From NCBI RefSeq assembly GCF_023195885.1, contig NZ_JALPKO010000006.1, forward strand, positions 1 to 64,000: DNA of 64,000 bases, given 5' to 3'. Source of the DNA: Methylonatrum kenyense. GTDB taxonomy: Bacteria; Pseudomonadota; Gammaproteobacteria; Nitrococcales; Aquisalimonadaceae. This document shows positions 1-64,000 of this stretch, in pieces (the stretch's first letter is position 1; each line of letters opens with the position of its first letter). A program made the translations under genes and the position numbers. The notes below the pieces were generated by a model that did not search any database, was not told the origin of the DNA, and was given only the letters and a program-made list of their open reading frames with translations.

Positions 1-266
1 GCCAGACCGGCAAGTGTCCGGTGGGTGTCACCACCCAGGACGCGGTGCTGGAGCAGCGTGTGCAGCCGGACATGGGTGCAAAGCACGTCAGGAATTATCT
101 CCAGACCCTGAACATGGAGCTGACGACGCTGGCCCGGGCCTGCGGCAAGTCCAACGTTCACCACCTGGAACGCGAGGACCTGGTGGCCATGAACGTCGAG
201 GCGGCGGCCATGGCCGGGGTGCCGCTGGCCGGTACCAGCTGGATTCCGGGGGTCAACGGGCGCTGA
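1..266 (+). CDS. FMN-binding glutamate synthase-like protein, C-terminal end (partial)
   Basis: Only the last 88 codons are in the window; the frame is open from base 3 and stops with TGA at 264-266. The segment begins with QTGKCPVGVTTQD, the Cys-containing loop of the GltB central/FMN domain and of short FMN-binding glutamate synthases (GlxD/MgsC type). It then shows the usual helical tail. In the family this domain binds FMN and an Fe-S cluster and transfers nitrogen onto 2-oxoglutarate. The next gene is a GlnT-type synthetase and the one after it an ammonium channel, the arrangement of glxBCD-glnT and of N-methylglutamate (mgsABC-gmaS) clusters. Which of the two applies cannot be settled because the upstream genes are outside the window. 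Confidence 0.85.
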   Translation, partial: QTGKCPVGVTTQDAVLEQRVQPDMGAKHVRNYLQTLNMELTTLARACGKSNVHHLEREDLVAMNVEAAAMAGVPLAGTSWIPGVNGR

Positions 267-476
267 ACCGCCCCGCCATGCATGGAGGGACGATGTGGCA
301 CCGTCGCCTGGCAACAGGCGGCGGTGCAGTTGGCGTGGTGCCTGACCCCGCCGCTATCAGCCGAACCAACCATTTGAAAGGGGGAATGACATGAAAAAGT
401 AGGGACACCATGCCGAGAGTATAAAAGACTCGACCATGTAAAAAGCGAGAACATCAGGTTTTATGGGGGAGATCGA
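267..476 (+). other. Structured leader between the glutamate synthase-like gene and glnT
   Basis: This gap holds a 13-bp stem at 298-310/315-327 (one G-U pair) closed by a GCAA tetraloop. It has no T-run after it, so it is not a textbook terminator. At 391-402 there is a three-codon frame (Met-Lys-Lys-stop) preceded by a strong purine-rich Shine-Dalgarno (AAAGGGGG, 377-384). From about 370 the DNA becomes clearly AT-rich. It could be an attenuator, a processing hairpin or the debris of a recombination joint. No known riboswitch was recognised. Confidence 0.5.
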
Positions 477-1844
477 ATGAACGGCCAGCCAAAGTGTAAA
501 GAAGATGTACTCAGAATCGTAAAAGACAGAAATATTGAATTTATCTATTTCCAGTATACGGAGATGTACGGCAAGCCTTGCGCTAAGATTGTGCCGGCCT
601 GGGCGCTGGAGATGATATGGGAGTCTGGTGCAGGTGCGGCCGGGTTTGCCGCTGGCGAGATCGGCCAAGGCCCGCATGATCCAGATATTGAGGCATTTCC
701 CGATCCGACGACTTTCGTCCAACTCCCCTGGCAACCGGAATTAGGACTACTTGTCTGCGATGTCTACGTGCGCGGGGAGCCATGGCCGTATGATCCGCGG
801 TTGATTCTCCGTAATATGGTGGAGTACGCGCGCCAAAAGGGCTACGTGTTCAACGTTGGAGTAGAGCCGGAGTTTATGCTCCTGGAAGCGGATCCGGACG
901 TTACCAATCCTCGTTTTGCCGATCCATATGACACGATGCAAAGGCCTTGTTATGACGTTAAGGGGATAACACGGCAGTATCCCTATGTCCGGGAGCTTTC
1001 TCATGCCCTGAACGAACTTGGCTGGTCGAACTATGCGCTGGACCATGAGGACGGCAACGGCCAGTTCGAGGCCAACATCATGTATGACCAAGCCCTGAAT
1101 ACGGCGGATAAATTCGTTACCTACAAATACATGGTGGATACGATCGCGCGTAAGCACGGAATGATGGCAACATTCATGCCCAAACCGTTCGTCGATCAGA
1201 CGGGAAATGGTCTGCACATGACCTTCAGCCTCTGGGATGAGAAAAATGAACGGAATCTGTTCGAGGATTTGGAGGATCCGCGCGGGATGGGGTTGTCAAA
1301 ACTGGGGTACAACTTCATCGGTGGATTGCTCCACCATGCCCAAGCATACATTGGCATAAGCGCGCCCACAGTAAATTCATACAAGCGGCTGCGCCGAGGC
1401 ACGCTGGAGCGGCGGACTTGGGTGCCGGTCAATGTCACTTATGGTGGTAACAACCGCACGCAAATGCTTCGAGTCGGAGGACCCGGGAGAGTCGAGGACC
1501 GTACACCGGATGCCTCGGGAAGTCCCTATCTGACGATGGCTGCAATACTCAGGTGTGGGCTCGACGGTATTGAGCGTGAACTCGATCCGGGCGAACCAAA
1601 CCACGACAACCTGTACGACATCCCCGAGGAGGAAATCAGGCAGCGCGGCATCGATTTCCTCCCCGGGAATTTGTCCGAAGCAATCGATAACCTGCAGCAA
1701 GACGAGACCCTCCGCCAAGCATTTGGTCAGGCCAACGGGGAGTATTTCCTGGATTACTACTGCCGTGTAAAGAAGCGGGAGTGGGATAGCTACCACCAGG
1801 AAATCTCGCCTTGGGAGCTGAAAAACCAGCTTTTGTTCCCGTAA
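477..1844 (+). CDS. glnT: Type III-like glutamine synthetase (GlnT) or gamma-glutamylmethylamide synthetase
   Basis: The 455-aa protein has the glutamine synthetase layout: an N-terminal beta-grasp (residues 1-110, with FIYFQYTEMYGKPCAKI) and a C-terminal catalytic domain. The metal and ATP signatures are visible as VEPEFMLLE near 125, DHEDGNGQFEAN near 190 and NGLHMTFSLW near 245. It is the short GlnT class, which shares this fold with GmaS, the enzyme that glutamylates methylamine. It lies 210 bp after a glutamate-synthase-like gene and 114 bp before an Rh-type channel, so it should assimilate ammonium or methylamine. The ATG follows a purine-rich GGGGGAGA. Sampled stretches are about 37-48% GC, well below the housekeeping genes in the window, which suggests acquisition. 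GlnT and GmaS cannot be told apart by eye. Confidence 0.85.
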   Translation: MNGQPKCKEDVLRIVKDRNIEFIYFQYTEMYGKPCAKIVPAWALEMIWESGAGAAGFAAGEIGQGPHDPDIEAFPDPTTFVQLPWQPELGLLVCDVYVRGEPWPYDPRLILRNMVEYARQKGYVFNVGVEPEFMLLEADPDVTNPRFADPYDTMQRPCYDVKGITRQYPYVRELSHALNELGWSNYALDHEDGNGQFEANIMYDQALNTADKFVTYKYMVDTIARKHGMMATFMPKPFVDQTGNGLHMTFSLWDEKNERNLFEDLEDPRGMGLSKLGYNFIGGLLHHAQAYIGISAPTVNSYKRLRRGTLERRTWVPVNVTYGGNNRTQMLRVGGPGRVEDRTPDASGSPYLTMAAILRCGLDGIERELDPGEPNHDNLYDIPEEEIRQRGIDFLPGNLSEAIDNLQQDETLRQAFGQANGEYFLDYYCRVKKREWDSYHQEISPWELKNQLLFP

Positions 1845-1888
1845 CACCTGTATTCAGCTGGTAGACGAATCGAGGCAGAAAATGATGT

Positions 1889-1930
1889 CCGCCTGGGGGC
1901 GAGGGCAGGGATCGGCGAGTGCCCAGGCGG
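1889..1930 (+). other. Inverted repeat in the glnT-Rh channel spacer
   Basis: A perfect 9-bp stem (1889-1897 with 1922-1930, CCGCCTGGG against CCCAGGCGG) encloses a 24-base loop, 28 bases before the ATG of the ammonium channel. There is no T-tract. It may be an mRNA processing or attenuation structure that separates expression of the two genes. Confidence 0.4.
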
Positions 1931-1958
1931 CGCATCTTCACGCGAATGTGGGGGAAAA

Positions 1959-3185
1959 ATGAAACAATCAATAATCAATCGATTAATGCTGTTGGTACTT
2001 CTGGCATGTCTTGCGGGATTGTTTGCACCTTCCGTGATGGCCGAGTACGCGACGCCGACGGGCATGGAAGGTCTGACAGCAGATACAACCCATCTTCAGG
2101 ACGAGATCCACAAGTATCACAAGAGCATGGATGTCTGGTTCATGTTGATGCTTGTTGCGTTCCTCATGCTGTTCATCAAAAAGTTTGAATGGGGAGTCTG
2201 TCTCGCCACCATGCTTGTGACGGCAGGCAGTTTTATAACACATACCGCGATTCAGCAGTTCGGCTTTGGCGCGTCGTGGAGCCAGGATCTGGTGATTCTG
2301 AGTGTCTTCTGTTCAATCACGGTTGTGCTTGCGATAGGCGTTTTCCTGGGGACAATCAAGATGTGGCAGTACTTCCTCGCGGGCATACTATTTGCGCCCG
2401 CGTGGGTTGCCATTGATTGGTTCATGTTCGGGTATCTCGAGGGTGTCGTGGACCCCGGTGGATCCATGCTTGTCCACATGGTGGCGGCCTACTGGGGTTG
2501 GGGTGTCATTCTTGCCCTCCGGGAAAAGCGGGCGTTCAACGAACCCATGGAGACAACCACCCACAGCGTATCCTTCGTGTGGCTGGCATCGATGCTCCTG
2601 TTTGTCCTCTGGCCATCTTTCGTGACGGCGCTGCTCCCTGCGGACATGGTCAACTGGGGCATGTTCACGGCGTACATGGCCGGTTTGGGTTCCGTCATTT
2701 CAGCCTACTTTACCTGTGTATGGATCCAGAAGAAGGTCGATCCGCTGGTCTACACGTACGCCTTGCTGGCAGGCATGGTTGCCATCGGGTCGCCGCTGGT
2801 GTCAGTTGACCCTTGGACAGCCTTTGGTATTGGCCTGGTCGCCGGCGCCGCGTCTGTGTGGTCCTTCCTTAAGCTGCATGATTGGCTGGCGAAGAAGACC
2901 GGCGTGCTGGACGTTATGGGTGTTCAGAACCTGCACGGCGTACCCGGTATCATTGGCGGGCTCGCGGGAGCCATTTTTGCGGCCGGTATGGTAAATGTCA
3001 TTAGTGTCGTAGGGGTGTTCATCCTGTCCTTGTTCTTCGGCGCAATCACCGGGCTTATTCTGAAGGCAACACGGGGGCTGATGGATGAGTCGGAGATGTT
3101 CAGTGACCAGGCCGATTTCCTCGGATCGAACTCGGGGTCGGCGATTGCGGATGACAGAGCCGCAGCAGCTCCGGCCGCGAAGTGA
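1959..3185 (+). CDS. Rh-type ammonium/methylammonium channel with an altered twin-His site
   Basis: This 408-aa Amt/Mep/Rh-family channel has a cleavable signal peptide (residues 1-28, ending SVMA) and about 11 membrane helices. Two signatures place it on the Rh side rather than the AmtB side: DPGGSMLVHMVAAY (165-178, like the Rh DAGGSMTIH motif) and GVQNLHGVPGIIGG (321-334, like Rh GVHNLHGMPG). The first pore histidine is kept (H173), but the position of the second twin histidine (AmtB H318) is Gln (Q323). The family moves NH3 or NH4+ across the inner membrane. It follows a glutamine synthetase-type gene, so it probably feeds it. No glnK lies beside it in the window. The start is the ATG after GTGGGGGAAAA. 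The C-terminal tail is Ala-rich and polar. Bacterial Rh proteins are uncommon. Confidence 0.88.
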   Translation: MKQSIINRLMLLVLLACLAGLFAPSVMAEYATPTGMEGLTADTTHLQDEIHKYHKSMDVWFMLMLVAFLMLFIKKFEWGVCLATMLVTAGSFITHTAIQQFGFGASWSQDLVILSVFCSITVVLAIGVFLGTIKMWQYFLAGILFAPAWVAIDWFMFGYLEGVVDPGGSMLVHMVAAYWGWGVILALREKRAFNEPMETTTHSVSFVWLASMLLFVLWPSFVTALLPADMVNWGMFTAYMAGLGSVISAYFTCVWIQKKVDPLVYTYALLAGMVAIGSPLVSVDPWTAFGIGLVAGAASVWSFLKLHDWLAKKTGVLDVMGVQNLHGVPGIIGGLAGAIFAAGMVNVISVVGVFILSLFFGAITGLILKATRGLMDESEMFSDQADFLGSNSGSAIADDRAAAAPAAK

Positions 3186-3203
3186 ACGGATAACGTTCCC
3201 ATC

Positions 3204-3227
3204 GGTTCCCACGTTCGCGTGGGTACC
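3204..3227 (+). terminator. Hairpin after the Rh channel gene, probable terminator
   Basis: A stem of 6 bp plus 3 bp, broken by one T-T mismatch, carries a TTCG loop. It begins 18 bp after the stop codon. The T-run after it is weak (TTAGTTT), so termination may be partial or Rho-assisted. Confidence 0.5.
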
Positions 3228-3237
3228 ACGTTAGTTT

Positions 3238-3289
3238 GAGGCAATCCGCGCTGCTTGGCCGCGATCATCCCGCGGCCAAGCAGCGCAAC
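3238..3289. repeat. Palindromic intergenic repeat, copy 1
   Basis: A perfect 16-bp inverted repeat (3248-3263 with 3271-3286, core GCTGCTTGGCCGCG) has a 7-base loop. Its flanks, GAGGCAA on the left and CAAGCAGCGCAAC on the right, recur at 27629-27682 inside the MITE-like element. The two therefore belong to one repeat family. It resembles REP-type extragenic palindromes in size and location. Confidence 0.6.
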
Positions 3290-3889
3290 CCTTCCAAGGG
3301 CCAAAAAGGTTCGGGCGAATGGATGAAGTGTTGAGATGACATGGGCTTCTCCTCTTCATATCGCCGCGGAATCCCAAGACGGTTCCGTTTTCCTTGACCG
3401 CTGTCATCGGCGGGAGCTGCGCCGTGGCGAATGAAACGCGCCTGGCCACCACACCGCTCAGGCCCTTCCACGCGAAGTCCGGAGCAACCACCCGGTAACC
3501 TCCTGGCAGGCTGGTTCAAGCCGTTGCGTGTGGTTTTCATTTTTCCGCTTTGCGGTTCCGGAATGTGTCAACCTTTTTCCGACAGTGAGTCATTGACTGT
3601 TAATCAATGTTCTCGGTGCTGACCGGCGGATTCACCAGATCCCCGACGGTTGCGTTGGTTCGCATGTCAACGGCCGGAACCGTGAGGCCGTCATCCCGGT
3701 TGATACAAACGCGGTTGGGCGGGCGGCTTGCCACCGGAGGCCCCTTTATTGCGCTGATGACCCATTCGGTTGTCGTTGGCGCAGGAAACCTCGGCGGGCC
3801 TGTGGTAGTCGTCAGGGTGAGGGTGCCTACTCGCGTCGATTGCGGTTGTGGATAGGGTGCCGTTCGCAAAGTCCGAAGGAGCGCTCAGC
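3290..3889. other. 600-bp non-coding stretch
   Basis: I see no convincing gene here. The short open frames on either strand lack ribosome sites and family features. A Shine-Dalgarno GAAGGA at 3874-3879 belongs to the aldo/keto reductase gene. The stretch could be a decayed gene remnant. Confidence 0.4.
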
Positions 3890-4825
3890 ATGAACAATGG
3901 CTTCACTCGCAGACAGTGTCTCAAGTTGCTCGGCGGGGGTCTGGCGGCTTCGGTAATGCCCTCCATCCGGCTGCTTGCCGCGAACAATGACGAGCGGCTC
4001 AGGAAAACCTTCTCAGGCGATCAAACGCTGCCGGTCATCGGCCTGGGCACGTGGCGTACGTTCAATGTTGGTACTGATCCGCAGTTGCTCGATGACCGCG
4101 CGGATATTGTCCGGGCATTCTTCGAACGTGGCGGCGGCATGATTGACTCCTCGCCGATGTATGGATCAGCGCCGGATGTGATGGGCCATGCCCTGCAGCA
4201 GCATGGCACTCCCGACAGTTTGTTCTCAGCCGAAAAGGTCTGGAGCCCGGCCGGTGGTTCAGCCGAGGAGCAGGTTACCGATCTGAAGTCACGCTGGCAG
4301 GTCGATCGGTTCGATCTTGTACAAGTCCACAATCTGACCGACTGGCGCGAGCATCTGGCGGTGCTACGGGAGATGAAGGCCGAGGGCAGGGTCGGCCACA
4401 TCGGCATTACCACGTCACACGGCCGTCGCCACGAAGCGTTCGAAGAGATCATGGCCTCAGAGGACATCGACTTCGTGCAGTTGACTTACAATATCACGCA
4501 CCGCGAGGTGGAGGACCGGCTGCTGCCACTGGCAGAGGAAAAGGGCATTGCGGTGATCGCCAACCGGCCCTATGACGGGGGTAGTCTGATCAGGGACCTG
4601 AAGGATCGCGACGCGCTGTTGCCCGACTGGGCCGGGGCGGAATGCGGGTGTTCGACCTGGGCCGAGTTCCTGTTGAAGTTTATCGTCAGTCACCCGGCCG
4701 TGACCTGCGCGATTCCGGCGACCACCCAGGTTGCGCATCTGCGGGAAAACATGCGCGCCGGTCTCAAGCCCATGCCTTCTGCCAGCACCCGGGAGAAGAT
4801 GGTGCGTTACATCGAGTCGCTATGA
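3890..4825 (+). CDS. Tat-exported aldo/keto reductase
   Basis: The 311-aa protein has a twin-arginine signal (TRRQCLKLLGG, residues 6-16, then a hydrophobic stretch) and a single aldo/keto reductase barrel. The AKR catalytic tetrad is present: D86 (MIDSSPMYG), Y91, K116 (SAEKVW) and H147 (LVQVHNL). The barrel should reduce a carbonyl or oxidise an alcohol with NADP(H). Export of an NADPH enzyme requires folding with its cofactor first, which the Tat system allows. The ATG at 3890 is chosen because it has a Shine-Dalgarno 10 bp upstream and gives the signal peptide at the N-terminus. The stop overlaps the next ATG (ATGA), so both are probably co-translated. The substrate is unknown. Confidence 0.85.
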   Translation: MNNGFTRRQCLKLLGGGLAASVMPSIRLLAANNDERLRKTFSGDQTLPVIGLGTWRTFNVGTDPQLLDDRADIVRAFFERGGGMIDSSPMYGSAPDVMGHALQQHGTPDSLFSAEKVWSPAGGSAEEQVTDLKSRWQVDRFDLVQVHNLTDWREHLAVLREMKAEGRVGHIGITTSHGRRHEAFEEIMASEDIDFVQLTYNITHREVEDRLLPLAEEKGIAVIANRPYDGGSLIRDLKDRDALLPDWAGAECGCSTWAEFLLKFIVSHPAVTCAIPATTQVAHLRENMRAGLKPMPSASTREKMVRYIESL

Positions 4826-5496
4826 ATCCCTGGTCCGGCTACGCCCTGCAGGATTTCATTCCTTTTACGGCTGATATCTATTTCCGACTGCTGGAGCGCA
4901 TGGGAGAGGCCTTCTGGCCGCTGCAAGTGCTGACCATGGCGCTGGGTGCGCTGGCTGTTGTTCTGGCACTCAAGGATCGCGGCCGGCTGGCCTGTTTGTT
5001 GATTGCGCCGGTCTGGGCCTTTGTGGGTTTCGCGTTTTTTGTCCAGCGTTACGCCGAGTTGAACTGGGCGGGTGGCTATCTTGGTTATGTGTTTTACGGC
5101 CAGGCGATCCTGCTGTTAGTGACTGCAGCGGCTGGCCTTGGCTTCGACAAGGCGTCGCGTCGACGGCCGTCGACCGTCCTTGGCGCCGTGATTGCGCTGG
5201 CCGGGCTGATCGGCCTGCCGTTCATGGTGACGCTGACTGCGGGTTCCTGGTTTCAGGCCGAAGTCTTCGGTATCCATCCCGACCCGACTGCCGTGGTGAC
5301 GCTCGGGCTGGCAATGATCATCCTTCGGGGTTGGGTGTTAGGGCTGATCGCCACCATTCCGGCGATCTGGTTGCTGATTTCGGCGCTGACGCTGTCGGTG
5401 CTGGAGGCACCGGGCGCGATTTTGGTTTTCACCATATTGGCAGTCGGCCTGTTCGGGCTGGTGTGGAAAAGCGTTGAACGTCTCAGCGCAGGATGA
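4822..5496 (+). CDS. DUF6064-like integral membrane protein
   Basis: The 224-aa protein has about seven hydrophobic helices and no soluble domain. It starts FIPFTADIYFRLLERMGEAF and contains an aromatic segment typical of the DUF6064 family, whose function is unknown. The start codon overlaps the stop of the aldo/keto reductase gene by 4 bp, pointing to a two-gene unit. A partner role such as membrane anchoring or electron supply for the exported reductase is possible but unproven. The end overlaps the convergent USP gene by 14 bp. Confidence 0.7.
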   Translation: MNPWSGYALQDFIPFTADIYFRLLERMGEAFWPLQVLTMALGALAVVLALKDRGRLACLLIAPVWAFVGFAFFVQRYAELNWAGGYLGYVFYGQAILLLVTAAAGLGFDKASRRRPSTVLGAVIALAGLIGLPFMVTLTAGSWFQAEVFGIHPDPTAVVTLGLAMIILRGWVLGLIATIPAIWLLISALTLSVLEAPGAILVFTILAVGLFGLVWKSVERLSAG

Positions 5497-6337
5497 GAAG
5501 CGGAATCGGTGAGCGCATGATCATGTGGCTGGTGGTGCTGCCCACGAAGAACTGACGCAGCCGCGAGTGGCCGTAGGCCCCCATGGCCAGCAGATGTATG
5601 TCGTGGGCCTCGCGGTAGTCACAGACGACCTCGTTCACGTCGCCGGATTTCACCGCGGTGGTCACCTGGAAGCCCTGCCTCTCCAGCCGGGCGCGAGGGC
5701 CCGCCAGCTTTTCCCGGTTGGCATCGGTTTCTGCGCCCACCATCAGGATGTGCGCTTCCGTGCGATCCAGCAGGCTGCTGCGACCCAGACGCTCCACCAC
5801 CTTGTCGGCGGTGTCGCTGCCGTCGTAGGCGATCAGGAATCGGTCGGGGGCGCGGAACTGAAGCGGCACCACCAGCATGGGCGCGTGCAGCGTGCGGATG
5901 ATGCTTTCCAGGTGGCTGCCGATGTGCCGGCTGACCATGGCGCCATCCTTGCCCTGTTTGCCCAGCACCAGGAGCCGCATGTCGGCTTCCAGCGCGGCCA
6001 GAGCCTCGGTGATATCCCCGTTACGCAGCAGCTTGCCGGGGTTTTCCACACCGGCGGTCTGCACCCGCGCGATCGCGTCGGCCAGCACGGCCTTGCCCTG
6101 TTCCCGGACCAGCTTGCCCCGCCGTTCCTCCAACTCCACCAGCTCCCGGAGCAGTTCCTCGCGGTTGCCCAAGCTAAGGCTGCCGCTGTAGTCCGGGTCG
6201 CGCTCGCCATGCGGGTTGCGGATGACGTGCAGCAGGGTCATTGGGGCATTCAGGCGCTGGCAGGCCCAGGCGGCGTGGTCACAGACGGACTCGGATGAAC
6301 GCGAGCCGTCCACGCAGGCGAATACCTTTTCAGTCAT
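5483..6337 (-). CDS. Tandem universal stress protein (UspA family)
   Basis: The 284-aa protein has two Usp folds (about residues 1-150 and 155-284). The C-terminal half carries the ATP-binding signature G-A-Y-G-H-x9-GS (GAYGHSRLRQFFVGSTTSH). In the N-terminal half the corresponding stretch is GKQGKDGAMVSRHIGSHLES. The pair works as an internal dimer in this family and senses nucleotide or stress state. It lies 37 bp downstream of a SulP transporter on the same strand, a recurrent bacterial pairing that suggests it modulates the transporter. Confidence 0.9.
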   Translation of the reverse strand: MTEKVFACVDGSRSSESVCDHAAWACQRLNAPMTLLHVIRNPHGERDPDYSGSLSLGNREELLRELVELEERRGKLVREQGKAVLADAIARVQTAGVENPGKLLRNGDITEALAALEADMRLLVLGKQGKDGAMVSRHIGSHLESIIRTLHAPMLVVPLQFRAPDRFLIAYDGSDTADKVVERLGRSSLLDRTEAHILMVGAETDANREKLAGPRARLERQGFQVTTAVKSGDVNEVVCDYREAHDIHLLAMGAYGHSRLRQFFVGSTTSHMIMRSPIPLLILR

Positions 6338-6374
6338 GGCGTTGTTGCTCCCTGGCCGTTGTGCGGTTCGCGGT

Positions 6375-7868
6375 TCAGTGGCCCATCAGCCGGTCGATGG
6401 CGTCCGGTTTGTCGTGTACGGCATGGCGGTCGACGATGGTGGCGGTGGCCTCGTTCATGCCCACGAGCTCGACGTCGGTGCCTTCGCGGCGGAAGTTGAT
6501 GACCACTCGGTCCAGCGCTGCGACCGAGCTGATGTCCCAGAAGTGGGCGCGGGTATGATCGATGGTCACCTTATCCAGGTCCTCGTTGAAATCGAAGGCC
6601 TTGCCGAACTTTTCGGTGGAGGCGAAGAACACCTGACCGACCACCCGATAGGTCCGGTGCAGGGTCTGGTCGTCCGGCCGTTCGTCCACGTCCGAGCTGA
6701 CATGCATGAAGCGGCTGACCTTGTTGGCGAAGAACAGCCCCGCCAGCAGGACTCCGGTGAGCACGCCGATGGCCAGGTTGTGGGTGAGCACCGTGACCGC
6801 CACGGTGGCGATCATGACGATGTTGGTACTCATGGGGTTCTTGCGCAGGTCGCGGATGGATCCCCAGCTGAAGGTGCCAATGGAGACCATGATCATCACC
6901 GCCACCAGGGCGGCCATCGGAATCATCTTGAGAAGCGGCGAGAGAAAGACCACCAGCACGATCAGCACCAGCCCGGCCACCAGCGCAGAGAGCCGCCCGC
7001 GGCCGCCCGATTTCACGTTGATGATGGACTGGCCGATCATCGCGCAGCCGGCCATGCCGCCGAAGCTGCCGGCCACCAGGTTGGCGATGCCCTGGCCCTT
7101 GCATTCCCGGTCGCGGTCGGTCTCGGTGTCGGTCAGGTCGTCCACGATGCTCTGGGTGAGCATGGATTCCAGCAGGCCGACCACGGTCAGTGCCAGGGAA
7201 TAGGGCAGGATGATCCAGAGGGTCTCCAGATTGAGGGGTACGTCCGGCCACAGGAAGACCGGCAGGGTGTCGGGCAACTGGCCCATGTCACCGACGGTGG
7301 GCACGTCCATGCCCAGTACCCAGGCCACCAGGGTAAGCACCACGATGGTGATCAGCGGCGAGGGAATGGTCCGCGTGAGATAGGGCAGCAGATAGATGAT
7401 GGCCAGACCGCCGGCCACCATGGGGTAGACCGCCCAAGGCACGTCCACCAGCTCCGGGAGCTGCGCCATGAAGATCAATATCGCCAGCGCGTTGACGAAG
7501 CCGGTCATCACCGAATTGGAGATGAAGCGCATTACCCGGCCGATCTGTAGATACCCAGCGATCACCTGCAATACCCCGGTGAGCAGGGTCGCGGCCAACA
7601 GGTATTCCAGCCCGTGGTTGGCCACCAGGGTGGTCATCAGCAGTGCCATGGCGGCGGTGGCGGCCGAGATCATCCCGGGGCGGGCACCGGTGAAGGCGAT
7701 GACCACGGCGATGCAGAAGGAGGCATACAGGCCCACCTGCGGGTCCACCCCGGCGATGATGGAGAACGCGATGGCCTCGGGGATCAGGGCCAAGGCCACG
7801 ATAATGCCGGCCAGCACATCGCCGCGGATGTTGCCGAACCATTCCTGCTTCAGTCTGTTCCAGTTCAT
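6375..7868 (-). CDS. SulP-family anion permease with STAS domain
   Basis: The 497-aa protein has the SulP membrane domain (about residues 10-385; [20 protein letters not shown] is the typical first signature). A C-terminal STAS domain follows, with [12 protein letters not shown] carrying the conserved Ser. SulP proteins carry sulfate, bicarbonate or other small anions across the inner membrane. With no carbonic anhydrase or sulfur gene adjacent, the substrate is undecided. It is probably cotranscribed with the USP gene that follows. Confidence 0.88.
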
Positions 7869-8402
7869 GGGTGCTTCCGTGTGAATGGCCTTGCGGTGCC
7901 GCTGGATGGCAAGCGCGCGGCGGCCCTGGCGTTCGGGCCTGTGAGTCCGGTGTCAGCGATGTCACCACGCACCGTTTCAGGGGCGTGGGGTTGGCAGCGG
8001 ATGGCCTCGCGTGCGCTGCGGGCCCCGCGCCTTGGCGATGCGAAGGGAGTGGGTAATCAGCTAGGGCGGACTGGTGCGTCCCATGGTGCTAGACGTTCTT
8101 GACGGTCTCGCTCGCTATCGAAGAGCGCGGGACGGTATACCAAACGGGGCAGCAAGTGAAGGGTGGGACACTGCCTTGGAGGAAATGAAAGAAATCGGCG
8201 ACAACCTCGGATTTTTCCACATGATTTCGCTGTGGCGGCCATCCAGGGCCGAAGCGCCAGACGCTTCCGTCCTCCTGCTGAACGGCAGGCCGCGTATCAT
8301 TGCCGATGCCAGCAGTCGCGGGGTTCGGCGTGTCGTGTCATCGTTCGCTTCCGGATTGTCGGACGCGTCCCAACACGTCCCAACAAAACAATAAGCACGC
8401 TT
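7869..8402. other. 534-bp divergent intergenic region
   Basis: The region separates the minus-strand SulP gene from the plus-strand SLC13 gene. It must hold both promoters, but I could not identify convincing boxes. A frame from the ATG at 8083 (104 codons, ending 8394) has no family features and no clear Shine-Dalgarno, so I do not call it. Confidence 0.4.
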
Positions 8403-10298
8403 ATGGCAACTGAGCAGTGGGTCATTCTCTCCATCCTAGGCGGTACCGTCGGCATGTTCCTGTGGGGCCGCTGGCGGCACGACATGGTGGCAGCGGGTGC
8501 GCTGCTGGCCTGCGTGGTGGCAGGGCTTGTGGCGCCCGCCGAGGCCTTTGCCGGGTTCGGCCATCCGGCCGTGATCACGGTGGCCTGCGTGTTGGTGCTG
8601 AGCCAGGGGCTGCAGAACTCGGGGGCGGTTGATGCCCTGACGCGCACGGTGATGCCCGCCAAGGCGGGTCGGACGCTCAGCCTGGCCATGTTGATGGGCT
8701 TAGGCGCCTTTCTCTCGGGCTTCATGAACAACGTTGGTGCCATGGCGTTGTTGATGCCGGTGGCGATCCACCTGTCGCAGCGACTCGACCTGACCCCGGG
8801 GCAGATCCTGATGCCGCTGGCTTTCGGCACGATTCTCGGCGGCATGACCACGATGATCGGCACGCCGCCCAACCTCATCGTGTCCGGTTTCCGCGCCGAA
8901 GCCGGCCTGGGCAGCTTTTCGATGTTCGATTTCACGCCTGTCGGTGTGGCCGTGGCGGTGGTGGGCGTGGTGTTCGTGACAATGCTGGGCTGGCGTCTGG
9001 TTCCCGCGCGCAAGCAGGCCGGGGTCGAGGGGTTCGAGTCCGGTTCCTACATCACCGAAGTTCGGGTCGGGGAGGGCAGCAAGGCCGAAGGCAAGAGTCT
9101 CCGTGAGATCGAGGCCGAGCTGACCGACATCGATGCGCAGATTATCGGCATCGTGCAGCGCGAGGTGCGCCTGATTGCGGCCAACCCGGGCCGGCGGGTG
9201 CACGCGGGGGACATCCTGATGGTCGAGGCGGAGGCCGATGCCCTGACCGATGTGCTGTCGACGCTGGACCTGAAGCTCGAAGAGTCGGTGGATCCGGAGG
9301 AGAACGATGACGCGGAGGACGCCGAGTCCGACGAGGCCCCGGATGCGAAGGACGCTGGCGCGGACAAGAAGGCCGGGTCGGCAAACGACGATGGCGATGC
9401 CGGCGAGGATGCGTCCGAGACAGAGGCGCCGGCGGAATCGGGGGAGGTGGTCCTGCAGGAACTCGCCGTGCTGCCCAACTCACCGCTGTCCGGCCGTTCG
9501 GCCAGTGACATTCTGTTGCGGACCCGTTACGGCATCAATCTGCTGGCCCTGTCCCGCGAAGGACGGCGGTCGATGAAGCGGCTGCGGTCGATGGCCCTGC
9601 GGTCCGGCGACCTGCTGCTGATGCAGGGGCCGCCGGAGTCGATTTCCGAGTTCGCGGCCGACAACGGTTGCGTGCCGCTCGCCCAGCGTGAGTTCCGCAT
9701 TCCCGACAAGCGCAAGATCTGGGAATCCAGCCTGATCATGTTGTTCGCCATCGGCGGTGCCGCATTCGGTCTGTTGCCGGCGGCCGTCTCCTTTGCGATT
9801 GGCGTGCTGGCCTCGATGGCACTGCGCACGGTGCCGCCGCGCAAGGTGTATGAAGCCATCGACTGGCCGGTCATCGTATTGCTGGCGGCGCTAATACCGG
9901 TGGCAAGCGCCATGCAGACTACGGGCACCGCCGACCTCGTCGCCCGTTTCCTGATCGAGAACGTGGCGCAGGGCCATGCCATTGTCGGGCTGGTGTTGAT
10001 CCTGGTGGTGACGATGTTCCTCTCGGACCTGATGAACAATGCCGCTACCGCCGCGGTGATGTGTCCGATCGCCATTGGTACGGCCAGCGTGTTGGGGGTC
10101 AGTCCGGATTCCTTTCTGATGGCGGTGGCCATCGGCGCCTCCTGCGCTTTCCTGACCCCGATAGGGCATCAGAACAACACCCTGATCCTGGGCCCCGGTG
10201 GCTTCCGTTTCAGCGACTACTGGAAGATGGGGCTGCCGCTGGAGTTCCTGGTGATTGCGGTGTCGGTGCCGGTGCTCCTGATCGTCTGGCCCCTGTGA
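8403..10298 (+). CDS. SLC13/DASS-type permease with two TrkA-C domains and an acidic linker
   Basis: The 631-aa membrane protein has the ion-transporter layout of SLC13/ArsB-like permeases: helices to about residue 200, two TrkA-C (RCK_C) domains, then helices to the end. Signatures include GAFLSGFMNNVGAMALLMPV and TMIGTPPNLIVSG in the first half, and DLMNNAATAAVMCPIA in the second. Between the two TrkA-C domains lies a low-complexity acidic stretch (about residues 292-345, rich in Asp, Glu and Ala) longer than any linker I know in the family. The start ATG 8403 (ATEQWVILSI) is chosen because the upstream in-frame extension is Arg/Gln-rich with no membrane character. The substrate may be sulfate or a dicarboxylate. 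Confidence 0.85.
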   Translation: MATEQWVILSILGGTVGMFLWGRWRHDMVAAGALLACVVAGLVAPAEAFAGFGHPAVITVACVLVLSQGLQNSGAVDALTRTVMPAKAGRTLSLAMLMGLGAFLSGFMNNVGAMALLMPVAIHLSQRLDLTPGQILMPLAFGTILGGMTTMIGTPPNLIVSGFRAEAGLGSFSMFDFTPVGVAVAVVGVVFVTMLGWRLVPARKQAGVEGFESGSYITEVRVGEGSKAEGKSLREIEAELTDIDAQIIGIVQREVRLIAANPGRRVHAGDILMVEAEADALTDVLSTLDLKLEESVDPEENDDAEDAESDEAPDAKDAGADKKAGSANDDGDAGEDASETEAPAESGEVVLQELAVLPNSPLSGRSASDILLRTRYGINLLALSREGRRSMKRLRSMALRSGDLLLMQGPPESISEFAADNGCVPLAQREFRIPDKRKIWESSLIMLFAIGGAAFGLLPAAVSFAIGVLASMALRTVPPRKVYEAIDWPVIVLLAALIPVASAMQTTGTADLVARFLIENVAQGHAIVGLVLILVVTMFLSDLMNNAATAAVMCPIAIGTASVLGVSPDSFLMAVAIGASCAFLTPIGHQNNTLILGPGGFRFSDYWKMGLPLEFLVIAVSVPVLLIVWPL

Positions 10299-10316
10299 CC
10301 GGACTACCCTGAGTGC

Positions 10317-11106
10317 ATGACGATCAACCAGGACATTCCCGTCGAAGCAACACGAGCCGTCCAGGTCGTGCATCGCGCTCTTGGTTTATCGGTTGCCGCA
10401 GCCTACCTGTTCGGATCCGCCGTCGCAGGTGGACTGCGACCGGGCAGTGACGTCGATGTCCTGATTGTCGTTGACAGCGCTTTGGCCGCACCGGCTCGCG
10501 AGACTCTCGTGCGAGCCCTAATGCCTGTATCCGGCCGGTTCGGGAATCCTGAGGGCAGGCGGCCTGCTGGAATTGACGGTGATTGCGCGCGCCGACGTTG
10601 TCCCCTGGCGCTACCCTCCGAGAGCCCAGTTGGTTTACGGCGAGTGGCTCAGGGAAGCGTTTGAGGACGGGCGTGTTTCCGGGCCGGTGGAGGATCCGGA
10701 TACAGCCATTGTTCTTAGCCAGGTGCGTGGTAAAAGCGTCCCGCTTGTCGGACCGGTGGCGTCGGACATTCTCGAACCCGTGCCAATGACCGACGTTCGC
10801 AGGGCGATCAGGGACTCGCTGCCGACATTGCTTGCCGATATCCAGGGCGATGAGCGCAATGTCCTGCTGACGCTTTCACGAATGTGGATGACGGCGGTTG
10901 AGGATGAGATTGTGCCGAAGGACGTGGCGGCGGCGTGGGCTGCGGCCCGACTGGAGGATGATTGCCAGGCTTCAATGCTTCAGAGAGCCAGAAAAGCGTA
11001 CCTCGGGACGCCCGAGGAATCCTGGGTGGGCAGAGAAGCGGCAATTGACGATCTGGTTGCTACGCTGAAACAGGCGATAGAAGGCTGTTTGGCGGAAGCC
11101 CGGTAG
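10317..11106 (+). pseudogene. Frameshifted AadA-type aminoglycoside nucleotidyltransferase
   Basis: Two overlapping frames together give a protein of about 262 residues, the length of AadA. The first frame (10317 to about 10540) has the nucleotidyltransferase motif YLFGSAVAGGLRPGSDVDV (G33, S34, D45, D47). The second (about 10540 to 11106) continues with LELTVIARADVVPWRYPP, then VALSQVRG-like and GDERNVLLTLSRMW segments and KDVAAAWA, all collinear with AadA/ANT(9). The join is near 10535-10545, in CCGGCCGGTTCGGG, and needs one extra base or two missing bases. It may be a real pseudogene or a sequencing error. It lies 18 bp after the SLC13 gene. Confidence 0.8.
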
Positions 11107-11150
11107 CAGCATTGATTGGCCAGGGACGGGTCCACAATGGACTGTGTCGG

Positions 11151-11810
11151 ATGAAATGCCCTTCTGTTGTCGTTTTTCTCATCTGCGCGACCCTGCTCTC
11201 CGGTTGCGGATTCGTTGGTGATCCCGACCAGAGGGTGCTTTTTCCGTCACAGCCTCACGACACCGAATACCAGTACGCGAATCTGGCCCGGCAGATCGCG
11301 TCGGAAAAGCCCTGTTACCTGATCTCGCCAGACAGCATTTCGGTTGCCCCGTTTAACGCCTCGGGGACGCGCGCAATACAACTGCGCTCGCGCTGTTTCG
11401 CGACCGTGGCCGAGCGTGCCGCCCGGCCGGAGCTCTGTGAACACGTCGTCTCCGTCAGCACCCTGCTCTATTCAGGCCATGCGAATGATCGGGCGCGATG
11501 CTTGCGCGAGGCCGATCACGGGCAGGCGCGGTCGGGTGTCGGGGTGGTGGAGGAGGGTGCCATGTTCGAACTGGCCGGGTTCTCGGACGCAGACATCGAT
11601 GGCCTGATGCAAGCCCATCAGTTGCCTGCGGATGCCCGCTACTGCCTGGTCTTCTCCCCCGAGTTTTTCGATGCGATCGATCACATGCCGCGGTTCTCGT
11701 CCGAAGATGAGGTGATTGGTATCGAAGACGTCGTGTGGAAACCGCACCCGTTTCTGTTACTTCCGGGTTTTCCGTGTACGGGAAAATTCGTCGATGCCGA
11801 CCCGTCCTGA
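11151..11810 (+). CDS. Predicted lipoprotein of unknown function
   Basis: The 219-aa protein begins with a short charged region, a hydrophobic core and the lipobox LLSGC, so it is probably lipidated and envelope-bound. The body has several Cys residues, could form disulfides, and shows no recognised domain. The ATG at 11151 is preferred over an in-frame start 39 bp upstream because it puts the lipobox at a normal distance. Its neighbours are unrelated by function. Confidence 0.6.
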   Translation: MKCPSVVVFLICATLLSGCGFVGDPDQRVLFPSQPHDTEYQYANLARQIASEKPCYLISPDSISVAPFNASGTRAIQLRSRCFATVAERAARPELCEHVVSVSTLLYSGHANDRARCLREADHGQARSGVGVVEEGAMFELAGFSDADIDGLMQAHQLPADARYCLVFSPEFFDAIDHMPRFSSEDEVIGIEDVVWKPHPFLLLPGFPCTGKFVDADPS

Positions 11811-11957
11811 AGCGTCACGGTGAACGGTGGCGGAGGTACTGAACAGCGGGCGACCGGTGAGAGGATTGAACACGGGTACAGCCGAAAACGCCTCTGCTAG
11901 GATGGCGCGGAGATAAATTCGTAAGGCGTCAATAGTAAAAAGCCAGGAGGGCACAGG

Positions 11958-13199
11958 ATGCGGTATTCAGCGCTTTCAACTGCACGCAGCGGACGGTGGA
12001 TTACTGGCATCGTCGGTTTTGGGATTCTGGTGGCCGCCGCGCCGGCCAGCGGCGATCCACTTGAGGATCGCATACCGGCGGGCATGCTCATCGAAATGGT
12101 GGATCCCACGCTTTGCGCGCCGCCACCGGAAGACATGTCCGATGACGAGCTCATCGCCATGCTCGACAGTGATGATCCGGCAATGGCGCCGCCCGTCAGC
12201 GGCAGTTGGGAGCACGACGGCGAGGAGTGGCGCGCCTATGGCCAGGGCTGGTTCAACGACGGCAGCAGCGGCCCTGTGGTCGGCACGATGATCATGCTCC
12301 GGAGCGAGAGCGACGCGCTGCAGTTCCTGTGCCTTGTGGTCTCACCCCATACGGACACATTGATGCTCCATGGCGAGGCTGCCCTGGTCGGTCCCGATGT
12401 CGAATCCATCGACGGCGACACCTTCATGGCGATGGGAATGTTGGGTGAGCGCCGGGCCGGCATCGGCGAGGTGCTGGCCGATTCGGGAAGTGTCACCTTC
12501 GAGCAGGTCGATGACGATACGCTGGAATGGTCGATGACATTCGACGGCCTGATTATCGGCATGGACCAGCAGCTGCTGGACGAGGGGGGCTCCCTGACCC
12601 TGGAGGGAGAGTTGAGTCGGGACGACGCGATGCGGGTTGCCGACTGGGGCAGTGATGACCTGGCGGATGCTTCCGCTCCCGCCGTCGATGAAGAGCAGCT
12701 GGCCGCGGTAAGGGAGGCGTTTCTCGACGATCTCCGTCTGGAGATCGAGCCTGTGTTGACGCCGGACAATAGCGACCTCGTCCGGAATACCGTCTATCGC
12801 TACGACTACGACACCTTCGCCTCGCAATCCGATGACAGCGGCTGGCGCAGCACCCGCGAATATTTCTTCTATCAGGATGGGGAACAGCTGGTGCCGTTTC
12901 AGCGGCCTTCCAGCGACGCCGATTTGAGCAGCTTTTTCGATGGCTTGCTCGCCTCTGACTTCGTGCTCGACGAGGATTCCGCAGAGGATTTCCGGGACTT
13001 GCTGATGACCCTCACCGGCGAAGACTTCTTCGAGGAGGAGGACGTCCAACTGGACAACATTGTCAATCACCGGCCCGAAGAGTGGATCTACTTCACCGGC
13101 ACCTTCTTCGATGACTACAAGGCATTTGTGGTTTACACGGATGATGAGGGTCGACCGGAAAAGGTGCTCTACCGGCTCCGGCAGCAGCCAGCCTCCTGA
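11958..13199 (+). CDS. Very acidic secreted protein, function unknown
   Basis: The 413-aa protein has a signal peptide (about residues 1-32, ending AAAPASG) and a mature part extremely rich in Asp and Glu. Acidic surfaces are common in periplasmic proteins of halophiles. No domain was recognised. The C-terminal third contains alternating aromatic segments (REYFFYQDGEQLVPF, EWIYFTGTFFDDYKAF) that suggest a beta-rich fold. A Shine-Dalgarno (CCAGGAGGGC) precedes the ATG by 6 bp. It is convergent with the acyltransferase gene. Confidence 0.7.
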   Translation: MRYSALSTARSGRWITGIVGFGILVAAAPASGDPLEDRIPAGMLIEMVDPTLCAPPPEDMSDDELIAMLDSDDPAMAPPVSGSWEHDGEEWRAYGQGWFNDGSSGPVVGTMIMLRSESDALQFLCLVVSPHTDTLMLHGEAALVGPDVESIDGDTFMAMGMLGERRAGIGEVLADSGSVTFEQVDDDTLEWSMTFDGLIIGMDQQLLDEGGSLTLEGELSRDDAMRVADWGSDDLADASAPAVDEEQLAAVREAFLDDLRLEIEPVLTPDNSDLVRNTVYRYDYDTFASQSDDSGWRSTREYFFYQDGEQLVPFQRPSSDADLSSFFDGLLASDFVLDEDSAEDFRDLLMTLTGEDFFEEEDVQLDNIVNHRPEEWIYFTGTFFDDYKAFVVYTDDEGRPEKVLYRLRQQPAS

Positions 13200-13215
13200 T
13201 CGAGGTCGGGACTGT

Positions 13216-14526
13216 TCATGCCTTTGGGTGCGCGCGCAGCATATAGGATGCTGCGGCGACACCCAGCAGACCGATCAGGGCCCCCGGATAAGCCCCGAGG
13301 CCGAGACTGGCGGCGAGGCCGATCAACAGCGCGGCACCGCCCGCGATGATTGCGGTGGGGCTGGTCGCCTGCGGGATGTCCCGGACGCGACGTCGTTCGA
13401 TGGCCAGCACGGCAAGCATGAGCGGCGCAACGATGAGGGTGCACAGGGCTATCCATCCCAGGCGGCCAACCCAGAAACCCTCTTCGCCAGGCATGCCCGT
13501 GTCAATCGGAAGCCCGAGACGCACGCCGAGCCATGTCGCGGGCAGTTCCGCAAACTTGTGCCAGAGGTAAAGCTGCAAGCCGAGGGCGCCGAACACCGCC
13601 ATCCAGCGCCCAAGTCGGCGGCGTTTCAGGAAACCCCGAATCGGATCCTCGAAAACGAGAGCTGCCCCGATCTGGAGCCACATCACGCCAAGGAACGCCA
13701 GGGTCGGCGGCAGCAGGTTGGTGTCGCCGCCGAGGTTGCCGTTGACCATCGACACCGGATAACCGGAAGCCACAGACAGCCCCAGCCAGACGACTCCCAG
13801 CAACAGCAGCGTGAAACCGGCGGCTCGCCCCTTGAAGCGTCCGTTCCACCAGGCAATGCCGAGCTGCTGCGGCACCAGCCAGACGGCAACTCCGTTGATC
13901 CACGCGAACAGGTCATGTTTGTCGGTGACCAGCCCGCCGAGGCCCGCCAATTCGCGCGGAGCTGCAGGCAGGGCGCGGATCAGGTCGACGGCGGCGACCA
14001 TCAGAATCAGTCCGACAACGGCCTTCAGGCCCCAACGCTCGTCTGCCCGAATGCTCAGGGGCAGCAGCGCCTGCACGCCGAGCAGGGTCAGCAGGAACCA
14101 CAGGTGAACCGTCAAGGAGTTGTTCAGCGGCCCGAGGATTTCTCCACCGGTGAATGCCGCGATGCCGACAATCGTCACCAGAACCGCCATGTAGGTGACG
14201 GTCGGCCGGGCAAGGCCCAGCGCCCGGCCTGCCCACCAGTGGGCGTGCGCCTGCCCCGAACGCAGTCGCTGCCGGACGCCCTCGGAGCTGACTGCGGCGG
14301 ATACGAATATGAACAGCGGTACCACCTGGACAAGCCAGGTAAAGAAACCGGCCGGGGCCCAGACGTCGAGGATATGCTCGGTATCCACCAGGGTGCCGTT
14401 TTCGACGCGCGGCAGCGTGGCGACCCAATGGCCGAGGACAACGACCAGCAAGGCGCCGGCACGCAGGGCATCAAGGTAGGGATCACGTTGCAACTCCGCC
14501 GCGGTCGCCCCCTGCCTTTTCACCAC
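13216..14526 (-). CDS. Acyltransferase-3 family membrane protein
   Basis: The 436-aa protein has about ten hydrophobic helices. It starts RDPYLDALRAGALLVVVLGHW, matching the first signature of acyltransferase family 3, where the Arg and His near the N-terminus are functional. These enzymes O-acylate envelope glycans or lipids from the inner membrane. No polysaccharide genes are nearby, so the acceptor is unknown. It stands alone between convergent and divergent neighbours. Confidence 0.75.
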   Translation of the reverse strand: MVKRQGATAAELQRDPYLDALRAGALLVVVLGHWVATLPRVENGTLVDTEHILDVWAPAGFFTWLVQVVPLFIFVSAAVSSEGVRQRLRSGQAHAHWWAGRALGLARPTVTYMAVLVTIVGIAAFTGGEILGPLNNSLTVHLWFLLTLLGVQALLPLSIRADERWGLKAVVGLILMVAAVDLIRALPAAPRELAGLGGLVTDKHDLFAWINGVAVWLVPQQLGIAWWNGRFKGRAAGFTLLLLGVVWLGLSVASGYPVSMVNGNLGGDTNLLPPTLAFLGVMWLQIGAALVFEDPIRGFLKRRRLGRWMAVFGALGLQLYLWHKFAELPATWLGVRLGLPIDTGMPGEEGFWVGRLGWIALCTLIVAPLMLAVLAIERRRVRDIPQATSPTAIIAGGAALLIGLAASLGLGAYPGALIGLLGVAAASYMLRAHPKA

Positions 14527-14663
14527 GTTGCCTCCGGTTCGTTTGGTTCCGGCCTGTTCCAGCCCGTGAAGTCGCAGTATGGGACACCTGCAGACCGGTT
14601 CATCTCCAGTCTGTGGGTGTCCTCGATTGGCTAGTATGGGGTGGGAGGCTAACAGGAGGAGCG

Positions 14664-15806
14664 ATGTCGTATCGGGTACCAGGTGTCTATGTGGACGAGC
14701 TGTCGGTGCCGCCCCAACGGCTGCGCCGGGTCGATACCGGAGCCGCGTTGCTGATCGGGTCGCTGCCGGCGCGGTGGCTCGCCAATGACGTGCCGGAGGG
14801 GGAAGCGATTGCGGTCGAGAGCTTGCCTGATTTTCGCGAGCACTTCCTGGCAGCGGGCGATCCGGAAGTCGATGGCGGCGCCCCGCCCCTGGTTGGCGCC
14901 GTGCACGGTTTTTTCGTCAACGGCGGCTCGGCGTTATGGGTGGCACTGGTGCCGCCCGGCAGGAAGGTACTTCGAACCTTGGATCTTCCGGACACCGACC
15001 CGCTTCCGGCTGCTTTGCAACTCGCTGCGCCGGGTTTTTCCGATGCCGAGAGTCAGCGGGTGCTGATCGGGGCCTGCGAGGCCAGGACAGGGCGCTTTGC
15101 CATTCTCGATGGGCCGTCGGAGTCGGTGCCGGTATCCACTCTGGCCAAGTCGGTTGCCGACGACGGCCTGCGCCCGGATCCGGTGGAATCCGGCCGTGCC
15201 GCCCTCTACGTACCCTGGCTCCTGATGCGGGACTCGAAAACGGGGGACGAGCATTCCGTGCCGGCCTGCGGTCATGTCTGCGGCGCGATTGCGGGTAACG
15301 ATGCTGATCGTGGTGTCCATACGGCTCCGGCCAACATTGTTGTGCGTGGCATCTCCGGGCTTGCCCGGTCCTTCAGCGATCGGGACCAAGGGGTGCTGAA
15401 TCCGGCCGGGATCAATGCCATTCGCGCGATCAATAACGGCATCAGGATCTGGGGTGCACGGACCCTTGCCCCGCCGGACATGGCGGAGTGGCGCTTCATC
15501 CCGACCCGCCGCCTGGCGGACATGATTCTGCTGTCAGTGGAACAGGGGCTGGCCGCGGCCGGGCTGGATGAGAATTCCGCAAACACCCGATCGACCGTGC
15601 GTGAGCTTGTCGGAGATTTTCTGCTGCAGGTCTGGCAGGACGGCATGTTGCAGGGCCAGAGTCCGGAGGATGCCTTCTTCGTGCGCTGCGATGAGCGCAA
15701 CAACAATGCCGCTGATGTCGAAGCGGGGCGGCTGAATCTGGAGATCGGGATAGCCGCGCTTCGACCAGCGGAATTCATTTTGTTGCGGATCGCAATGACA
15801 ACCTGA
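14664..15806 (+). CDS. Orphan contractile-tail sheath protein
   Basis: The 380-aa protein begins MSYRVPGVYVDEL, the N-terminal signature of phage and phage-like tail sheaths. Its C-terminal domain carries EWRFIPTRRLADMILLSVEQ, then FLLQVWQDGMLQGQSPEDAF, FVRCDERNN and RPAEFILLRI, the conserved order in sheath subunits. It is shorter than most phage sheaths (roughly 480-520 aa), so a middle insertion domain is probably absent. ATG 14664 has a strong Shine-Dalgarno (AGGAGGAG) 7 bp upstream. No tube, baseplate, spike, ATPase or lysis gene is near: it stands between an acyltransferase gene and a molybdoenzyme operon. It may be a relic or a component for a system encoded elsewhere. Confidence 0.85.
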   Translation: MSYRVPGVYVDELSVPPQRLRRVDTGAALLIGSLPARWLANDVPEGEAIAVESLPDFREHFLAAGDPEVDGGAPPLVGAVHGFFVNGGSALWVALVPPGRKVLRTLDLPDTDPLPAALQLAAPGFSDAESQRVLIGACEARTGRFAILDGPSESVPVSTLAKSVADDGLRPDPVESGRAALYVPWLLMRDSKTGDEHSVPACGHVCGAIAGNDADRGVHTAPANIVVRGISGLARSFSDRDQGVLNPAGINAIRAINNGIRIWGARTLAPPDMAEWRFIPTRRLADMILLSVEQGLAAAGLDENSANTRSTVRELVGDFLLQVWQDGMLQGQSPEDAFFVRCDERNNNAADVEAGRLNLEIGIAALRPAEFILLRIAMTT

Positions 15807-15948
15807 ACCGACGCTGGAAGCCGTCACGGTTGCAATTTCATGTTCTTCCGACGTGGTTGGCACGCGTGCCGCATGCCTCGCATTTGTGGTCCTTGCAGGG
15901 TAGCTAGACAAAAAGCGGTAAAAGTATTACTTGTTTTTTATCTGAAAT

Positions 15949-15990
15949 TTGATCCAGGTCATTTGTTGCCTTGAAAGCCCTTGCTAGCGT
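15949..15990 (+). promoter_or_regulatory. FNR/DNR-type operator and -10 box of the molybdoenzyme operon
   Basis: TTGATCCAGGTCAT (15949-15962) matches an FNR/DNR site (TTGAT-N4-ATCAA) fully in the left half and at 3 of 5 bases in the right. A -10-like TAGCGT is at 15985-15990. If transcription starts near 15997, the operator centre is at about -41.5, the classical class II activator position. The leader is then about 29 bases, with a purine-rich ribosome site (GGGAGGGGAGC) before the ATG at 16026. This predicts induction under low oxygen or by NO/nitrite. Confidence 0.6.
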
Positions 15991-16025
15991 GATTCTCAGG
16001 ATTCTTGCGGGAGGGGAGCAAGGCC

Positions 16026-19000
16026 ATGAGCGATCGATCACAACCGACATCGGCATCTCGCCGCCGGTTCCTGCAGGCCGCGGCAGCCGCAGGATTTGGG
16101 GCTGCGGTGACGCCTGGCGGGCTGCTTGCACAATTCCGTTATCTGGCCCCCACGCGCGTGGACAACCCGCTTGAGCACTATCCGGATCGCAACTGGGAGC
16201 AGCTGTATCGCGACATCTACCGCAGCGACGGTTCCTTCGTCTTTACCTGTGCCCCCAACGACACACACAACTGCCTGTTAAGGGCCTTTTTCAAGAACAA
16301 GGTTCTGACACGGATCGAGCCCACCTTCGGCTACCACAAGGCAACGGACCTCGACGGCAACAGGGCCTCGGCGCGCTGGGATCCGCGGTGTTGTCAGAAG
16401 GGACTCGTGCTCACCAGACGGTTGTACGGAGACCGTCGCGTCACCGGTGCGTTCATGCGCAAGGGCTTCAAGGACTGGGTCGATGAGGGCTACCCGCGAG
16501 ATGACACCACGGGGATGCCGCCGACACGGTTTCTTGAGCGCGGGACCGACTCCTGGGTCAAGGTCAGTCACGCCGAGGCGGCGGATTATCACGCCAGAAC
16601 ACTGAAAAACATCGCCGAAACATATTCCGGCGAACAGGGGAGACGTTTCCTGACGGAACAGGGGTACGAGGCGGCGATGATCGACGCCGCGGAGGGTGCC
16701 GGTACGCGGGTAATGAAGTTCCGTGGTGGCATGGCCAAGCTTGGTGCCGCGCGTCTGCTGGGCACTTTCCGCATGGGCAATAGCCTCGCTCTGCTCGATC
16801 ACCACGTCCGCGGCGTGGATCCGGAGGAAGCCAAGGGTGCTGGCGCCTGGGATTCCTATTCATTCCATACGGATCTGCCGCCCGGCCATACCATGGTTTG
16901 CGGCGACCAGACCAACGATTTCGAGTTTCATGATGCCGAGAATGCCGAGTTGATTGTCGTCTGGGGCATGAACTGGATCTGCACCAAGATGCCCGACAGT
17001 CACTGGCTCACCGAGGCCCGCATCAAGGGCGCCAAGACGGTGGCGGTCACGGTTGAGTACTCCGCCACGGCCAACAAGTGCGACGAAGTTCTGGTCATCC
17101 GTCCCGGAACGGATCCCGCGCTGGCACTTGGCATGGCCGGGGTGATCATGCGGGAGGACATCTACGACAGGGATTTCGTCCGTCGCTATACCGATCTGCC
17201 GGCCCTGGTACGAATGGATACGCTGGAGACACTGAAGGCCGCGGACGTCTTCCCCGATCACCAGGAGCGTCAACCCGACAACTGGACGCATGTGCTGGGT
17301 GCAGAGGAAACGGCACCACCGGTCCACCAGCAAAACGGCCGCTATATCCCGCATGCGCTGAAAGGGGAGTTTTCGGACTTTGTCGTCTGGGACAGCGCCA
17401 GGCAAGAGCCCGTGGCTGTGGGTACCGACCAGCTTGGTGATCACTTCGATGCCTTGGGGATCGACCCGGCGCTGGAAGGAACCTTCCGCATCAGGACGGT
17501 GGACGGCGAAACCGTCGAGGTGCGCCCGGTGTTCGAGCTGACCCGGGAGTACATCAACGAAAACCTCACGCCGGAGCAGGTGGAGGCCATTACCTGGGCA
17601 CCTGCGGAGGCGGTGGAGAGCCTTGCACGCGATATCGCCAGGCATGCCGGCAAGACCCTGGTTCCCTGTGGCATGGGCCCGAACCAGTTCTGGAACAATG
17701 ACAACAAGGACCGCGCGATCTTCCTGCTGGTCGCGCTGACCGGGAATGTCGGACGGCATGGTGGCAACATTGGCAGCTACGCCGGCAATTATCGGGTCAG
17801 TCTGTTCTCGGGTGCCGGTTTGTGGACCACCGAAGATCCTTTCAACGTCCAGCTTGATCCGGAGGGATCGGTTACCCGGCGGAGCACCATCCGCTACGAA
17901 TCGCTGCACTACTGGGCCAACGGGGAACGGATCATGACGGCCGGTGACAAGGTGATCACCACGGGCGGCCATGTACCCACGCCCACCAAGGCCATCTGGC
18001 AGACCAACTCGAATTCCAGTCTTGGCAACCAGAAAGGCCATTACGATGTCGTAAACAACACGTTGCCGAAGTGCGAGCTGGTGGTCTACAACGACTGGTG
18101 GTGGACGGGGTCCTGTGAATACAGCGACATCGTCTACGGCGTGGACTCCTGGATGGAGTTCAAGTACCCGGACATGACGGCGTCCAACACCAATCCGTTC
18201 CTGCAGGTCTTCCCGTCGACGCCGTTGCGCAGAAGTTTCGACACGGTGCATGACCTGGACACCTATCTGCTGGTTGCCCGGGCATTGAGCGAAATCACCG
18301 GTGACCAGCGCTTCGTGGACATGTGGCAATTCGTCGACGAAAACCGCGTCGACGTCTATCTGCAGCGCATCCTCGACCACTCGGCCAACCTGCGTGGCTA
18401 CCAGTTCCATCACTTGCACGCGCTTGCCCGCGACGGCATCCCGGTGTTGGTCAATAACCGTACGTATCCGCGCGTGTTCAGTTACGAACAGGTCACGGAA
18501 TCCAAACCCTGGTACACGAAGACCGGTCGCCTGGAATTCTATCGGCCGGAGCCCGAGTTCATCGAGGCTGGCGAGAATCTGGTGGTCTACCGCGAGCCGT
18601 CCGAGGCGACCTTTCACGAGCCGTGCGCAATCCTTGCCAAGGATCACCCGGCGATCCGACCCAAGCGGCCGGCCGATTGGGGCATCGAAGCCGATGATCG
18701 CAGTCACCAGAGCCGGCAGATGCGCAACGCCACGATGGACGGGCCGGCCCTGCTTCAGTCGAAACATCCGTTGTTGGACAAGGGATACCGCTACGTCTTT
18801 CACACGCCCAAGTATCGGCACGGTGCGCACACGACCCCGATCGATACCGATTACATGATGATGCTTTTCGGGCCCTTCGGAGACATCTACCGGCGCGACA
18901 AGCGCATCCCCGGGACAAGCGAGATGTATGTCGACATCAATCCGTCCGACGCCAAGGAGATGGGGATTGCGGACGGCGACTATGTCTGGATTGATGGCGA

Positions 19001-19526
19001 CCCGGAGGAACTGCCCTTCCGTGGCTGGCAGGAATCAGGCCGGGAGGATGCCTACAAGGTGGCACGGCTGATGGCAAGGGCCCGCTACTACCCGGGCACG
19101 CCACCCGGCATTACTCGCATGTGGTTCAACGGCTACATGTCCACGCCCGGTTCCGTCAAGGGGCATGAGACTCGCGAGGACGGTATCGCCAAGAATCCCG
19201 ATACCAACTATCAGGCCATGTTCCGCTACGGCGGTCACCAAAGTCTCACGCGTTCCTGGCTCAAGCCCACTCACCAGACCAATAGCCTGGTGTGGCGCAC
19301 GCTATTCAGTCACGTGCAGGGCCAGGGTTTCGCCGCGGATGTGCACTGTGTCACCGGCGCTCCGCGGGAGTCCATGGCCAAAATAACCAAGGCCGAGGCC
19401 GGAGGAATTGGCGGTGAGGGTCTGTGGCGCCCGGTAGCCCTCGGACTCCGGCCGTCGGCGGAAAGCGACGCCGTGAAACGTTATCTCGATGGTGCCTACG
19501 CCCGAACGTCCAACGAAGAATCCTGA
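16026..19526 (+). CDS. Type II DMSO reductase-family molybdoenzyme, catalytic alpha subunit (NxrA-like)
   Basis: The 1166-aa protein has a twin-arginine signal (SRRRFLQ, residues 11-17), so it matures in the periplasm. The N-terminal Fe-S motif is C75-x3-D79-x3-C83-x38-C122 (a second Cys at 123), with Asp where nitrate reductase NarG has Cys. I recall this Asp variant from NxrA nitrite oxidoreductases. [13 protein letters not shown] (residues 275-287) is the segment that gives the Mo its Asp ligand in this family, and [19 protein letters not shown] follows. Length fits NxrA (about 1150) better than Ser/Ddh/Ebd alpha subunits (about 910-980). The enzyme should use bis-MGD Mo to interconvert an oxyanion pair, probably nitrate and nitrite, but chlorate, selenate or another substrate is possible. 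The FNR-like promoter favours reduction. It is first in a four-gene operon. Confidence 0.88.
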
Positions 19527-19539
19527 GGAGGTCCCCGTC

Positions 19540-20667
19540 ATGCCGAGCGTTTACAACTGGCAACTGGGAAGGGAGATGGACTACCCGTTCGAGGGCGTCC
19601 GCCCGAAACGGCAGTTCGCCATGATTTTCGACACCAATAAATGCATCGCCTGCCAGACCTGCACCGTGGCCTGCAAGACGGCTTGGACCTCAGGTCGTGG
19701 CCAGGAATACATGCTCTGGAACAACGTCGAAACCAAGCCCTACGGCTATTATCCACTGGGTTGGGACGTCAACATCCTGGACAAGCACGGCGTCCAGGAC
19801 ATGGATGGCCCGGTGTATGAAGGCAAGACACTGTTCGAAGCGGCGCCGGCCGACAAGGTCGTGCTTGGCTACACGCCGAAGGACGAGGATTACGCATTTC
19901 CGAACATCGGCGAGGACGACTGCACCGGCGAGATGGACCAGGGGGCCTGGATGCAGATGCCGCATATGCAGTGGATGTACTACCTGCCGCGCATCTGTAA
20001 CCACTGCACCTACCCGGCCTGCCTTTCGGCCTGTCCACGGCAGGTGATCTACAAGCGCGAGGAGGACGGGATTGTGCTCCTCGATCAGAACCGCTGCCGG
20101 GGTTATCGGGAATGCGTGACTGGTTGCCCCTACAAGAAAGTGTTCTTCAATCCGATGACCCGCGTTTCGGAGAAGTGCATCGGCTGCTATCCGGCCATCG
20201 AGAACAATCGCCAGACCCAATGCACGATCACCTGTATCGGCAAGATCCGGCTGCAGGGGTTCATGGCGACGCCGGACGAGGCTCGCGAAGACAACCCGAT
20301 GGATTACATCGTCCATTACGCCAAGATCGCGAAGCCCCTCTATCCGCAATTCGGCCTGGAACCCAATACCTACTACATCCCGCCGGTCCATGTTCCGCCG
20401 AAGTATCTGCGGCAGATGTTCGGCTGGGGCGTCGAGGAAGCAATCGATACCTACAAGCGGGCGAGTGAGGATCCCAAGCTGCTAGGTGCCATGCTTCTGT
20501 TCGGTGCCACTCCGGAAATCATTCACCGTTTCAAACTGGAAGCCGGCAAGGCCGTCGGTTACGACGACAAGGGTGCGGAGCTGGTCCGCGTGCCGATGGT
20601 CGAGCCGACCTTCCTGCGTGATGCCTTCGACGGGCGGTTCAATGCCTATCGGACCAACGTGACCTGA
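19540..20667 (+). CDS. Molybdoenzyme iron-sulfur beta subunit (NarH/NxrB-type)
   Basis: The 375-aa electron-transfer subunit carries four cysteine groups: C35-C38-C41-C45, C153-C156-C161-C165, C186-Y189-C192-C196 and C213-C216-C228-C232. Tyr189 replaces one Cys in the third group. In NarH a Trp in this place gives a [3Fe-4S] cluster, so the protein should hold three [4Fe-4S] and one [3Fe-4S]. It has no signal peptide and should travel with the Tat-exported alpha subunit. The ATG at 19540 follows GAGGAGG and lies 13 bp after the alpha stop. It passes electrons between alpha and the heme gamma subunit. Confidence 0.92.
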
Positions 20668-20682
20668 TGAGGAGGTGTGCTC

Positions 20683-21516
20683 ATGTGGAGGCGAACACTG
20701 ACCACAGGCGCGGCGGCTCTGCTGGTGCCGATGGTGTTCGGCACGGCGATGGCAGCGGACGGGATCCGCGCCATAATCGTCGACGCCGATGGCGCACTTA
20801 AGGACCCGGAGGCTGCGTTCTGGGACGAGGCGGATCCGGTAATGGTCTCGATGCAGGCACAGATGGTGGCAAAACCGCTGCACGGGGAGCCTTCCGTCAC
20901 CGAGGTTTCGGTACGCGCGGCGCATAACGGGCACTGGATCGGCCTGCTTGTCGAGTGGGAAACGCCGGAGCCGCGGGACACGATCCGGCTGGACGATTTC
21001 GGTGACCAGATGGCGGTGCAGTTCCCGCTTGATGCCGGAGCCAGCCCGATGATGGGACATGACGGTGCCGCCGTGAACATTGTGCAGTGGCGTGCCGCGC
21101 TGCAGCGCGATATCGCCGAGGGCGAGCCTGAAATCAGGGATCTCTATCCCTACGCGCTGGTGGACGTCTACCCCGACGAGGTATTGAGCCTGACCGACGC
21201 GCGGGCCTACACCGGCGCCCTGGGCCTGGATAACCCGGTGGCCAGGCCTTTCGACAGCCCGGTGCTGGACCAGATGGCGGAGGGGTGGGGAACCCTGACC
21301 GTGCGGCCAATGCAGATCGCCGATGGTTGGGGAGTCTGGAAGGACGGTCGTTGGCGTGTGGCGGTGAGCCGGCCGATGCGACCGATCCTGGAGGGTGATC
21401 CGGATCTCTCGCCCGGAACGCGGCGCGCCGCGTTCGCGGTCTGGGATGGCAATAACGACGAGGTTGGGGGGCGCAAGAGCTGGTCCGGCTGGGTTGACGT
21501 GCAGATTGAGGAATAG
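20683..21516 (+). CDS. Molybdoenzyme heme-b gamma subunit (EbdC/NxrC-type)
   Basis: The 277-aa protein has a Sec signal peptide (residues 1-24, ending TAMA) and the beta-sandwich of the ethylbenzene-dehydrogenase gamma family. The usual Met and Lys axial heme ligands are probably M123 or M124 (SPMMGHDGAA) and K265 (GGRKSWSGW). It should link the beta subunit to a soluble periplasmic cytochrome c instead of to a membrane NarI. No NarI-like gene is present. ATG 20683 is chosen over the GTG two codons upstream because GGAGG lies 7 bp before it. Confidence 0.85.
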   Translation: MWRRTLTTGAAALLVPMVFGTAMAADGIRAIIVDADGALKDPEAAFWDEADPVMVSMQAQMVAKPLHGEPSVTEVSVRAAHNGHWIGLLVEWETPEPRDTIRLDDFGDQMAVQFPLDAGASPMMGHDGAAVNIVQWRAALQRDIAEGEPEIRDLYPYALVDVYPDEVLSLTDARAYTGALGLDNPVARPFDSPVLDQMAEGWGTLTVRPMQIADGWGVWKDGRWRVAVSRPMRPILEGDPDLSPGTRRAAFAVWDGNNDEVGGRKSWSGWVDVQIEE

Positions 21517-21519
21517 CAG

Positions 21520-22308
21520 ATGTCCGCCGAAAAAATGAGGAATACGGATCTCGAACTGGGCGAACTTCTAAGCCGTGCCTACCGGGCCCGCGCTGCCGCT
21601 CGCTTTCTCGCCTATCCGGAGCCTGATGAGGAGGAGGCGCTGGAGAAGACGCTGATCGGGCTTGAGGCCCAGGGCGCACTACTGGCGGATGATTCAGAAC
21701 GCAAGGCGATCAGCGATTTCGTCAGCCGTTGGCGGCATGCCGGGGCTGAAGTGCTGCGGGCCGAGTACGCGCGGCTTTTCCTTGGGCCGACCCGCTGTTC
21801 GCTGTACAGCGCAACCTATGGCAGTGGCGGGAATCTCGCTGGGCCGGCGGCTGGTATCGCCGATGTCAGCGGTTTTTATCAGGCTTTCGGTGTCGATATT
21901 CGCGAGGAGCAGCCGGAGCGTCCAGACCACCTGGCCGCTGAGCTTGAGTTCTACAGCTCACTGCTGGTCAGGCTTGCCTATGCGACCCACAACCAGTGGA
22001 ATGAAGCCGCTGTAGTGACCGGCGATGCCGCTCGCAGTTTTCTGCGAGATCACCTCGGGCGCTGGTCAGGCGTGGTCAGCCGACGGCTGGAGCAATTGGA
22101 CAGCATTGAAGCCTATCGTGCGCTTGCCAACTGGTTGGATGTCATGTTGCGGGAAGAAGCCACCAGGCTCGATGTGGACGTAGAGAGCTACGGCATTCCG
22201 GACTGGAGCACACAGGCCGGCGCCGAACCCATGCATTGTCCTCGGGATGATGACGCGGAAGCGTCGCCAGCCCAACCGATTCGTTTCCGGAGATCGGTGC
22301 AACGCTAG
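21520..22308 (+). CDS. TorD/DmsD-family chaperone for the molybdoenzyme (delta)
   Basis: The 262-aa helical cytoplasmic protein has TorD-type features: EYARLFLGPTR followed by YGSGG, the variant of the family's E-Y-x-x-L-F segment, and PDHLAAELEFYSSLL, the P-D-H-L-x-x-E-L signature. Such chaperones bind the Tat signal of the alpha subunit and help insert the Mo cofactor before export. It begins 3 bp after the gamma stop, in the order alpha-beta-gamma-delta used by ebdABCD. SerABDC, DdhABDC and ClrABDC have the chaperone third. The C-terminal 25 residues are polar and variable. Confidence 0.88.
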   Translation: MSAEKMRNTDLELGELLSRAYRARAAARFLAYPEPDEEEALEKTLIGLEAQGALLADDSERKAISDFVSRWRHAGAEVLRAEYARLFLGPTRCSLYSATYGSGGNLAGPAAGIADVSGFYQAFGVDIREEQPERPDHLAAELEFYSSLLVRLAYATHNQWNEAAVVTGDAARSFLRDHLGRWSGVVSRRLEQLDSIEAYRALANWLDVMLREEATRLDVDVESYGIPDWSTQAGAEPMHCPRDDDAEASPAQPIRFRRSVQR

Positions 22309-22317
22309 GCGTGGGCA

Positions 22318-22662
22318 TTAATCAGCGTTTCCCTCGCCCTTCGCTCCTGCAGCGGGAGGCGGTTGCAACAGGTCATCGCAGGGTTTAAGCCGGATTTCCT
22401 CGAAATATTCAGCCACGGCCGCCTGCATGCGCGGGAATGCGGGGTGGTCGAGGACGCCGCTTTCCCGGAAACAGAGTTTGCGGCATTCCTCGTCCGGCCA
22501 CAGGGCGTAGGACCAGAACAGGCCGTTCTCGTCCTCGTGCAGGCGAGCCCCGTAGGAACCGCAGCGCCGGTGGATCAGCGCCGTACCCTCGACCCATGCC
22601 TGCCGGAATTGCGCCTCATGGCCGGGCTTGACCCGCCAGCGGTACAGGATCGCGATGCTCAT
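22318..22662 (-). CDS. ABM-fold (antibiotic biosynthesis monooxygenase-like) small protein
   Basis: The 114-aa protein begins with the dimeric alpha/beta-barrel pattern (ILYRWRVKPGHEAQFRQAW) of ABM-fold proteins, which include monooxygenases, heme-degrading enzymes and binding proteins. The last 20 residues are Pro/Ala-rich. No catalytic residue can be assigned. It is convergent with the chaperone gene, 9 bp away. Confidence 0.65.
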   Translation of the reverse strand: MSIAILYRWRVKPGHEAQFRQAWVEGTALIHRRCGSYGARLHEDENGLFWSYALWPDEECRKLCFRESGVLDHPAFPRMQAAVAEYFEEIRLKPCDDLLQPPPAAGAKGEGNAD

Positions 22663-22962
22663 TGCTTGCCTTTAGCCGTTGCGGTAGGTCCCGTGCGCTT
22701 GCGCGCAGACTGCATCGGTCAAAGGCCTGCCTGGAGGCAGTGACCTTCGGGCCGAGCGTTGCCGTCATCCGTTTGTTCCTGGTCCGCGCCAAGCTACAGT
22801 CTTACCTGAAAAACCATACTGGCCGGGCAAGCGTTGCGCAAACCCGTAGGCCGGCAGGGCGGCGCATCGCTAACCGCTGGGACAGGTGGCGAAGAGCGGC
22901 GTTGCACGGGGGATCCTGACAATCGCGACTACAGGCAGTTGCATCACGCAAGGAGCCGAATC

Positions 22963-24087
22963 ATGTTCAAGACGGTCCTGGTCCTGGGCCACATCATCGG
23001 GATACGTATCCAGATCCATGTCAGCTGGATTTTCATCCTGATCCTTTTGCTGGCCAGCCTGAGTGCCGGTTTCCATCATCAGTATCCAGACTGGACGTTC
23101 TCGATGGTGACTGGATCGGCGGCGGTGACCGCGCTGCTGTTCTTCTCCTCGATCCTTGCACATGAGCTGGGCCACAGTGTGGTGGCATTGCGGCGCGGCA
23201 TCCCGGTGGAATCCATTACCCTGTTCATCCTGGGCGGCATGGCCCAGATGGGGCGGGATGCCGAACAGGCAGACGACGAGTTCTGGATAGCAATCGCCGG
23301 TCCGGCGGTCAGTCTGGCCCTGGCCTTGATGTTCGGTGGTCTGAGCTGGCTGACCTCCGGCTGGTTCGAACCGATACCGGTGGCGTTGGGCTGGCTTGGC
23401 CTGATCAACCTGATTGTCGCCGTGTTCAACCTGATTCCCGGGTTTCCGCTGGACGGCGGGCGGGTGTTCCGCGCCCTGGTCTGGAAATTCACCGGCGATG
23501 CCCGCAAGGCTGTCGAGGCCGCCGTCCGGGGTGGGCGGATGGTGGCCTACCTGCTGTTCGGTTTCGCCTTCTGGAATTTGCTCGTCGTCGGCAATCTGAT
23601 CGGCGGCATCTGGATCATGCTGATCGGCTGGTTCCTGCTGACCATGGCCGAGGGGCACGGGCGGATGTATGACATGCGGGAGCGACTGGCGGATGTCAGC
23701 GCGCGGGATCTGGCGAACCCGGATGTGCCCTTCGTCAGTCCGGATGTCTCGATAGACAAGTGGATCCACGACGATGTCCTGCCGGGCGGACGCCGATCCT
23801 TCCTTGTCGGCGAACCGGCGCAGGTCCAGGGTCTGGTGAGCCTGAGCGACAGCCGCAAGGTACCGCGGGAGCGGTGGAAGCTGACCCGGGTGGCCGACAT
23901 CATGACGCGGTCGGAGTCGCTGAGCCATGTGAGTCCGGACACCGGCGCCGAGGATATCCTGCGGCTCATGACCGAGCGTAAATTGAATCAGATACCGGTG
24001 ATGGAGCGTTCGGGACGGGCGATTGGCTGGATCGACCGTCAGCAGTTGCTGCGCACCATTGATATCCACATGGAACTCAAGCGCTAA
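22963..24087 (+). CDS. Site-2 protease (M50) with C-terminal CBS domain
   Basis: The 374-aa protein has an HEXXH zinc motif in a membrane helix (AHELGHSVVA), the second M50 signature NLIPGFPLDGGR, and about six helices in residues 1-220. A C-terminal CBS region (about 230-370, IMTRSESLSHVSPDTGAE) follows. This is the Rip/SpoIVFB-like family of intramembrane proteases, where the CBS domain senses adenine nucleotides. ATG 22963 has AAGGAG 9 bp upstream and starts just before the first helix. The substrate is unknown; no anti-sigma factor gene lies beside it. Confidence 0.88.
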   Translation: MFKTVLVLGHIIGIRIQIHVSWIFILILLLASLSAGFHHQYPDWTFSMVTGSAAVTALLFFSSILAHELGHSVVALRRGIPVESITLFILGGMAQMGRDAEQADDEFWIAIAGPAVSLALALMFGGLSWLTSGWFEPIPVALGWLGLINLIVAVFNLIPGFPLDGGRVFRALVWKFTGDARKAVEAAVRGGRMVAYLLFGFAFWNLLVVGNLIGGIWIMLIGWFLLTMAEGHGRMYDMRERLADVSARDLANPDVPFVSPDVSIDKWIHDDVLPGGRRSFLVGEPAQVQGLVSLSDSRKVPRERWKLTRVADIMTRSESLSHVSPDTGAEDILRLMTERKLNQIPVMERSGRAIGWIDRQQLLRTIDIHMELKR

Positions 24088-24196
24088 TCGACGCCCATGG
24101 CTGCCGATGGCCGCAGGCATGTCGCGGGAAACCTGCCCCGAGAGTTCCGGACTTGCGCTGCTTGGTAGCTAAACCCATGACAGGAGGAACACGACA

Positions 24197-24409
24197 ATGG
24201 CAATCTGGGAATGCCGTATCCGTGCCGCGAAGATCGATGATGCGCGCGCCTCACTGGGCCCGCTTGCGGATCAGACCTGGGAGGTGCAGGCGGAAGATGC
24301 CGCCGATGCCGTGACCAAGGTTGTCACCGAGATCGAAAAGCAACGTCGTCTGACCACGTTGCCGCCCGATCTGCTGGAAGATTGGCTGGACGTGCGGGAG
24401 AGGGGCTAA
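24197..24409 (+). CDS. Small conserved-looking protein of unknown function (70 aa)
   Basis: A good Shine-Dalgarno (ACAGGAGGAAC) precedes the ATG. The 70 residues alternate beta and alpha segments (WECRIRAAKIDDA, then TKVVTEIEKQRR) and are strongly acidic at the end. No family was recognised. It stands alone between the site-2 protease gene and a convergent DUF2189 gene. Confidence 0.6.
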   Translation: MAIWECRIRAAKIDDARASLGPLADQTWEVQAEDAADAVTKVVTEIEKQRRLTTLPPDLLEDWLDVRERG

Positions 24410-24427
24410 CGCCGCCCGTCCCGCACG
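24391..24427. terminator. Inverted repeat between convergent genes
   Basis: A 9-bp perfect stem (24391-24399 with 24419-24427, CGTGCGGGA) begins inside the end of the 70-aa gene and lies just before the 3' end of the DUF2189 gene on the other strand. There is no T-run. It may act as a bidirectional terminator. Confidence 0.4.
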
Positions 24428-24442
24428 TTCAGCCCGCACCGG

Positions 24443-25261
24443 TCAGCTGCTACCGCCAGCCGGCGGCGTATCGTCGTACTGGATTAGATCGCGATACGCG
24501 TACCAGCTGGCATAACCCAGCAACGGTAGAACGACTGCCAGGCCGATGTAGAGCGTCGCGATACCGGCGATGGTGAACGCAGTCAGCAATAAACCCCAAA
24601 CGATCAACGGCATAAGGTTGCGGTGGACTGCAGACAGGCTCGCGACGATGGCCTCCAGCACGCTGACATTCCGGTCCAGCAGCATGGGGATCGAGACTGC
24701 GCTGATCGCAAATGCGCCGAAGGCCAGCAAGGCACCAATGGCGCAGCCGGTGATCAACAGCCCCAGCCCGGGCAGGCTGAAGAAGATCTCGCTCGCGAGG
24801 ATCTCCGGGCTCGGCGTGGTGACGCCAAAGAACAGGGCGAACATCAACAGGGCCAGGCGTGTCCAGGCCAGCATGAAGATCATCAGCACCAGGCCCATCA
24901 ACGCAATCTGAACCGGGTTGCGGCGCCATGCCTGGAAGGCGGAGCGCAGACCCGGTTGCCGTCCTGCTTCCATGTCCCTGCTGATCTCGTACAGGCCGGT
25001 TGCAACCAGCGGGCCGAGAAACATGAACCCGGCGGCAAGCGGCAGCAACCAGTAGGCCATGTCCAAGACGACGAGCCCGGCCGTCAGCAGGATGCTGACG
25101 CCGACCCAGAAGCTGCCGTAAGCCAGGCTGACCAGCGGTGCATGGCGAAAATCCCTGGCCGCATTCGCAAGCCACTGCCAGGGCTGCTCCATGCCGATGC
25201 CGGCGACGGAATAAGAAACATCGGATTCCGGCACGGGGCGGGCCATCGTTTCACTGGACAT
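24443..25261 (-). CDS. DUF2189-type integral membrane protein
   Basis: The 272-aa protein has about six hydrophobic helices. It matches DUF2189 by PWQWLANAARDFRHAPLVSL (residues about 27-46), AYGSFWVGVSI and the GPLVATGLYEISR segment. The family is common in proteobacteria and has no established function. The start at 25261 is favoured over an in-frame start 156 bp upstream because it follows GGAGGTTCACC and because the upstream extension has no membrane or domain character. Confidence 0.8.
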   Translation of the reverse strand: MSSETMARPVPESDVSYSVAGIGMEQPWQWLANAARDFRHAPLVSLAYGSFWVGVSILLTAGLVVLDMAYWLLPLAAGFMFLGPLVATGLYEISRDMEAGRQPGLRSAFQAWRRNPVQIALMGLVLMIFMLAWTRLALLMFALFFGVTTPSPEILASEIFFSLPGLGLLITGCAIGALLAFGAFAISAVSIPMLLDRNVSVLEAIVASLSAVHRNLMPLIVWGLLLTAFTIAGIATLYIGLAVVLPLLGYASWYAYRDLIQYDDTPPAGGSS

Positions 25262-25758
25262 GGTGAACCTCCTCGGATCACTGGTGTGATTGCCTTCGCA
25301 TCGCCACTCAGGAAAAAGAGTAGGCCGAGACGCCTCATGCCGCCATTTTTCCCAACCCTTCACGTCGCTGAAACCGCGTCCCGCTGTTCGTGTCCGGTAC
25401 CGCGTCGACATGGCCAATCAGCGTCTCCCGAACCGGCGAAAACCGACGCGGCCGCGATGGCCCTGGTCCCCGGCCACTTTTCGATAGCGGCCGGCGAGGG
25501 TGTGAGGCAGGCGCCGCCCGCTGGAATCCGGATGCCCCTGGAGAATCAGTATGTGTTGGTTTATGGCAGCGATTCCCGGCGACTGGTCAAAGTGGTTCCG
25601 CAGAATCAGATTAGCCCCAGCCACCAACACTTGCTCCGCGAGTCGAAAGCGGACAAGGTGCCCCCGGTCGCCGGAGCTGGCCAGCGAATTTCTGGGTGCA
25701 CGGACCTCGCAGCATCCGGCCGGCTTGAGACCAGTGATATCGCCATGAGGAAGAGCGG
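25262..25758. other. 497-bp region with one doubtful small frame
   Basis: The region separates divergent genes. A plus-strand frame from ATG 25532 to stop 25762 (76 aa) overlaps the start of the CDF gene as ATGA and could be a translationally coupled leader gene. It has no clear Shine-Dalgarno or family features. I see no other element. Confidence 0.3.
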
Positions 25759-26685
25759 ATGAGAACCGAGCGAAGGGCGCTATTGCTGTCGGCAGCAGCG
25801 GCGCTTCTGGTGGGGAGCGTTGGCGTTACCGTCGCCCTTGTCTCTAACTCGCGGGCGATCCTGCTCGACGGGATGTTCAACCTGACCTATTTCCTGGTTG
25901 CCCTGGTTTCGGTTCGGGTAGCGCACCTGGCGCAGCAACCGGGCGACGAGGCGTTCCCACGTGGTTATTCCTATTTCGAGCCCCTGATCAACGCCGGCAA
26001 AGGTCTGTTGATCCTCGGCGTTTCTGCGGTGGCACTGGCTGATTCACTGGCTGCGCTGGTGACCGGGGGCCGGGAGATTCTCGCCGGGCTGGCCATCGCC
26101 TATGCGGCGTTCGCCACCATCGCCTGCTCGGTAACGTGTCTGCTGCTGTACTTGATCTGGCGCCGGGAGCCAACTCCCCTGATACGTGCCGATCTGGAGA
26201 ACTGGCTGGTCAACAGCGTGATCTCCGCGTCAGTGCTGCTGGCATTCGCCCTGATTCCGCTGGCACAGCGCACTGAATTCTCCGGAATCACGCCGTATAT
26301 CGATCCGGTGCTGGTGGCCGCCGTCGTCATCCTTTGCCTTGGGGTGCCACTGAAGATGGCCTGGCGGGGGATAATGGAACTCCTGGATCGGGCGCCGCCA
26401 GAGCATGTCACGCGCCCGCTCAGGCAGGCCGTGGACGATGTGCTGGCGCCGCTTCCGGTCCGCCAACGGTATATTCGCATCGTTCGGCCCGGTCGGACGG
26501 TCTTCGTCACCGCCCATGTCGTCCTGCCGGAGGATTTCCCGGTGGAAAGCCTGGGCCGTCTTGATCAGATTCGGCATCAGCTGGATACCGCCTTGCGCGG
26601 CATCCAGCCCCGGCTCATCACCGATGTGCTGTTTACGGCCGACGAGCGTTGGGCGGCCCCGAAATCCGGTATTGCCTCCAGGTAA
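25759..26685 (+). CDS. Cation diffusion facilitator family transporter
   Basis: The 308-aa protein has the CDF layout: membrane domain (residues 10-205, SNSRAILLDGMFNLTYFL) and a short C-terminal cytoplasmic domain. The TM2 metal site is D37-x3-N41 and the TM5 site is centred on the Asp of YIDPVLVAA. In the zinc exporter YiiP these sites are D-x3-D and H-x3-D, so the metal site here is not canonical for zinc. It should export a divalent cation with proton exchange. It starts with ATGA overlapping a doubtful upstream frame. Confidence 0.82.
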   Translation: MRTERRALLLSAAAALLVGSVGVTVALVSNSRAILLDGMFNLTYFLVALVSVRVAHLAQQPGDEAFPRGYSYFEPLINAGKGLLILGVSAVALADSLAALVTGGREILAGLAIAYAAFATIACSVTCLLLYLIWRREPTPLIRADLENWLVNSVISASVLLAFALIPLAQRTEFSGITPYIDPVLVAAVVILCLGVPLKMAWRGIMELLDRAPPEHVTRPLRQAVDDVLAPLPVRQRYIRIVRPGRTVFVTAHVVLPEDFPVESLGRLDQIRHQLDTALRGIQPRLITDVLFTADERWAAPKSGIASR

Positions 26686-26821
26686 CCTGGGCAGAATGTT
26701 TGCCGATCACGGCATTGTCGCGACATGCTGTGGCTAGACTCGTCATAATCGCACCCGCATGAGGCGTTCGGCGCGGGGCGGGACGGAACGCACACTACAT
26801 CAACCCAAGGGAGATAGAGGT

Positions 26822-27241
26822 ATGGCAGGGATGACGGTTCCGGTGGAGGAATTCACCACGCCCGACCCGATAACCGCGAGCGAGGACATGGCGATCGAGG
26901 ATCTGAGGATCCTGATGGACCGGCATGGTATCCGGCACCTCCCGGTGGTCCGTGACGGCACCGTGGTCGGCGTGATCAGTGACCGGGATGTGCGCATCGT
27001 TCTGGGGCTGCCGTTTCAGGACCAGAGTCAGGTGCGTGCCTCGGATCTCATGGCACCGGATCCGATGACCGTGACGGCGGCCACACCGCTGGACCAGGTG
27101 GCGTTTGCGATGTCCGAGCGCAAGATCGGCAGCGTCATCGTCAATGACACGGAGGGTGGCTTCCTCGGTATTTTCACGGCCAGCGATGCCCTGAATGCCT
27201 TGATCGAGGTCATCCGGGGGGACGGGCCGGAAGCCGGGTAA
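26822..27241 (+). CDS. Stand-alone two-CBS-domain protein
   Basis: The 139-aa protein consists of two CBS repeats (residues about 8-65 and 75-130), with the usual MDRHGIRHLPVVRDGTVVG and MSERKIGSVIVND cores. CBS pairs bind AMP, ATP or other nucleotides and regulate partner proteins. ATG 26822 follows GGGAGATAGAGGT. It lies between a CDF transporter gene and two tiny frames. Confidence 0.88.
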   Translation: MAGMTVPVEEFTTPDPITASEDMAIEDLRILMDRHGIRHLPVVRDGTVVGVISDRDVRIVLGLPFQDQSQVRASDLMAPDPMTVTAATPLDQVAFAMSERKIGSVIVNDTEGGFLGIFTASDALNALIEVIRGDGPEAG

Positions 27242-27336
27242 GCGTCTATCGGCCGTCGGGTGCTGCTGACCGAAGGGCGGCGGCCGCCGCCTGCCGCTAT
27301 GCTCTGTGGTGCCGTTCAATGCGGGAAGGTTTGCTG

Positions 27337-27456
27337 ATGTCGGAACTGGAAACGCGCAAACGGGAGTTGGAAGAGGAGCGCGATGAATTGTCGGATCCCC
27401 TCCGGCGAATCAATCTGAACTACCGTCGCGGGCTGGATCCGGATTGGGAAGAGTAA
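27337..27456 (+). CDS. Tiny charged helical protein (39 aa)
   Basis: The ATG has a Shine-Dalgarno (GGGAAGG) 7 bp upstream. The peptide is a charged helix (SELETRKRELEEERDELS, coiled-coil-like heptads) followed by a tail ending DPDWEE. It is followed 3 bp later by another 39-codon frame. No family was recognised, and coding is likely but not certain. Confidence 0.45.
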   Translation: MSELETRKRELEEERDELSDPLRRINLNYRRGLDPDWEE

Positions 27457-27459
27457 TCG

Positions 27460-27579
27460 ATGCAACTGGCGAGCGCCGAGGTGTTGCAGGAAATCGCTCG
27501 GGTTACGGCAGAAGAATTCGGCAAGATTGACAGTGCAATACAGCGTATCGAGCAGGCCCGGCGCCGGCGAGAAACCTAG
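27460..27579 (+). CDS. Tiny protein (39 aa) ending at the edge of the MITE-like element
   Basis: It starts 3 bp after the previous 39-codon frame and is mostly helical (VLQEIARVTAEEFGKIDSAI) with a basic tail. Its TAG stop (27577-27579) abuts the terminal inverted repeat at 27580, so the element may have cut the gene or supplied its end. Translational coupling to the previous gene is plausible. No ribosome site is visible beyond that. Confidence 0.4.
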   Translation: MQLASAEVLQEIARVTAEEFGKIDSAIQRIEQARRRRET

Positions 27580-27849
27580 GGAAACACTGATCTAGTCGCG
27601 CGCTTGCGTTGGAGTCCGCATTTTTTCCGAGGCAAGGCGCGCTGCGCAGCGCCGCAGTCATTCTGCGGTCAAGCAGCGCAACACGGCAGTCGGGAAAAAT
27701 GCGGCCCAACCCGAAGGGCCCAGCCGGTTTTGGCCCCTGGCGGCGCTGCGTCACCGGCCCGGTAGCGACGGCTACCGAACCGGCACCGCGCCTTGCCAGA
27801 TGACCAAAACCGGTCGCGGGCGCAGACGCGGGAATAGATCAGTGTTTCC
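27580..27849. mobile_element. MITE-like element, about 270 bp
   Basis: Perfect 15-bp terminal inverted repeats, GGAAACACTGATCTA (27580-27594) and its complement (27835-27849), bound a stretch with no coding frame. Inside are long-range stems: 27616-27630 pairs with 27690-27704 (one mismatch), 27724-27733 pairs with 27804-27813, and a smaller hairpin centres on GGTAGC/GCTACC. I see no target-site duplication. No transposase with matching ends lies in the window. A partial third end copy (GGAAGCACTGAT) lies just outside at 27854-27865. Confidence 0.6.
27629..27682. repeat. Palindromic intergenic repeat, copy 2 (inside the MITE-like element)
   Basis: It shares GAGGCAA at the left, CGCGCTGC next, and GCGG-CAAGCAGCGCAAC at the right with 3238-3289. 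The centre is a small hairpin (CCGCAG-TCATT-CTGCGG) instead of the long perfect stem of copy 1. Confidence 0.6.
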
Positions 27850-27891
27850 ATGGGGAAGCACTGATGTGCTCGCGAGTGCTTCCCCATGGAA
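27846..27891. repeat. 17-bp perfect inverted repeat beside the MITE-like element
   Basis: TTCCATGGGGAAGCACT (27846-27862) pairs perfectly with 27875-27891 over a 12-base loop. It overlaps the right terminal repeat by 4 bp. The stem is strong, but there is no T-run on either strand, so it is a poor intrinsic terminator. It may be an end duplication of the element. Confidence 0.55.
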
Positions 27892-28035
27892 CCCCCGCCT
27901 GCCGCTCAGGCCATAACAGTCTGTCAGGATCAGGTGGTTCGCGTTAGCGTGATCAGGGCGGTTGATGGGGAGACCAGACCTGCAAGCTGATCGTCGTCGA
28001 CCACGTTAACAAGATTCAAAGAAAAAACGATTGCC

Positions 28036-29430
28036 ATGGGGACAGGACGTGATTCGCTAGAAGCGCGCTTTCAGCGACAGCAGCGCGCATTGCTGCAGAT
28101 CAGTCGTCTCTGGTGTGAATTCGGTGACGGTGTTGGTGCCCGCGACGCCATGCGGGAGGTGGCACGGATCGCCGTGCAGAGCCTGCTGGTGCAGCGTGCC
28201 AGTATCTGGTTTCCGTGTCCGGAGGGTGGCTCGATGCTCGACTGCGCGGCGCAGTGGGACGCTGACGAGCGTCTGCGGCCGCTGCCGAGCGTAATACTTC
28301 TCGACGATTTTCCCGCCTACTCCAGAGCACTCGCCCGGCAGGGTGTTCTGGTTGACTTGCCAGCTGCAGGCTGGCCAGGCGCTGTCGGGCCCCGCCTGGT
28401 CGTGCCGATCTGTTGCGGCGCGCAGCGTGACGGTGTGCTTTGCTTGGAGACGGAGAACGCGGAGCGCCGTTTTCTGCCCGATGAGTTCAACACGGCCCGG
28501 CACCTTGCGAACATGCTCGGTGCCGTGCTGGAGGCGCAGAGGCGTCGCGACGCGGCCCGAAAGGTTGAGGAAGAGCTCCGCGACGAAATAGTGCGCTGGA
28601 ACAACCTGCTCGATCAATCATGGGACGGCATCGTCATCCTTGATGAGTCAGGTGCGGTCTATCAGGCCAACCGTCGCTACGCCGAAATGCTTGGTTACAC
28701 CCAGGACGAGATGCAGCGGTTGCACGTCTGGGACTGGGATGAGAATTACACGCGCGAAGAGCTCAAGGCGATGCTTGCCGCGGTGGATGAGGTCGGGGCC
28801 CATTTCGAGACCCGGCAGCGGCGCCGCGACGGCACAGTTATCGATATCGAACTCGGTAACAACGGGCTTTATTTCAAGGATCGTAAGCTGATCTTCTGCA
28901 TCTGTCGGGATATCACCGCGCGCAAGCGGACCGAGGCACGGATACATCGGCTGGCCACGACCGATGCCCTTACAAGGCTCGCCAACCGGAACGAATTTTC
29001 CCGCGTGCTTGATCTGGAGCTTCAGCGCAGCCGTCGCCATGGCAATGCACTGTCATTGATCATGTACGACCTGGATCATTTCAAGGCGATCAATGATCGT
29101 TTCGGTCATGCAGCGGGCGACCGTGTGCTGCGTACGGTCAGCGAGGTTGTGCGGTCGACGGTGCGGCAGACGGATCTGGTCGGCCGCTGGGGCGGCGAGG
29201 AGTTTCTTGTTTTGCTGCCGCAGACGCCGCTGGCGGATGCCGTGGCCCTTGCCGAAAAGCTCCGTCTGGCCGTCGCGGCGTTGCGGATCTCCGAGGTGGG
29301 CGATGTCACGGCAAGTTTCGGAGTGACGGCGTATAAGCATGCGGAACACCGTGATGACCTGTTTCGGCGTGTGGATGAGGCCATGTACCGGGCCAAGGAA
29401 AACGGACGTAACCGCGTTGAATCGGTGTAA
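28036..29430 (+). CDS. Diguanylate cyclase with GAF and PAS sensor domains
   Basis: The 464-aa soluble protein has a GAF domain (about residues 15-170), a PAS domain (about 190-300, with IVILDESGAVYQANRRYAEM) and a C-terminal GGDEF domain (about 305-460). The active-site loop is GGEEF (386-390) and the inhibitory site RQTD lies at 377-380, so it should make c-di-GMP with product feedback. There are no membrane helices, so it senses a cytoplasmic signal. An EAL-type protein is encoded 1.4 kb downstream on the other strand. Confidence 0.92.
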   Translation: MGTGRDSLEARFQRQQRALLQISRLWCEFGDGVGARDAMREVARIAVQSLLVQRASIWFPCPEGGSMLDCAAQWDADERLRPLPSVILLDDFPAYSRALARQGVLVDLPAAGWPGAVGPRLVVPICCGAQRDGVLCLETENAERRFLPDEFNTARHLANMLGAVLEAQRRRDAARKVEEELRDEIVRWNNLLDQSWDGIVILDESGAVYQANRRYAEMLGYTQDEMQRLHVWDWDENYTREELKAMLAAVDEVGAHFETRQRRRDGTVIDIELGNNGLYFKDRKLIFCICRDITARKRTEARIHRLATTDALTRLANRNEFSRVLDLELQRSRRHGNALSLIMYDLDHFKAINDRFGHAAGDRVLRTVSEVVRSTVRQTDLVGRWGGEEFLVLLPQTPLADAVALAEKLRLAVAALRISEVGDVTASFGVTAYKHAEHRDDLFRRVDEAMYRAKENGRNRVESV

Positions 29431-29478
29431 AAAGCACCCGGCGCAAGGCGGGAAATCAGTGGTCAACCCGGAGGTGGA

Positions 29479-29781
29479 ATGATCAAGCACATCGTGATGT
29501 GGCGCCTGAAGGACAATGCCGACGGGCGGGGAAAGCGGGAGAGCGCCGAGTTGATCAAGACGCGACTCGAATCCCTGCAGGGCGAGATCCCCGGACTGAC
29601 GGCAATCGAGGTTGGAATCGATTTCAGCGAGACGACGGACTCGGCGGATGTCGTGCTCTATTCCGAGTTCGAGAGCAGGGACGCGCTGGATGCCTACCAC
29701 GATCACCCGGCGCACGCTGCCGTCAAACCGCTTGTCGCGGCTGCGCGAACGGAGCGCCGCGTCGTCGATTACGAAAGCTGA
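29479..29781 (+). CDS. Dabb-domain (stress-responsive A/B barrel) protein
   Basis: The 100-aa protein has the Dabb signature, IKHIVMWRLKDNADG at the N-terminus and ALDAYHDHPAHAAVKPLV near the C-terminus, giving a dimeric alpha/beta barrel of unclear ligand. ATG 29479 follows CGGAGGTGGA. The 3' end overlaps the convergent CHAD gene by 13 bp. Confidence 0.88.
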   Translation: MIKHIVMWRLKDNADGRGKRESAELIKTRLESLQGEIPGLTAIEVGIDFSETTDSADVVLYSEFESRDALDAYHDHPAHAAVKPLVAAARTERRVVDYES

Positions 29782-30722
29782 TCAGTCGAATCAGGCGCAG
29801 TCTTCGGCTGGCGGAAAGGAGTTGTGCGCCAAACCTTCCAGTATCGCCGGATGCGTCGCGTGTAGGCTTTCCGCGTTTCGGCGTAGAGCAGGGCACCCGC
29901 GGTGGCGGCTTCGCCACGAAACGCAGCCTGTCTCCTGGCCAGGGCCTTGGTCAGGGCGCCCAGGATCTCGGGGTCCGGCACAAGGTCGCGTTCGGTGGCC
30001 AGGATTCCTCGCAGCACTGCCAGATCGTGGTCCTTGCCGAGGAGGTCGGACAACTGCTTCAGGGATTCGGCGCGGACTCGCAGTTCCCGCGGCCAGATTC
30101 GACGAAGCAACAGGGACTGATACCAGAGGTCCTTTACCCGCTTGCGCCATTCATGCACGGCCGCATCGGTATTGCTTTCCGTGGCTGTGCGCCTTGCTTC
30201 CCTGCCCTGTTCATAGGTCCTGGCTAGACCCGGTTTGATCAGCGCAAAGCCACCAGCTGGTCGGGGCCAATGCGGCACGCGCGAGTAGGCCATCGGCAAC
30301 TGCTCTAGCACGGCCGTTGCGCGGCTGGCGGCGCCACCGTCGCCGCTGGCGATAGCATCCCGCCGACGGCAAAGCCTGTCGGATAGTTTCCCAATTACCG
30401 CATTTCCAACCAGCGCTGGCTCCAGATCGGGGAGTACGGCCTCCCATATCTCGGTGAGAGCCTGCGCGTCACGGTCCCGGGAAAGCTCCCGGCCACGGTC
30501 CCGGTACCATCGATTCTCCACTCCGAACTGCTCACCGAGGACGCCACGACCAAGACGGAGTACCGCGCGGATTTCCTTGAATCGCTTGCGGGCTTCATGG
30601 ATCCCGGTGAGCTCCGTCGCCGAGACCCCGCCTAATGCCTCCGCAGCGCCGTCGAGCCGCTCCTTCACCAGTCGCCACAAACTCTGACCGAGCTTTTCAC
30701 CTTGTTTGATTTGATAGGCCAT
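29769..30722 (-). CDS. CHAD-domain protein
   Basis: The 317-aa protein is two CHAD helical repeats. The conserved basic helices IHEARKRFKEIRAVLRL (residues 41-57) and VHEWRKRVKDLWYQ carry the His and Arg/Lys used in this family to bind polyphosphate. No CYTH or polyphosphate kinase domain is attached. No membrane segment is seen. Confidence 0.85.
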   Translation of the reverse strand: MAYQIKQGEKLGQSLWRLVKERLDGAAEALGGVSATELTGIHEARKRFKEIRAVLRLGRGVLGEQFGVENRWYRDRGRELSRDRDAQALTEIWEAVLPDLEPALVGNAVIGKLSDRLCRRRDAIASGDGGAASRATAVLEQLPMAYSRVPHWPRPAGGFALIKPGLARTYEQGREARRTATESNTDAAVHEWRKRVKDLWYQSLLLRRIWPRELRVRAESLKQLSDLLGKDHDLAVLRGILATERDLVPDPEILGALTKALARRQAAFRGEAATAGALLYAETRKAYTRRIRRYWKVWRTTPFRQPKTAPDSTDQLS

Positions 30723-30815
30723 TTGATGACGCGCCGATCGATAACTTATTGCTCAGTATATTATTTGTCAGCCGATCGTCCTGCGAGAGGATGTGGCCCG
30801 GACCCCCTTTTCGTC

Positions 30816-32624
30816 CTAACGGGAATTTTGTGCATGGTGTGACTCGATCAGATTGAGAGCGCCGTCCGCATCCATCGGTTTTCCCAGGTAATATCCCTGG
30901 ATGAGATCGCAACCGAGTCCCTGTAACAATTGAAGCTGCTCTTCAGTTTCCACACCTTCGGCAACAGTGCGCAGACCAAGACCGGCGGCGATTCCGAATA
31001 TCCCGGATACCACGGATCGCGCCTCCTTGTCCTCCGGGATATCGTCGATCAAGTTTTTGTCCAATTTGAGCAAATCAACCGGTAGCCGACGCAAATAACT
31101 GAGAGATGAATAACCGGTACCAAAATCATCCAGCGCTAGCTTGATTCCGATTTCCGATAACCGTTGCATGCTGTCGATCGCATGATCGATGTCAGTGATA
31201 AGGCTCTCTTCAGTTAACTCAAGGGTTATCCTGTCGGCCACGACACGATGATCGGCCAGCGTTGATTTTACAAGATATATAAAATCCGATTGGTAAAATT
31301 CCCGCGCAGGTATGTTTATGCCGATTCGAAACGTCGCTGACCTGTAATTCGACTCCCAACGTCTGGCCTCTTTGCATGCTGTTTTTAGTACCCATTGTGT
31401 TACAAGTCTGGATAGGCGGTCTTTTTTCTCTGCGATTGGGATGAACTCCGCAGGACTTATTTGACCGAACTTTTCGTCATTCCAGCGCATCAGCGCCTCG
31501 AACCCGACAAGATCCCTGTTGCTGGAACGAAAGACAGGTTGATAGTTAAGGTAGGTTTTGTTCTTGATCACGGCTGATTCAAGTCGCTCCTCCAGCGCTA
31601 GCTGCCTCGCCGCATGCGCTTCGGATTCCGGAGTGAAGGCATAGATATGTTGGATTCCGTAGGGACTTTTCAGGGCGCGCCGTGCACATTCCATCAGTTC
31701 TTCCGCTGTACGGCTGTCCTCGGGGTAAACTGCAAGACCCGCATCGAGATCAGCACGCACAAGGTGACCCTCGATCTCTATGGGCTCCCGTAAGCTGTTG
31801 ACCAGTGGCAGAGCTGCGTCAAACGCGGAACGGATCGACATCAGTGGAATCACGGCACAAAAACGGCTCGGGCCGATCCGGGCTGCAAGAAGAGTCTGGT
31901 TGTCGGCTGCCGTTAACCGATTGGACAAGAAGGCAATGATTCTGTCGCGCATTGCCCGGCCGTGAAGGCGTGTAATGGCATCCAGATTGTCGACCCTAAG
32001 GTGAATGAGCGCGAACGGACGCTCTTCACTATCGAAAACCAGAATCAGGTCTTTCATGTTCTCGATAAACAGTTTTTCGTTGGGTAATCCGGTTTCGGCA
32101 TCTCTACGAGTGATATCAATGAGGGCTTCTCTGGCGCGAACTCGTTCGTGATCGAAATTCATTTCCCGTTCCACGAGTGAGCCCAGTGCGATGAGAAGTT
32201 CGCGTTCACTTTCTGTCAAGCGACGCTTCTCGGTGTCAAAAATACACAGTGTGCCAACCGGGTGCCCAGTAGGACCATGAAGGACGACACCAGCGTAAAA
32301 GCGGACAAAAGGCGGATGAACAACGGCGGGATGGTTCTTGAAAAACGAATCTGCGAAGGTGTCCGGGACTTCCAGATATCCGTTATTGAGTGCGTGGCTG
32401 CAAAGGGAATCCTCACGCTTGCCGGAAGCCGGAATGCCAACGTGGGATTTGCTCCACTGGCGGTTTCGGTCAACGAGGTTGATCCCTACATTGGAGGCGC
32501 GGAGTATTCTAGCAGTCAGCTGTGCCAGGTGATCGAACCGCTCCTCGGACTCCGTGTCAAGTATTTCCAGGGAAAAAAGATCTTTTAGGCGCTCTTCTTC
32601 ATCGATCTGTTGGAAACTGCTCAT
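30816..32624 (-). CDS. GAF-GGDEF-EAL protein, probable c-di-GMP phosphodiesterase
   Basis: The 602-aa protein has an N-terminal GAF (about residues 20-165, LCSHALNNGYLEVPDTFADS), a degenerate GGDEF domain and a C-terminal EAL domain. The GGDEF loop is replaced by GPSRF, so cyclase activity is unlikely. The EAL domain keeps GFEALMRWN, LELTEESL and DDFGTGYSSLSYLRRLP, so it should hydrolyse c-di-GMP. The N-terminal GAF and the GAF of the diguanylate cyclase gene 1.4 kb away suggest paired synthesis and breakdown. AT content is higher than in neighbouring genes. Confidence 0.9.
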   Translation of the reverse strand: MSSFQQIDEEERLKDLFSLEILDTESEERFDHLAQLTARILRASNVGINLVDRNRQWSKSHVGIPASGKREDSLCSHALNNGYLEVPDTFADSFFKNHPAVVHPPFVRFYAGVVLHGPTGHPVGTLCIFDTEKRRLTESERELLIALGSLVEREMNFDHERVRAREALIDITRRDAETGLPNEKLFIENMKDLILVFDSEERPFALIHLRVDNLDAITRLHGRAMRDRIIAFLSNRLTAADNQTLLAARIGPSRFCAVIPLMSIRSAFDAALPLVNSLREPIEIEGHLVRADLDAGLAVYPEDSRTAEELMECARRALKSPYGIQHIYAFTPESEAHAARQLALEERLESAVIKNKTYLNYQPVFRSSNRDLVGFEALMRWNDEKFGQISPAEFIPIAEKKDRLSRLVTQWVLKTACKEARRWESNYRSATFRIGINIPAREFYQSDFIYLVKSTLADHRVVADRITLELTEESLITDIDHAIDSMQRLSEIGIKLALDDFGTGYSSLSYLRRLPVDLLKLDKNLIDDIPEDKEARSVVSGIFGIAAGLGLRTVAEGVETEEQLQLLQGLGCDLIQGYYLGKPMDADGALNLIESHHAQNSR

Positions 32625-32864
32625 GCTACTGATTCTCCCATGCTTTCTGGTCTGGGAAAGGAAATCAGCAGCAAGCCGCTGCCAATTATTTTATCGTTTC
32701 CGGAAGGAATTTAGCACATGGGCATGGTGACCTGATCCAGGAGTTTTTCTGGTGGGGCAACGAGATAAGCAAAAGGCCTACCCGCTATCAGGAAAGCGTA
32801 TGTCGGGAATGTTGAGATAAGTAATAAACTAGTGCATATCGGAATGTCAATCGCCGTATGCCGG

Positions 32865-33275
32865 TTAGGGGCCCGTGTACTCGATCATATAGACGAACAC
32901 CAGGTAACCGACAAAAAGCATCAGTGCGGTCTGCAGGATGCCGATGCCGATATCCCGCAAATTCGGTGGAGGCGGGGAATTGACGCCGAACCGGCTGCGG
33001 TCAAGCTTGCCCGACTCGAACAGGCTGATGATCTCCCGGGCAAGGCTATGTACCCAGAATGGTGGCTTGCCGCCGAGCATGTGGTTGGCGAACAGCCTGT
33101 TCACCTGCTTGCGGTCTGGCATGCGGCCGAACCATTCCATGTGCGCGATTTCGAGGAAGTCGAATTCCGACACGTTCAGCATGCCGGCGGCCTCGATCAC
33201 GTCCCGGGTCAGCGGGTTCAGCTCCGGATCGTCACGGTGCATTGTAAACAGGGCCTTCAGGAAGACGCGGTACAT
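32865..33275 (-). CDS. C-terminally anchored protein of unknown function
   Basis: The 136-aa protein has a helical cytoplasmic part with an aromatic-rich middle (EIAHMEWFGRMPDRKQVNRL) and a single hydrophobic helix at about residues 108-132 as a tail anchor. No family was recognised. It stands alone. Confidence 0.6.
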   Translation of the reverse strand: MYRVFLKALFTMHRDDPELNPLTRDVIEAAGMLNVSEFDFLEIAHMEWFGRMPDRKQVNRLFANHMLGGKPPFWVHSLAREIISLFESGKLDRSRFGVNSPPPPNLRDIGIGILQTALMLFVGYLVFVYMIEYTGP

Positions 33276-33610
33276 GGCAAGTGACCGTTGCGTTGGAGCA
33301 GGTGCTATGGGTGCCGTGGGCAGGCACGTATCCCGTAAGTTTAGGCTATAGAGCGGTTAAACCGGGTCAACCGCATGCTTTCGACGGTTTCCCGTGTGCA
33401 AAGATGCCTGTTTCCGTGGCCCAGGCGGGGCACGGTTTCTGGGGGTGCAAGGACAAGAAATGTGTAGGGGCTGTACGGCGTGACCCGTTGGCCGAGCCGC
33501 GTTGCCGGGCCTTCGGTGACGGCGACGCTTGGTGTTGTGAGACCGTCGACATCGCCCACGCCTTTCCTAGCGTAGCGTTGCACCTTATCTGAGTTGTAAG
33601 GAGCCCCGGC
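33276..33610. other. 335-bp divergent intergenic region
   Basis: I see no convincing gene. The plus-strand frame of about 100 codons ending at 33592 lacks a ribosome site and family features. A Shine-Dalgarno AAGGAG at 33598-33603 serves the next gene. Promoters for both flanking genes are expected here but not identified. Confidence 0.4.
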
Positions 33611-34165
33611 ATGATGGAAACGGCCGTAGCCGCAGCCATATACGGAATCGCAATCCCACTCTGGCTTTACCTCTGGCACGCGGCCGAGGGTTTCTCGCAG
33701 ATGCGCAATGTGCGCTATCTGTGGTTGCCGTTCACTTTTGCCCTGCTCTACCTGGGCGGCAATCTGTTACTCGTCCTGTTCTTCCACGAAGTCGGATTGT
33801 CGCATTACGAGGAGAGCCGATTTGCCTTCATCGGCGAACGGGCGATGATTGCGGTCCAGGCAACCGCTTCGGTGCTGATTGTCGCGACCATCGTCTACGG
33901 ATTGACCATCCGCAAGGTGCCGCTGAACTTCATCCGTTTCATGGTGTTTTCCTTCGTTGCCCTGCTTGGCTTCATGGCGCCGATCCTGTGGGTTCCGGAA
34001 TCCATGCCGGGTGGGTTCGCGACGCTGCGGCATTTCCAGACCGTCGCCCTGATTTTCGGCCTGTTTTACTGCGTCTCAGGCATCGTGGTGCTGCTGAAAG
34101 ACCTGGTAGAGCACGGCGAGGCCCGGGTACACATCTCCTCGGCGGATCGCAGTTGGACCGAATAA
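33611..34165 (+). CDS. Integral membrane protein of unknown function
   Basis: The 184-aa protein has about five hydrophobic helices and a hydrophilic C-terminal tail. ATG 33611 has AAGGAG 7 bp upstream; a second in-frame ATG follows immediately. It precedes another membrane protein gene by 9 bp, so the two are probably one operon. No family recognised. Confidence 0.65.
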   Translation: MMETAVAAAIYGIAIPLWLYLWHAAEGFSQMRNVRYLWLPFTFALLYLGGNLLLVLFFHEVGLSHYEESRFAFIGERAMIAVQATASVLIVATIVYGLTIRKVPLNFIRFMVFSFVALLGFMAPILWVPESMPGGFATLRHFQTVALIFGLFYCVSGIVVLLKDLVEHGEARVHISSADRSWTE

Positions 34166-34174
34166 GGCAAGGCA

Positions 34175-34978
34175 ATGGATGGTATGACTCCAGCTGACCC
34201 CCCAAAGATCACTGCGCGCAAGCGGCGCAGCCTGCGCGCCCTGCTGCAGACCGAAATCCCGCTGGCAGTGTACTGCGTGATATTTTTCACCATGGTGATT
34301 CTCTGGATCATCCAGGAGGTCCATCCGGATATCACCCTGGGTCTGTTGACAGAGTTGATGGGTGCTGCATTCACGCTGTTTATCATCGATACCCTGTTGG
34401 TGCGTTCCAAGACGCGGCGGTGGCGGGTCGTGCAGGAACACGTGGATTATCTGATTGCACGCAACGTCAACCGCCTGCGCGACGGTATTGCCGTGCGGGC
34501 GTTCGGCTTCAACCCGTCAATCGCCCTGGATCGCCCGGACGCGAATCAGCACCAGGCCGTTCGCGAACAACGCGCCGATCTGTTGTCAGGCATTGCGGCT
34601 CTGCCGGCGGAGGCGATCATGGCGAGGCTTGCAGAATCGGCGCTTTTCGCCGACGACACATATGCTTATCTGAACGAGCGAGCCGACGATCTATGGGACG
34701 TGCTCAACATGAAGTATTCCGAGTACATGGCACCGGGTCTTGTGTCGGACCTGATGCGGCTGCACACGCATCTGAAAGACCTTTGCGGCCATTTGCGTCA
34801 GTACGGCAGGGCCGAGCGGTTTCCGGAAGCTGCTGGCTACTATCAGCGCATCGGCCGCCTGGGTGCGAGCGTCAGCGTTCGGGAGATCGTGATCCTGGTC
34901 AATGCGCTCAAGGAACAGGGCTATTCTGAGCCAGCGGCACTTGCCGACTCACCTGATGCCGAGCGGGGGTCTGGCTAA
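34175..34978 (+). CDS. Two-helix membrane protein with helical cytoplasmic domain
   Basis: The 267-aa protein has a basic N-terminus, two hydrophobic helices (about residues 27-50 and 57-76) and then a long helical cytoplasmic domain (80-250). It lies 9 bp after the previous gene and probably acts with it. No known domain was recognised. The tail is polar. Confidence 0.65.
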   Translation: MDGMTPADPPKITARKRRSLRALLQTEIPLAVYCVIFFTMVILWIIQEVHPDITLGLLTELMGAAFTLFIIDTLLVRSKTRRWRVVQEHVDYLIARNVNRLRDGIAVRAFGFNPSIALDRPDANQHQAVREQRADLLSGIAALPAEAIMARLAESALFADDTYAYLNERADDLWDVLNMKYSEYMAPGLVSDLMRLHTHLKDLCGHLRQYGRAERFPEAAGYYQRIGRLGASVSVREIVILVNALKEQGYSEPAALADSPDAERGSG

Positions 34979-35106
34979 TCGACCGGGTACTATTTGCTGC
35001 GTGGTTCCGTCGTTGCTACCTGCCCGGACCTGGAGTGATGCCCTTGCACCACGCCGGAGTGGCTCAGAAAACCACGCTGGCGCATGAGCATCTGATCAGC
35101 ACTTTC

Positions 35107-36033
35107 TCATGGCTCCAACCCCTCGAAAGTACCTTCGGCTTCCGCCTCGTCATCCGGACCGCTGGCAGTGAACTGCAGGGATCCGCGCATCGTGTCGCCC
35201 TGTTGTTCGAAGGTGATGCTGCCATTAACGTCTTCGATGCCGCCCTCGGCGGCACGCAGACTGAGCCTCAGGCCGTCGTCGCTGGAACGTGGCGTTAGTT
35301 CGTAAGTCCCCGGCTCGATGCCGTCGTCGGGCAGATCGATGGTTATCGCGCTCCGTATCGGACCGATTCTAAGCGTGTCGTAGGCGGTGCTGATCGAACC
35401 GCCGTCGAAATGGTGTTCATCGCCATTCAGCGTCAAGCGTGTGTCGGTCTCTGCCTGAGGCTGGAACGGGACATCGACCATGCGGCCATTGAGTGCGACG
35501 GAATTGCCATCGCCATCATGCAGCTCCACCTCGTAGGCCGCGGTGACGACATCGCCGAGTTCCGCGACGTCGACATGCCCCGATACGTCCTGGGCGAATG
35601 TCCATTCCTGGCCGTAGGAACGCAGCATTGCATAGGCGTCATCGCTGCCGGCATCACGGTTCGCCGTGAGTTGATGCCGGCCGGTTTCAGCACCGGCGGG
35701 CAACACGATCATCAGGTAGGACATGCGCTGATCGCCGTCGCGTTCCGTCTCGGTTCGAATCCGGATCAGGTAGGGTCCTTCCGCATTCGTGCCATCGCTG
35801 GCGGGCGCGAAGTCGTAGGGGCCACGATCTCCCTCATAGGCACCGGTTTGCGTGATGCTGCCGTCGACGCTGATTTCGTAGTCACCGCTGGAGAGCCCCT
35901 CGGTGATGGCATCCCGATCCACATCGGTGCCGGCTCCTGCGCCATCGCCATCGCTACAGGCGGTCAGCAGGCCGAGGCATGCGGTCCCCAAGCATGTCCG
36001 CACCAGCATGATTGTCGCACGATCCTTTTGCAT
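35107..36033 (-). CDS. Acidic lipoprotein of unknown function
   Basis: The 308-aa protein has a signal peptide ending in the lipobox LLTAC and a mature part rich in Asp, Glu and Gly, with a beta-rich pattern. The start MQKDR (36033) is chosen over one 18 bp upstream because AGGGGA lies at a normal distance. The gene diverges from the DUF4412-like gene across a shared region that holds a CRP/Vfr site. No domain was recognised. Confidence 0.65.
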   Translation of the reverse strand: MQKDRATIMLVRTCLGTACLGLLTACSDGDGAGAGTDVDRDAITEGLSSGDYEISVDGSITQTGAYEGDRGPYDFAPASDGTNAEGPYLIRIRTETERDGDQRMSYLMIVLPAGAETGRHQLTANRDAGSDDAYAMLRSYGQEWTFAQDVSGHVDVAELGDVVTAAYEVELHDGDGNSVALNGRMVDVPFQPQAETDTRLTLNGDEHHFDGGSISTAYDTLRIGPIRSAITIDLPDDGIEPGTYELTPRSSDDGLRLSLRAAEGGIEDVNGSITFEQQGDTMRGSLQFTASGPDDEAEAEGTFEGLEP

Positions 36034-36111
36034 TTCGAGTCCCCTTTTCAATCCGGTGTTAACCTTTATTAAACTGTATTAGATCTAGAAATATGACTTT
36101 CGACTAAAGGT

Positions 36112-36132
36112 TTACCGGTTTTTTGCCGGTAA
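36112..36132. other. Small AT-looped hairpin in the divergent promoter region
   Basis: A 7-bp perfect stem (TTACCGG with CCGGTAA) has a T-rich 7-base loop. It lies between the two divergent genes, in an AT-rich patch that is likely to contain the minus-strand promoter. It could be an operator. Confidence 0.35.
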
Positions 36133-36188
36133 TTTGCCATTTTTGCAAAACGGCCTTTCACTTGGTAGCCCGCATGGGGCAGGATGAC

Positions 36189-36204
36189 TGTGATCTGTTT
36201 CACA
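36189..36204. promoter_or_regulatory. CRP/Vfr-type binding site, perfect palindrome
   Basis: TGTGATCTGTTTCACA matches the consensus TGTGA-N6-TCACA at all ten fixed bases. It lies 101 bp before the ATG of the plus-strand gene and 155 bp from the start of the minus-strand lipoprotein gene. It could control either or both through cAMP or a CRP-family regulator. Confidence 0.65.
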
Positions 36205-36305
36205 GCATCCGACGGGTTGTTTTCTGCATCGTGGTCGGCACCATTGCAGACGTTTTTTTTGCGACGCCGAATAACACGCGATCACGACATTCACTGGGGG
36301 TAAAT

Positions 36306-37145
36306 ATGGGTAAGGGCAGGATTTTGATGCACGCAACCGTGCTGGGGGCGTTCGCTGGAGCCGGCGTTTTCGGTGCATCCGGCGCCATGGCCGCGGATTA
36401 CGTTGGGACCTACATGACGCCGGATGGCGAGATGACGCTTGAGTACCGGGATGACCAGAACCTGCGGATGCTGACACCGGAGGGCGATCATATGCTGATC
36501 AGCGGTGGCAGCACCTATGTCGTGTCCCAGCAGGATGGCGAATGGGTGGTCATGTCCATGGACGAGATGCTGTCCATGGCCGGGGAGAGCGCCCCGGTAG
36601 AAGAGGCCGAATACCGCATGAATGCGACCGGGCGGACGGAGTCCGTTGGTGGTTTCAGCGGCGAAGTCTATGAAGTGCAGCGCTGTGATGCCTGGAGCGG
36701 GGATTGCACCGCGGATGGTGAAGTGGTGGTCAGCGATGACCACCGGGTCGCCAACCTGTTCGCCGGCATGCAGGCCATGTCGCGCCAGATGAGCCAGCAT
36801 GATGGCGACGACGTTATCGATATGCCGGACGGCATGGAGGGTTACGGCCTGCTGCGTGCCGATGGAATCGAGCTGCAGAGCGCAGAGCAGACGAATCTTC
36901 CCGATCATACCTTTGCCCTGCCGCCAAACCACCGTGAGGTCGATCCGATGGCCGGCATGCAGGGCCAGGGCGACGCGCCGCCCCCCGGACGTGGTGAGGA
37001 ATCAGGTGACGACGGATCGCAGGGCAGCTGGTTCGGCGATTCCGCGCGCGACGTCGGGCGGCAAGCGGGTGAGGATGCCGAGGACGAGACCAGGCGCGGG
37101 ATCAGCGATACCGTGCGTGACGGGGTCCGTAGTCTGTTTGATTGA
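36306..37145 (+). CDS. Secreted DUF4412-like protein
   Basis: The 279-aa protein has a signal peptide (residues 1-30, ending GAMAA) and then a Met-rich, acidic, beta-strand-rich body. Sequence such as RMNATGRTESVGGFSGEVYEV resembles DUF4412-type periplasmic proteins. The last 70 residues are polar and disordered-looking. ATG 36306 follows a GGGGG ribosome site. A CRP/Vfr site lies upstream. Confidence 0.6.
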   Translation: MGKGRILMHATVLGAFAGAGVFGASGAMAADYVGTYMTPDGEMTLEYRDDQNLRMLTPEGDHMLISGGSTYVVSQQDGEWVVMSMDEMLSMAGESAPVEEAEYRMNATGRTESVGGFSGEVYEVQRCDAWSGDCTADGEVVVSDDHRVANLFAGMQAMSRQMSQHDGDDVIDMPDGMEGYGLLRADGIELQSAEQTNLPDHTFALPPNHREVDPMAGMQGQGDAPPPGRGEESGDDGSQGSWFGDSARDVGRQAGEDAEDETRRGISDTVRDGVRSLFD

Positions 37146-37237
37146 TCCGGTGGGGCGGGCCCCGGCGCCCGCCCCTGGTTGACGCGCGTCGGTTTGATTG
37201 CGCGCGCAAGGAAGCGATTTATCGAGGGACTCCGATC

Positions 37238-38215
37238 ATGTGGGATTTTCGAATGGGGCAGGCGATTCGTCTTCTGCTCGCGACCATGCCATTTCTGCTG
37301 CTTCGGCTGGCCGTCTATTTCGGTATCACCCTGGCCTATGTGCTGGCCACCGGCACCGGTGCCGGCCTGGGCTGGGGCATTGGCGCCTTGGGCGATGAAG
37401 GCTTTCGCGCCGGCTCCACGTTCTTTGGCGGACTGATCGGCTTCGGCATCATCGGCGCGCTGGTCTACTGGTTTCGTGAGTACCTGCTCTACATCGTCAA
37501 GGCCGGGCACATCGCGGTTATGGTGGAGAAGATGGATGGCGGCTCTCTACCCGCCGGGCGCTCGCAGATCGATCATGCGCGCGGCGTGGTGCAGGAGAGG
37601 TTCAAGGAGGCCTCGGTACTGTTCGTCCTGGATCAGGTCGTCAAGGGCGTGCTGCGGGTGATTGTCGGCATGGTGCGATCGGTGGTTCGGCTGCTGCCGA
37701 TTCCCGGTGCAACGCAACTGGTCGGGGTGATTCACGCCATTCTGCGCATGGCGGTGGGGTTCATCGACGAGGTGATCCTGGCGCACGCGATCCGTACCCG
37801 TTCCGACAATCCCTGGCAGTCGGCGCGTACTGCGCTGGTGCTGTATGGCCAGAACTACAAGTCCATGCTCAAGAACGCCGTTTGGCTTGCCCTGTTTGTC
37901 TACGGCCTGTCGATTCTGGTCTTCCTGGTCATGCTCACGCCGGCGGCGGCGCTTGCCTATATGGTGCCGGGTGGCTGGGGCGCGACCAGCGTCATCATTG
38001 CGCTGTTGCTGGCCTGGAGCGTCAAGGTCGCCGTGATCGAGCCGTTTGCAGTGACCTGCATGATGCAGGTCTTCTTCTCGGTCACCGAGGGCCAGCAGCC
38101 GGATTCGGAATGGGAACAGAAACTCGAAGGCATGTCGGACCGCTTCAAGGAACTCGGCAGCAAGGCTGCCTCTTGGGTTGGTCGCGGCAAGGGGGCAGCT
38201 ACCGCGCAGGCGTAG
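37238..38215 (+). CDS. Multi-helix membrane protein of unknown function
   Basis: The 325-aa protein has about five helices and amphipathic segments between them. Residues 95-190 include FLLLRLAVYFGITLAY-like segments earlier and VVKGVLRVIVGMVRSVVRL; the C-terminal 40 residues are soluble. ATG 37238 is chosen because it begins just before the first helix; the in-frame upstream ATG at 37142 adds a non-membrane stretch. It overlaps the convergent 38199 gene by 17 bp. No family recognised. Confidence 0.65.
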   Translation: MWDFRMGQAIRLLLATMPFLLLRLAVYFGITLAYVLATGTGAGLGWGIGALGDEGFRAGSTFFGGLIGFGIIGALVYWFREYLLYIVKAGHIAVMVEKMDGGSLPAGRSQIDHARGVVQERFKEASVLFVLDQVVKGVLRVIVGMVRSVVRLLPIPGATQLVGVIHAILRMAVGFIDEVILAHAIRTRSDNPWQSARTALVLYGQNYKSMLKNAVWLALFVYGLSILVFLVMLTPAAALAYMVPGGWGATSVIIALLLAWSVKVAVIEPFAVTCMMQVFFSVTEGQQPDSEWEQKLEGMSDRFKELGSKAASWVGRGKGAATAQA

Positions 38216-39647
38216 GCAGTTCGACGACTTCGCTATGGCTGACGCCCGTGTAATCAAGGGTCAGCGTCTCGGTGGCTGCATCGATCCGGTATACGGCGGT
38301 GAAGCGGCGCGCTTCGCCGCCGGCCGGCAGCCAGAACGGTTCTTCCAGGGCGAGAGGCCCTGGCTGATAAACCGCCAACGGTTCGATTGTCTGCTCGTCG
38401 GCGTCCACCAGGGTCAGTCGGTTACTGATTGGCATCATGCCGCCGGTGTCACTCTCGTTTCGCAGGGATCCCGTCAGCAGCAGGAGTTGCGTGTCCGGCT
38501 CGGCCGAGTGTGTGGCGAAGGTCTCCGCCTCGCGTAGATCGTGAAGCTGGAACGGTGTCGGTTCATCGGCGATCTCCAGCAGCACCTCGGTACTCGCCAT
38601 ACCCTCGGTCGATCGGTCCGACTCGAGGGCCAGGTCGAGCGTAAAGCGTATTGGTTCGCGGTTTCGCTGCGGGATATCGGTGGCGCGGAACTGTGGAAAG
38701 TGGGCTACCAGCTCCACCTGATCCGCCTGTTCGGGCACCGGAAAGACCGCCAGGCCGCCGGCCGTCGCGTCGGGCAGCCAAGGCGGATCGGCAGGTAGCG
38801 TCCCCAGGTCGTTGCGACGCAAATAGCCATGCTGCTGGTCGACCACCAGTTGCAGCAGGCCGCTTGCCTCCATGTATTCCATCACCTTCGGTACCTCTGC
38901 ACGGGCGTCAAGGTCTGCGGAGACATCCAGCGCCCGGGCATCGGCCTCGATGGTCCAGAGACTGGTGCCGCGCAGATCCACCGCAACCCATTGCATGCCT
39001 TCAGGAGCTGCCTCGCCTCTCCATTGCTCATGCAGGGACACGTCATGGATGCCGATTCGCATCAGGTCGTTCTCGGCGCTGTCCAGCGCGTCTGAGGCGG
39101 TTGCCTCGCCGTCTACAAGGCTGACGCGAAGCGGCGCGTATTCATCGTGGTAATAGTGCAGTGAGAGGGCTTGCAGGCCATCGGTCGGCACGCGGTAGGC
39201 GACTTGCCCGCTGGCACTGGCCCCGACGTGCGGAAGGACGAATTCATCCGTCATCCCGGAGTCGGCCGGAAGCGTGGCCCGATTGATGCGCGCACCATTG
39301 GCAAGCAGATAAAGCTGGCGTTCCAGCGAGGCAATCAGGATCGGTTCCGGGTAATTCAGACCGAAGAGCAGATCGGCCGGCATCCAGTTATCGAACCGCA
39401 GGTCCAGCACCAGCCAACGGTCGCCATCGGCCGGCGACTCTCCGTCCAGGCCGTCCTGCAGCCGTGCGCCAGTCACGTGCAGGCTGATCGCCCGGTTGCA
39501 GTCGGACAGGGCGAGGGACTGGTGACGTTCCAGCTCCGCAAGCTGGTCCGGACCGAGCGGTTCGGAAATAGGCTGGGCAGCCGGCGCCATGGGCAGTAGC
39601 AGGCAGGCCAAGGCAAGCCAGGGGATGATCGTTCTGGGCTGGGTCAT
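38199..39647 (-). CDS. Exported beta-rich protein at the end of the stator-vWA cluster
   Basis: The 482-aa protein has a signal peptide (about residues 1-24, ALACLLLPMAPAA) and an acidic, strand-rich body with no recognised domain. It is 10 bp downstream of the transglutaminase-fold gene on the same strand, so it belongs to the same unit. A role in the extracytoplasmic assembly encoded by this cluster is an inference. Its end overlaps a convergent gene by 17 bp. Confidence 0.65.
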   Translation of the reverse strand: MTQPRTIIPWLALACLLLPMAPAAQPISEPLGPDQLAELERHQSLALSDCNRAISLHVTGARLQDGLDGESPADGDRWLVLDLRFDNWMPADLLFGLNYPEPILIASLERQLYLLANGARINRATLPADSGMTDEFVLPHVGASASGQVAYRVPTDGLQALSLHYYHDEYAPLRVSLVDGEATASDALDSAENDLMRIGIHDVSLHEQWRGEAAPEGMQWVAVDLRGTSLWTIEADARALDVSADLDARAEVPKVMEYMEASGLLQLVVDQQHGYLRRNDLGTLPADPPWLPDATAGGLAVFPVPEQADQVELVAHFPQFRATDIPQRNREPIRFTLDLALESDRSTEGMASTEVLLEIADEPTPFQLHDLREAETFATHSAEPDTQLLLLTGSLRNESDTGGMMPISNRLTLVDADEQTIEPLAVYQPGPLALEEPFWLPAGGEARRFTAVYRIDAATETLTLDYTGVSHSEVVELPTPAR

Positions 39648-39657
39648 CGGTGGTTCC

Positions 39658-42069
39658 TCAACACTGGCTGGCCGGCGTTACCGCGTCCAGGAAGCTGTCG
39701 GTGGCCTTTCCGGCCAGCTTGCCGACCGCCATGCTGTTGAGCATGTCGAACAGCTTGTTGCCACCGGTGATGACGAAACCCGACAGCTCCGCATAACTAC
39801 TCAGGCCGTTGCTCATGTAGCTGCTCACGGCGGAATTGACCGCGGCACTCTTGACGCAGCAACTCATGCCCTCGGCGTAGTCGAACTGGAACATGCAGGC
39901 CCAGACGGTCTGGACCATGCCGACGACATCGACTGCGGTTTCCATCTGCTCGATCAGCAGCAGAATGCCCTCGACGTACTGTCCACGTGCATCCGGACCG
40001 AAGCCCAGAAGATCTCCGGTTTGCGGGTTCAATTGCCACCACACGGGCTCGCCGTCGGTTTCGGCAGGCGCGATGATCAGTTGGTCCTCGCCTGCAAGCG
40101 CAAGCGTTGCCCGCAGATCCTCCTTCTGTCCGGTCCCCTCGAATACGGCATCGGCCGATTGCGCGGTCCATGGGGATTGCCGATCGAGATCCCGCGCGAA
40201 TGCGACTGCCGTGTTGGCGGCAGTCGGTGTGTCGCCGGCGATGAGCCGTGCCTCCAGCAAGGTATCGGTGACGCCCTGGGCAATCCGGACCATCGCGGCG
40301 TCATCGCTGGCGGCCGGCACAGCGACCCGGTTATCGATGATGTCCAGGCCTTCCCGTACCGCCGGCTCGCCATCACCGTCCAGGCTCAGCAGGCGTGCGA
40401 AGCCCAGCAGATTGACACGGTCCAGGGCAATATTCTCGCGTTCAGGGCTCAACACCTGCCGCAGGCGCGCAAGCTGGTCCAGCTCGGAGCGGCGCGGTTG
40501 CCGTTCGTCCAGGGCCTGGTCAAGGAAATCGAGGCCGTCACGAACCGCGGCATAGGCGGCGCCAACGGCGGGCAGGCGGTTATCCAACAGTTCGCCATAG
40601 CGCAGCGCGGAGAGTTGCTCGGCCGGCATCCAGGCAACCTGCGGCGCCAGTTCCATGCTGCCCAGCATGGCGGTTGCCCGTGCGTCCCGGCGCGCCTGGT
40701 TGAAGCGGGGTAGATGGCTGTCGCCATGCCGCGCCGCCGCACCGATGACATCCATCATCGGCCGTTCGAAGTGGTCCACATCGCGGTTGGGCGTGTGAAC
40801 TGCCAATTGCAGCAGGACGGCACTGAGTTCCGCCGGTGGTGCCTCGTCCTCGCGCTCACGACCGCGGAGGCTAAGTTCGCCCAGGGCGCCGGTCGCTTCG
40901 TCAAAGGCCTCGCCGTGCGGCGCCAGCCCCCGCTGCTCCTGCACCGTGCCGTCGCTGAGAATGCTTTTGTCGCTGACCAGATCGCCGCCAATGCGGAGCA
41001 GGGGCATCCATTCCGTTTCCTGCAATACCGCGGAGGGCAGTCCGGCCTGATCGAAATCGCCGTCCACGCCGAGTACCGCGGCCATGCCAGGTACGTTGAA
41101 CGGGTACGTTTCGATGCGGATCTGTTTGCCGATCAGTTCGCTGACCGGGAAGCGATGCGTCAATGCCGTATGTTGCCGCAAGCGGTCGCCGACCAATTGC
41201 TCGGCGATGATGGCAAGCTCCAGCCAGTGGCGCTGGTCCTCGGGGATGTCTTCGGGGTAGAACGCCGTTTGGTGCGCCTCATCAAGCCAGCGTTCACCGG
41301 CGGCGAGATCGGGGAGTGCCGGGTCCAGGTCCTGCCAGTGTCCGCCCTGGTCGATCTGGACCCACCAGTGATGCGTGACGGGCGCGCTTCCGGCCGCCAC
41401 ATCCCCGTCGAGGAACTGCTCCAGCGCGCCTTGCTGGACCGAGACGGCTTTGGCCAGTTCGCTGCCGCTGGCCTCGAATCGTTCCAGTTCCCGCCGTATG
41501 TCCATGGAGAATTCCGCGGGATCGAGATCGAAGCGTTCGGCGGTCGCCTGGATTCCCGCATCCTGTTGCGTCAGTTCGGCGCTGGTCTGTGGTTCCAGGG
41601 GAATCGGCACGTCCAACCAGCGGGCGGCCAGGGCGGTTGCCTGCTCTGTCTCGATTTCGCTGCCGACGATGCGGGCGGTATGACCGGCACGCCGCAACAG
41701 ATCGGCCAGCAGCAGTGCACGATCCAGACTTGATCCCATGCGGTCCATGACCACGCCCTGTGCGCCACGCAGTTCGCCGTCATAGGCCAGCCAGCGGGTT
41801 TCGTCCCGCACCCAGGCGAACAGTGTTTCCGGTGCGCTGCCAAGCGAGGTCTGCAACGCGGCCGGATCGAAATCCTCTCGCGGCAGGGCCTGTGCGGCGT
41901 CGTGAGCGGCCTGGCTTACGGCGTGAACCTGCTGCTCCAGGCTGGCCGTGCCGTCGTCCGGGCCGATCGGTGAGCCCGGACAGCTATTCGCGGCCAGGGC
42001 GCTCCCGCAAACGCCGAACAGGACCAAAAGCCCGAAACAGCGGTGGATATGGGCAAACAGATAGCGCAT
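39658..42069 (-). CDS. Exported transglutaminase-fold protein lacking the catalytic Cys
   Basis: The 803-aa protein has a signal peptide (residues 1-27, ending SALAA). The N-terminal half contains a transglutaminase-like core: MGSSLDRALLLADLLRRAGH (111-130) is the segment with the usual G-x-C-x-D-x-A motif, followed by THHWWVQIDQGGHWQDLDP (232-250). His233/234 and Asp249 are in place, but Ser113 or Ser114 stands where Cys is expected. It is therefore a pseudo-enzyme, a binding module or a Ser-type variant. The rest is helical and acidic, with a Cys-rich end (CMFQ, SCCVKS). The start at 42069 is chosen because it begins 16 bp after the vWA gene and immediately before the signal peptide. Confidence 0.75.
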   Translation of the reverse strand: MRYLFAHIHRCFGLLVLFGVCGSALAANSCPGSPIGPDDGTASLEQQVHAVSQAAHDAAQALPREDFDPAALQTSLGSAPETLFAWVRDETRWLAYDGELRGAQGVVMDRMGSSLDRALLLADLLRRAGHTARIVGSEIETEQATALAARWLDVPIPLEPQTSAELTQQDAGIQATAERFDLDPAEFSMDIRRELERFEASGSELAKAVSVQQGALEQFLDGDVAAGSAPVTHHWWVQIDQGGHWQDLDPALPDLAAGERWLDEAHQTAFYPEDIPEDQRHWLELAIIAEQLVGDRLRQHTALTHRFPVSELIGKQIRIETYPFNVPGMAAVLGVDGDFDQAGLPSAVLQETEWMPLLRIGGDLVSDKSILSDGTVQEQRGLAPHGEAFDEATGALGELSLRGREREDEAPPAELSAVLLQLAVHTPNRDVDHFERPMMDVIGAAARHGDSHLPRFNQARRDARATAMLGSMELAPQVAWMPAEQLSALRYGELLDNRLPAVGAAYAAVRDGLDFLDQALDERQPRRSELDQLARLRQVLSPERENIALDRVNLLGFARLLSLDGDGEPAVREGLDIIDNRVAVPAASDDAAMVRIAQGVTDTLLEARLIAGDTPTAANTAVAFARDLDRQSPWTAQSADAVFEGTGQKEDLRATLALAGEDQLIIAPAETDGEPVWWQLNPQTGDLLGFGPDARGQYVEGILLLIEQMETAVDVVGMVQTVWACMFQFDYAEGMSCCVKSAAVNSAVSSYMSNGLSSYAELSGFVITGGNKLFDMLNSMAVGKLAGKATDSFLDAVTPASQC

Positions 42070-42085
42070 GGGGTGGCTCCGAATC

Positions 42086-45000
42086 CTACTGTTGGTCCAG
42101 GCGGAAGGTCTTTTCACTGCCCGGGGCCAGGGTCAGGCTGAAGCGCCGTTCGCCGTCGGCGCCGTCGACCAGCAGTTCATAGTCGCCGGCATCCAGGGCC
42201 AGCGCCTGGCCGTCGTCGACCCGACCCTCGGCGACCACGTCCTGCTCGGAATCAACAATCCGGTAGGTGGCAGTCAATGCCTGTTGCAGTGCCCGACTGA
42301 GTTGCTCGCCATCGCTGCTCTCGAAGTAGGCGCCGCCGCCGTCGCGGGCAAACCGCTCGAACTCCGCCTGCATGCCGATTTCTTCAATATGAAAGCCAAC
42401 GATGTTCAACCGCAGGTCCATGCCGGCGTCCACCAGGGCTGCCACCGAGGCTTCGACGTCTCCGTCGCAGGTTTCCTCGCCATCAGTCAGCATCACCACC
42501 AGCTTGCGCTCAGCGTCCACGTCCGCCAGGTCCTCCGGCACCGCGTCAAGTGACGCTGCCAGCGGCGTTCGGGCCAGATTGATGGCCTGGATCGCATTGA
42601 CGGTGTCGCGGACGGTATTGTGGTTGCCGGCAGTCGGTGGCACCAGCAGTTCGGTCTCGCAGCTATGCGGTTCGGTGTGACCGTAGGCCCGCAAGGCCAC
42701 CGGTACCTGCTCGGGGATCCGTTCGTCGAGGACCTCGTTGACAATCCGGCGAGCGACTTCGATGCGGCGACCACCCTCCATCTGACGCAACATCGATCCG
42801 GAGGCGTCGAAGATCAGGTGCACGGCGCCGGCAGCCAGGGCCGGCGTCTCGCCGCTGACAATCTCCAGGGTTCCGGGTTCGGGTGGTTCCTGGTAGCGCA
42901 TTTCCGCATCGAGGAAATAACGGGTCGGTTGGCGTACGGCCCGCATTCCCTGTTCGAAGGCGCGAATCAGGCCACCGCGGTCAACGTTGTAGCTGTAGTG
43001 TCCGCCGCCAACTGCCGACCAGCTTCGCATCAGGTTCTGGTACCAGCGGGTCTCGGCGATGTCCCGGGGCATGCCGTGACTGATTTCCAGGGCGAAGATT
43101 CTCGGTCTGACGCGTTCCAGAACGGGCCAGACGTCCATGGTCCGACCGCGCAGCTCGGCATCGGTGATCAGGAAAATCACCCGGTCGACCTCACCACGTG
43201 CACTGTCGTCGTGTTGCAGCATTTCCAGTTCCCGGCTCGCCTGCAGCAGGGCCGGCTCCGAGTTGGAGCTGGTGAACTGGCGCTCATAGGCTTCCAGCGT
43301 CCGGCGCAGACGCTGCGGCGATTCCGCCCAGTCCGCCATCAGCATCGGGCCGCCCAGCGGCATCAGATTGGCGATCTCCTCGCCGGGGCGCAGCCGCTCG
43401 GCGAATCGGCTTACCGATTGGTAGATGGTGCGCTCGTGGGCCCGCAGACTGCCGCTTGCGTCCCAGAGAAACGCAATCGCCCGCACCGGTTCGGTGACAT
43501 CAAGCCGGTACTCGCCGGGATCCAGATCCACCGCGGTCGCTTCGCGCCAGCCGTGGCCGTCGGCAGTCCAGTCAAGGGCGATGTCGTTGCCTTCCGCATC
43601 CTGCAGGGTGGTAATCAGTCGGCCCGCCATGTCTTCGCGCAGACGCAGGGCCAGCGTGTTGTCCCCGGGCTCTAGCGTGAGCCGGTAACTGCGCGTGTCT
43701 CCGGGCGAGTCGACGCGACCGCTGAGCTTGCCGGCGAAATGCCACGGCGCGTCCGGCGTGCTGTCGGCATCGTCAACCTCGACAGGCCAGTCCGGCCCTT
43801 GATGCACCGCCTCGAACGGACCCTCGCGGCCGTCTCGCTGCCAGTGGGCAAGGACCGATTCGCCACTGTCCGGGGATGCCGCTTCATAGGCGCCGAGTTC
43901 GGCGGGTATCCGCCACCGCTGACCGCGTCCGCCGTCCTCCAGCGGCTCCGGTTCGGTGACTTCGAGCCGCAGGTAACGGGCCCAGACCGGCTCCTCCAGC
44001 TGCAGGTGGGCAAGCCCGTCCGCATCCCGTTCGAGGGTCCAGCGACCATGATCCGTCCAGGGTCCGACCGGGCTCTCCAGGCTGCTGAAGACCCGTACCC
44101 GCTCCACCGGCAGTCCGTCCCGGTTCGCGTCGTCCTTCCAGCTCAGGCTGTCGAGTCTCGCGGCGCGCTGCTGCAGGAAGCCGAACACAAGGTCGATACG
44201 ACGTCCGCGAATCACTTCGCCGCGTTGCCGCGTGCCGTCGCTTGGGCGGAACAGGCGGGCGCTACCACCAACCAGCTCGCGCAGGCTGGTCACGTCGGGA
44301 CGGCTGTAGATCCAGTGACCGCCCAGCGCCGGGTCGAGCAGATTGGGGCGCGAATCGGCTAGCGCGCCAGTCGGTTTTCCCAGCACCTGCAAGGCGCCAA
44401 TGCCGGTGCTGTCACTGCGGGAGACGGGCCCCCAGTAGCTCAACGGCCGAACGCCGATGTAGCGGGCTTCCACGGGCTCGTCGAGCGGGAAATACTGGTC
44501 GCCGTCCAGATTGTCCAGCTCGATGGTTTTCAACGGGGTGAGTGAATCGAAGGACGGCCCGATGCTGATTTCCACCTCGCGCCAGCGCTGCAACGGCGAG
44601 TGCTTGGAGCGGGGATCGAGCACCAGTGTCCGGATCTCGCCACCGTCACCGGCCAGGCGCAGGGGCGGCAGGGGGTCCCCGGGGTCAACCCGGTTGCGAA
44701 GGTGGCCCCAGCGTATCGAGCTGCCGGCGGAGCTCATGCCGTCGATCAGGTGGTACAGCCGATAGTCACCCCAGTCGGTCTCCAGGATGTCGCCGCTTTC
44801 GGCGTCCACGAATCGCGCCCCGAGACCCTCCCAGGCCAGGTCCACCATGCCTCGCGCGGCGCGCGCGGCGTCGGTGAGATCATCGGCAGTTGCCACGGCT
44901 TGCGATTCACTGTCCACGGCAATTGCAAGCTGGGCGTCAGTGCCGCCGGCACGGATGAAGAGGCGCACCGGGGAATCGTCGGGCAGGCCAGCAGGCAGGA

Positions 45001-47542
45001 TCCAGTCCAGTTCCAGCGTCGTTTCGCCGCCTGGTTCCAGGGTGTACGTCTCGGGCAGGCCGCGAACCTGCCAGCCGCTGTGGTTGGCATGGGCGGACAG
45101 CGGCACCTCGAGCAGCTCGTCGCCATGGTTTTCAAGCTGTAGTTCGGTCTCGACCTGCTGCGGTTGACCGGACCAGGCGGCGAGGGTCTCGACCCGTGCA
45201 TCCAGGGCCATCGTGATGTCGTCGCGATGGCGTTGCCTTTCTTCTGCGCGTTGTGCGAGCAGCGGATCGTCGACCTGAAGCTGGATAGTGCCGCGACGCC
45301 CGGAATTTACCCGGAGGTACCAGGGGCCACCGGCCGGCACACTGACGCCCCTGGCATAGGCGTCGTCGGCGGCGGGGTCGATGTCTTCCTGGTCCAGGGC
45401 CACGCCTGCGTCATCCAGGATCTCGAATTCCGCGCGGGCAAGGCGGTTAGGGCCGAAAGCGGTGAGCCGGATCTCGCGATCGGATTCTCCGGTGGGCAGC
45501 AGGAACCACTGATAATCGCCACCCAGTTCGCTGTGTGGCAGATCCAGCAGCCCATCGTCGGGTAAGGGTGCGGCGAAACTGATGTCCTCGCCGAAGGGGT
45601 GGCCGGCGTCGATGTCCCATGGCGCCATCGTATCCACGGCAAGCTGATAGGCGGATGATCCGTCACGGCCGCTGATCTCCAGGTAATACTCCCCCGGGGG
45701 AAGCTTGGCGGTTGCCCTTAGCGGATCGGCATCGGCATCAAGCCTGGAGTGGTTGAGCAACCGGGTTTCGCTGTCGGTGTAGAGTGCAGCGGCAATGCTC
45801 CCCTGCTCCGGAGGCAGGATTTCCAGACGAACGCGGTTCCAGCCGTGCAGGGTGAAACGGAAATAGTCGGTATCGCGACTGTCCCTGAGTTCACCGCGGA
45901 CGGGTTTGCCCATGTGCAGGCTGTTGGCGTTTGCCGGATCATCGTTCGGTTCCGTTTCCCGGGTCGGATCCGGCGCACCCAGCCGTTGCGCCTGAATGCG
46001 GTAATCCGTGTCCTTGCCATCCAGCCGCAGGTAGTACTCGCCAGGCAGGAGTTGCAGACGGTCGAAGCCGAACCCGTCCAGCGTGTCACTGACCCAGGGG
46101 TCCCGGCTTTGGCGCCATGTGCCCTGCGTATCACGTCGCACGATACGTAGACCGTCGAGGCCGTCGCCGGTCGCCTCAATTCGCCAGAGCTGGTCGGCTT
46201 CCAGCACCTGTAAACGGAACCAGGCCTGCCGCTCGCCGGTGAAGGTGCCGTGCAGGGACTCGCCGGGTGCCAGCGGCGCTGCCCAGTCGCGGATGTCGCT
46301 GGGTTCCGGGACCTGATCGTCGTCGCCCGGCGGTACTGCCCGCAGTGTGATGTCGACCTCGGCGTCCTGGTCGTCCGGCTCCAGCCGGAGGTAGTAGACA
46401 TTCGGCGTCAGGCGTAGCGCGTCGAAACTTGGCTGGGCGGAAGCCTGGCGGCAGGCCTCGTCGCGGGTGAAGAATTCGCCGAGGCAGAGCGTTACGTCCG
46501 CGGTGTCCCCGGCGGCATCGATCTGCCAGCCGTGTTCGTTCGCCTGCGTCTCGTCCAGGGTGAATCGCAGGTAACTGGGGGTCTCCGGTGCGAGGGTCAG
46601 GCGGGTTGTGTCATCCGGTGCCAGTTCGATGGCGTCGGCCAGGGTGGTGGCGACTGCATCGGGTTGTGGCTCCGGCCGTTCGCCATCCTGCTCAAGCCGC
46701 ACGGCGACGCGGCCAATGGCTGCACCATCGTCCCGCCTGATGCGCAGTCGACTACGCTCCGGCAACGGCTCGGAAAGCCAGCGATGGTTGAGCGGGTTTC
46801 CGTGAATCGGATCGGTCAGCGCCTCGCCATCCGCGTTCAGCAGCGTTGCCGTCAGATCGGCGCCCAGCTCGCCAAGCAGTCTGATTTGCCAGAGCCAGTC
46901 CTCGGTCTCCTCGGTTCGGAGCGGAAGCTCGAATGCCTCGGCGTTGATCTGGAAGTACCAGTCACGGTCAACCCGCACCGGCAGATCCTCGCCGGCAGTA
47001 TCGGCATCCGCGGTACCGTGCAGTTCGATGGTTTCCACCGGGGTCAAGGTGAACTGATAGTCACCGCCCCCGGCTTCAGTCAGCAGGCGGATCAGGTATT
47101 CGCCGTGCGGCACCATCAGGCCGTCATGGGTTTGCACTGCGCGGCGTGCCGTCGCCTCCAGCTCCAGCAACGGTGCCGTCTCCGCATCAGGAGTCGGTTC
47201 ATTGTCCGTGGCCATGCCGAATTCGGCCACGCCGCTGTCCTCGGCAGCGTCGACCTCCGGCATGGTCCCCAGCAGCCCGCGGATCGCGTCCTCGGTACCC
47301 GCCTGCAGTTCCAGTCGCCAGAGTTGGTCGGCTTCGGCGTCGTCCACCTGCCAGCGGAATTTGTCCCGGCCATCCGTCTCCAGTTTGCCAATCAATCGCG
47401 CGCCGCCGCGGAACGGCTGCGCGGTTTCGACGGTGTCATTGGGATCCTCCGCAAATAACATTTGCGGATAGGTTGCGGGTGTCGTGGCCGGCAGAAGCAG
47501 GCCCAGAACGATGCAAAAACCGAATGCTGCAGATCTGCCCAT
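42086..47542 (-). CDS. Giant exported protein with PPC-like, discoidin-like and two vWA domains
   Basis: The 1818-aa protein has a signal peptide (about residues 1-24). Residues 30-800 hold several beta-sandwich repeats of the pre-peptidase C-terminal (PPC) type, including E-x-EPND-x-A and DTDYFRFTLHGW. Residues about 1000-1290 look discoidin-like (WREVEISIGPSFDS, RYIGVRPLSYWG). Two von Willebrand A domains follow: the first (about 1353-1545) has DASGS at 1361 and LITDAE near 1460; the second (about 1572-1755) has DASGS at 1579 and LTDGEETCDGD from 1686. Both have MIDAS-type residues and should bind a divalent cation. A short beta domain ends the chain. It should act in the periplasm or on the cell surface in adhesion or complex assembly. 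It is encoded in the middle of the stator cluster. Confidence 0.85.
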   Translation of the reverse strand: MGRSAAFGFCIVLGLLLPATTPATYPQMLFAEDPNDTVETAQPFRGGARLIGKLETDGRDKFRWQVDDAEADQLWRLELQAGTEDAIRGLLGTMPEVDAAEDSGVAEFGMATDNEPTPDAETAPLLELEATARRAVQTHDGLMVPHGEYLIRLLTEAGGGDYQFTLTPVETIELHGTADADTAGEDLPVRVDRDWYFQINAEAFELPLRTEETEDWLWQIRLLGELGADLTATLLNADGEALTDPIHGNPLNHRWLSEPLPERSRLRIRRDDGAAIGRVAVRLEQDGERPEPQPDAVATTLADAIELAPDDTTRLTLAPETPSYLRFTLDETQANEHGWQIDAAGDTADVTLCLGEFFTRDEACRQASAQPSFDALRLTPNVYYLRLEPDDQDAEVDITLRAVPPGDDDQVPEPSDIRDWAAPLAPGESLHGTFTGERQAWFRLQVLEADQLWRIEATGDGLDGLRIVRRDTQGTWRQSRDPWVSDTLDGFGFDRLQLLPGEYYLRLDGKDTDYRIQAQRLGAPDPTRETEPNDDPANANSLHMGKPVRGELRDSRDTDYFRFTLHGWNRVRLEILPPEQGSIAAALYTDSETRLLNHSRLDADADPLRATAKLPPGEYYLEISGRDGSSAYQLAVDTMAPWDIDAGHPFGEDISFAAPLPDDGLLDLPHSELGGDYQWFLLPTGESDREIRLTAFGPNRLARAEFEILDDAGVALDQEDIDPAADDAYARGVSVPAGGPWYLRVNSGRRGTIQLQVDDPLLAQRAEERQRHRDDITMALDARVETLAAWSGQPQQVETELQLENHGDELLEVPLSAHANHSGWQVRGLPETYTLEPGGETTLELDWILPAGLPDDSPVRLFIRAGGTDAQLAIAVDSESQAVATADDLTDAARAARGMVDLAWEGLGARFVDAESGDILETDWGDYRLYHLIDGMSSAGSSIRWGHLRNRVDPGDPLPPLRLAGDGGEIRTLVLDPRSKHSPLQRWREVEISIGPSFDSLTPLKTIELDNLDGDQYFPLDEPVEARYIGVRPLSYWGPVSRSDSTGIGALQVLGKPTGALADSRPNLLDPALGGHWIYSRPDVTSLRELVGGSARLFRPSDGTRQRGEVIRGRRIDLVFGFLQQRAARLDSLSWKDDANRDGLPVERVRVFSSLESPVGPWTDHGRWTLERDADGLAHLQLEEPVWARYLRLEVTEPEPLEDGGRGQRWRIPAELGAYEAASPDSGESVLAHWQRDGREGPFEAVHQGPDWPVEVDDADSTPDAPWHFAGKLSGRVDSPGDTRSYRLTLEPGDNTLALRLREDMAGRLITTLQDAEGNDIALDWTADGHGWREATAVDLDPGEYRLDVTEPVRAIAFLWDASGSLRAHERTIYQSVSRFAERLRPGEEIANLMPLGGPMLMADWAESPQRLRRTLEAYERQFTSSNSEPALLQASRELEMLQHDDSARGEVDRVIFLITDAELRGRTMDVWPVLERVRPRIFALEISHGMPRDIAETRWYQNLMRSWSAVGGGHYSYNVDRGGLIRAFEQGMRAVRQPTRYFLDAEMRYQEPPEPGTLEIVSGETPALAAGAVHLIFDASGSMLRQMEGGRRIEVARRIVNEVLDERIPEQVPVALRAYGHTEPHSCETELLVPPTAGNHNTVRDTVNAIQAINLARTPLAASLDAVPEDLADVDAERKLVVMLTDGEETCDGDVEASVAALVDAGMDLRLNIVGFHIEEIGMQAEFERFARDGGGAYFESSDGEQLSRALQQALTATYRIVDSEQDVVAEGRVDDGQALALDAGDYELLVDGADGERRFSLTLAPGSEKTFRLDQQ

Positions 47543-47818
47543 GACGCAAGCCCTGCCCGAGCGGAGGTTCGGACGCGAAACTCCACGGCTAGTGATGGGA
47601 ACCGCTTTTTACGACGCCTCTGGGATCGCTGAGCGAACTGATCCGGGATGGATCCGGTCCTTTCCCTGACCTGATTGTCCCGGCCGCTCCGGGCGCCTTT
47701 ATTCCAGTTGGCGATTTATCCGTTCCCGTTCGTATTGTTTTTCAGGCAGCCTATGTGAGCCGGCTTGGCGGGCGCAAGTCCGGAAGCGGTGGGGTGGGGC
47801 GATCTGTCGCGACCGCAG

Positions 47819-48595
47819 CTACTCTTTCGGTGGTAACGGTCTCTCAGGCACCTTGATGGAAATGCTGCCCTGGCTGCGTTGCCGTTGACGATCCGGGTTC
47901 CGCGGCTGATAGCCGTCCTCGGCCTCGATCTCCGAGGCGCGCGTTTCGCCGGCAAGCTCCCCCTCGGGCAGGGTGACAACCACTTCCCTTGGATCGTTGT
48001 GGGAGGCGTCGCCGTTGGTGGCGTCCTGCTGCTCCTGAAGCGCATCCCAGGCTTCCTGCGCCTGTTCCAGGAAATCCAGGTTTTCCTCGGTGGCGGGCAG
48101 GCTGCAGAGATGGCTGCCCTCCGGATAATGCACACGACTGTCCAGCCAGAAGTGGACGTTCATCAAACCCTGTTCGGGGCCGATCGGTCTGCCCAGCAAG
48201 ACATAGTCGACCTTGCGCTCCTCGGTGACGATATTGTCGTCCACGTCACGGATTGGTTCGCCGTCATCGTCTAGCCGGGGAACGCTCTCGGGCTCGAACA
48301 CGATGCACTCGTCATCGGGCGTGCCGTCATACTGGGCCTTGTAGATTGCGTGGTGGTGCCGGTCCAGCGCTTCCGGCAGTACCAGTGCGACGGTCACCGC
48401 GATCAGGAACAGCACAATACTGACGCCGGTCGCCGGCAGCACCAGGCGCCGGGGCTTGCTGGTGGAACTGACCAGCAGGCTCGCAATCAGTCCCAGCAGC
48501 AGCAGGCTGATTACCAGCAGCGCCAGCGGCAGCGCGGTGGCCAATGTGCCGTGGTCCTGCATCAATCCAAGCAAGCTGTCTAGCATCGGATCCAT
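47819..48595 (-). CDS. Two-helix membrane protein of the stator cluster
   Basis: The 258-aa protein has two hydrophobic helices (about residues 19-43 and 51-74) and an acidic periplasmic or cytoplasmic domain rich in Asp and Glu that ends in a Pro-rich tail. It begins 2 bp after the MotB-like gene, so the three membrane proteins are one translational unit. It has no recognised domain. A partner or anchor of the stator is likely. Confidence 0.65.
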   Translation of the reverse strand: MDPMLDSLLGLMQDHGTLATALPLALLVISLLLLGLIASLLVSSTSKPRRLVLPATGVSIVLFLIAVTVALVLPEALDRHHHAIYKAQYDGTPDDECIVFEPESVPRLDDDGEPIRDVDDNIVTEERKVDYVLLGRPIGPEQGLMNVHFWLDSRVHYPEGSHLCSLPATEENLDFLEQAQEAWDALQEQQDATNGDASHNDPREVVVTLPEGELAGETRASEIEAEDGYQPRNPDRQRQRSQGSISIKVPERPLPPKE

Positions 48596-48597
48596 CG

Positions 48598-49329
48598 TCA
48601 GTCGCAGTTGTAGCGCGCCCCGGTGGCGAGGCGCAGTTCCCTGGGTTCGGTCATCGACCCATCAACCAGATTGCCTTCATCGTCGATCTGGAAGCTGACG
48701 CCGAGTTCCTGGCGTGGCTCTTCCAGCGGGATTTCCCAGCTGAAGCTGCGTTGATTGGGTCTGTCCCGGTTGATGGTGACGCGTAGCGAGGTCGTCACCG
48801 GCAGACGTTCCTCATTGGTGCTGTACAGGTGCACGCTGACCATGTAACGCCCCTGCGGCAATGTCACGGTGCGTGCACCCACGGTCTCCAGATTCAGGTT
48901 TTCCTGGCTGTCGTCGCCCTCCCAGCCACGGTCGTCCTGATCCAGGCGAAGCAGCGCCGACTGCCGGATATGATTGGGGTAGCCAACCACCTGGCATCCA
49001 CCCTCCGGATCCATGTAGACAGCCCAGAGATCCACATCCGCGTAGGAGTGGCCCGGCTGGATGATCGCGCCGTCGCGTTCCAGGACCGCCTGGCGTTCCG
49101 GCAGCGGATCCTCCTGGTGACGCCTTGGCAGGGTGGGGTCCCATTCCGCCGTGATATAAAGGGCGCTGTCGTCCGGGTCCACCGGCGGTGTCACCGGGTT
49201 GACCAGCAGCAGCAGGACCACCAGCACCAGGGCCAGTGCGCCCATCACGGCCCAGGGCAGGTCCGCGGTGGCGATATTGCTCGCCTCGTCGTGCTGTTGC
49301 TGCCGCTGATGTCGCGGATTGCGTGTCAT
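48598..49329 (-). CDS. Single-helix protein with MotB/ExbD-like Asp (stator B)
   Basis: The 243-aa protein has one N-terminal hydrophobic helix (about residues 24-45). Asp23 sits at the start of ADLPWAVMGALALVLVVLLL, where MotB has its proton-carrying Asp (YADFMTAMMAFFLVM). The extracytoplasmic part is a beta-rich acidic domain with no OmpA or peptidoglycan-binding motif. Its ATG overlaps the stop of the MotA-like gene (ATGA). The pair is likely an ion-driven stator, but the Asp role is inferred from position. Confidence 0.75.
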   Translation of the reverse strand: MTRNPRHQRQQQHDEASNIATADLPWAVMGALALVLVVLLLLVNPVTPPVDPDDSALYITAEWDPTLPRRHQEDPLPERQAVLERDGAIIQPGHSYADVDLWAVYMDPEGGCQVVGYPNHIRQSALLRLDQDDRGWEGDDSQENLNLETVGARTVTLPQGRYMVSVHLYSTNEERLPVTTSLRVTINRDRPNQRSFSWEIPLEEPRQELGVSFQIDDEGNLVDGSMTEPRELRLATGARYNCD

Positions 49330-50243
49330 GCCGGCGAGGCCGTCAGGCGGGGTTCGTCGATGGCTGCGCTGGTTACCGGCATGTCCTGGCGAATCAGCGC
49401 CATTTCCGCATCATCGTTCACCAGAGGCAGTACCCGGGTCAGCATCAATACTTCAACTTCGTCCACCATGCCGCCAACCGCGCGGTCGAACGCGTCCTGG
49501 TGGCGGGACAGGATGATGTTGCCGGCCATGCCGGCCAACGAGGTGAGCACCGCCATGCCGATGCCCGAGAGCACCTGGCCGGCGACGATCAGGCCGGCAG
49601 CCACATCGGCACCGCCAGACTCGCCGACAATGGTCGAGAAATCCACGGTACCCAGGCCGATGGAGACACCAAGGAAGGTGAAGAACAGGCCGTATCGGGG
49701 TTGGTAGGAAGCGGCCAGGCTGACTTCACTGGTGCGTCGCTTGAGCTGGCTTTCCAGCAATGCCGAAAATGAACCAAGGTCCAGCGGGTAGCGGGGGTTG
49801 CTTGCCTTGGACAGGGCCAGCCGGCGCAGGAAACGGGCCAGCACGGTGCCTTCGTCCAGTTCCGGCACGCGTTCCCGGAACAGTGCGACCACGCGGTCAT
49901 GGGCCGTGCCGCCCTGCCGGTCGTTATCCAGGTGTTGCCGCAGGGCCGCCAGGGCCCGGCGCTCGCGGTCCAGCATGAGGCTGCAACGCGGTGTGGTGTA
50001 GAGCAGATGGTAGATCAGATTGGCTGCGATCAAGCCGATGCCGGTCAGCACCAGCATGCTGCTGGGAAGCAGCAGGTTGATCCAGCCCTGGAGATGCAGC
50101 GTGATCAGGATGGCGAGGAGGACGGCGTGGCTCCACAGGACCAGCACTGTCATTCGGTAAGGACCGTGTTTCAGCCAGTTTCCATCCATTTGCGAGACCT
50201 GTCGCTGCCAGAACCGGGAGATCGGCGCTGGCAGCGCGGACAT
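49326..50243 (-). CDS. MotA/TolQ/ExbB-like proton channel protein (stator A)
   Basis: The 305-aa protein has four hydrophobic helices (about residues 31-51, 54-83, 184-202 and 213-245) with a cytoplasmic segment between the second and third. This is the MotA arrangement rather than the three-helix ExbB one. The last pair carries the family signature YGLFFTFLGVSIGLGTVDF, then GADVAAGLIVAGQVLSGIGM. It should form the ring around dimeric stator B and use the proton or sodium gradient. It begins 79 bp after the end of glnD, so it may share its transcript or have a promoter in that gap. Confidence 0.8.
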   Translation of the reverse strand: MSALPAPISRFWQRQVSQMDGNWLKHGPYRMTVLVLWSHAVLLAILITLHLQGWINLLLPSSMLVLTGIGLIAANLIYHLLYTTPRCSLMLDRERRALAALRQHLDNDRQGGTAHDRVVALFRERVPELDEGTVLARFLRRLALSKASNPRYPLDLGSFSALLESQLKRRTSEVSLAASYQPRYGLFFTFLGVSIGLGTVDFSTIVGESGGADVAAGLIVAGQVLSGIGMAVLTSLAGMAGNIILSRHQDAFDRAVGGMVDEVEVLMLTRVLPLVNDDAEMALIRQDMPVTSAAIDEPRLTASPA

Positions 50244-50322
50244 GCTGCAACCATACGACGACCAACTGTGTGACAGGTCATTGTCCGCTCAGTTCGGATG
50301 CCCCCGGAAACGAAGGAGGGAC

Positions 50323-53022
50323 TCACAGGCCGTTGGCCTGCTCGACGGTATCGGGGCGCTCGCCCAGCAGGTCAAGCAGTTCATCGCGAATCCTGCGGAA
50401 CAGGGCGTCGTCGCGCAGCGGCTGGTTGTGCTGGTCGGTGATGAAGAACACGTCCTCGGCGCGCGAGCCGAGGGTAACGATCTTGGCGCTCTGCAGCCGG
50501 ATGCCCAGGTGCGACAGCACATAGCCGACCCGGGCCAGCAGCCCGGGTCGGTCCGCGGTGAGCAGTTCCATCACCGTGCGGCCGTTGGCCTCGTCCTGTA
50601 CGAAGCTGATCTCGGTGCGCAGATTGAAGTGCCGATGCTGACGCGGGATCGGCAGGCAGATCGGGTTCTCGATGCCGTTGCGTTTCAGTGCCGCCTGCAG
50701 CCGTTGCACGATCTCCTTCTTGCGATACGGATCGCTGACCGGCTCGCCGTTGTCTTCCAGAACCAGGTAACTGTCCAGCGTATGGCCGTCTTCGGTGGTG
50801 ATGATGCGTGCGTCCTGGATGTTCAGGTTGAGCGTGTCCAGTGTGTGTGCGGAAAGGGCGAACAGGTAGTCGCGGTCACTGGTGTAGATGAAGATCTCTG
50901 TGCCACCTCGCGCGCTCTGCGGCTCCATCAGCACCAGTGGCAGGTCTTCCCGTCGGGTGCGGGTGATGGCGGCCGCATGCCAGGCTATTTCCTCGGCGGA
51001 ATACCGCAGGAAGTAGTCGTCGGTGAAATGCCGCCAGAGCGATTTCACGGTCATGTGATGGACGCCCATGGCTTTCAGTCGGCGGCGCGCCTGGAGCTGC
51101 GTCTCGCGGACCAGTTCGGCGGCGTCAATCGGATGCTCGAGGCCGCGGCGCAGTGCACGGTTGGTCAGCATGTAGAGTTCGAGCAGGAGCGAGTCCTTCC
51201 AGGAATTCCAGAGCGCCGGATTGGTGGAGCGAATGTCGGAGACGGTCAACAGGTACAGGTAATCCAGCCGGGTCCGGTCGCCGACCTGATCGGCGAATTC
51301 GGCAATCACGTCCGGATCGGAGATGTCTTTTCTCTGTGCGGTCAGTGACATCAGCAGGTGCTGCTGCACCAGCCAGGAGACCAGCCGCGAATCGTACTGG
51401 CTCATGCCATGCTCGATACAGAACTGCCAGGCATCCTCCGCGCCGAGTTCGGAGTGGTCGCCACCACGGCCCTTGGCAATGTCATGGAACAGGGCCGCCA
51501 GGTAGAGCAGTTCGGGTTTCGGCAGGCGCTGCATGATCGTGCTGCAGAACGGCAGTTCGTCGGCGAACTCCGGAAGCGCGAAGCGGCGTACGTTGCGCAG
51601 CACGAAAAGCGTGTGCGAGTCGACGGTGTAGACGTGAAACAGGTCGTACTGCATGCGGCCGGTAATCTCGCCGAACGCGGGGATGTAGCGGCCGAGGATG
51701 CCGTAGCGGTGCATGCGCCGCATTTCGTGGGTGATGCCGCGCGGCTGGCGCAGGATTTCCATGAACAGGCTGCGACATCGCAGGTCGTTGCGGAAGCGTT
51801 CGTTCACCAGGTGCCTGTGATTCCGGATCAGGCGGATGGTGGAGGCCCGCACGCCCTTCAGCCCCGGCTCCTGCTGCATCAGCAGGAAGACTTCCATCAA
51901 GGCAAAGGGGTAGCGGCGAAACACGTTCGCGTGGGTCACCTCGATGAAACCCTTGCGGGTCTGGAAGCGCTTGTTGATCAGTTTCGGCGGCTCATGGTCG
52001 TGCGCATACAGGATCGCCTCCTGGAACAGCTGCAGCAGCATTTCATTGAGCCGGTTCAGTTCCATCACCGTCCGGTAGTAGCGCTGCATGAGCTGCTCGA
52101 CGGCGAGGGTGTGAGGCTGATCCTTGTAGCCGAACTGCTTGGCCAACGTGGTTTGGTGATCGAACAGCAGGCGATCCTCGCGGCGCCCGGCGGTTTCGTG
52201 CAGGGCAAAGCGGATGTCCCAGAGAAAATTCTGGCCGCTGATCAGTTCCTGGTACTCGTTTTCTGTAAGAAAGTCGTGCAGCACCAGGTCATGCAGGGTG
52301 GTGGCGCCGAAATGGCGTTTCGCCACCCAGCCCACCATGTGAATGTCACGCAGCCCTCCGGGGCTTTCCTTGATGTTCGGCTCCAGGTTGTAGGCGGTGT
52401 CGTGGTATTTCTCGTGGCGCGCAACCTGCTCTGCCAGTTTGGCTTCAAAGAAGTCGCGGCTGGGCCAGAGCCTTGCCGGCCCGGTGGCGTCGCACATCTG
52501 TTCGTACAGTGCGCGTCGGCCGGCAAGCAGGCGGGATTCCATCAGGTTGGTGGCGACAGTGATGTCGGCCTGGGATTCGCGTTCGCAGTCGCTGACCGAG
52601 CGCACGCTGTGACCCACCTCAAGGCCGATGTCCCAGAGAAAGGTCAGGAACTGTTCGGCATGGCTGGCACGATCACCTTCACAGTTGCTCGCCAGCAGCA
52701 GCATGATGTCGATATCCGAGCCGGGGTGCAGCTCGCCACGGCCGTAGCCACCGACAGCGACCAGCGCTACATCGCGATCATCCCCCATGATGCGTTGCCA
52801 GGCCCGGCGTAGCAGCTCATCCATGATGCAAGCGCGTTGCGGTACCAGTTCGCTGGCGGGAGTACCGTCGCGAAACCGGCCCATAAGCATGGCATCGGCG
52901 TGTTCACGGGCGTCGCGGAACACGCGCATTGGTGATTCGCCCCGGGCCAGTCGGCTGTCCAGCTCCTCGGAATCGAACAGGAAGGTGTCGATGAGGGGTT
53001 GCTGCTGCGCTGGGTGAGGCAT
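50323..53022 (-). CDS. glnD: Bifunctional uridylyltransferase/uridylyl-removing enzyme
   Basis: The 899-aa protein has the GlnD domain order: nucleotidyltransferase (GGYGRGELHPGSDIDIMLL), a GlnE-like helical part, an HD domain (ALFHDIAKGRGGDHSELG) and two C-terminal ACT domains. It modifies PII protein by adding UMP when glutamine is low and removing it when high, controlling nitrogen assimilation. Length matches the family. It starts 8 bp after map, on the same strand. Confidence 0.96.
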   Translation of the reverse strand: MPHPAQQQPLIDTFLFDSEELDSRLARGESPMRVFRDAREHADAMLMGRFRDGTPASELVPQRACIMDELLRRAWQRIMGDDRDVALVAVGGYGRGELHPGSDIDIMLLLASNCEGDRASHAEQFLTFLWDIGLEVGHSVRSVSDCERESQADITVATNLMESRLLAGRRALYEQMCDATGPARLWPSRDFFEAKLAEQVARHEKYHDTAYNLEPNIKESPGGLRDIHMVGWVAKRHFGATTLHDLVLHDFLTENEYQELISGQNFLWDIRFALHETAGRREDRLLFDHQTTLAKQFGYKDQPHTLAVEQLMQRYYRTVMELNRLNEMLLQLFQEAILYAHDHEPPKLINKRFQTRKGFIEVTHANVFRRYPFALMEVFLLMQQEPGLKGVRASTIRLIRNHRHLVNERFRNDLRCRSLFMEILRQPRGITHEMRRMHRYGILGRYIPAFGEITGRMQYDLFHVYTVDSHTLFVLRNVRRFALPEFADELPFCSTIMQRLPKPELLYLAALFHDIAKGRGGDHSELGAEDAWQFCIEHGMSQYDSRLVSWLVQQHLLMSLTAQRKDISDPDVIAEFADQVGDRTRLDYLYLLTVSDIRSTNPALWNSWKDSLLLELYMLTNRALRRGLEHPIDAAELVRETQLQARRRLKAMGVHHMTVKSLWRHFTDDYFLRYSAEEIAWHAAAITRTRREDLPLVLMEPQSARGGTEIFIYTSDRDYLFALSAHTLDTLNLNIQDARIITTEDGHTLDSYLVLEDNGEPVSDPYRKKEIVQRLQAALKRNGIENPICLPIPRQHRHFNLRTEISFVQDEANGRTVMELLTADRPGLLARVGYVLSHLGIRLQSAKIVTLGSRAEDVFFITDQHNQPLRDDALFRRIRDELLDLLGERPDTVEQANGL

Positions 53023-53029
53023 CGGGGGT

Positions 53030-53812
53030 TTACTCCGGGACGACGCCTGGCGTCTCGTCGTGGCGTAGCGTCAGAACCTCATGGCCGCCAGCGGTGACCA
53101 GTATCGTGTGTTCCCACTGCGCGGACAGGCTGTGGTCGCGCGTCACCACGGTCCACTCGTCCGGTAGCAGCCGGGTTTCGCGCTTGCCGGCATTGATCAT
53201 CGGCTCGATGGTGAAGGTCATGCCTTCCTGTAATGTGATTCCGGTGCCGGGTTCGCCGTAGTGCAGCACCTGCGGGTCTTCATGGAACACGGCACCGATA
53301 CCGTGGCCGCAGTATTCGCGGACCACCGAAAAACCGGCACCTTCCGCCAGCGCCTGGATTGCGTGACCGATATCACCCAGGGTGGCGCCGGGGCGCACAA
53401 GCCGGATGCCCTCCCAGAGGCAGGCATGGGCCATGTCGGAGACGCGCTTGCCCTTGATGGTCGGTTCGCCGACATGAAACATGCGGCTGGTGTCACCGTG
53501 ATAACCATCCTTGATCACGGTGACGTCGATGTTGAGGATGTCGCCCTTGCGCAGTTTCTTCGGCCCGGGAATGCCGTGGCAGATGACATGATTGATCGAG
53601 GTGCAGATCGACTTCGGGAAACCGCGGTAATTCAGTGGCGCGGGGATGGCGTCCTGGACCTCGACGATATGCCGGTGACAGATGTTATCCAGCTCTTCAG
53701 TGGTTACCCCGGGGCGGACGTGTTCCTCGATCATGCTCAGCACTTCCGCTGCGAGCCTCCCCGCGACCCGCATCTTCTCGATTTCGTCGGCTGTCTTGAT
53801 CGTTACGGCCAT
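53030..53812 (-). CDS. map: Methionine aminopeptidase, type I
   Basis: The 260-aa protein begins MAVTIKTADEIEKMRVAG and has the type I Map metal ligands: NIDVTVIKDGYHGDTSRMF (two Asp), GHGIGAVFHEDP (His), FTIEPMIN (Glu) and QWEHTILV (Glu). It removes the initiator Met from new proteins. The start at 53812 matches E. coli Map length; an upstream in-frame ATG would add 33 non-family residues. Confidence 0.95.
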   Translation of the reverse strand: MAVTIKTADEIEKMRVAGRLAAEVLSMIEEHVRPGVTTEELDNICHRHIVEVQDAIPAPLNYRGFPKSICTSINHVICHGIPGPKKLRKGDILNIDVTVIKDGYHGDTSRMFHVGEPTIKGKRVSDMAHACLWEGIRLVRPGATLGDIGHAIQALAEGAGFSVVREYCGHGIGAVFHEDPQVLHYGEPGTGITLQEGMTFTIEPMINAGKRETRLLPDEWTVVTRDHSLSAQWEHTILVTAGGHEVLTLRHDETPGVVPE

Positions 53813-53912
53813 GCCGGGACGGACCTCCAGAGCTGAATTTATCAGGGTGACGATCGCTGGCGACCCGATCAAAAAAAGCGCTGCCATCAGCGCTTTTCGA
53901 CCCGCCAGCAAA

Positions 53913-53941
53913 TTGTCGCGTCAGGGGCGGTATGGTATAAA
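53913..53941 (+). promoter_or_regulatory. Sigma-70-type promoter upstream of rpsB
   Basis: TTGTCG (53913-53918) and TATAAA (53936-53941) are separated by 17 bp. They are followed by a GC-rich patch (GCGCGCGC), which resembles a stringent-response discriminator. Transcription would start near 53948 and leave a leader of about 210 bases before rpsB, where S2 autoregulation is known in other gammaproteobacteria. Confidence 0.65.
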
Positions 53942-54156
53942 GCGCGCGCTGCTCAGGCAAACCGGCATCAGTTGATCGTGCGCCGCAGCAGCAAAACCGT
54001 ACAGCCAGCCCGGAGCTGGTCCGCAATTCCTCAGGGAGTGGACGATTCGGGCGGCTTTAATCCGCACATGGACCGACACATGCAATGGGTTGCCCGCCGC
54101 GGCGGGTTTTTGCACGCGGGTTCATGGAGGCCCAAACCCTTTCAGGAGATAGCATC

Positions 54157-54921
54157 ATGGCCAATGTTTCCATGCGGGAAATGCTGGAAGCCGGTGTCCA
54201 TTTCGGTCACCAGACGCGTTACTGGAACCCGAAGATGGCGCCCTACATCTTCGGTGAACGCAACAAGATTCACATCATCAACCTGGAAAAGACCCTGCCG
54301 CTTTACCAGGAAGCGCTGAATTTCATGGGCAAGATGGTTGCCAATGGCGGCCGCGTGATGTTCGTCGGCACCAAGCGGGCCGCCCGCGAGTCCGTGCGCG
54401 AGGAAGCGCAGCGCTGCGGCATGCCGTATGTCGACCACCGCTGGCTCGGCGGCATGCTGACCAATTTCCGCACCGTCAAGCAGTCCATTCGCCGGCTCAA
54501 GGATCTGGAGGCGCAGAAGGAAGACGGCACCTTCGACAAGCTGGCGAAGAAGGAAGCGCTGATGCTTGATCGCGAGCTGGAAAAGCTGAATCGGTCGCTG
54601 TCGGGCATCAAGGACATGGAGCGGCTGCCGGACGCGCTGTTCGTCATAGACGTCGGCTTCGAGAAGATCGCCATCCAGGAGGCCCGCAAGCTGGGCATTC
54701 CGGTGGTCGGTGTGGTCGATACCAACAACTTCGTGCGTGATGTCGACTACGTGATTCCGGGCAATGACGACGCGATTCGCGCGATCCGCCTGTATCTGCG
54801 TGGCGCGGCCGACGCCATCCTGGATGCTCGTGCCTCGTCCGTGCGGCCCGGCGCCAACGAAAACGACGATTTTGTCGAGGTGAAGGAAGAGGCGGCGGCC
54901 GATACCCCGGCGGAGAGCTGA
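54157..54921 (+). CDS. rpsB: 30S ribosomal protein S2
   Basis: The 254-aa protein has the S2 sequence throughout ([50 protein letters not shown]). It binds the 30S subunit and leads the rpsB-tsf unit. ATG 54157 has CAGGAGA upstream. It diverges from map. Confidence 0.97.
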
Positions 54922-54940
54922 GGCCAACGTTTCGCCTGTC

Positions 54941-54980
54941 GCGACCGCGGCCGCTTCCCCAGGTAGCAGGCCGCGGTCGC
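54941..54980 (+). terminator. rpsB-tsf intergenic hairpin
   Basis: A perfect 12-bp stem (GCGACCGCGGCC with its complement) has a 16-base loop and no T-run. It lies between rpsB and tsf, where other gammaproteobacteria have an attenuator that lowers EF-Ts relative to S2, so partial termination is likely. Confidence 0.55.
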
Positions 54981-55016
54981 GTATCCGGAAAAGCTGAATT
55001 CAGAGAGGACAGACCC

Positions 55017-55895
55017 ATGGCGATCACTGCCGCAATGGTTAAGGAACTGCGGGAGCGGACAGGCTCCGGCATGATGGAATGCAAGAAGGCGCTGGTGGAA
55101 ACCGACGGTGATATCGAACAGGCCGTCGAGCACATGCGCAAGAAGGGCCTCGCGAAGGCGGACAAGAAGGCCGACCGGGTGGCCGCGGAAGGCAAGATCG
55201 TTGCTGCCACCGCCGACGGCGGCAGGCGCGGTGTGCTTCTTGAAGTGAACTGCGAAACCGATTTTGTCTCCGGTGGCGATGACTTCGGGGCCTTTGCCGA
55301 CCGTGCCGCCGCGCTCATTCTCGAGCAGCAGCCGGCCGACGTCGAAGCGCTGCTGGAACTGCCCGCCGATGGCGACAAGACCCTGAACACGCTGCGCCAG
55401 GAGCTGGTCGCGAAGATCGGTGAAAACATTCAGGTTCGCCGCTTCAATACCTTCCAGACCGAAGGCCAGTTGCACCATTACCTGCACGGTACCCGGATCG
55501 GTGTCATGGTCGATGTCCAGGGTGGTGACGAGCAGCTGGGGCGCGATGTGGCGATGCACGTGGCCGCCAGCCAGCCGGTCTGCGTCGACGAGGGCGGCAT
55601 GCCGGCCGAGGTGCTGGAAAAGGAGCGTGCGATTCTCAAGGCCCAGGCCGAGGAGAGCGGCAAGCCGGCCGAGATCGTCGAGAAGATGCTGGATGGCCGG
55701 ATGAAGAAGTTTCTCAAGGAAACCACCCTGCTGGGCCAGCCGTTCGTCAAGGATCCGGATCAGACCGTCGGCGAGTTGCTGAACAAGGCCGGCGCCACCG
55801 TGCACGGCTTCGCACGTCTCGAGGTCGGCGAAGGCATCGAGAAGGAAGAGGGCAACTTCGCCGAGGAAGTGATGGCGCAGGTGCGCGGTTCCTGA
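55017..55895 (+). CDS. tsf: Elongation factor Ts
   Basis: The 292-aa protein has the EF-Ts N-terminal UBA-like domain ([20 protein letters not shown]) and the dimerisation core with [13 protein letters not shown]. It exchanges nucleotide on EF-Tu. ATG 55017 is preceded by AGAGAGGACAG. It is read from the rpsB transcript. Confidence 0.97.
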
Positions 55896-55928
55896 GGGAC
55901 CTGACAACTGGAGGTCGGCGGCATACCC

Positions 55929-56648
55929 ATGAGCGAGCCTGCGTACAAGCGGATTCTTCTCAAGCTTAGCGGTGAGGGGTTGATGGGTGATGGCGAGTAC
56001 GGCATATCGCCGCGCGTCATCCGCCGCCTCGCTTCGGAAATACGTGAGGTGCGCGCGCTCGGCGTGGAGGTGGCGCTGGTGATCGGTGGCGGCAACATCT
56101 TCCGCGGTGCCGGGCTTGCGGCCGCCGGCATGGACCGGGTCACCGCGGACCACATGGGTATGCTGGCCACGGTCATGAATGCCCTTGCGCTCCAGGACGC
56201 CCTCGAATACGAGGGCGTTTTTACGCGGGTCATGTCCGCGATCAAGATCAATCAGGTGTGCGAGGATTACATCAGGCGCCGCGCCATGCGGCATCTGGAA
56301 AAGGGGCGGGTGGTGGTGTTCGCTGCCGGCACCGGCAATCCGTTTTTCACAACCGACTCGGCCGCCAGCCTGCGGGCGGTGGAAATCAATGCCGATGTGG
56401 TCATCAAGGCGACCAAGGTGGACGGTGTTTATTCTGCGGACCCGGTCAAGGATCCGAATGCGAAGCGGTACAGCCATCTGACCTACGACCAGGTGCTGGA
56501 ACAGCGCCTTGCCGTGATGGATGCTACCGCTATCGTGATGTGTCGCGACAACAATTTGCCGATTCGCGTTTTCGACATGACCCGGCCCGGCGCCCTGCTG
56601 GACCTGGTCTGCGGTGCGTCGACCGGCACACTGGTTGAAAGGGGATGA
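55929..56648 (+). CDS. pyrH: UMP kinase
   Basis: The 239-aa protein begins [19 protein letters not shown], the amino-acid-kinase fold of PyrH, and contains [10 protein letters not shown] and [17 protein letters not shown]. It phosphorylates UMP to UDP in pyrimidine synthesis. It follows tsf by 33 bp. Confidence 0.97.
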
Positions 56649-56652
56649 GACA

Positions 56653-57210
56653 GTGATTGAGGATATTCGGAACGATGCGGATGCACGGATGAAGAAATCC
56701 GTTCAGGCGCTTGACGCCGAGTTGCTGAAACTGCGTACGGGACGGGCGCATCCGAGTCTGCTTGATCATGTCATGGTGGAGTACTACGGCGCGCCGGTGC
56801 CAATCAATCAGGTGGCTACCGTTACTGCCAGCGACCCCCGCATGCTGACCGTGACGCCCTACGAAAAGAACATGGTGGCTGCGGTGGAAAAGGCGATCAT
56901 GAGTTCCGACCTTGGCCTTAATCCGTCCTCGGCCGGCACCGTGATCCGCGTGCCGATGCCGATGCTGACCGAGGAGCGGCGGCGGGACCTGGTCAAGGTG
57001 GTCCGGCATGAGGGCGAACTCGCCAAAGTGGCGATCCGCAACGTTCGTCGGGATGCGAACAATGATCTCAAGGCGCTGGTCAAGGAAAAGGAAATCTCCG
57101 AGGACGACCAGCGACGCGGCGAGGAAGACATTCAGAAGCTGACGGACAAGTACACGGCGCAGGTGGACGCGGCTCTGGATACCAAGGAACAGGACTTGAT
57201 GGCGGTATGA
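56653..57210 (+). CDS. frr: Ribosome recycling factor
   Basis: The 185-aa protein has the expected length for Frr and its motifs ([37 protein letters not shown]). It releases ribosomes after termination. GTG at 56653 is used as start because it gives the family's exact length and follows AGGGGATGAG; no ATG is nearby. Confidence 0.95.
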
Positions 57211-57257
57211 TTGCCTGATCGCTGTCCTGAGTATTTGGTCGGGGGGCGCACACGCGC

Positions 57258-58019
57258 ATGAAGGATCATCAGCCGACAGGTGAGGCCGCACGTCTGCCGC
57301 GACATATCGCCGTGGTCATGGATGGTAACGGTCGCTGGGCCGAGCAGCGGCGGATGCCCAGGACTGCCGGCCATCGTGCTGGCGTGAAGGCGGCGCGGAC
57401 CCTGATCGAGAGCTGCGGCCGTCGCGGTGTCCATGCGCTGACCCTGTTCGCCTTCAGCAGTGAAAACTGGCGCCGGCCGAAGCAGGAGGTGTCGACCCTG
57501 CTGGACCTGATGTTGCGCACGCTGCGCAAGGAAGCCTCGAAGCTGCACGAGAACAACGTCCGGATTCGCGTGATCGGTGACCGGGACAGGCTTGGCGGAA
57601 CCCTGTGTCACCAGATCGAGCGCGTCGAGGCGTTGACCGCGGATAACACCGGGTTGCAGCTCGTGGTGGCGGTCAGCTACGGCGGACGCTGGGACATTAC
57701 CCGGGCCTGTCAACGCCTCGCATCGCGGGTGGCGGACGGAAGCCTCGATGCCGAGGATATCGACGAGGGAATGCTCAACGATGGAGTGGCTCTCGCCGGC
57801 CTGCCAGGCCCCGATCTGTTGATCCGCACCGGCGGCGAGTGCCGGCTCAGCAATTTCCTGCTCTGGCAGTTGGCCTACGCGGAACTCTATTTCACCGATG
57901 TGTTGTGGCCGGATTTCACCGAGGCGCACCTCGACCGCGCATTGACCTGGTTTGCCGGCCGCGAACGCCGATTTGGCGGCGTTCCAGCCATGCTGGACGG
58001 CACTGCCGGACGTGCTTAG
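57258..58019 (+). CDS. uppS: Isoprenyl (undecaprenyl) diphosphate synthase
   Basis: The 253-aa protein has cis-prenyltransferase motifs (AVVMDGNGRWAEQRR, LFAFSSENWRRP, RTGGECRLSNFLLWQ). It makes the lipid carrier for peptidoglycan. One family Ser in the last motif (usually RTSGE) is Gly here. It overlaps the next gene by 8 bp. Confidence 0.95.
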   Translation: MKDHQPTGEAARLPRHIAVVMDGNGRWAEQRRMPRTAGHRAGVKAARTLIESCGRRGVHALTLFAFSSENWRRPKQEVSTLLDLMLRTLRKEASKLHENNVRIRVIGDRDRLGGTLCHQIERVEALTADNTGLQLVVAVSYGGRWDITRACQRLASRVADGSLDAEDIDEGMLNDGVALAGLPGPDLLIRTGGECRLSNFLLWQLAYAELYFTDVLWPDFTEAHLDRALTWFAGRERRFGGVPAMLDGTAGRA

Positions 58020-58833
58020 TCATCGCATTGTCACCGCGCTGGTGCTGCTGCCGCCGTTCCTGGCGGCAGTTTTTCTTTTGCCGACCGCATGGTTTGCCGC
58101 GGTCATTGGCCTCGTAGTCATGCTGGGCGTGCGCGAATGGTTGCCGATGATCGGGCTGCACCGCGCTTCCGTGGTATGGGCCGTCATGGGGCTGCTGGCA
58201 GGGCTGATGGCGCTGGTGGCCGGCTCTGTCCAGGCCGGTGTGGTGACGCCGGCGGTCCTGTTGGCCGGCGCGGCATGGTGGCTTCTGGCACCGCTGCTGC
58301 TCTGGCACTACAGCCGCCACGCGGGACAGGTCCGACCAATGGGTCCCGGTGTCGGCCTGGTGGTCGGCCTGTTGTTATTGCTGCCTTCGTGGACCGCCCT
58401 GGTCTGGTTGCACGGCCAGGCTGCTGGTCCCTGGCTGGTGTTACTGTTGTTCCTGATGACCTGGATGGCCGACGTGGGTGCCTATTTCGCTGGCCGCCGT
58501 TTCGGTCGGCACCGGCTGGCGCCGGCGATCAGTCCGGGCAAAACCTGGGAAGGTTTTACCGGGGGCGTCCTGCTGGCCCTGCTGTCTGCGGTGCCCCTGT
58601 GGCACCTGGTTTCGCTGGACGCGGTGCCACTCGGATTCTTCCTGCTGCTGGTGCTGGTGGCCATCGTTTATTCAGTGGTCGGTGACCTGTTCGAAAGCAT
58701 GGTCAAGCGGCGGGCCGGTCTGAAGGACAGCGGTGCGCTGCTGCCGGGCCACGGTGGGGTCCTTGATCGCATCGACAGCATCACCGCGAGTGCGACGATC
58801 TTTGCCGCCGGGTTGTTCTGGTTATGGCTGTAA
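58012..58833 (+). CDS. cdsA: Phosphatidate cytidylyltransferase
   Basis: The 273-aa membrane enzyme has about seven helices and the CdsA signature ([13 protein letters not shown], then [20 protein letters not shown]). It makes CDP-diacylglycerol. A GTG at 58012 is chosen as start because it overlaps uppS by 8 bp and begins just before the first helix; an ATG 60 bp upstream would add an unrelated stretch. Confidence 0.93.
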
Positions 58834-60026
58834 TGCAGCGTCGGATCACGATCCTCGGTGCCACCGGTTCCATTGGTGTAAGCACGCTGGATGTGATCGC
58901 CCGCCACCCCGAACGTTTCCGCTTGCATGCCATCACGGCGCACCGGAACCGGGATCTGCTGTTGGCCCAGTGCCTGGCGCAGCGGCCGGCATTCGCCGTG
59001 ATCGAGGATTCATCGGCCGCGGAAGCGGTCCGCGAGGCGTTGCGTGCGGCGGGTTGCGACACCGTCGTCCTCTCCGGTCGGCGGGCACTGTCCGATCTGG
59101 CCGCCAGCGAAGAGTGCGACACCGTGGTTGCCGGCATTGTCGGTGCCGCTGGCCTGGAGCCGACGCTGGCTGCAGTGCGGGCCGGCAAGCGCGTGCTGCT
59201 TGCCAACAAGGAGGCCCTGGTCATGGCCGGCCCGGTATTCATGCAGGCCGTGCGTGACCATGGCGCCGAATTGCTACCGCTGGACAGTGAACACAATGCG
59301 ATCTTCCAGTGTCTACCGTCGACGTTCCGCCCCGGAGAATTGATTCCGCCCGGGGTCCGGCGCATTCTTCTTACCGCATCCGGTGGTCCGTTCCGCACGC
59401 TGGATCCTGAAGCCATGGCGAGCGTTACCCCGGATCAGGCCTGTGCCCACCCGAACTGGGACATGGGGCGCAAGATTTCGGTCGATTCGGCGACGATGAT
59501 GAACAAGGGCCTGGAGTTGATTGAGGCCTGCTGGCTGTTCGATGTACCCGGAACGCGGGTGGACGTGGTCGTGCATCCCCAGAGCGTTGTCCATTCCCTG
59601 GTGGATTTCGACGACGGCTCGGTGTTGGCGCAACTGGGGAACCCGGATATGCGTACGCCGATCGCCCATGCACTGGGCTTTCCGGAGCGTCTCGATGCGG
59701 GAGTGGCGCCGTTGGATCTGATGGCCATCGCGCGGCTCGATTTCGAGGCACCGGACATGCAGCGGTTTCCCTGCCTCCGGCTGGCCTATCAGGCGCTTGC
59801 CAGTGGCGGCACTGCCTGTGCCACGTTGAATGCCGCCAATGAAGTGGCCGTTGCCGCTTTCCTCAATGGCCGCATTCGCTTCAACGATATCGCCGTGCTG
59901 GTGGAGCGCTGCCTGGATCAAAGCCCGGTTCAGGCGCTGAATTCGCTTGAGGACGCCCTCGCGGCGGATGCCGGAGCGCGGCAACTGGCCGATGCCTTGC
60001 TCCCGCAACTGGAGGTCGAGACATGA
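58824..60026 (+). CDS. dxr: 1-deoxy-D-xylulose 5-phosphate reductoisomerase
   Basis: The 400-aa enzyme of the MEP isoprenoid pathway has the NADPH motif [14 protein letters not shown] and the NKEALVMAG segment, and the metal-site Asp/Glu pattern further on. It supplies precursors for uppS. It overlaps cdsA by 10 bp and rseP by 4 bp. Confidence 0.96.
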
Positions 60027-61381
60027 GTGGTTTCGGCGTTAGCCTGTTGGCCTTCCTGGTGGCCATCGCCATTCTGGTGGCGTTCCACGAGTTCGGTCAT
60101 TACTGGGTCGCGCGCCGGCTCGGGGTCAAGGTGCTGCGCTACTCGATCGGCTTCGGCAAGCCGCTTTACACCCGCATCGCCGGACCGGATCGAACCGAAT
60201 ACTGCATCTCCGCCATCCCATTGGGCGGTTATGTGAAGATGCTCGACGAGCGCGAGGGTCCGGTGCCGGAAGGCGAGCGCCACCGCGCCTTCAACCGGCA
60301 GTCGCTGCGGGTCCGCACGGCGATCGTGATTGCCGGGCCGGCCTTCAACTTCCTGTTTGCACTCGCCGTCTACTGGTTGATTGCGGTGGTTGGCACAACC
60401 GAGATTCGTCCGATGGTGGGCGAGGTGATTCCGGATACGGCCGCGGATCGAGCAGGGCTTGAGAGTGGCGACGAATTCGTGGCCGTCGCCGGTCGCGATA
60501 CCTACAGCTGGCAGCAGGTCCTGATGGCGCTGCTTGATCGCGGCGTCCGCGGCAGCGGCGAGGTGGATGTGACGGTCGTTGGCGAGGATGGTCGTGAGCG
60601 CCAGCTAAGCCTGCAACTGGACCGTCGCGCATTGCTCGGAGAGGACCCCGACATGCTGCGGCTGATCGGCTTTGAACCCTGGCAGCCGCGGCTTGAAAGT
60701 CGGGTCGGGCAATTGATCGATGGCGGGGCGGCGGAAGAGGCCGGGCTGCGCGGCGGTGACCTGATCCTGGCCGTGGACGGTGCATCGGTTGCGGAATGGA
60801 CAGCCCTGGTCGCCGTCCTGCGCGAGCATGCCGGAGAGACGGTGATGCTCAGCGCCGAACGGGACGGTGCCCGTATCGAGCGGGAGGTGCGGCTTCACGG
60901 CGCCGACAGCCAGCGCGGTGTGCTGGGTATCCGGCCGGATGTGCCCGAGGGGCTGTACGAGGACATGCAACAGACCGTACGCTATGGGCCCATCGCATCG
61001 GTCGGTGAAGCGGGCCGGGATACCTGGCAGGCCAGTGTGCTGACCGTGCAGGTGCTGTGGCGGATGGTGACCGGCGAGGCCTCGCTTCGTAACCTGAGTG
61101 GTCCGATCAACATTGCCCAGTACGCCGGAGACACTGCGTCATCGGGCGTGGTGCCATTCCTGAAATTCCTGGCCATCGTGAGTATCAGTCTGGGGATCAT
61201 CAATCTGTTACCGATCCCGATCCTCGATGGTGGTCACTTGATGTACTTCCTGGTGGAGGCGGTCAGGGGAAGGCCGCCCTCGGAAAGGGCCCTGTTGATC
61301 GGCCAGCAGGTCGGTATCGTCCTGCTGCTGATGATCATGAGTCTGGCCTTTTACAACGATTTGGCGCGACTCACCGGCTGA
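60023..61381 (+). CDS. rseP: Site-2 protease RseP (sigma-E regulator)
   Basis: The 452-aa protein has HEFGH (zinc site) in the first helix, two PDZ domains (about residues 130-290) and the second metal motif [12 protein letters not shown]. It cleaves RseA in the envelope-stress response and other membrane peptides. Its ATGA overlaps dxr. It precedes bamA, the usual order. Confidence 0.95.
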
Positions 61382-61476
61382 GTCCAACGAGAATCACAGC
61401 ATCCGCAGTTGCACGACGAGTAATCAGGGACGTCGTCTGAACGCGGGGACAACATGACAGGCTGACGACTGCCCCT

Positions 61477-63774
61477 ATGCGCAAATTCATTCTAGCTACC
61501 GTCCTTGGTCTGGCGGCCAGCACCATGGCCCATGCCGAGGTCTCCGAGCCGTTCGTGGCATCCGATATTCGTGTTGAAGGTCTGCGTCGCATCTCACCCG
61601 GCACGGTGTTCAACTATCTGCCGGTCGACGTCGACGACCGTATCGATCAGCAGACGGCGGCGGACGCGATTCGCTCCCTGTACCAGACCGGTTTTTTCCA
61701 GGACGTGTCGCTGGAGCGCGATGGTGACGTGCTGGTGGTCAACGTGGTCGAGCGGCCGGCCATTGCCCGGGTGGAAATTTTCGGTAATGACAATATCCCC
61801 AGCGACCCGCTTAACGAGGCGCTGCGGGACATCGGCCTTTCGGAAGGCGAAACCTTCAACCGCTCGTTGCTGGAGAATCTGGAGCGCGAACTGGAGCGGC
61901 AGTATTTCGGTCGCGGCCATTACAACGTCAACATTTCCAGCACGGTCTCGCCGCTGGCACGCAACCGGGTCGGCATCCGCATCGATATCGACGAGGGCGA
62001 CATCGCGCGGATCCAGGAAATCAATTTCGTCGGTAACGAGTCATTCAGTGACCGGGAACTCAACCGCTTGTTCGATCTGGGGCCCAAGCCCTGGTATGTG
62101 CCGTTTTCCCGGCGTGATCGCTATTCGCGGGAAAGCCTTGGCGGCGATCTCGAAACCCTGCGCAGTCATTATCTGAACCGCGGCTATGCGGATTTCTCCA
62201 TCAGCTCGACCCAGGTTGCGCTGACCCCCGACCGCAGCGGCATTTACATCACGGTCAACATCTCGGAAGGTCCCCAGTACGAGATTGGCGAGGTTCGCCT
62301 CGCCGGTGATTACATCGTGTCCGAAGACGAGTTGCGTGAGTTGATCGATATCCAGGAAGGCCAGGTGTTTTCCGATGCCGACATCACGGCCGGGTCCAAT
62401 GCGGTGCGTGATCGTCTGGGCGTCGAGGGCTATGCCTTCGCCAACGTCAATGCCGTGCCCGAGGTCGACCGTGAGAACCGGCGCGTCAATCTGACCTATT
62501 TCGTTGACCCGGGCCAGCGGGCGTATGTGCGCCGGGTCAACATTTCCGGGAATTTCCGCACCGACGACGAGGTGATCCGGCGGGAAATCCGGCAAATGGA
62601 GGGCGGCTGGTACAGCAGTGAACGCGTCGAACTCTCGCGCACCCGCTTGAACCGTTTGGGCTTTTTCGACCGTGTCGACGTTGAGACGCCCCAGGTGCCC
62701 GGTGAAACCGACCAGGTGGATGTGAACTTCAATGTCGAGGAAGGCCTGTCCGGCAGCCTGCAGGCAGGTATCGGCTACGGCAGCGGGCAGGGTGTCCTGC
62801 TGAACTTCTCGGTGGCTCAGGACAACGTGCTGGGTACCGGGGACCGTGCAGTAATCGCAGCCAACAACAGCCGGTTTGCGCGGCTGTACCAGTTGACCTA
62901 CACCGAGCGCTACCACACGGTGGACGGCGTGTCCCGGTCGTTCTCGGGCCTTTACCGGGAAACAGATTTTGCGCGCCAGCGACTGTCCGATTTCAATCTG
63001 CGCACCGGTGCGCTGCAGGTCGGCTTCGGTGTGCCGCTGAACGAGGAAGACGAGGTCCGGGTGGACTTCGGCATCGAGGACATCGCGCTCCGGATTCGTG
63101 ACGATGACGACACGCCGCAACGCCTGCGCGACTTCGAGGATGATTTCGGCAACAACTATTTCAACTACACGGTAGGCCTGAGCTGGAACCGGATCACCAC
63201 GGATCGGATGATCTTCCCGAGCCGGGGTGGCAGCCAGACCCTGGGCGCCGAGGCCACCACCCCGGGCAGCGACCTGCAGTACTACAAGCTGAACTACCGC
63301 AATCGCCGCTTCCTGCCGATCACCGAAACCAGCTCGCTGTCCCTGCTTGGCCGGGTGAGTTACGGCGAGGGCTACGGCAATACCAGTGAGCTGCCATTCT
63401 TCGAGAATTACTTCACCGGCGGTATCGGTTCGGTGCGTGGTTACCGGATCAGCTCCCTGGGTCCACGCTACCCGGAGAACGACCGCCCGGCCGGCGGCAA
63501 TTTCCGCCTCAACGCGAGCATCGAGTATTTCTTCATGCTGCCGTTCATGGACACACCATCGGTGCGGTTCTCGACCTTCGTCGATGGTGGCCAGGTCTAC
63601 GACCTGCGTGCGGACAGCTCGATTGATTTCAATGAGGTGCGCTACTCGGCCGGTGTCGGGTTCACCTGGAATTCGCCGCTGGGCGCGTTGACAATGAGTT
63701 GGGCCAACCCGTTAAATAACAAGAGCGGAGACGATATCGATCGCTTCCAGTTCACGCTTGGCTCCTTCTTCTAG
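61477..63774 (+). CDS. bamA: Outer membrane protein assembly factor BamA
   Basis: The 765-aa protein has a signal peptide (residues 1-20), five POTRA domains (about 25-425) and a C-terminal 16-strand barrel ending in Phe (TLGSFF). SVRGYRISSLGPR is the loop-6 VRGF/Y-type motif. It inserts beta-barrel proteins in the outer membrane. It follows rseP by 95 bp. Confidence 0.96.
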   Translation: MRKFILATVLGLAASTMAHAEVSEPFVASDIRVEGLRRISPGTVFNYLPVDVDDRIDQQTAADAIRSLYQTGFFQDVSLERDGDVLVVNVVERPAIARVEIFGNDNIPSDPLNEALRDIGLSEGETFNRSLLENLERELERQYFGRGHYNVNISSTVSPLARNRVGIRIDIDEGDIARIQEINFVGNESFSDRELNRLFDLGPKPWYVPFSRRDRYSRESLGGDLETLRSHYLNRGYADFSISSTQVALTPDRSGIYITVNISEGPQYEIGEVRLAGDYIVSEDELRELIDIQEGQVFSDADITAGSNAVRDRLGVEGYAFANVNAVPEVDRENRRVNLTYFVDPGQRAYVRRVNISGNFRTDDEVIRREIRQMEGGWYSSERVELSRTRLNRLGFFDRVDVETPQVPGETDQVDVNFNVEEGLSGSLQAGIGYGSGQGVLLNFSVAQDNVLGTGDRAVIAANNSRFARLYQLTYTERYHTVDGVSRSFSGLYRETDFARQRLSDFNLRTGALQVGFGVPLNEEDEVRVDFGIEDIALRIRDDDDTPQRLRDFEDDFGNNYFNYTVGLSWNRITTDRMIFPSRGGSQTLGAEATTPGSDLQYYKLNYRNRRFLPITETSSLSLLGRVSYGEGYGNTSELPFFENYFTGGIGSVRGYRISSLGPRYPENDRPAGGNFRLNASIEYFFMLPFMDTPSVRFSTFVDGGQVYDLRADSSIDFNEVRYSAGVGFTWNSPLGALTMSWANPLNNKSGDDIDRFQFTLGSFF

Positions 63775-63793
63775 GCCCGTTTCGCGGACGCTT

Positions 63794-64000
63794 ATGGACC
63801 CTGACCGGCGACATCGTGAGACGTGCCTCACAATCGCGCGTTGCTTGAAGGCGACGACTCGATTCTCGGTCCTCGCTTTGGTAGTTGTTGGTCTGCTGTC
63901 TTCAGTGAGCGCCGCTGCGGAGAGTCGCATCGGCTTCGTCAACGCCGCCCGTGTCTCTGCCGAGGCGCCCCAGGCCGAGGAGGCCCGCGCCAGCCTGGAG
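63794..64000 (+). CDS. skp: OmpH/Skp-family periplasmic chaperone (partial, runs off the end)
   Basis: Only 69 codons are in the window. The frame contains a signal peptide (FSVLALVVVGLLSSVSAAA) and then SRIGFVNAARVSAEAPQAE, the N-terminal part of Skp. It follows bamA by 19 bp. The start could be ATG 63794 or TTG 63845 (which gives a normal-length signal peptide); neither has a good ribosome site. Confidence 0.85.
   Translation, partial: MDPDRRHRETCLTIARCLKATTRFSVLALVVVGLLSSVSAAAESRIGFVNAARVSAEAPQAEEARASLE

Follow-up and report, generated by a model that had tools for sequence, protein, structure and literature searches.

The 64,000-nucleotide stretch of Methylonatrum kenyense DNA analyzed here (the window) carries an operon of four genes encoding a molybdenum enzyme that is predicted to be exported and is sister to the enzymes of nitrite-oxidizing bacteria. 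The genes lie on the forward strand, at the coordinates (16026–22308) and in the order given by the original prediction—molybdenum subunit, Fe–S subunit, haem-b subunit, chaperone—and its comparison with ebdABCD is right as a gene order. The catalytic molybdenum subunit, alpha (16026–19526; 1166 aa), bears the Tat signal motif RRRFLQ and aligns with Kuenenia NxrA; full-length homology rules out a chance open reading frame (ORF). The Fe–S cluster subunit, beta (19540–20667; 375 aa from its inferred start), was assigned by homology and by alignment with Kuenenia NxrB. Read from the ATG at 19489, its ORF would have 392 aa and overlap alpha; because the NxrB alignment starts at residue 19 of this longer ORF and the beta ORFs of the sister clade mostly have 375–378 aa, the start most likely lies at the ATG at 19540, without overlap, and 19489 was dropped. 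Gamma, an EB_dh haem-b subunit (20683–21516; 277 aa), aligns with Kuenenia NxrC and has an N-terminal hydrophobic signal, after which no further stretch exceeds the hydropathy limit used. The last gene (21520–22308; 262 aa) encodes a TorD/NarJ-type maturation chaperone. Upstream on the forward strand, a putative FNR/ANR-type box, TTGATCCAGGTCAT (15949–15962), matches TTGAT-N4-ATCAA at 8 of 10 positions and begins 77 bases before the alpha start; a scan of the promoter region for sigma-70 promoters and terminators found none.

Among solved structures, the best match of each subunit was its counterpart in Kuenenia nitrite oxidoreductase (NXR). By sequence bits, alpha scored 870 against NXR A, 200 against PcrA, and 128 against both NarG and EbdA; beta scored 386 against NXR B and 219 against PcrB; and gamma scored 57 against NXR C and 54 against EbdC. 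Residues C75, N78, D79, C83, C123, and D283 of alpha align with Kuenenia C67, N70, D71, C75, C115, and D275. On this alignment, three Cys and one Asp would ligate the FS0 cluster, N78 would be the substrate residue, and D283 the Mo ligand, the ligand set of canonical NxrA. The expected cluster motif holds in its first part (C75-x3-D79-x3-C83), and its last spacing is x39, to C123, instead of x38, to C122. We take C123 as the fourth ligand because it is invariant in a 10-row alignment and aligned with Kuenenia C115, as given in a section of PMC8387239. In gamma, alignment points to M124 and K265 as haem ligands: The Met occurs in 65/65 rows and the Lys in all 61 rows that reach its column, the other four being gaps. 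The Mo loop of alpha reads DLPPGH, as in 104 of 136 distinct alpha-type proteins; canonical NxrA (n = 22) have DQ, and the host NarG and a PcrA-like enzyme share DLPP.

Phylogeny placed alpha in a clade sister to the NxrA of Nitrospira and anammox bacteria (Kuenenia and Nitrospira-type rows) with support of 100/100 in a bootstrap tree, and an AU test rejected forcing it into canonical NxrA (p = 6.8e-6), which excludes canonical membership. The NxrA-like assignment is upheld by subunit homology, and its strict form, a position within the NxrA branch, is not. Alpha does not group with EbdA-like, PcrA-like, or NarG rows; its distance from them in the tree rules out membership in those groups. The maximum-likelihood tree comprised 66 of 152 collected alpha-type rows plus the Kuenenia piece, hand-picked for spread and leaving out fragments, duplicates, and many close rows; the bootstrap tree used 35 of those 67 rows, and both trees were built without Nitrotoga, Nitrospina, Hydrogenobacter, Ser, Clr, or Ddh rows. 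The long outgroup branches meet in both trees, with all outgroups kept in, and by its support the ingroup split is independent of this. In profile scores, alpha lies below every curated cut-off (311 bits against TIGR03479, cut-off 985), and the type II models TIGR03477 and TIGR03482 match gamma and the chaperone with scores under their cut-offs. As for NarG, alpha scored 159 bits against TIGR01580 (cut-off 1084), Cys75 stands in for the His that is the first FS0 ligand of NarG, and no NarI was found among the four operon genes. The same clade also contains the alphas of two Thiotrichaceae, Thioploca (L095) and Parabeggiatoa (L112); from their placement, together with a portion of PMC6050957, we equate the clade with the published sister clade. 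Alpha's position and the gene set would thus make the operon a member of the NXR/NAR sister clade (Nitrotoga, Hydrogenobacter, and Beggiatoa type).

The original prediction also proposed a low-oxygen promoter. The 8/10 box is present, and taken alone it is weak, since 12% of sequences simulated with matching dinucleotide composition do as well; boxes in relatives make it credible. Among 15 proteobacterial loci, hand-picked from 51 scanned and including the window, 9 have an FNR-type box of 9–10/10 before the gene, compared with 70 of 3000 random windows, which were drawn from the same loci and may contain the sites themselves. Loci L035, L036, and L039 carry 9/10 boxes at −82, −74, and −73, and Thioalkalivibrio thiocyanoxidans is among the relatives with such boxes. 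Six of the 15 loci (window included) and 35 of the 36 other loci have no site scoring at least 9; one of these 36 does.

As predicted, the 34 window ORFs scanned, a subset of all ORFs, gave no match to NarGHI, NarK, or any cytochrome c family; among window ORFs of at least 80 aa, CxxCH occurs in only two, each within the span of a long ORF. The host genome encodes narGHJI and two NarK-family genes on another contig, and the idea that the operon is the host's only nitrate reductase was dropped once narGHJI was found. Neither a cytochrome-d1 nor a Cu nitrite reductase turned up in the host genome; with narGHJI present as well, the host has no obvious need of another nitrate reductase.

Gene-content searches covered 36 of 43 known carriers of the alpha-type gene (G455, G506, G518, G538, G542, G565, and G856 omitted); since G431 duplicates G789, 35 carriers are distinct, 15 of them with cytochrome d1. 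NarG exceeded its cut-off in one of the 36, the window host, and was absent from 35; NapA did so in 9, and the 27 without it include 3 with below-cut-off matches. Because several carriers are incomplete bins, these absences are not certain. Cytochrome-d1 genes occur in 16/36 carriers, 9 of which have neither NarG nor NapA; PF02239 matches NirN/NirF-type proteins too. In what is apparently the same 398-genome sample, cytochrome d1 was found in 13/21 carriers versus 38/377 others, an association that is partly kinship, since many carriers are Magnetococcales and noncarriers of the same families also have the gene. Cu nitrite reductase exceeded its cut-off in 0/36 carriers, with one weaker match.

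At least 583 related loci were recovered (both clades together), and the best 80, all 54–80% identical, come from Acidobacteriota, Planctomycetota, Myxococcota, Rokubacteria, Magnetococcales, Thiotrichaceae, Nitrospirota, and others. In a Nitrospirota bin (L072, which is contig 145 of G790), a divergent cytochrome-d1 gene, truncated where the contig stops, directly adjoins alpha. Neighbors in other phyla include genes for cytochrome b (22 loci), flavoprotein (23), multihaem c (17), and ScdA/RIC-type and Crp/FNR-type proteins (8 each), with a Rieske protein gene in the one other-phylum locus checked. A haloarchaeal plasmid carries a homologue as well; nearby lie a gene for iron–sulfur repair and a long gene for a cbb3-type oxidase, possibly a NO reductase. 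Literature searches found nothing on nxrA in Magnetococcales and, judged by titles, nothing on NXR in Thiomargarita; the main text of PMC4624188 contained none of the nitrate/anaerobic terms sought, and the part of PMC8141241 on Rokubacteria nxrA does not settle which clade was counted.

We favor, with a probability of about 0.68, a soluble periplasmic alpha–beta–gamma molybdoenzyme of NxrA's sister clade whose main role is to respire nitrate under low oxygen; its substrate, direction, electron donor, and regulation we infer. Carriers without NarG or NapA, cytochrome-d1 genes, relatives' FNR boxes, and cytochrome b, multihaem c, and Rieske neighbors favor nitrate reduction indirectly. On this gene content and these boxes, the predicted periplasmic nitrate reductase under FNR-type control gains indirect support, as an enzyme next to, not within, the strict NxrA clade. 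The chaperone would help load the Mo cofactor; alpha would be exported with beta by Tat, and gamma by Sec. Electrons would come from a c-type cytochrome that a bc1- or Rieske/cytochrome-b complex supplies. They would reach the enzyme at the gamma haem b, ligated by Met and Lys, and travel through the beta Fe–S clusters and then the alpha FS0 cluster, with its three Cys and one Asp, to Mo; there Asn78 would position nitrate. Nitrite would form outside the cytoplasm, so no nitrate importer would be needed.

Because NXRs are reversible, the direction of catalysis cannot be read from gene content. The enzyme could instead work in air as a nitrite oxidoreductase, either to gain energy or to detoxify nitrite; electrons from periplasmic nitrite would then flow via gamma to a cytochrome c of high potential and a terminal oxidase. 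We consider this unlikely, even though all three subunits match Kuenenia NXR best and share its Asp at FS0 and Met/Lys haem b, because alpha lies outside canonical NxrA, relatives (T. thiocyanoxidans included) have FNR-type boxes, carriers often encode cytochrome d1 but neither NarG nor NapA, and the window ORFs scanned include no oxidase or cytochrome c. Nitrotoga, a proven nitrite oxidizer, belongs to the same sister clade and has the same gene set, according to a section of PMC6050957; its membership speaks for nitrite oxidation and against nitrate reduction.

T. thiocyanoxidans hosts the closest relative among the matches listed (alpha 80% identical), and no NarG or NapA was found in the genome of its strain ARh 2; a described species with the enzyme and without either makes the question testable. 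According to a passage of PMC5328954, no N-oxide serves this species as an electron acceptor. That report and the narGHJI of the window host are observations against nitrate reduction that fit nitrite oxidation. It seems quite improbable that, in the branch formed by the window and T. thiocyanoxidans, the enzyme oxidizes nitrite or works in both directions; if it did, this sulfur oxidizer and the window host would be unrecognized nitrite oxidizers, with a periplasmic enzyme beside, or in place of, cytoplasmic NarG. Least probable is a reductase of another oxyanion (selenate, chlorate, perchlorate, or iodate) on the same scaffold, which the type II family's inclusion of Ser, Clr, and Pcr (figure legend of PMC6050957) and the type II resemblance of gamma and chaperone would allow. 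Against it, the PcrA-like and EbdA-like rows, along with two other type II rows, branch far from alpha in the tree, alpha reaches no curated cut-off, and the neighbors scanned gave no chlorite dismutase model match.

The nitrate reductase reading bears on a sister clade that is broad across phyla. Gene content and FNR boxes suggest that most of its members are nitrate reductases; if so, nitrite oxidation should not be concluded from a metagenomic "nxrA" match that falls outside the true NXR branch.

Among known systems, the closest parallel is the sister clade itself, described in 2018 with its catalytic direction left open and, in the sections of PMC6050957 concerned, holding a nitrite oxidizer (Nitrotoga) and nitrate reductases, among them the periplasmic enzyme of Hydrogenobacter thermophilus. 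The window operon shares with this clade its position as sister to Nitrospira/anammox NXR and a predicted Tat-exported alpha, a beta, a soluble secreted gamma with a haem site, and a chaperone; the Nitrotoga nxr loci likewise comprise NxrA, NxrB, a putative NxrC, and a putative chaperone (same source). After the Mo loop, Nitrotoga has Q-M in that source, whereas the window alpha has Q-T. The Thioploca and Parabeggiatoa placement agrees with the Beggiatoa enzyme named in a passage of PMC8387239. Kuenenia stuttgartiensis NXR-ABC (PDB 7b04), as covered there, resembles the window enzyme in alpha length, FS0 3Cys/1Asp ligation, substrate Asn, and Mo Asp, and gamma shares its Met/Lys haem positions; it differs in clade, in identity (alpha 37% over 954 columns), and in Mo loop (DQAPGH versus DLPPGH). 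Ethylbenzene dehydrogenase EbdABCD (PDB 2ivf) shares the gene order and a haem-b gamma, but alpha matches EbdA at 128 bits versus 870 for NxrA, and the EbdA-like row lies far outside in the tree. The host NarGHJI is likewise a type II enzyme with a DLPP Mo loop; unlike the window operon, it has a His-containing FS0 motif and a membrane NarI, and its partial identity with alpha is 25%.

The operon at 16026–22308 of the window (plus strand) comprises four genes on a single strand with gaps close to nil. Alpha carries a twin-arginine signal; beta, which has no evident signal and probably starts at 19540 rather than 19489, would travel with it. Gamma, whose only hydrophobic stretch above the hydropathy limit used is N-terminal, is probably secreted as a soluble haem-b protein. 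Family models identify the fourth product as a NarJ/TorD-type chaperone. Just upstream on the same strand lies a phage tail sheath protein (14613–15806; PF04984, PF17482), and nearby are an M50 peptidase with a CBS domain and a double-CBS protein (22834–24087 and 26759–27241); related ORFs, differently arranged, occur near the Thioalkalivibrio thiocyanoxidans copy (locus L035, 3030–4220 and 6808–7500). Most of the ORFs scanned between 33611 and 50243 match no Pfam family; a 1818-aa ORF in this stretch contains a von Willebrand A domain.

Sequence searches against solved structures matched alpha to Kuenenia NXR-A at full length (870 bits, vs 200 for PcrA and ~128 for NarG and EbdA), beta to NXR-B (386 bits; PcrB 219), and gamma to NXR-C (57 bits; EbdC 54), and none of the four proteins reached any NCBIfam cut-off. 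By alignment, alpha C75, D79, C83, and C123 correspond to Kuenenia C67, D71, C75, and C115, N78 to N70, and D283 to D275, which PMC8387239 describes as FS0 ligands, a substrate residue, and a Mo ligand, respectively. Gamma M124 and K265 align with the NXR-C haem ligands M155 and K305, and across 65 gamma rows these columns hold Met in all 65 and Lys in 61, with gaps in 4. The Mo loop reads DLPPGH in 104 of 136 distinct alpha-type proteins; the 22 canonical NxrA carry DQ instead (the raw pattern count of 27 includes five sister-clade rows matched elsewhere in the chain), and the remaining ten comprise six rows from the outgroup, three fragments, and a single protein lacking the pattern. In a CTPNCTHNC subclade (L012, L129–L132, and L167; six distinct proteins), nested in a clade otherwise bearing Asp, Cys replaces Asp at the fourth FS0 ligand position.

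The original prediction of an NxrA-like enzyme, to be placed by a tree of type II alpha subunits, holds only in the looser sense of a sister-group relationship. Maximum-likelihood (67 rows) and bootstrap (35 rows) trees, built without Nitrotoga, Hydrogenobacter, Nitrospina, SerA, ClrA, or DdhA rows, concordantly place NarG, PcrA-like, and EbdA-like enzymes outside both NXR-type clades. Kuenenia and Nitrospira-type NxrA form one clade (support 100/100), and the window alpha, 37% identical to the Kuenenia piece in the tree, falls in its sister clade (100/100). Its nearest row is T. thiocyanoxidans ARh 2 (80%), followed by a bin labelled Opitutia and, beyond it, Magnetococcales, Thiomargarita, Beta-/Alphaproteobacteria bins, a Planctomycetota bin, and Rokubacteria. 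A constraint grouping the window, L035, and L068 with canonical NxrA was rejected (p-AU 6.8e-6).

Among genomes close to the host the gene has a patchy distribution, a pattern suggestive of transfer. It was found in 0 of 39 near genomes, three of the same genus (E up to 1e-50); with the window genome counted, matches occur in 8 of the 369 class genomes, three of these with canonical-type NxrA, and in 21 of 398 in the phylum. In the phylum of a genome recorded as Nitrospira japonica, 56 of 198 genomes match: 11 carry the sister type (51–56%), the others canonical NxrA (about 38–43%) or pieces thereof. Three alphas from the host's class (L161–L163) lie within the canonical clade, two with an adjoining cytochrome-bd-like protein cluster; these genomes are possible unrecognised nitrite oxidisers. 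An archaeal alpha on a Natronococcus occultus plasmid (L152, 9001–12389; 47% identical, two match pieces, absent from the gene table) precedes Fe-S and TorD-family genes, with an iron-sulfur repair gene and a 1088-aa cbb3-type oxidase gene within 7 kb.

The enzyme of the operon is most likely a nitrate reductase. Among 36 of the 43 known carrier genomes, NarG exceeds its cut-off only in the window host, NapA does so in nine, and Cu nitrite reductase in none; cytochrome d1 matches in 16, nine of which have neither NarG nor NapA (G215, G419, G422, G451, G463, G478, G677, G787, and G790). Without the sister-clade enzyme, those nine would possess a gene of nitrite reductase type yet lack any nitrate reductase from the NarG/NapA families. 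In G790, a Nitrospirota bin, a divergent cytochrome-d1 gene truncated at the contig end directly adjoins alpha (L072, 1–1191). Cytochrome d1 (E up to 1e-80) occurs in 13 of 21 carriers vs 38 of 377 others, apparently from the same 398-genome phylum sample (Fisher p 5e-8), and by hand count in 8 of 9 carrier genera vs 25 of 204 others; kinship inflates this association, since many carriers are Magnetococcales and same-family non-carriers also have cytochrome d1.

Upstream of alpha, FNR-type boxes scoring at least 9/10 lie within 250 bases in 9 of 15 proteobacterial loci hand-picked from 51, including T. thiocyanoxidans, Thiomargarita, Thioploca, and two Magnetococcales (control: 70 of 3000 random windows drawn from those loci). 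The window's box scores 8/10, at almost the distance seen in L035, L036, and L039. Across 98 loci, some duplicated and 5–8 canonical NxrA, beta, gamma, and chaperone clusters occur at 86, 65, and 38, respectively; further neighbours are flavoprotein (23), cytochrome b (22), and multihaem c (17), with a Rieske protein at L090, the sole locus checked for it. Such genes could form a path from quinol to a reductase in the periplasm. ScdA/RIC-type and Crp/FNR-type genes each lie near alpha in 8. Together, carrier gene content, FNR-type boxes, and neighbours are indirect evidence for nitrate reduction.

The window's own branch may instead oxidise nitrite or serve both directions, because PMC5328954 reports no N-oxide usable as acceptor by T. 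thiocyanoxidans, and the window host encodes NarGHJI together with two NarK-family proteins, one of which scores below cut-off, and neither cytochrome d1 nor Cu nitrite reductase was found in its genome. The host's nar region (L153, 8653–18681, contig C23) also includes a NifM-like protein. For T. thiocyanoxidans, PMC5328954 lists a BLAST-based "partial" nar, which may be the sister-clade operon, since neither NarG nor NapA was found in the T. thiocyanoxidans genome.

The operon encodes an exported molybdoenzyme that belongs to the NXR/NAR sister clade and is most likely a nitrate reductase. PMC8387239 treats Beggiatoa and Hydrogenobaculum nitrate reductases as relatives of the NXR clade; the kind of enzyme is already known, and what is new is the comparative evidence on catalytic direction.
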